Assembly (NCBI GenBank): GCA_031278055.1
Contig: JAITLD010000041.1
Location: forward strand, 1-10,313
Reading direction: 5' to 3'
Length of the DNA stretch: 10,313 nt
Source: Rickettsiales bacterium
GTDB taxonomy: Bacteria; Pseudomonadota; Alphaproteobacteria; Rs-D84
Positions 1-10,313 of this stretch are shown here, piece by piece. The translations under genes were made by a program, and so were the position numbers. The notes beneath the pieces were generated by a model. That model was not told the origin of the DNA and did no database searches. It saw only the letters and a list, made by a program, of their open reading frames with translations. How positions within the stretch are numbered: the stretch's first letter is position 1; every line of letters begins with the position of its first letter.

Positions 1-26
1 GGCGAATTTTCACAACATTTTTTTCT

Positions 27-54
27 TTGATTTTTTTTATAAATATCCCATAAT
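27..54 (+). promoter_or_regulatory. possible sigma-70-like promoter for the first Cys-rich gene
   Basis: A TTGATT hexamer at 27-32 and a CATAAT hexamer at 49-54 are 16 bases apart in a very AT-rich stretch. Transcription would start near 61 and give a leader of about 190 bases before the ATG at 254. AT-rich DNA produces such matches by chance, and a second weak TATAGA lies at 89-94, so this is only a candidate. Confidence 0.3.
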
Positions 55-131
55 ATCAATTGATGCAGGCTGACCGCTTGTATTAGGGTATAGAAACCTT
101 ATGAGTGCGTCATGTCTGACGAAAACGACTT

Positions 132-237
132 CCTGCAATGGCAGGTGGGCGGCGGAATAAATAGAATACGCCGCACAATTCACTCAATTGTTTCTAACCT
201 CCTGCCACCAGCTCAAAAATGGTGGCTGTTTGCAACA
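132..237 (+). promoter_or_regulatory. hairpin-rich leader of the first Cys-rich gene
   Basis: Four perfect stem-loops follow one another: CCTGC/GCAGG (132-136 with 141-145, loop AATG), GCGGCG/CGCCGC (149-154 with 169-174), CAATT/AATTG (176-180 with 186-190) and GCCACCA/TGGTGGC (204-210 with 220-226, 9-base loop). The stems are back to back, lie upstream of the likely start at 254, and are not followed by a T-run, so they do not look like a simple terminator. They could be a 5' untranslated control region or a small RNA. I recognise no known RNA family. The open frames running through it (from 112 and 188) lack ribosome-binding sites and are probably incidental. Confidence 0.4.
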
Positions 238-253
238 ACGGATTCCGAGGACA

Positions 254-751
254 ATGAAGAATTTTGCCGCCATGATAATTGCGACCTTTTACTCCGCGAA
301 TGCGTGCGGATATTCGGTCATTAAAAAATCTTACTTGATTCTCAGATACCTTCGCCCCGAAACAGGGACGGGCGGAATTGGCGGCACTATAATAGATTGC
401 AATGCTGTAAGCGATTTATGCGATGGTTCGGCCACGGCCTCGGATTGCAAATTAACTTTGACCCATTGCAACGGGGCTATGTGCCTGTGGGATATAGATA
501 TGAAATGCGTATGCAAATCCGGCTATACTGATACCGGTAGCTCATGCACTTCATCCCCCTGCCCTGCGGGAACTTATGGTCAAAATATGCCGAGCGGATG
601 CACATCCTGCGCGGCGGCAACAGGAAACCCAAACGCAACCAGCGCATACGGATCGACGACAATCACAAATTGTTATGTTCCTCAATCGGCGATAATGAAC
701 GACGGTCGCGGCACGTATCACTTTAACAGCAATTGCTTTTGGACAAACTAA
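254..751 (+). CDS. exported cysteine-rich protein with CPAGTYG module (165 aa)
   Basis: The start is the ATG at 254. It gives a short lysine-containing n-region and a hydrophobic stretch ending in ANA, a plausible signal peptidase I site before Cys18, and GAGG lies at 247-250, though only 3 bases from the ATG. The mature part has 14 Cys. Residues 85-98 (CVCKSGYTDTGSSC) resemble half of an EGF-like fold. Residues 103-140 carry CPAGTYG (103-109), CTSC (116-119) and a later Cys140, resembling the GCC2/GCC3-type repeat. The C-terminus is short and aromatic (Cys161-Phe-Trp). Cys spacing plus an export signal suggests a disulfide-bonded periplasmic or surface protein. The role is unknown. I recall similar hypothetical proteins from uncultured gut Alphaproteobacteria, but this was not checked. 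ANAC is a poor lipobox, so a lipoprotein is less likely. It is transcribed convergently with recA. Confidence 0.7.
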   Translation: MKNFAAMIIATFYSANACGYSVIKKSYLILRYLRPETGTGGIGGTIIDCNAVSDLCDGSATASDCKLTLTHCNGAMCLWDIDMKCVCKSGYTDTGSSCTSSPCPAGTYGQNMPSGCTSCAAATGNPNATSAYGSTTITNCYVPQSAIMNDGRGTYHFNSNCFWTN

Positions 752-828
752 TTTCTAAATAAATATGTCGTCCCAAGAATTATTGTAATTCTGTTGCGCT
801 TTCCAAAAATACGCGTTTTACGAATCTA

Positions 829-849
829 TCGCGATCGGCGACTTTTTTT
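829..849 (+). terminator. weak candidate intrinsic terminator after the first Cys-rich gene
   Basis: A short TCGC/GCGA stem (829-832 with 838-841, 5-base loop) is followed one base later by seven T (843-849). The stem is only 4 bp, so efficiency is doubtful. Another hairpin at 776-792 (AGAATTA/TAATTCT, loop TTG) lacks a T-run. No convincing recA terminator is visible on the opposite strand. Confidence 0.3.
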
Positions 850-892
850 ATTTTAAGAACTTTGGAAATTTTTCCATCAAAAATCCCGTCAT

Positions 893-1978
893 TTATTCTT
901 CAACCGGTTCGGATGGCTCAGTCCCCTCGGCGTCCGCCTCTGGCATTCCCTGCATATCGTCGGCGATTCCTTTGGATTTATCCATGATTTTCACCAGCAA
1001 ATCCTCTTGCGCCAAGGGATTATTGCGCAACCATTCGCGCGCGTTCGCCTCGCCCTGCCCTATGCGTTCGGAATTATAAGAATAAAACGCGCCGGCCTTT
1101 TCAACCAGTCCGTATTTCACGCCCATGTCCAGAATTTCCGAAACGCGAGAAATCCCCTCTCCATACATGATTTTGAAATCCACGACTCGGAATGGCGGCG
1201 CGACTTTGTTCTTTACCACTTTCACGCGCGTTTCGTTTCCGATAACATTTTCTTTGTCTTTGATGGCGCCGGTGCGGCGAATATCAAGGCGAACCGACGC
1301 GTAGAACTTCAGCGCGTTTCCGCCGCTCGTCGTTTCGGGGTTTCCGAACATCACGCCGATTTTCATGCGGATTTGATTTATGAAAATCAAAAGCGAATTG
1401 CTGCGCGAAACGCTACCGGCCAATTTTTTCAAGGCCTGCGACATCAGGCGGGCCGTCGTCCCCATGAACGTGTCGCCGATGTTGCCATTGATTTCCGCCT
1501 GAGGGATAAGCGCCGCAACCGAATCGACAACCACGACATCGACGGCGCCGGATTGAATCAAAGTGTTTGCAATTTCCAAAGCCTGCTCGCCTGAATCTGG
1601 CTGCGAGATTATCATGTTTTTCACATCGCAGCCGAGTTTTTTCGCGTATCCCGTATCCAGCGCATTTTCCGCGTCGATATAGGCGACCACTCCGCCTTTT
1701 TTCTGCGCCTCGGCGCAGGCATGCAACGCCAATGTAGTTTTTCCGGACGATTCCGGCCCATAGATTTCAACAATGCGCCCCTTTGGATATCCGCCGATTC
1801 CAAGCGCTATGTCAAGCCCGAGAGATCCGGTTGAAATCGCCTCTATGTCTTTCACCGAATCGTCGCCGAACTGCATTATGGCTTCTTTTCCGAATTGTTT
1901 TTGGATTTGCGCCAACGCACTTTCAAGCGCGGGATTCTTTGCTAGAATGGATTCCGGAACCGTTGTTTTTTTTACCAT
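893..1978 (-). CDS. recA: RecA recombinase
   Basis: RecA forms ATP-dependent filaments on single-stranded DNA, catalyses strand exchange and stimulates LexA self-cleavage. The 361-residue product is complete and of normal length. Visible landmarks are the Walker [10 protein letters not shown] at 74-82, the Walker B VDVVVVDS at 146-153, the L2 region at about 201-221 ([17 protein letters not shown], then SGGN) and the signature [14 protein letters not shown] at 222-235. An acidic tail rich in Glu ends the protein. The ATG at 1978 is preceded by AAAGG about 8 bases upstream, which lies over the end of the preceding microprotein gene, whose stop codon is 5 bases away. The two are therefore probably co-transcribed and translationally coupled. 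Oddities: position 105 is Asn in AENALD, where most RecA proteins have AEHALD, and the L1 segment reads GDTFMG rather than the commoner GDSHMG/GDSLPG. I saw no GTTC-N7-GTTC box close upstream. Confidence 0.98.
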
Positions 1979-1983
1979 TATAC

Positions 1984-2175
1984 TTACCTTTCGTTCTGTA
2001 TTACATCTTCCAATAAACCAGCAATCTCATAACCCCTCATTACGAAACTGTCCGGCTTGTCCGGTCCTTTTACTATCGGATAGAATTTCGATTTTCGCAA
2101 TCTATTCCGTGCCGGATACACCGCCCCCGTTAACAAAGCATTTATTTCTTCTTCAGATAAAGAGCCATCGGACAT
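1984..2175 (-). CDS. 63-aa microprotein with FliM/FliN-like N-terminal motif, upstream of recA
   Basis: The ATG at 2175 has a strong ribosome-binding site (AAAGGGGA, minus strand of 2182-2189). The reading frame ends in TAA five bases before recA and starts 24 bases after the MFS gene, all on the same strand, so an operon is likely. Residues 5-16 ([12 protein letters not shown]) match the LSQxEIDALL peptide at the N-terminus of flagellar switch proteins FliM/FliN, which in FliM binds phospho-CheY. The rest, a basic middle and an acidic helix-like end ([16 protein letters not shown]), is not recognised, and there is no SpoA or FliM core domain. No flagellar genes are nearby. The function is unknown: the motif could be a short binding peptide or a chance resemblance. 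I consider the gene real because of its ribosome-binding site and tight spacing. Confidence 0.75.
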
Positions 2176-2199
2176 AAATTTTCCCCTTTGCGCAATTAT

Positions 2200-3399
2200 T
2201 CAAATTTTACGCCTGTAAAGCAAGAAAAATGTTGTCAGAATTCCCAATATTCCGGTCGCCACCCATACGGCTTTGGTCGCGCCGAAAATTACTATGAATG
2301 CCGCGCCGACCAAAGGCGTTATGAATTTCGGCAGATTGACGGATGTGTTGAATATTCCGTAAAAACGCGATTGCTCCTCTTTTTTCGCGACATCGAAAAA
2401 TACCAAATCATGCAGAGTTTCCTGTACCGCGCCCGAAACCTGCCATAACACAAATAACGCCAGCATAGTGTATCCGGTTGTGAAAATTTGCATGAATGAT
2501 ATGGCGGCGAATGACAAGAATCCGAATGTCAATCCGATTGTTGTTGCTTTGGGTCCGTATCTGCGCGCAAGACTTCCAACCGGTTCGGACAACAGAACAT
2601 ACGGCAGAATTCCGAGCGTCAAAACAATTCCAAGAACATCTTTGGAAAAACCGCTTTCAATCACGATGATAGGCATATACAAAAGACGCAGTGCTTTCAT
2701 CGCGTAATATCCAAAGTTCACCAAATAGGCCCGCCTGAATTCCTGTCGCAGAAAATACATCCGAATGCCGCGCCACACGGATTTCAAAGTCCGACGCGGC
2801 GACAATTTCGTAATTTTCTTGTCCTCTTGAACGACATTGTAATGCTTGAACAAAAGCCATCCGAACAGATACATAACCGAAGAGGCGCCGAATGCCGCGC
2901 GGTTTCCAAATACACCCGCGATTTGCATCGCAATTATCGGCGCAAACAGCGCGCCGACGTTCAGCCAGAAGTGATACCGGCCATTCATTTTTGCGATTCC
3001 TCCGCGTCCGGCGAAATCCGCCATGAACAGCGGAATCAATGTCCCGATGAACACCAGCGGTATCTCGGTGAAAAAATCCAATGCGACGAACGTCGCCGGT
3101 TTTATCGAAAAGCTTAACATCGCATAACAGAAAATGACCGTCAGAATACTTGCGTAAAAAAGTTTCGCCTTGGAAAAAAACCTCATCGCTTCGCCGAAAA
3201 AAATCTGAACCAACAGACCGAACGCGAAATATGCGGAGCTGTAAATTCCAACCGCCGCGGAATTTTTCCAAATATCTAGAAGTATCAGAGAATAGACGGA
3301 ATCGATTATCCCGCCGCCGAATCCCGTGAATAGCCCGAGATTAGCGAATGAAAATCCGTTCACGCTGGACTTAAACGAAATATATTTATCCGTTTTCAT
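2200..3399 (-). CDS. MFS-type membrane transporter, substrate unknown
   Basis: The predicted 399-residue inner-membrane protein has about 12 hydrophobic segments in two halves, separated by a basic cytoplasmic loop at roughly 188-222. A degenerate MFS motif A lies in each half: GEAMRFFSKAK at 69-79 and EPVGSLARRYGPKA at 272-285. No substrate-specific signature is recognised. The ATG at 3399 is preferred: it gives a normal MFS N-terminus, whereas the frame extends to a GTG at 3462 that has no ribosome-binding site and encodes a poorly fitting segment. A TATAAT ends 7 bases before this ATG, so transcription might begin at the start codon itself, giving a leaderless mRNA. It is the first gene of an apparent MFS, microprotein, recA operon. 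A sugar, drug or metabolite permease are all possible. Confidence 0.85.
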   Translation of the reverse strand: MKTDKYISFKSSVNGFSFANLGLFTGFGGGIIDSVYSLILLDIWKNSAAVGIYSSAYFAFGLLVQIFFGEAMRFFSKAKLFYASILTVIFCYAMLSFSIKPATFVALDFFTEIPLVFIGTLIPLFMADFAGRGGIAKMNGRYHFWLNVGALFAPIIAMQIAGVFGNRAAFGASSVMYLFGWLLFKHYNVVQEDKKITKLSPRRTLKSVWRGIRMYFLRQEFRRAYLVNFGYYAMKALRLLYMPIIVIESGFSKDVLGIVLTLGILPYVLLSEPVGSLARRYGPKATTIGLTFGFLSFAAISFMQIFTTGYTMLALFVLWQVSGAVQETLHDLVFFDVAKKEEQSRFYGIFNTSVNLPKFITPLVGAAFIVIFGATKAVWVATGILGILTTFFLLYRRKI

Positions 3400-3406
3400 A
3401 AGGGAA

Positions 3407-3435
3407 ATTATACCATAAAACGGGCGGGCGCAGAA
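3407..3435 (-). promoter_or_regulatory. promoter for the MFS-microprotein-recA operon
   Basis: On the minus strand a perfect TATAAT (3412-3407) is preceded by a 17-base spacer and a weak -35 TTCTGC (3435-3430). Transcription would be expected to start around 3399-3401, at or next to the MFS start codon, and no Shine-Dalgarno sequence lies between. If the GTG at 3462 were the true start, this site would be inside the gene. Confidence 0.5.
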
Positions 3436-3513
3436 CATACAAATATATTTATAATCCGGCACGTATTCACTTATCGCAGCCAGAATTTTCCTTTATGAAT
3501 AATTTATCAAATA

Positions 3514-3522
3514 TGGTACAAT
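3514..3522 (+). promoter_or_regulatory. possible extended -10 promoter for the second Cys-rich gene
   Basis: TGG followed by TACAAT (3517-3522) fits an extended -10 element, with only poor -35 candidates upstream. A start near 3529 would produce a leader of about 200 bases that holds the folded element at 3573-3725. Confidence 0.35.
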
Positions 3523-3572
3523 CAGCATGTATCCGCAATGGATGCCGAAGCATTGAAAACTTCGCTATACGG

Positions 3573-3725
3573 GGTGCCGGATATGCACCGAAAATATATC
3601 CCTGTTCACGCGGGGAGCCGCTGGTTATAAAAGAGGGCTTTGCCCAAAGGCCAGCGGGATCAATCTGTATAGTGATTTTTCAATCTCCCCGCACCATTTT
3701 CGCGGAACAGTAAGGATGGTATTTT
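3573..3725 (+). promoter_or_regulatory. highly structured leader predicted to sequester the Shine-Dalgarno of the downstream gene
   Basis: Nested perfect complementarities can be read directly. The outer helix is AAAATA 3591-3596 with TATTTT 3720-3725, ATCC 3598-3601 with GGAT 3714-3717, and CTGTTC 3602-3607 with GAACAG 3705-3710. The next is GCGGGGAG 3610-3617 with CTCCCCGC 3685-3692. Inside it are CCGCTGG 3618-3624 with CCAGCGG 3651-3657, a GGGC/GCCC hairpin (3635-3638 with 3642-3645) and a possible ATCA/TGAT stem (3659-3662 with 3673-3676). A separate hairpin GGTGC/GCACC (3573-3577 with 3585-3589) precedes it. The GGAT arm is part of AAGGATGG at 3712-3719, the ribosome-binding site for the ATG at 3729, so the fold would mask translation. 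A riboswitch, thermometer, protein-binding leader or a trans-acting small RNA are all possible. I recognise no known family. Confidence 0.5.
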
Positions 3726-3728
3726 GTC

Positions 3729-5024
3729 ATGCGAAAATGGCCTTTTGTATTATTTCTGATGCTTCTATCCGCCAAAGTATCTGCGGTCGAATGGGATGCC
3801 CAAGACGGATGTCCGTTAGGAGAATGGAAAGGCTCGCTTGGCATGTCTGAATGCAAAAGATGTGGGCGTAACGGCATAGGAATTCTCGCCAAGAAAAGAG
3901 AAGATGAAAATTCCCTTCAATTTAGATGCGTTAATGATTGCAGCGCACTTAAAGGCGGCACGAACGATACATCTGGAGTCTGCAGATGCCCAGCGAACGA
4001 ATACGCTTACTTCTCGGATTTTTCATCAATGGGAGTTTTTTGCAGCCGGACGGCTAACCCCGACGACTCCGAATGGGCTAAAAAAGGAAAATCAGAATGC
4101 GACGCCAAAGATGGCGAATACTTTTCTCATTTATGGAATAAATGCTGTCCAAAGGATGCCATAGGTGTAATAAACACTATATGTATATGCGACAAAAATA
4201 AAAAAGAAGAAAATTTCAAATGTGTTGATGACGCCGAAGCAATCGCCGCTGAAAAAGCGGCGGCAACGGAAGAAACCAAAAGATTAAATGTTTCCCATGC
4301 ACCCCCGATTGAATCAATACCAGAATCTGCGCCGCCAGAAACATCGTCTGTTTCCAACGGCTCACTTGACACCAAAACAGAAGATACCAAAGCGACCAGG
4401 GCGCCGCCCGACACGAAAGAGATAAGCCGATGTTCCGGAACAAAAGACATTATGAGGTCTAGCGGCACGCAGGCGGCTACAAGAGAATATGCGCTTGCTC
4501 AATGCGAAAAAGAGGGCTTTGAAGACGTAATATTCAGCGGATGCAAACCCAAGAACAACTTCGCATTCATAGCAAACTACAGATGCTTTTGCAAAAAAGA
4601 TCCAAAACCAGAACAGCCACCGTATCCGAGATCATGTCCGGAAGCGCGAGCGACCAAAGAAACCGAAAAATTAAACGTTTCTCCCGCAACCCCGAGTAAA
4701 TCAATACCAGAATCTGCGTCGCCAGAAACATCGTCTGTTTCCAACGGCTCACTTGACGCCAAAACAGAAGATACCCAGACAGAACAAACACCGAAGCAAT
4801 CAATGGATATATCGACTGCAATAGAACAAGAAAAAACCGATACAAAACAGACAGAAGAAAAACCAGAACAACCGACAACCGAATCAAATATCGCAGATAA
4901 AAACTCTGACAGTAATAAAATCGAAACGGAACAAGAACGCGAAGTCATGCGCGAGTTTGAGGAGTTAACCCGCCAATTCAATGAAAAAATCCGAGAACTT
5001 AATAAATCGAATAGGGAAAAATAA
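3729..5024 (+). CDS. exported Cys-rich protein with internal duplication and disordered linkers (431 aa)
   Basis: The start at 3729 gives a classical signal peptide: MRKWP, a hydrophobic core, then VSA at 17-19 as a likely cleavage site. AAGGATGG at 3712-3719 is the ribosome-binding site. Residues 28-165 hold 14 Cys in close-set groups (such as CKRC 42-45, CRC 85-87, CC 139-140, CIC 152-154), and residues 235-303 hold six more, giving 20 in all, which fits disulfide-rich modules outside the cytoplasm. Two Ser/Thr/Glu/Pro-rich linkers (about 179-220 and 308-349) are copies of each other. Residues 350-400 are polar low-complexity sequence rich in Thr, Glu, Lys and Gln, and 398-431 is a charged helix likely to form a coiled coil. 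No catalytic domain or anchor is recognised, so the function is unknown; a surface, adhesion-like or periplasmic structural role is a guess. It converges on recG with a gap of only 9 bases. Confidence 0.7.
   Translation: MRKWPFVLFLMLLSAKVSAVEWDAQDGCPLGEWKGSLGMSECKRCGRNGIGILAKKREDENSLQFRCVNDCSALKGGTNDTSGVCRCPANEYAYFSDFSSMGVFCSRTANPDDSEWAKKGKSECDAKDGEYFSHLWNKCCPKDAIGVINTICICDKNKKEENFKCVDDAEAIAAEKAAATEETKRLNVSHAPPIESIPESAPPETSSVSNGSLDTKTEDTKATRAPPDTKEISRCSGTKDIMRSSGTQAATREYALAQCEKEGFEDVIFSGCKPKNNFAFIANYRCFCKKDPKPEQPPYPRSCPEARATKETEKLNVSPATPSKSIPESASPETSSVSNGSLDAKTEDTQTEQTPKQSMDISTAIEQEKTDTKQTEEKPEQPTTESNIADKNSDSNKIETEQEREVMREFEELTRQFNEKIRELNKSNREK
4312..4388 (+). repeat. in-gene duplicated segment, copy 1
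   Basis: These 77 bases recur at 4699-4775 with two differences that I can see. At protein level the duplicated unit extends to about 42 residues (179-220), with more divergence at its N-terminal side. The 387-base spacing is a multiple of three, so the frame is kept. Confidence 0.9.
4699..4775 (+). repeat. in-gene duplicated segment, copy 2
   Basis: This is the second copy of the segment at 4312-4388 and encodes part of residues 308-349. The near identity, including at third codon positions, points to a recent duplication or to gene conversion between the copies. Confidence 0.9.
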
Positions 5025-5033
5025 CGCGCCGAG

Positions 5034-7082
5034 TTATCCCTTTATAAATTCCATCTTGCCGATTTGGCCGAAAATCCACATCAGATCGCGGGCCTCTTCC
5101 GGAATGGCGCCTGTTGATACCATCTCTTTCGCCCTGTCAATCGCAAACTTGAACAATGCGCGATGTTCGCGGTAGTCGACGAAATGATAATTCAGCCATC
5201 CGGATTGCCTCGTTCCGAGAATTTCGCCCGTGCCGCGCATCATCAAATCCTGTTCCGCAATTTGAAACCCGTCGTCCGTATCGCATAAAACCTGCAATCT
5301 TTTTTGTCCGTTTTCCGACAAACCGAATCCGTGCAATAAAATGCAATACGATTGCCCGCCCCCGCGTCCGACGCGACCACGGATTTGATGCAGGGCGGAC
5401 AAACCGAACCTTTCGGCATTTTCAATTACTATAATCGTCGCGTCCGGAACATCAATTCCGACCTCGATTACAGAGGTCGCGACCAAAATCTCTAAATCTC
5501 CTTTCGCAAATTCATTCATAACTTTATCGCGCGACGATTTATCCATCTGTCCGTGAACAAGCCCCGTTTTAAGATGCGACTTTAATTCATCGAATCTTTT
5601 TTGAACGTTCATCATGTCCGAGGTCTCGGATTCCTCGACCAGGGGGCAGACCCAAAAAACTTTTGTCGGCATTTGCGATTTTATGCGCTCTATCAGAGCG
5701 GCGACGCGATTTATCGGCAGTTTGGTCGTAATTATCGGCAACCGCCCTGCGGGCTTTTCGTCTATAATAGAAACATCCATGTCGCCGTAAATCGTCATGG
5801 ACAAGGTGCGCGGAATAGGCGTCGCCGATAATGCCAGAATGTCCACGAATTCGCCCTTTGCCGCAATCGCGGTTCTCTGCGCCACGCCGAATCTGTGCTG
5901 TTCATCAATGACGGCCAGGCCGAGATTTTTATATTCGACATCATCCGAAAACAGCGCGTGCGTTCCAATCGCGATTTTTGTCCGACCAGATTTTAACGAC
6001 ACCAGTTTTTCGCGCCGCGCGACCCCTTTGTCGCGGCCCGTCAGAATATCGCATATAACTCCGATTTTATCGCACAGCGGCTTTATCTTGTCAAAATGCT
6101 GTTTTGCGAGCGTATCCGTCGGCGCAAGCAAAACGCATTGATTTCCAAAATCAGCCGCTTCGAGTATCGCGAACAATGCAACAATTGTTTTTCCGCTGCC
6201 AACATCGCCCTGAACCAATCTCATCATCGGGCGTGGCTTTTGCATATCCGCGTGTATTTCATCCAAAGCCCGCAATTGGGCGCCGGTCAAATCATAAGAA
6301 ATCAGCGGCTTCAATTTCGCGGAATAATTCGACAGCTTGTTTTTCCGACCCCTTTGCCTCTCGATTTCCGACCTCTTATTGCGCGACAATGCAATAGCCA
6401 GCTGTCCGGCCAAAAGCTCGTCATAAGCCAATCTCTGAATCGTATCGCTTGTCGGAGACAGGTCGTCGTCGCTGTTCGGATAATGCGCCCTTTTCAGCAA
6501 TTCGATTATTTTAAGTTTGCCCGCCGCCATCTGCTCTTTATTAAAAATGCCGTCCCTGACAGACGCCATGACGCGCTGCGTCAACCCGTTCGATAACGGA
6601 TACACCGCCTGAAATTCCGGTATTTTTCCAGCAGTTTCAATCGGCTCGATAAAATCCGGATGATTTATGACGAAACGGTTGCCCGAAGCTTCGAGTTTTC
6701 CGGACACCATCCTCCTTGACCCGACCGGAAGTTTTTCCAGCCAGTAATCTAAAAAACTTGTCCCAAAAAACTGCAAGACAACCTGCCCGCCCAGCTTGTC
6801 ATATCCGAAAACCTGCGTCGGGGTTTTCCGTTTGGAAAATTTTGAGGCAACAGATTTTTTAATCGTTCGAATTTCCAGAGGAATCGTGACGATTTCGCCA
6901 ACCTGCGCGTCAAGAACGCTTTCAATCGGCGGCCTGCTTTTGACGGCGCGCGGAATATGCAAAAGAAAATCAATAACCCTGCGTCCTCCCAAAAGCTCGT
7001 CAAAACGGGCGGCCAGAACCGGACCCACGCCTTTTATGAATTGCAAATCGGTCGATAAAAAATCAAATAACTCTTTCCTCAT
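5034..7082 (-). CDS. recG: ATP-dependent DNA helicase RecG
   Basis: RecG regresses stalled replication forks and remodels branched DNA (forks, D-loops, R-loops). The 682-residue product matches the usual length (about 690). It has an N-terminal HhH-like region (FIKGVGPVLA), an OB-fold wedge domain at about 55-150, and then a superfamily 2 helicase core: Walker A GDVGSGKT at 292-299, DEQHRFG from 393, SATPIPRT at 419-426, and motif VI with QIRGRVGRG. The C-terminal TRG-like segment is present (GTGEILGTRQSG). The ATG at 7082 is chosen because it leads straight into the conserved N-terminus; no good Shine-Dalgarno precedes it. A TTG four codons upstream (7094) has a weak GAAAGA before it and cannot be excluded. 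The gene lies downstream of mnmE on the same strand, separated by about 110 bases that carry a palindromic repeat. Confidence 0.97.
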   Translation of the reverse strand: MRKELFDFLSTDLQFIKGVGPVLAARFDELLGGRRVIDFLLHIPRAVKSRPPIESVLDAQVGEIVTIPLEIRTIKKSVASKFSKRKTPTQVFGYDKLGGQVVLQFFGTSFLDYWLEKLPVGSRRMVSGKLEASGNRFVINHPDFIEPIETAGKIPEFQAVYPLSNGLTQRVMASVRDGIFNKEQMAAGKLKIIELLKRAHYPNSDDDLSPTSDTIQRLAYDELLAGQLAIALSRNKRSEIERQRGRKNKLSNYSAKLKPLISYDLTGAQLRALDEIHADMQKPRPMMRLVQGDVGSGKTIVALFAILEAADFGNQCVLLAPTDTLAKQHFDKIKPLCDKIGVICDILTGRDKGVARREKLVSLKSGRTKIAIGTHALFSDDVEYKNLGLAVIDEQHRFGVAQRTAIAAKGEFVDILALSATPIPRTLSMTIYGDMDVSIIDEKPAGRLPIITTKLPINRVAALIERIKSQMPTKVFWVCPLVEESETSDMMNVQKRFDELKSHLKTGLVHGQMDKSSRDKVMNEFAKGDLEILVATSVIEVGIDVPDATIIVIENAERFGLSALHQIRGRVGRGGGQSYCILLHGFGLSENGQKRLQVLCDTDDGFQIAEQDLMMRGTGEILGTRQSGWLNYHFVDYREHRALFKFAIDRAKEMVSTGAIPEEARDLMWIFGQIGKMEFIKG

Positions 7083-7117
7083 ACTAACTATCAATTATTA
7101 ATCTTTCTTTAACCCCT

Positions 7118-7178
7118 AACTCTGAACTCTCAAGCCCTATTCCCGCCTGCGCGGGAATGACAAAAAACTCTGAACTCT
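7118..7178. repeat. REP-like palindromic element between mnmE and recG (solo copy)
   Basis: The unit is AACTCTGAACTCT (7118-7130), CAAGCCCT (7131-7138), an 8-bp palindrome ATTCCCGC/GCGGGAAT with a 4-base CTGC loop (7139-7158), then GACA. A second AACTCTGAACTCT follows at 7166-7178. The same 45-base order recurs at 9839-9883 and 10180-10224. It sits in the likely ruvA-mnmE-recG transcript, where the hairpin could affect mRNA stability or partial termination. It has no transposase. Confidence 0.85.
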
Positions 7179-7191
7179 TAATTTTTTTGTT

Positions 7192-8436
7192 TCATTTTCC
7201 CAGGCATAATTGTCCGAACAGAGAATCATAAATCTCTTCTGTTCCTATTATTCCAAGGGCCCGACCGATTTCATTCGCCGCGTTCATGATATGTTCGGAT
7301 TCTAAATCAACAGTCGCGCCCGAAACTTTTTCCAATTCCAAAAAAGCATTTCTCAAATGCGTTTTTGTTCTGTCATTTACCGCCAAATCATTTTCCGCGC
7401 CGTCCAGCTTTGAATGAATTTTTCGCCCGATTAAATCCATCAGCTCCGGCACGCCGTCGCCTGTTTTGGCGGAGACATAAATCGCGCCGGATTTCCGAAC
7501 TGTAATCAAATCGGATTTGTTGACGACGACTATGCCGTCTTTTTTCTCATCCGTATTTTTATCGTAAACCCATAAAATCAAATCGGCGTCTTTCAGCCGC
7601 GCGTTCGTCATGTTGATTCCGATTTTTTCGATTTCATCATTTGCCTCGCGCAGGCCCGCCGTATCGGACAGGCGCACGAGATAACCGTCGATGTCCAATT
7701 CCGCGGAAATCACGTCGCGCGTTGTGCCGGCAATATCGGAAACAATCGCCCTGCTTTCGCCAATCAGACGATTAAACAGCGAGGATTTTCCGACATTCGT
7801 TTCGCCGGCCAAAACAATATCGAATCCCGCCTCTATTATTTTGGCGCGCGAGTTTAGGGCTTTTTTTATTCCATCCGCAAGCTCGGCCGTTTTTTCCGCA
7901 ATTTTTTCATTCACATCTTTCGGCAAATCATCCGGACCATAATCAAGCCGCGCCGCCGATAATGCGGCAAGTTCAATCATGGCGTCGCGCCAGCGCGTAT
8001 AAACTTCGCTGTCTGCGCCCGCGAGACCTTTCAGAGCCCGACGGCGTTGCGATTCAGTTTTCGCATCAACCAGCGCGCGCATTGAATCAACCTCAACCAA
8101 GTCCATTTTGCCATTATCAAACGCGCGGCGCGAAAACTCTCCGCGTTCGGCCATGCGAAACCCAAACGATTTTAATTTATCAAAAATCGAGTTGATAACC
8201 GCAATTCCGCCATGGCAATGCAATTCGACTACATCTTCGCCAGTAAACGAATTGGGGGCCGGAAAATAAATCGCAATCAGGTTATCAAGGCCGTAAAAAT
8301 CCACAAGATTCGCAAATCTCGGCCCAATGTTTCCGGGCAAAAAATCCAAATTCCGGCCGCTGACTCGAATCACGGCAACCCCCGCCTTTCCTTGGCCGCT
8401 CGCAAGCGCGAAAATCGTATCGTCATTTGCCGGCAT
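7192..8436 (-). CDS. mnmE: tRNA modification GTPase MnmE
   Basis: MnmE works with MnmG to install (carboxymethyl)aminomethyl groups on wobble uridine 34 of certain tRNAs. The N-terminal TrmE domain has the expected DTIFALASG..GVAVIRVSG start and the PNSFTGEDVVELHCHGG segment (61-77). The G domain sits inside a helical domain: G1 GETNVGKS 211-218, G2 TTRD 238-241, G3 DTAG 258-261, G4 NKSD 306-309, G5 SAK 322-324. The protein ends in CLGK (411-414), the conserved C-terminal Cys motif. At 414 residues it is about 40 shorter than the E. coli protein, with shorter loops after residue 27 and before G4, but all key motifs are kept. The start overlaps the end of ruvA by 14 bases, and AAGGA lies very close (2-3 bases) to the ATG, suggesting coupled translation. 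Confidence 0.97.
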   Translation of the reverse strand: MPANDDTIFALASGQGKAGVAVIRVSGRNLDFLPGNIGPRFANLVDFYGLDNLIAIYFPAPNSFTGEDVVELHCHGGIAVINSIFDKLKSFGFRMAERGEFSRRAFDNGKMDLVEVDSMRALVDAKTESQRRRALKGLAGADSEVYTRWRDAMIELAALSAARLDYGPDDLPKDVNEKIAEKTAELADGIKKALNSRAKIIEAGFDIVLAGETNVGKSSLFNRLIGESRAIVSDIAGTTRDVISAELDIDGYLVRLSDTAGLREANDEIEKIGINMTNARLKDADLILWVYDKNTDEKKDGIVVVNKSDLITVRKSGAIYVSAKTGDGVPELMDLIGRKIHSKLDGAENDLAVNDRTKTHLRNAFLELEKVSGATVDLESEHIMNAANEIGRALGIIGTEEIYDSLFGQLCLGK

Positions 8437-8998
8437 ATTCCTTCAACGCCTTTGTAATCAAGGACTGGACTGTATCGTCCGGATTTTCTCTGGCCAATTT
8501 TTGCACAAGCTCGACGACATCGCCGCGGCGGTATCCCAATGTTTCAAGAGCGGCCAGAACATCGTCGTAAACATTGCCGTTCGCGCCCGCCGGAACGGAC
8601 GCGCCGACCTTGCCTTTCAACTCGACAATTATCCTTTCGGCGACTTTCTTACCGACGCCAGGAATTGAAGTCAAAGTCTTCACGTCGCCGGATAAAATCG
8701 CGGTTTGCAACACATCGGCCCCGAACGCGCCGAGAATCGCCAGCGCGACCCTTGGCCCTATTCCGGATACCGAGGTCAGCTTTACGAACAAATCCTGCTG
8801 CGCCTGATCGTCGAATCCTATTAAATTTATAGCATCCTCGCGCACAATGGTCTCAATCCAAAATGCGGCCTCTCTTCCGACAGTCTGCGCCGTCAAAATA
8901 TTGGACGGCAATAAAATCTTGAAACCGACGCCGCCCGCCATTAAGATTACAAAATTCGACCCTATGTATTCAATTGAGCCTTGCAATTTTCCAAACAT
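8423..8998 (-). CDS. ruvA: Holliday junction branch migration protein RuvA
   Basis: RuvA binds four-way Holliday junctions and loads the RuvB motor for branch migration. The 191-residue product has the N-terminal OB-like domain (1-62), two helix-hairpin-helix motifs (VSGIGPRVALAIL and IPGVGKKVAERII) and the C-terminal RuvB-binding domain (DVLAALETLGYRRGDVVELV). The ATG at 8998 is preceded by AAAAGG at a good spacing. Its partners ruvB and ruvC are not adjacent in this window: mnmE overlaps its 3' end and yebC diverges from its 5' end. Confidence 0.97.
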   Translation of the reverse strand: MFGKLQGSIEYIGSNFVILMAGGVGFKILLPSNILTAQTVGREAAFWIETIVREDAINLIGFDDQAQQDLFVKLTSVSGIGPRVALAILGAFGADVLQTAILSGDVKTLTSIPGVGKKVAERIIVELKGKVGASVPAGANGNVYDDVLAALETLGYRRGDVVELVQKLARENPDDTVQSLITKALKEYAGK

Positions 8999-9020
8999 GT
9001 GATAGCCTTTTCGATTGTTA

Positions 9021-9049
9021 ATTATAAACTAAAAAACAAGGCAGAGCAA
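9021..9049 (-). promoter_or_regulatory. ruvA promoter, overlapping a possible yebC -10
   Basis: On the minus strand a perfect TATAAT (9026-9021) lies 17 bases after TTGCTC (9049-9044). Transcription would start near 9014, giving a leader of about 16 bases that contains the ruvA ribosome-binding site. On the plus strand TATAAA at 9023-9028 overlaps it and could serve yebC, although its -35 is poor. The two divergent genes would then share one AT-rich core. Confidence 0.5.
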
Positions 9050-9766
9050 ATGTCCGGACATTCCAAATGGAGCACTATAAAACATAAAAAGGGACTTGCC
9101 GACGCCGCGCGATCAAGCCAGTTCACAAAACTGGCGCGGGAAATAACGATGGCGGCGAAACTCGGCGATTCGAATCCGGAAAACAACGCGCGATTGCGCC
9201 TTGCAATACTGAACGCGCGGAAGGCATCCATGCCGAACGACAACATAAAGCGCGCGATAGATAAATCCCAAGGCAATAATTCTGAAAATTACGAATCCGC
9301 CCGATACGAGGGGTATGGGCCCGGCGCAACTCCGATTATAGTCGAGGCCATGACCGACAACCCGCGCCGCACCGCGCCGGAAATAAAAAACCTGTTCGCC
9401 AAAGGCGGCGGAAACCTTGGAGAAATGGGGTCTGTTGTTTTTATGTTTCATCAATTGGGCGCGATTTATTATCCGTTGTCAGCAGCCAAGAATCCAGATG
9501 AAATGATGGAAATTATAATGAACGCGGAGGCGGACGATTTGGAAACGACGGATGACGGATATATTGTTTATGCCAAGCCCGAAACATTCGTCGTCGTTCA
9601 AAAAGCATTGGCCGACAAATTGGGCGAACCCGAAGAGGCGGCGATAGAATGGCTGCCGAATAATCCGATAGAATTGGACGACGAGAAAGCCGCGCAATTG
9701 GAAAATCTTGTGAACGCGCTGGACGAAAACGACGACGTGCAAAAAGTGTTCACAGGAGCGGCATGA
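9050..9766 (+). CDS. yebC: YebC/TACO1 family protein
   Basis: The 238-residue product starts with the family hallmark MSGHSKWSTIKHKKG at the ATG at 9050, which has AAGG at 9038-9041. The frame is open upstream to 8981, but that would overlap ruvA and add an unlike segment. Further family blocks are PNDNIKRAIDK, YEGYGPGATPIIVEAMTDNPRRTAPEIKNLF and GGNLGEMGSVVFMF. YebC proteins were long annotated as transcription regulators; later work on the family, including mitochondrial TACO1, supports a ribosome-associated role in translating proline-rich stretches. The protein is cytoplasmic. In many proteobacteria yebC precedes ruvC-ruvA-ruvB; here it is divergent from ruvA and followed by repeats. The stop codon is only 9 bases before a palindrome that could cap the 3' end of the mRNA. 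Confidence 0.96.
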   Translation: MSGHSKWSTIKHKKGLADAARSSQFTKLAREITMAAKLGDSNPENNARLRLAILNARKASMPNDNIKRAIDKSQGNNSENYESARYEGYGPGATPIIVEAMTDNPRRTAPEIKNLFAKGGGNLGEMGSVVFMFHQLGAIYYPLSAAKNPDEMMEIIMNAEADDLETTDDGYIVYAKPETFVVVQKALADKLGEPEEAAIEWLPNNPIELDDEKAAQLENLVNALDENDDVQKVFTGAA

Positions 9767-9772
9767 TTTTTT

Positions 9773-9883
9773 GTCATTCCCGCGTAGGCGGGAATAGCAG
9801 TGCCTAATTGATTTATAATTAATAATTTAAGAACTCATAACTCTGAACTCTCAAGCCCTATTCCCGCCTACGCGGGAATGACA
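9773..9883. repeat. paired-palindrome (BIME/MITE-like) element, copy 1
   Basis: The 111-base element has GTC plus palindrome ATTCCCGC/GCGGGAAT (9776-9795, loop GTAG), AGCAGTGC, an AT-rich core, AACTCTGAACTCT (9839-9851), CAAGCCCT, and a second palindrome in opposite orientation (9860-9879) ending in GACA. Its ends GTCATTCCC and GGGAATGAC are inverted repeats. It begins 6 bases after the yebC stop. It encodes nothing, and a second copy lies at 10118-10224. Confidence 0.85.
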
Positions 9884-9902
9884 AACAACTTTGTTGTTTG
9901 TC
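9880..9902. repeat. perfect 10-bp hairpin at the junction of repeat and tandem array
   Basis: GACAAACAAC (9880-9889), loop TTT, GTTGTTTGTC (9893-9902), then a run of A. It is a strong stem that is AT-rich except at its ends. On the plus strand it lacks a following T-run, so it is not an obvious terminator. Confidence 0.8.
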
Positions 9903-10030
9903 AAAAAAAAAACGTTACCCAGTTTTGTTCTATACACTTTTTTTACAAAAAACGTCAGTTGTTTGTTAAAAAAAACCGCTACTAAGTTTTGTTCCACGCA
10001 CTTTTTTACAAAACCCGCCAGGGTTTTGTC
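9893..10030. repeat. 65-nt tandem repeat, two imperfect units plus a partial
   Basis: Units begin at 9893 and 9958, both with GTTGTTTGT then a run of A, TAC, AGTTTTGTTC, CACTTTTTT, ACAAAA and CAG, and a truncated third begins near 10023. The period is 65 bases. The unit junctions form hairpins: an imperfect one at about 9945-9966 and a perfect ACAAAACCC/GGGTTTTGT stem with a GCCA loop at 10008-10029. Compensating differences between units keep the stems paired. Confidence 0.75.
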
Positions 10031-10110
10031 ATTCCCGCGTAGGCGGGAATAGGGTCTATTTTATTGAAACATGGAAACTGACAAGAGAGTTCAGAATTCA
10101 GAGTTATGAG
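10028..10110. repeat. diverged, inverted half-element of the palindrome family
   Basis: GTC plus palindrome ATTCCCGC/GCGGGAAT (10031-10050) is followed by AGGG, about 30 unrelated bases, and then GAGAGTTCAG...CAGAGTTATGAG (10085-10110), the reverse complement of the AACTCTGAACTCTC block with a short insertion. It reads as an inverted copy of the half-unit seen at 9839-9883, interrupted in the middle. Confidence 0.65.
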
Positions 10111-10117
10111 TTTTTTT

Positions 10118-10224
10118 GTCATTCCCGCGTAGACGGGAATAGCAGTGCTTAATTAGATTGATAATTAACAATTTTTTTTAACTCTGAACTCTCAAGCCCT
10201 ATTCCCTCCTTCGCGGGAATGACA
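10118..10224. repeat. paired-palindrome (BIME/MITE-like) element, copy 2
   Basis: This 107-base element has the same order as copy 1: GTC, palindrome 10121-10140, AGCAGTGC, AT-rich core, AACTCTGAACTCT (10180-10192), CAAGCCCT, second palindrome 10201-10220, GACA. Both palindromes carry mismatches (AGAC in the first, CTCC in the second), so it is more decayed than copy 1. Confidence 0.85.
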
Positions 10225-10313
10225 GAAACTGTTATGGAAGAGAGAGCACCGCGGCGCGGGAGCACGAGTTGTTCGAGGCGCCCTGGACGCAGTACGCGCA
10301 ATTGTACGCACAG
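10221..10313 (+). other. GC-rich window edge, possible start or fragment of another gene
   Basis: After the last repeat the sequence becomes markedly GC-rich. The plus-strand frame ending at the window edge is open from 10188 and translates as RESTAAREHELFEAPW and then TQYAQLYAQ, which looks coding-like. It has no in-frame ATG. A different frame has an ATG at 10219 but gives an Arg-rich product of doubtful quality. I cannot assign a gene, a strand or a product. Confidence 0.2.

Follow-up and report, generated by a model that had tools for sequence, protein, structure and literature searches.

An earlier note on the window (the whole 10,313-nucleotide stretch analysed here) had read an unrecognised structured leader at positions 3573 to 3725, masking the ribosome-binding site of a gene for a cysteine-rich, exported-looking protein. 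What kind of RNA is this leader, and how might it act on the gene behind it? In comparison with its relatives, the leader resembles a phage immunity switch that has been given a new role. We consider it probable that it is a cis-acting leader of the sRNA-Xcc1 lineage, derived from the C4/CI type of phage immunity RNA with its mimic, antisense core and target. Core homology, mimic:core pairing, a rival strand and two kinds of output were established by comparison, at the level of sequence. All features described below are on the forward strand.

Extent and layout of the leader

The region 3573 to 3760 was predicted to fold better than shuffled sequences (MFE -63, z -2.89; 2/200 shuffles were equally good). 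Its relatives were compared as a set of 115 distinct copies, which includes the window and four copies from G055, a member of a different family in the same class, and which takes in only part of the weaker matches from a DNA search and an RF02221 search of 60 genomes. Eleven copies including the window were labelled window-type, an assignment made by eye with the sequences already known.

Placed side by side, the copies followed a common plan: a -10 box, a short hairpin (P0), a second hairpin (Pa) with the strand PK1-5' in its loop, the strand PK2-5', a variable hairpin, a C-rich strand (strand 1), the core (P1 around P2 and P3), an output hairpin and the gene. In the window, the -10-like box is TACAAT (3517-3522), and the 5' end of the leader was placed near 3529 because a TATAAT-like box stands at a near-constant upstream distance in the relatives. 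A TAnnnT motif with at least five of six matches to TATAAT was found in 9 of the 11 window-type copies (2.8 in shuffled segments), always 32-37 nt ahead of PK1-5', and in 56 of 68 other copies (24.6 in shuffled segments), mostly 38-43 nt ahead of it. A start downstream of about 3610, which the earlier note had regarded as fatal to its leader, is not what the box predicts. P0 (ATCC/GGAT, 3531-3543) and Pa (CGAAG/CTTCG, 3546-3564) were read by eye in the copies, those for P0 being aligned, and the variable hairpin (GGTGC/GCACC, 3573-3589) was taken from the predicted fold. Since 3552-3570 carries both partner strands of the core and the start probably lies near 3529, the span 3573-3725 is too short. 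The structured leader is real and conserved, and its actual extent is approximately 3529 to 3740. It also proved, as had been proposed, more elaborate than a simple hairpin and located in cis ahead of the exported-looking protein.

A conserved core related to sRNA-Xcc1

The core (3608-3694) is sRNA-Xcc1-like and consists of P1 (3610-3617 paired with 3685-3692) around two hairpins. P2 (3618-3657) contains the CCGCTGG helix (3618-3626/3649-3657), a conserved internal loop and an inner helix (3635-3638/3642-3645), and includes invariant unpaired bases; P3 (3659-3676, helix 3659-3662/3673-3676) carries the strand PK2-3' (3667-3672) in its loop. A covariance model built from 49 relatives, with the window held out, matched this core with 69.5 bits (E 6.6e-15). 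The alignment comprised 49 of the 73 core references, and the structure was obtained by folding one of these sequences and then counted across all 49. Standard pairs filled 93.3% of the pair cells, compared with 86.2% in shuffled alignments and 37-53% in slid ones, over which taking the structure from one of the 49 favours it. Two-sided changes were found at 17 of the 26 pairs (9.6 shuffled). P1, the CCGCTGG helix and P3, which had been read from the window letters alone, are therefore present, with corresponding helices that covary in the 49 relatives; the covariation in homologues that the earlier note had called for was found for the core helices and, in 114 copies, for the mimic:core pairing. 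RNAalifold run on a MAFFT alignment yielded 6 pairs, with hairpin lengths varying, and the resulting model (R1) was discarded. The idea that P1 plus ACCA is tRNA-like or a split tmRNA was also dropped, as the copies are dispersed ahead of different genes.

At the window leader, Rfam models gave chance-level matches up to E 10; RF02221 (sRNA-Xcc1) had no match there within that limit, and its gathering score, 53 bits, was thus not reached. The statement that the leader matches nothing known thus holds for the Rfam score of the window copy but not for the core, which, judged by covariance models run in both directions, is homologous to sRNA-Xcc1. RF02221 matched relatives below its cut-off at 5/14 loci, and at 4/4 in a smaller search; at E 1, it matched 35 of 60 relative genomes, only one of them above the cut-off, and one of 14 controls, below the cut-off. 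In the reverse test, on 18 loci taken from a set of 88 in phages or plasmids, the model of the order matched 12 (E 2.4e-9 to 1.7e-4) and left 6 unmatched. P1 around two hairpins and the conserved P2 loop are common to sRNA-Xcc1 and the leaders, as is the upstream mimic, which is present in the phage copies. In contrast, the window copy falls below the Rfam thresholds, and its mimic and core form one leader with neither a terminator between them nor a target copy at the Shine-Dalgarno (SD) sequence.

sRNA-Xcc1 in phages and its likeness to C4/CI

A BLAST search with the RF02221 consensus retrieved 16 phage and 4 plasmid records, and eight fetched phage or plasmid loci all scored 69.7-86.1 bits with RF02221. 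The RF02221-type pattern was present at no fewer than 120 loci in viral contigs. Eighty of these loci gave 76 occurrences, of which 63 were distinct and 54 were kept (9 were without a clear P1 or ORF). In these 54 viral copies, the core was complementary to the upstream mimic as well as to the SD region of the gene that follows (four permutation tests, all 0/20,000), and a terminator-like hairpin lay between the upstream RNA and the core in 28 (3.2 expected). The downstream genes belonged mostly to antirepressor families: among 52 viral ORFs, where one ORF may count several times, matches were found to P22_AR_C (12), KilA-N (11), AntA (10), Rha (6), ORF6N (6), P22_AR_N (5) and Bro-N (5). The combination of sRNA-Xcc1 core, upstream mimic RNA, mimic copy at the SD and antirepressor-type gene was observed at L122-L126 and in viral contigs L130-L209. 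The core pattern of the order itself gave 0 matches in viral contigs.

According to passages of PMC4825925, the CI RNA of phage P4 pairs with an upstream (seqA) and a downstream (seqC) region. Since the mimic-core-target plan of the viral copies is the P4 plan, sRNA-Xcc1 would appear to be C4/CI-like in phages, yet it is not a C4 member by covariance score. C4, isrK and c4-a1b1 models gave no match at the window leader or at eight phage or plasmid loci (L122-L129). In the positive control, phage P4, isrK was detected ahead of C4, both above cut-off (C4 74.9 bits), and c4-a1b1 just below; the model of the order scored only 11.1 bits on P4 C4. Shared with C4 (RF01695) or P4 CI, accompanied by isrK (RF01394) and c4-a1b1 (RF03163), are the arrangement of mimic, core and gene and the use of two short complementary regions; as with isrK and c4-a1b1, the upstream strands are complementary to the core at two places (114 copies of the order, 54 viral copies). 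Serving as the C4/CI-like partner of antirepressor leaders is the likely function of sRNA-Xcc1 in phages. No link between sRNA-Xcc1 and antirepressors was found in the literature searched, a scope outside which the key 2011 sRNA-Xcc1 paper lies, and in the portions of that literature seen, sRNA-Xcc1 and C4 antisense RNA were named jointly just in an annotation table.

Pairing of the core with upstream mimic strands

In the window, the mimic strand PK1-5' (ATTGAAAA, 3552-3559) is complementary to PK1-3' (TTTTCAAT, 3677-3684), and PK2-5' (CTATAC, 3565-3570) to PK2-3' in the P3 loop. Upstream regions from the same locus and from other loci were scored against the P3 arm and loop and against the strand preceding P1-3', using 114 of the 115 distinct copies (L063 was dropped). 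The own partner scored 20.8 versus 17.0 for other loci at PK2 and 16.8 versus 13.8 at PK1, both with 0/20,000 permutations as high. This effect is an average one, the own partner being the single best of all loci in just 18 (PK2) and 6 (PK1) of the 114 copies. The two best upstream strands lay 8-16 nt apart, as expected, in 77/114 copies; in the remaining 37/114 the automatic picks were without the expected spacing, and some were wrong (e.g. PK1 of L007).

Among the 77 copies with canonical spacing, to which the privacy and state-energy comparisons refer, the mimic:core pairs were private to their copies: own pairs scored 21.24, pairs with other copies in the same genome 10.71 and pairs with other genomes 10.53. 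Only 5 of 196 same-genome cross pairs scored 18 or more. There was no sign of selection for this privacy in the 77 copies (3991/5000 label shuffles were as low).

In the order, the P3 loop did not match the downstream start region (own 14.69, other 14.66; 9219/20,000 permutations as high; 80 of the 115 copies), and therefore the phage target copy is gone for this loop, in contrast to the two-region SD target of the 54 viral copies. The strand formed by PK1-3' and P1-3' matched the SD region in 70 non-window-type copies (15.17 versus 13.37, 0/20,000), whereas no match was seen in 10 window-type copies (11.08 versus 11.85). Window-type copies thus differ further from C4 in having no SD-region target for either strand.

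Alternative states and output hairpins

Strand 1 (3599-3605) is a rival partner of P1-5', pairing with 3610-3616 in the predicted fold. It covaried with P1-5' across the 115 copies (own 16.53 versus other 13.94, 0/20,000), which gives P1-5' a second conserved partner besides P1-3'. No covariation was detected in the 11 window-type copies (16.95 versus 17.04), a test that is uninformative because P1 is nearly invariant there; strand 1 of these copies fitted far better than shuffled letters (11.11). The signal was weaker in viral copies than in the order (11.94 versus 11.12, 15/20,000).

The mimic:core state was predicted to lie below the P1 state in 76 of the 77 canonical-spacing copies, by a median of 10.3 kcal/mol with pseudoknots ignored. 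For the window (3544-3745), the free fold was the mimic:core state at -75.9 kcal/mol, compared with -67.0 kcal/mol when P1 was forced; these energies leave out pseudoknots, and P1 and both mimic helices might coexist. The SD is AAGGATGG (3712-3719). The outermost helix of the earlier note, in which 3591-3596 and 3598-3601 mask the SD by pairing with 3714-3725, can be written, but the corresponding fold reaches only -65.0 versus -75.9 kcal/mol, a cost of 10.9 kcal/mol. Strand 1 (3599-3605) has a better partner in P1-5', and this pairing is conserved among the copies. The predicted ensemble showed an SD core that was mostly unpaired (probability 0.87-1.00 at 3714-3721, approximately 0.55 at 3712-3713), and a region from 3730 onward, beginning at the second base of the start codon, that was closed by 3694-3704/3730-3740. 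An alternative fold with an open ribosome-binding site, raised beforehand as an objection, accordingly exists for the named helix: the better predicted fold opens the SD, while the start codon is partly closed.

The output hairpin (3693-3740) can be drawn in two ways, as 3694-3704/3730-3740 over codons 1-4 or as 3693-3700/3713-3720 over the SD. A hairpin over the SD or start was found in 10 of the 11 window-type copies, the window included, and was weak in L009, a count made without a shuffled control. In the other copies, a terminator-like hairpin followed P1 directly in 77/103 (2.1 expected from mononucleotide shuffles) and was undetected after the core in 26/103; a further one lay ahead of the core, in the place of the variable hairpin, in 48/103 (4.9 expected), these counts covering 103 of the 104 non-window-type copies. 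In window-type copies a terminator was found after the core in 1/11 and between mimic and core in 0/11.

A temperature sensor of simple design, or a hairpin that does no more than mask the SD, in line with the earlier note, would agree with the hairpin over the start region. It is nevertheless highly improbable, given the 10.9 kcal/mol penalty of the helix in question, the terminators that end 77/103 other copies and a long-range covariation that a thermometer does not require. Sensing of a metabolite is somewhat less remote but still improbable: a ligand bound in the conserved P2 internal loop would steer P1 against strand 1. The invariant unpaired bases of P2 fit this proposal, and a bistable P1 with a terminator or SD-type output is the usual riboswitch layout; both the rival strand and such outputs exist here, although P1 and the output hairpins can coexist. 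Against it, the homologues precede phage antirepressors, with mimic and target pairing private to each copy, and the downstream genes of the order have no common pathway by Pfam or NCBIfam. For ligand and temperature sensing alike, the comparative evidence points instead to a phage C4/CI-type mimic:antisense module.

Within such a module, the 5' part (approximately 3529-3572) would mimic the target, and two sites of the core would pair with it. State I would consist of the mimic:core duplex, with strand 1 on P1-5'; in state II, the core would be folded on itself through P1, P2 and P3. The balance between the states may set how readily the adjoining hairpin allows ribosomes to initiate on the gene for the secreted protein. 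Core RNA from the same locus, possibly in trans, co-transcriptional timing or an unseen factor could shift this balance. Because P1 is compatible with the start hairpin in the predicted folds, the link from state to output is a proposed one, and either state may be ON.

A different, and in our view unlikely, arrangement is that the core serves chiefly as a small RNA of its own, like sRNA-Xcc1 and C4, which is released by processing at P1 and acts in trans on other messages, with the downstream gene expressed by read-through. Many copies of the order do have terminators flanking the core. The RNA mapped for sRNA-Xcc1 is 88 nt long (as given in part of PMC2996969), and C4-like RNAs of Acinetobacter baumannii seem to be processed at the P1 5' end (excerpts of PMC5320573). 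However, the near absence of terminators from window-type copies, noted above, points to one message with the gene, and the frequency of secreted-looking proteins behind the leaders (see below) fits a leader tied to its gene. We therefore keep to the cis-leader reading, in which a trans-capable immunity RNA became a cis leader in the order, because the P3-loop target match was lost, strand 1 is stronger and window-type copies have no mimic-core terminator. A phage precedent is the IsrK-anrP leader of Gifsy-1, for which sections of PMC4825925 describe a leader RNA that adopts two structures, acts in cis and in trans, and is extended by read-through into the message of an antirepressor. The window leader differs in that isrK finds no match and the gene encodes a secreted protein.

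Genes behind the leaders

The gene behind the window leader (3729-5024) encodes 431 amino acids with 20 Cys, as the earlier note had reported, and its N-terminus resembles a signal peptide by eye and by a rough rule. No relatives of this protein were found in the other 59 genomes of the 60-genome search or in phages, and the leader is therefore far better conserved than its gene. The protein contains a near-duplicate internal segment (approximately 4312-4386 and 4698-4775; SIPESAPPETSSVSNGSLD... and SIPESASPETSSVSNGSLD...).

A second, divergent copy of the module (91-225) lies in the window ahead of another Cys-rich ORF (254-751), which also has a signal-peptide-like start. Its pairings were read by eye (TAGAAA 91-96/TTTCTA 191-196, TGAGTG 102-107/CACTCA 181-186, a hairpin CCACCA/TGGTGG and a core at 139-207). 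RF02221 scored 30.3 bits at 140-214, below cut-off, and the model of the order 25.0 bits (E 5.6e-4), with filters off only.

Across the order, the leader is common to unrelated genes. By the same rough rule, signal-like N-termini were present in 63/103 ORFs behind leaders and in 9/86 control ORFs from the same loci. For 96 of the 103 ORFs, Pfam and NCBIfam models identified PMP repeats (4), Stealth (2), glycosyltransferase 8 (2), PAP2/LpxE (2), HTH (2), CDGSH (2), YadA (1) and others, and neither collection revealed a common pathway. Three leaders (L068, L098 and L118) precede similar CDGSH-type iron-sulphur ORFs, two matched by Pfam and the third recognised by eye, which is unusual company for surface genes.

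We put forward, tentatively and as rather less probable than the cis-leader reading itself, that throughout an order of alphaproteobacteria with small genomes a phage immunity RNA has become a genome-wide set of private RNA locks on surface and secreted-protein genes. Each gene would have its own mimic:core pair, unlike those of its neighbours, and could be switched singly without protein regulators. The findings join the role of sRNA-Xcc1, the spread of phage-type RNAs into chromosomes and the control of surface proteins in a little-known order, subjects unlinked in the literature examined. They also suggest a reason for the presence of sRNA-Xcc1 ahead of symE in Xanthomonas cassettes, namely that the RNA would silence a toxin-like gene.

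Distribution in the order and beyond

A DNA search with 3565-3735 gave matches in 21/60 related genomes (own included), often more than one each, and a second match in the own genome. Of the 142 genomes sampled from the order, 127 matched the core model, among them 108 of 119 with good quality, and each positive genome had from 1 to at least 31 copies. RF02221 as built, with 1/60 relative genomes above cut-off versus 127/142 for the new model, thus misses most such leaders. In a class-wide sample, 12/190 genomes matched, three of the family of the window and the other nine with 1-3 matches each; as the model was built on copies from the order, it could have overlooked further members. The core pattern was also present in 24 named-record stretches, assigned to uncultured Alphaproteobacteria, proteobacterium or Rickettsiales bacterium, among which two isolates were labelled goat omasum and horse faeces.

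The high copy number has a parallel in the Group 1 sRNAs of A. baumannii, phage-type antisense RNAs of which a single bacterial genome contains 21 copies in the account excerpted from PMC5320573. Those RNAs belong to the C4 family and are described as processed sRNAs, whereas the leaders of the order are of sRNA-Xcc1 type and each precedes a gene of its own. The many copies per genome and the leader's occurrence ahead of unrelated genes might also suggest a mobile DNA repeat, such as a cassette recombination site, whose folds act as DNA, and sRNA-Xcc1 is known from integron cassettes (parts of PMC12444791). This explanation is barely credible in view of the near-fixed promoter box, the terminators and the locus-specific long-range pairing; moreover, the integron integrase model TIGR02249 had 0 matches above cut-off in the own genome (83% complete), where only weak matches were found, as in all 14 controls.

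Further copies in the own genome were located at G000:C17:636-712, G000:C35:3482-3572, G000:C48:338-422 and G000:C78:6637-6720, each with its own mimic where read. Divergent pairs of leaders approximately 0.9 kb apart were observed in three genomes of the order (G088:C2:161718-162803, G092:C4:79642-80728 and G121:C42:3226-4313). Elsewhere in the window, 9763-9904 and 10005-10233 gave many weak sub-threshold Rfam matches to microRNAs and sRNAs on both strands, and these segments are probably long inverted repeats or low-complexity sequence.
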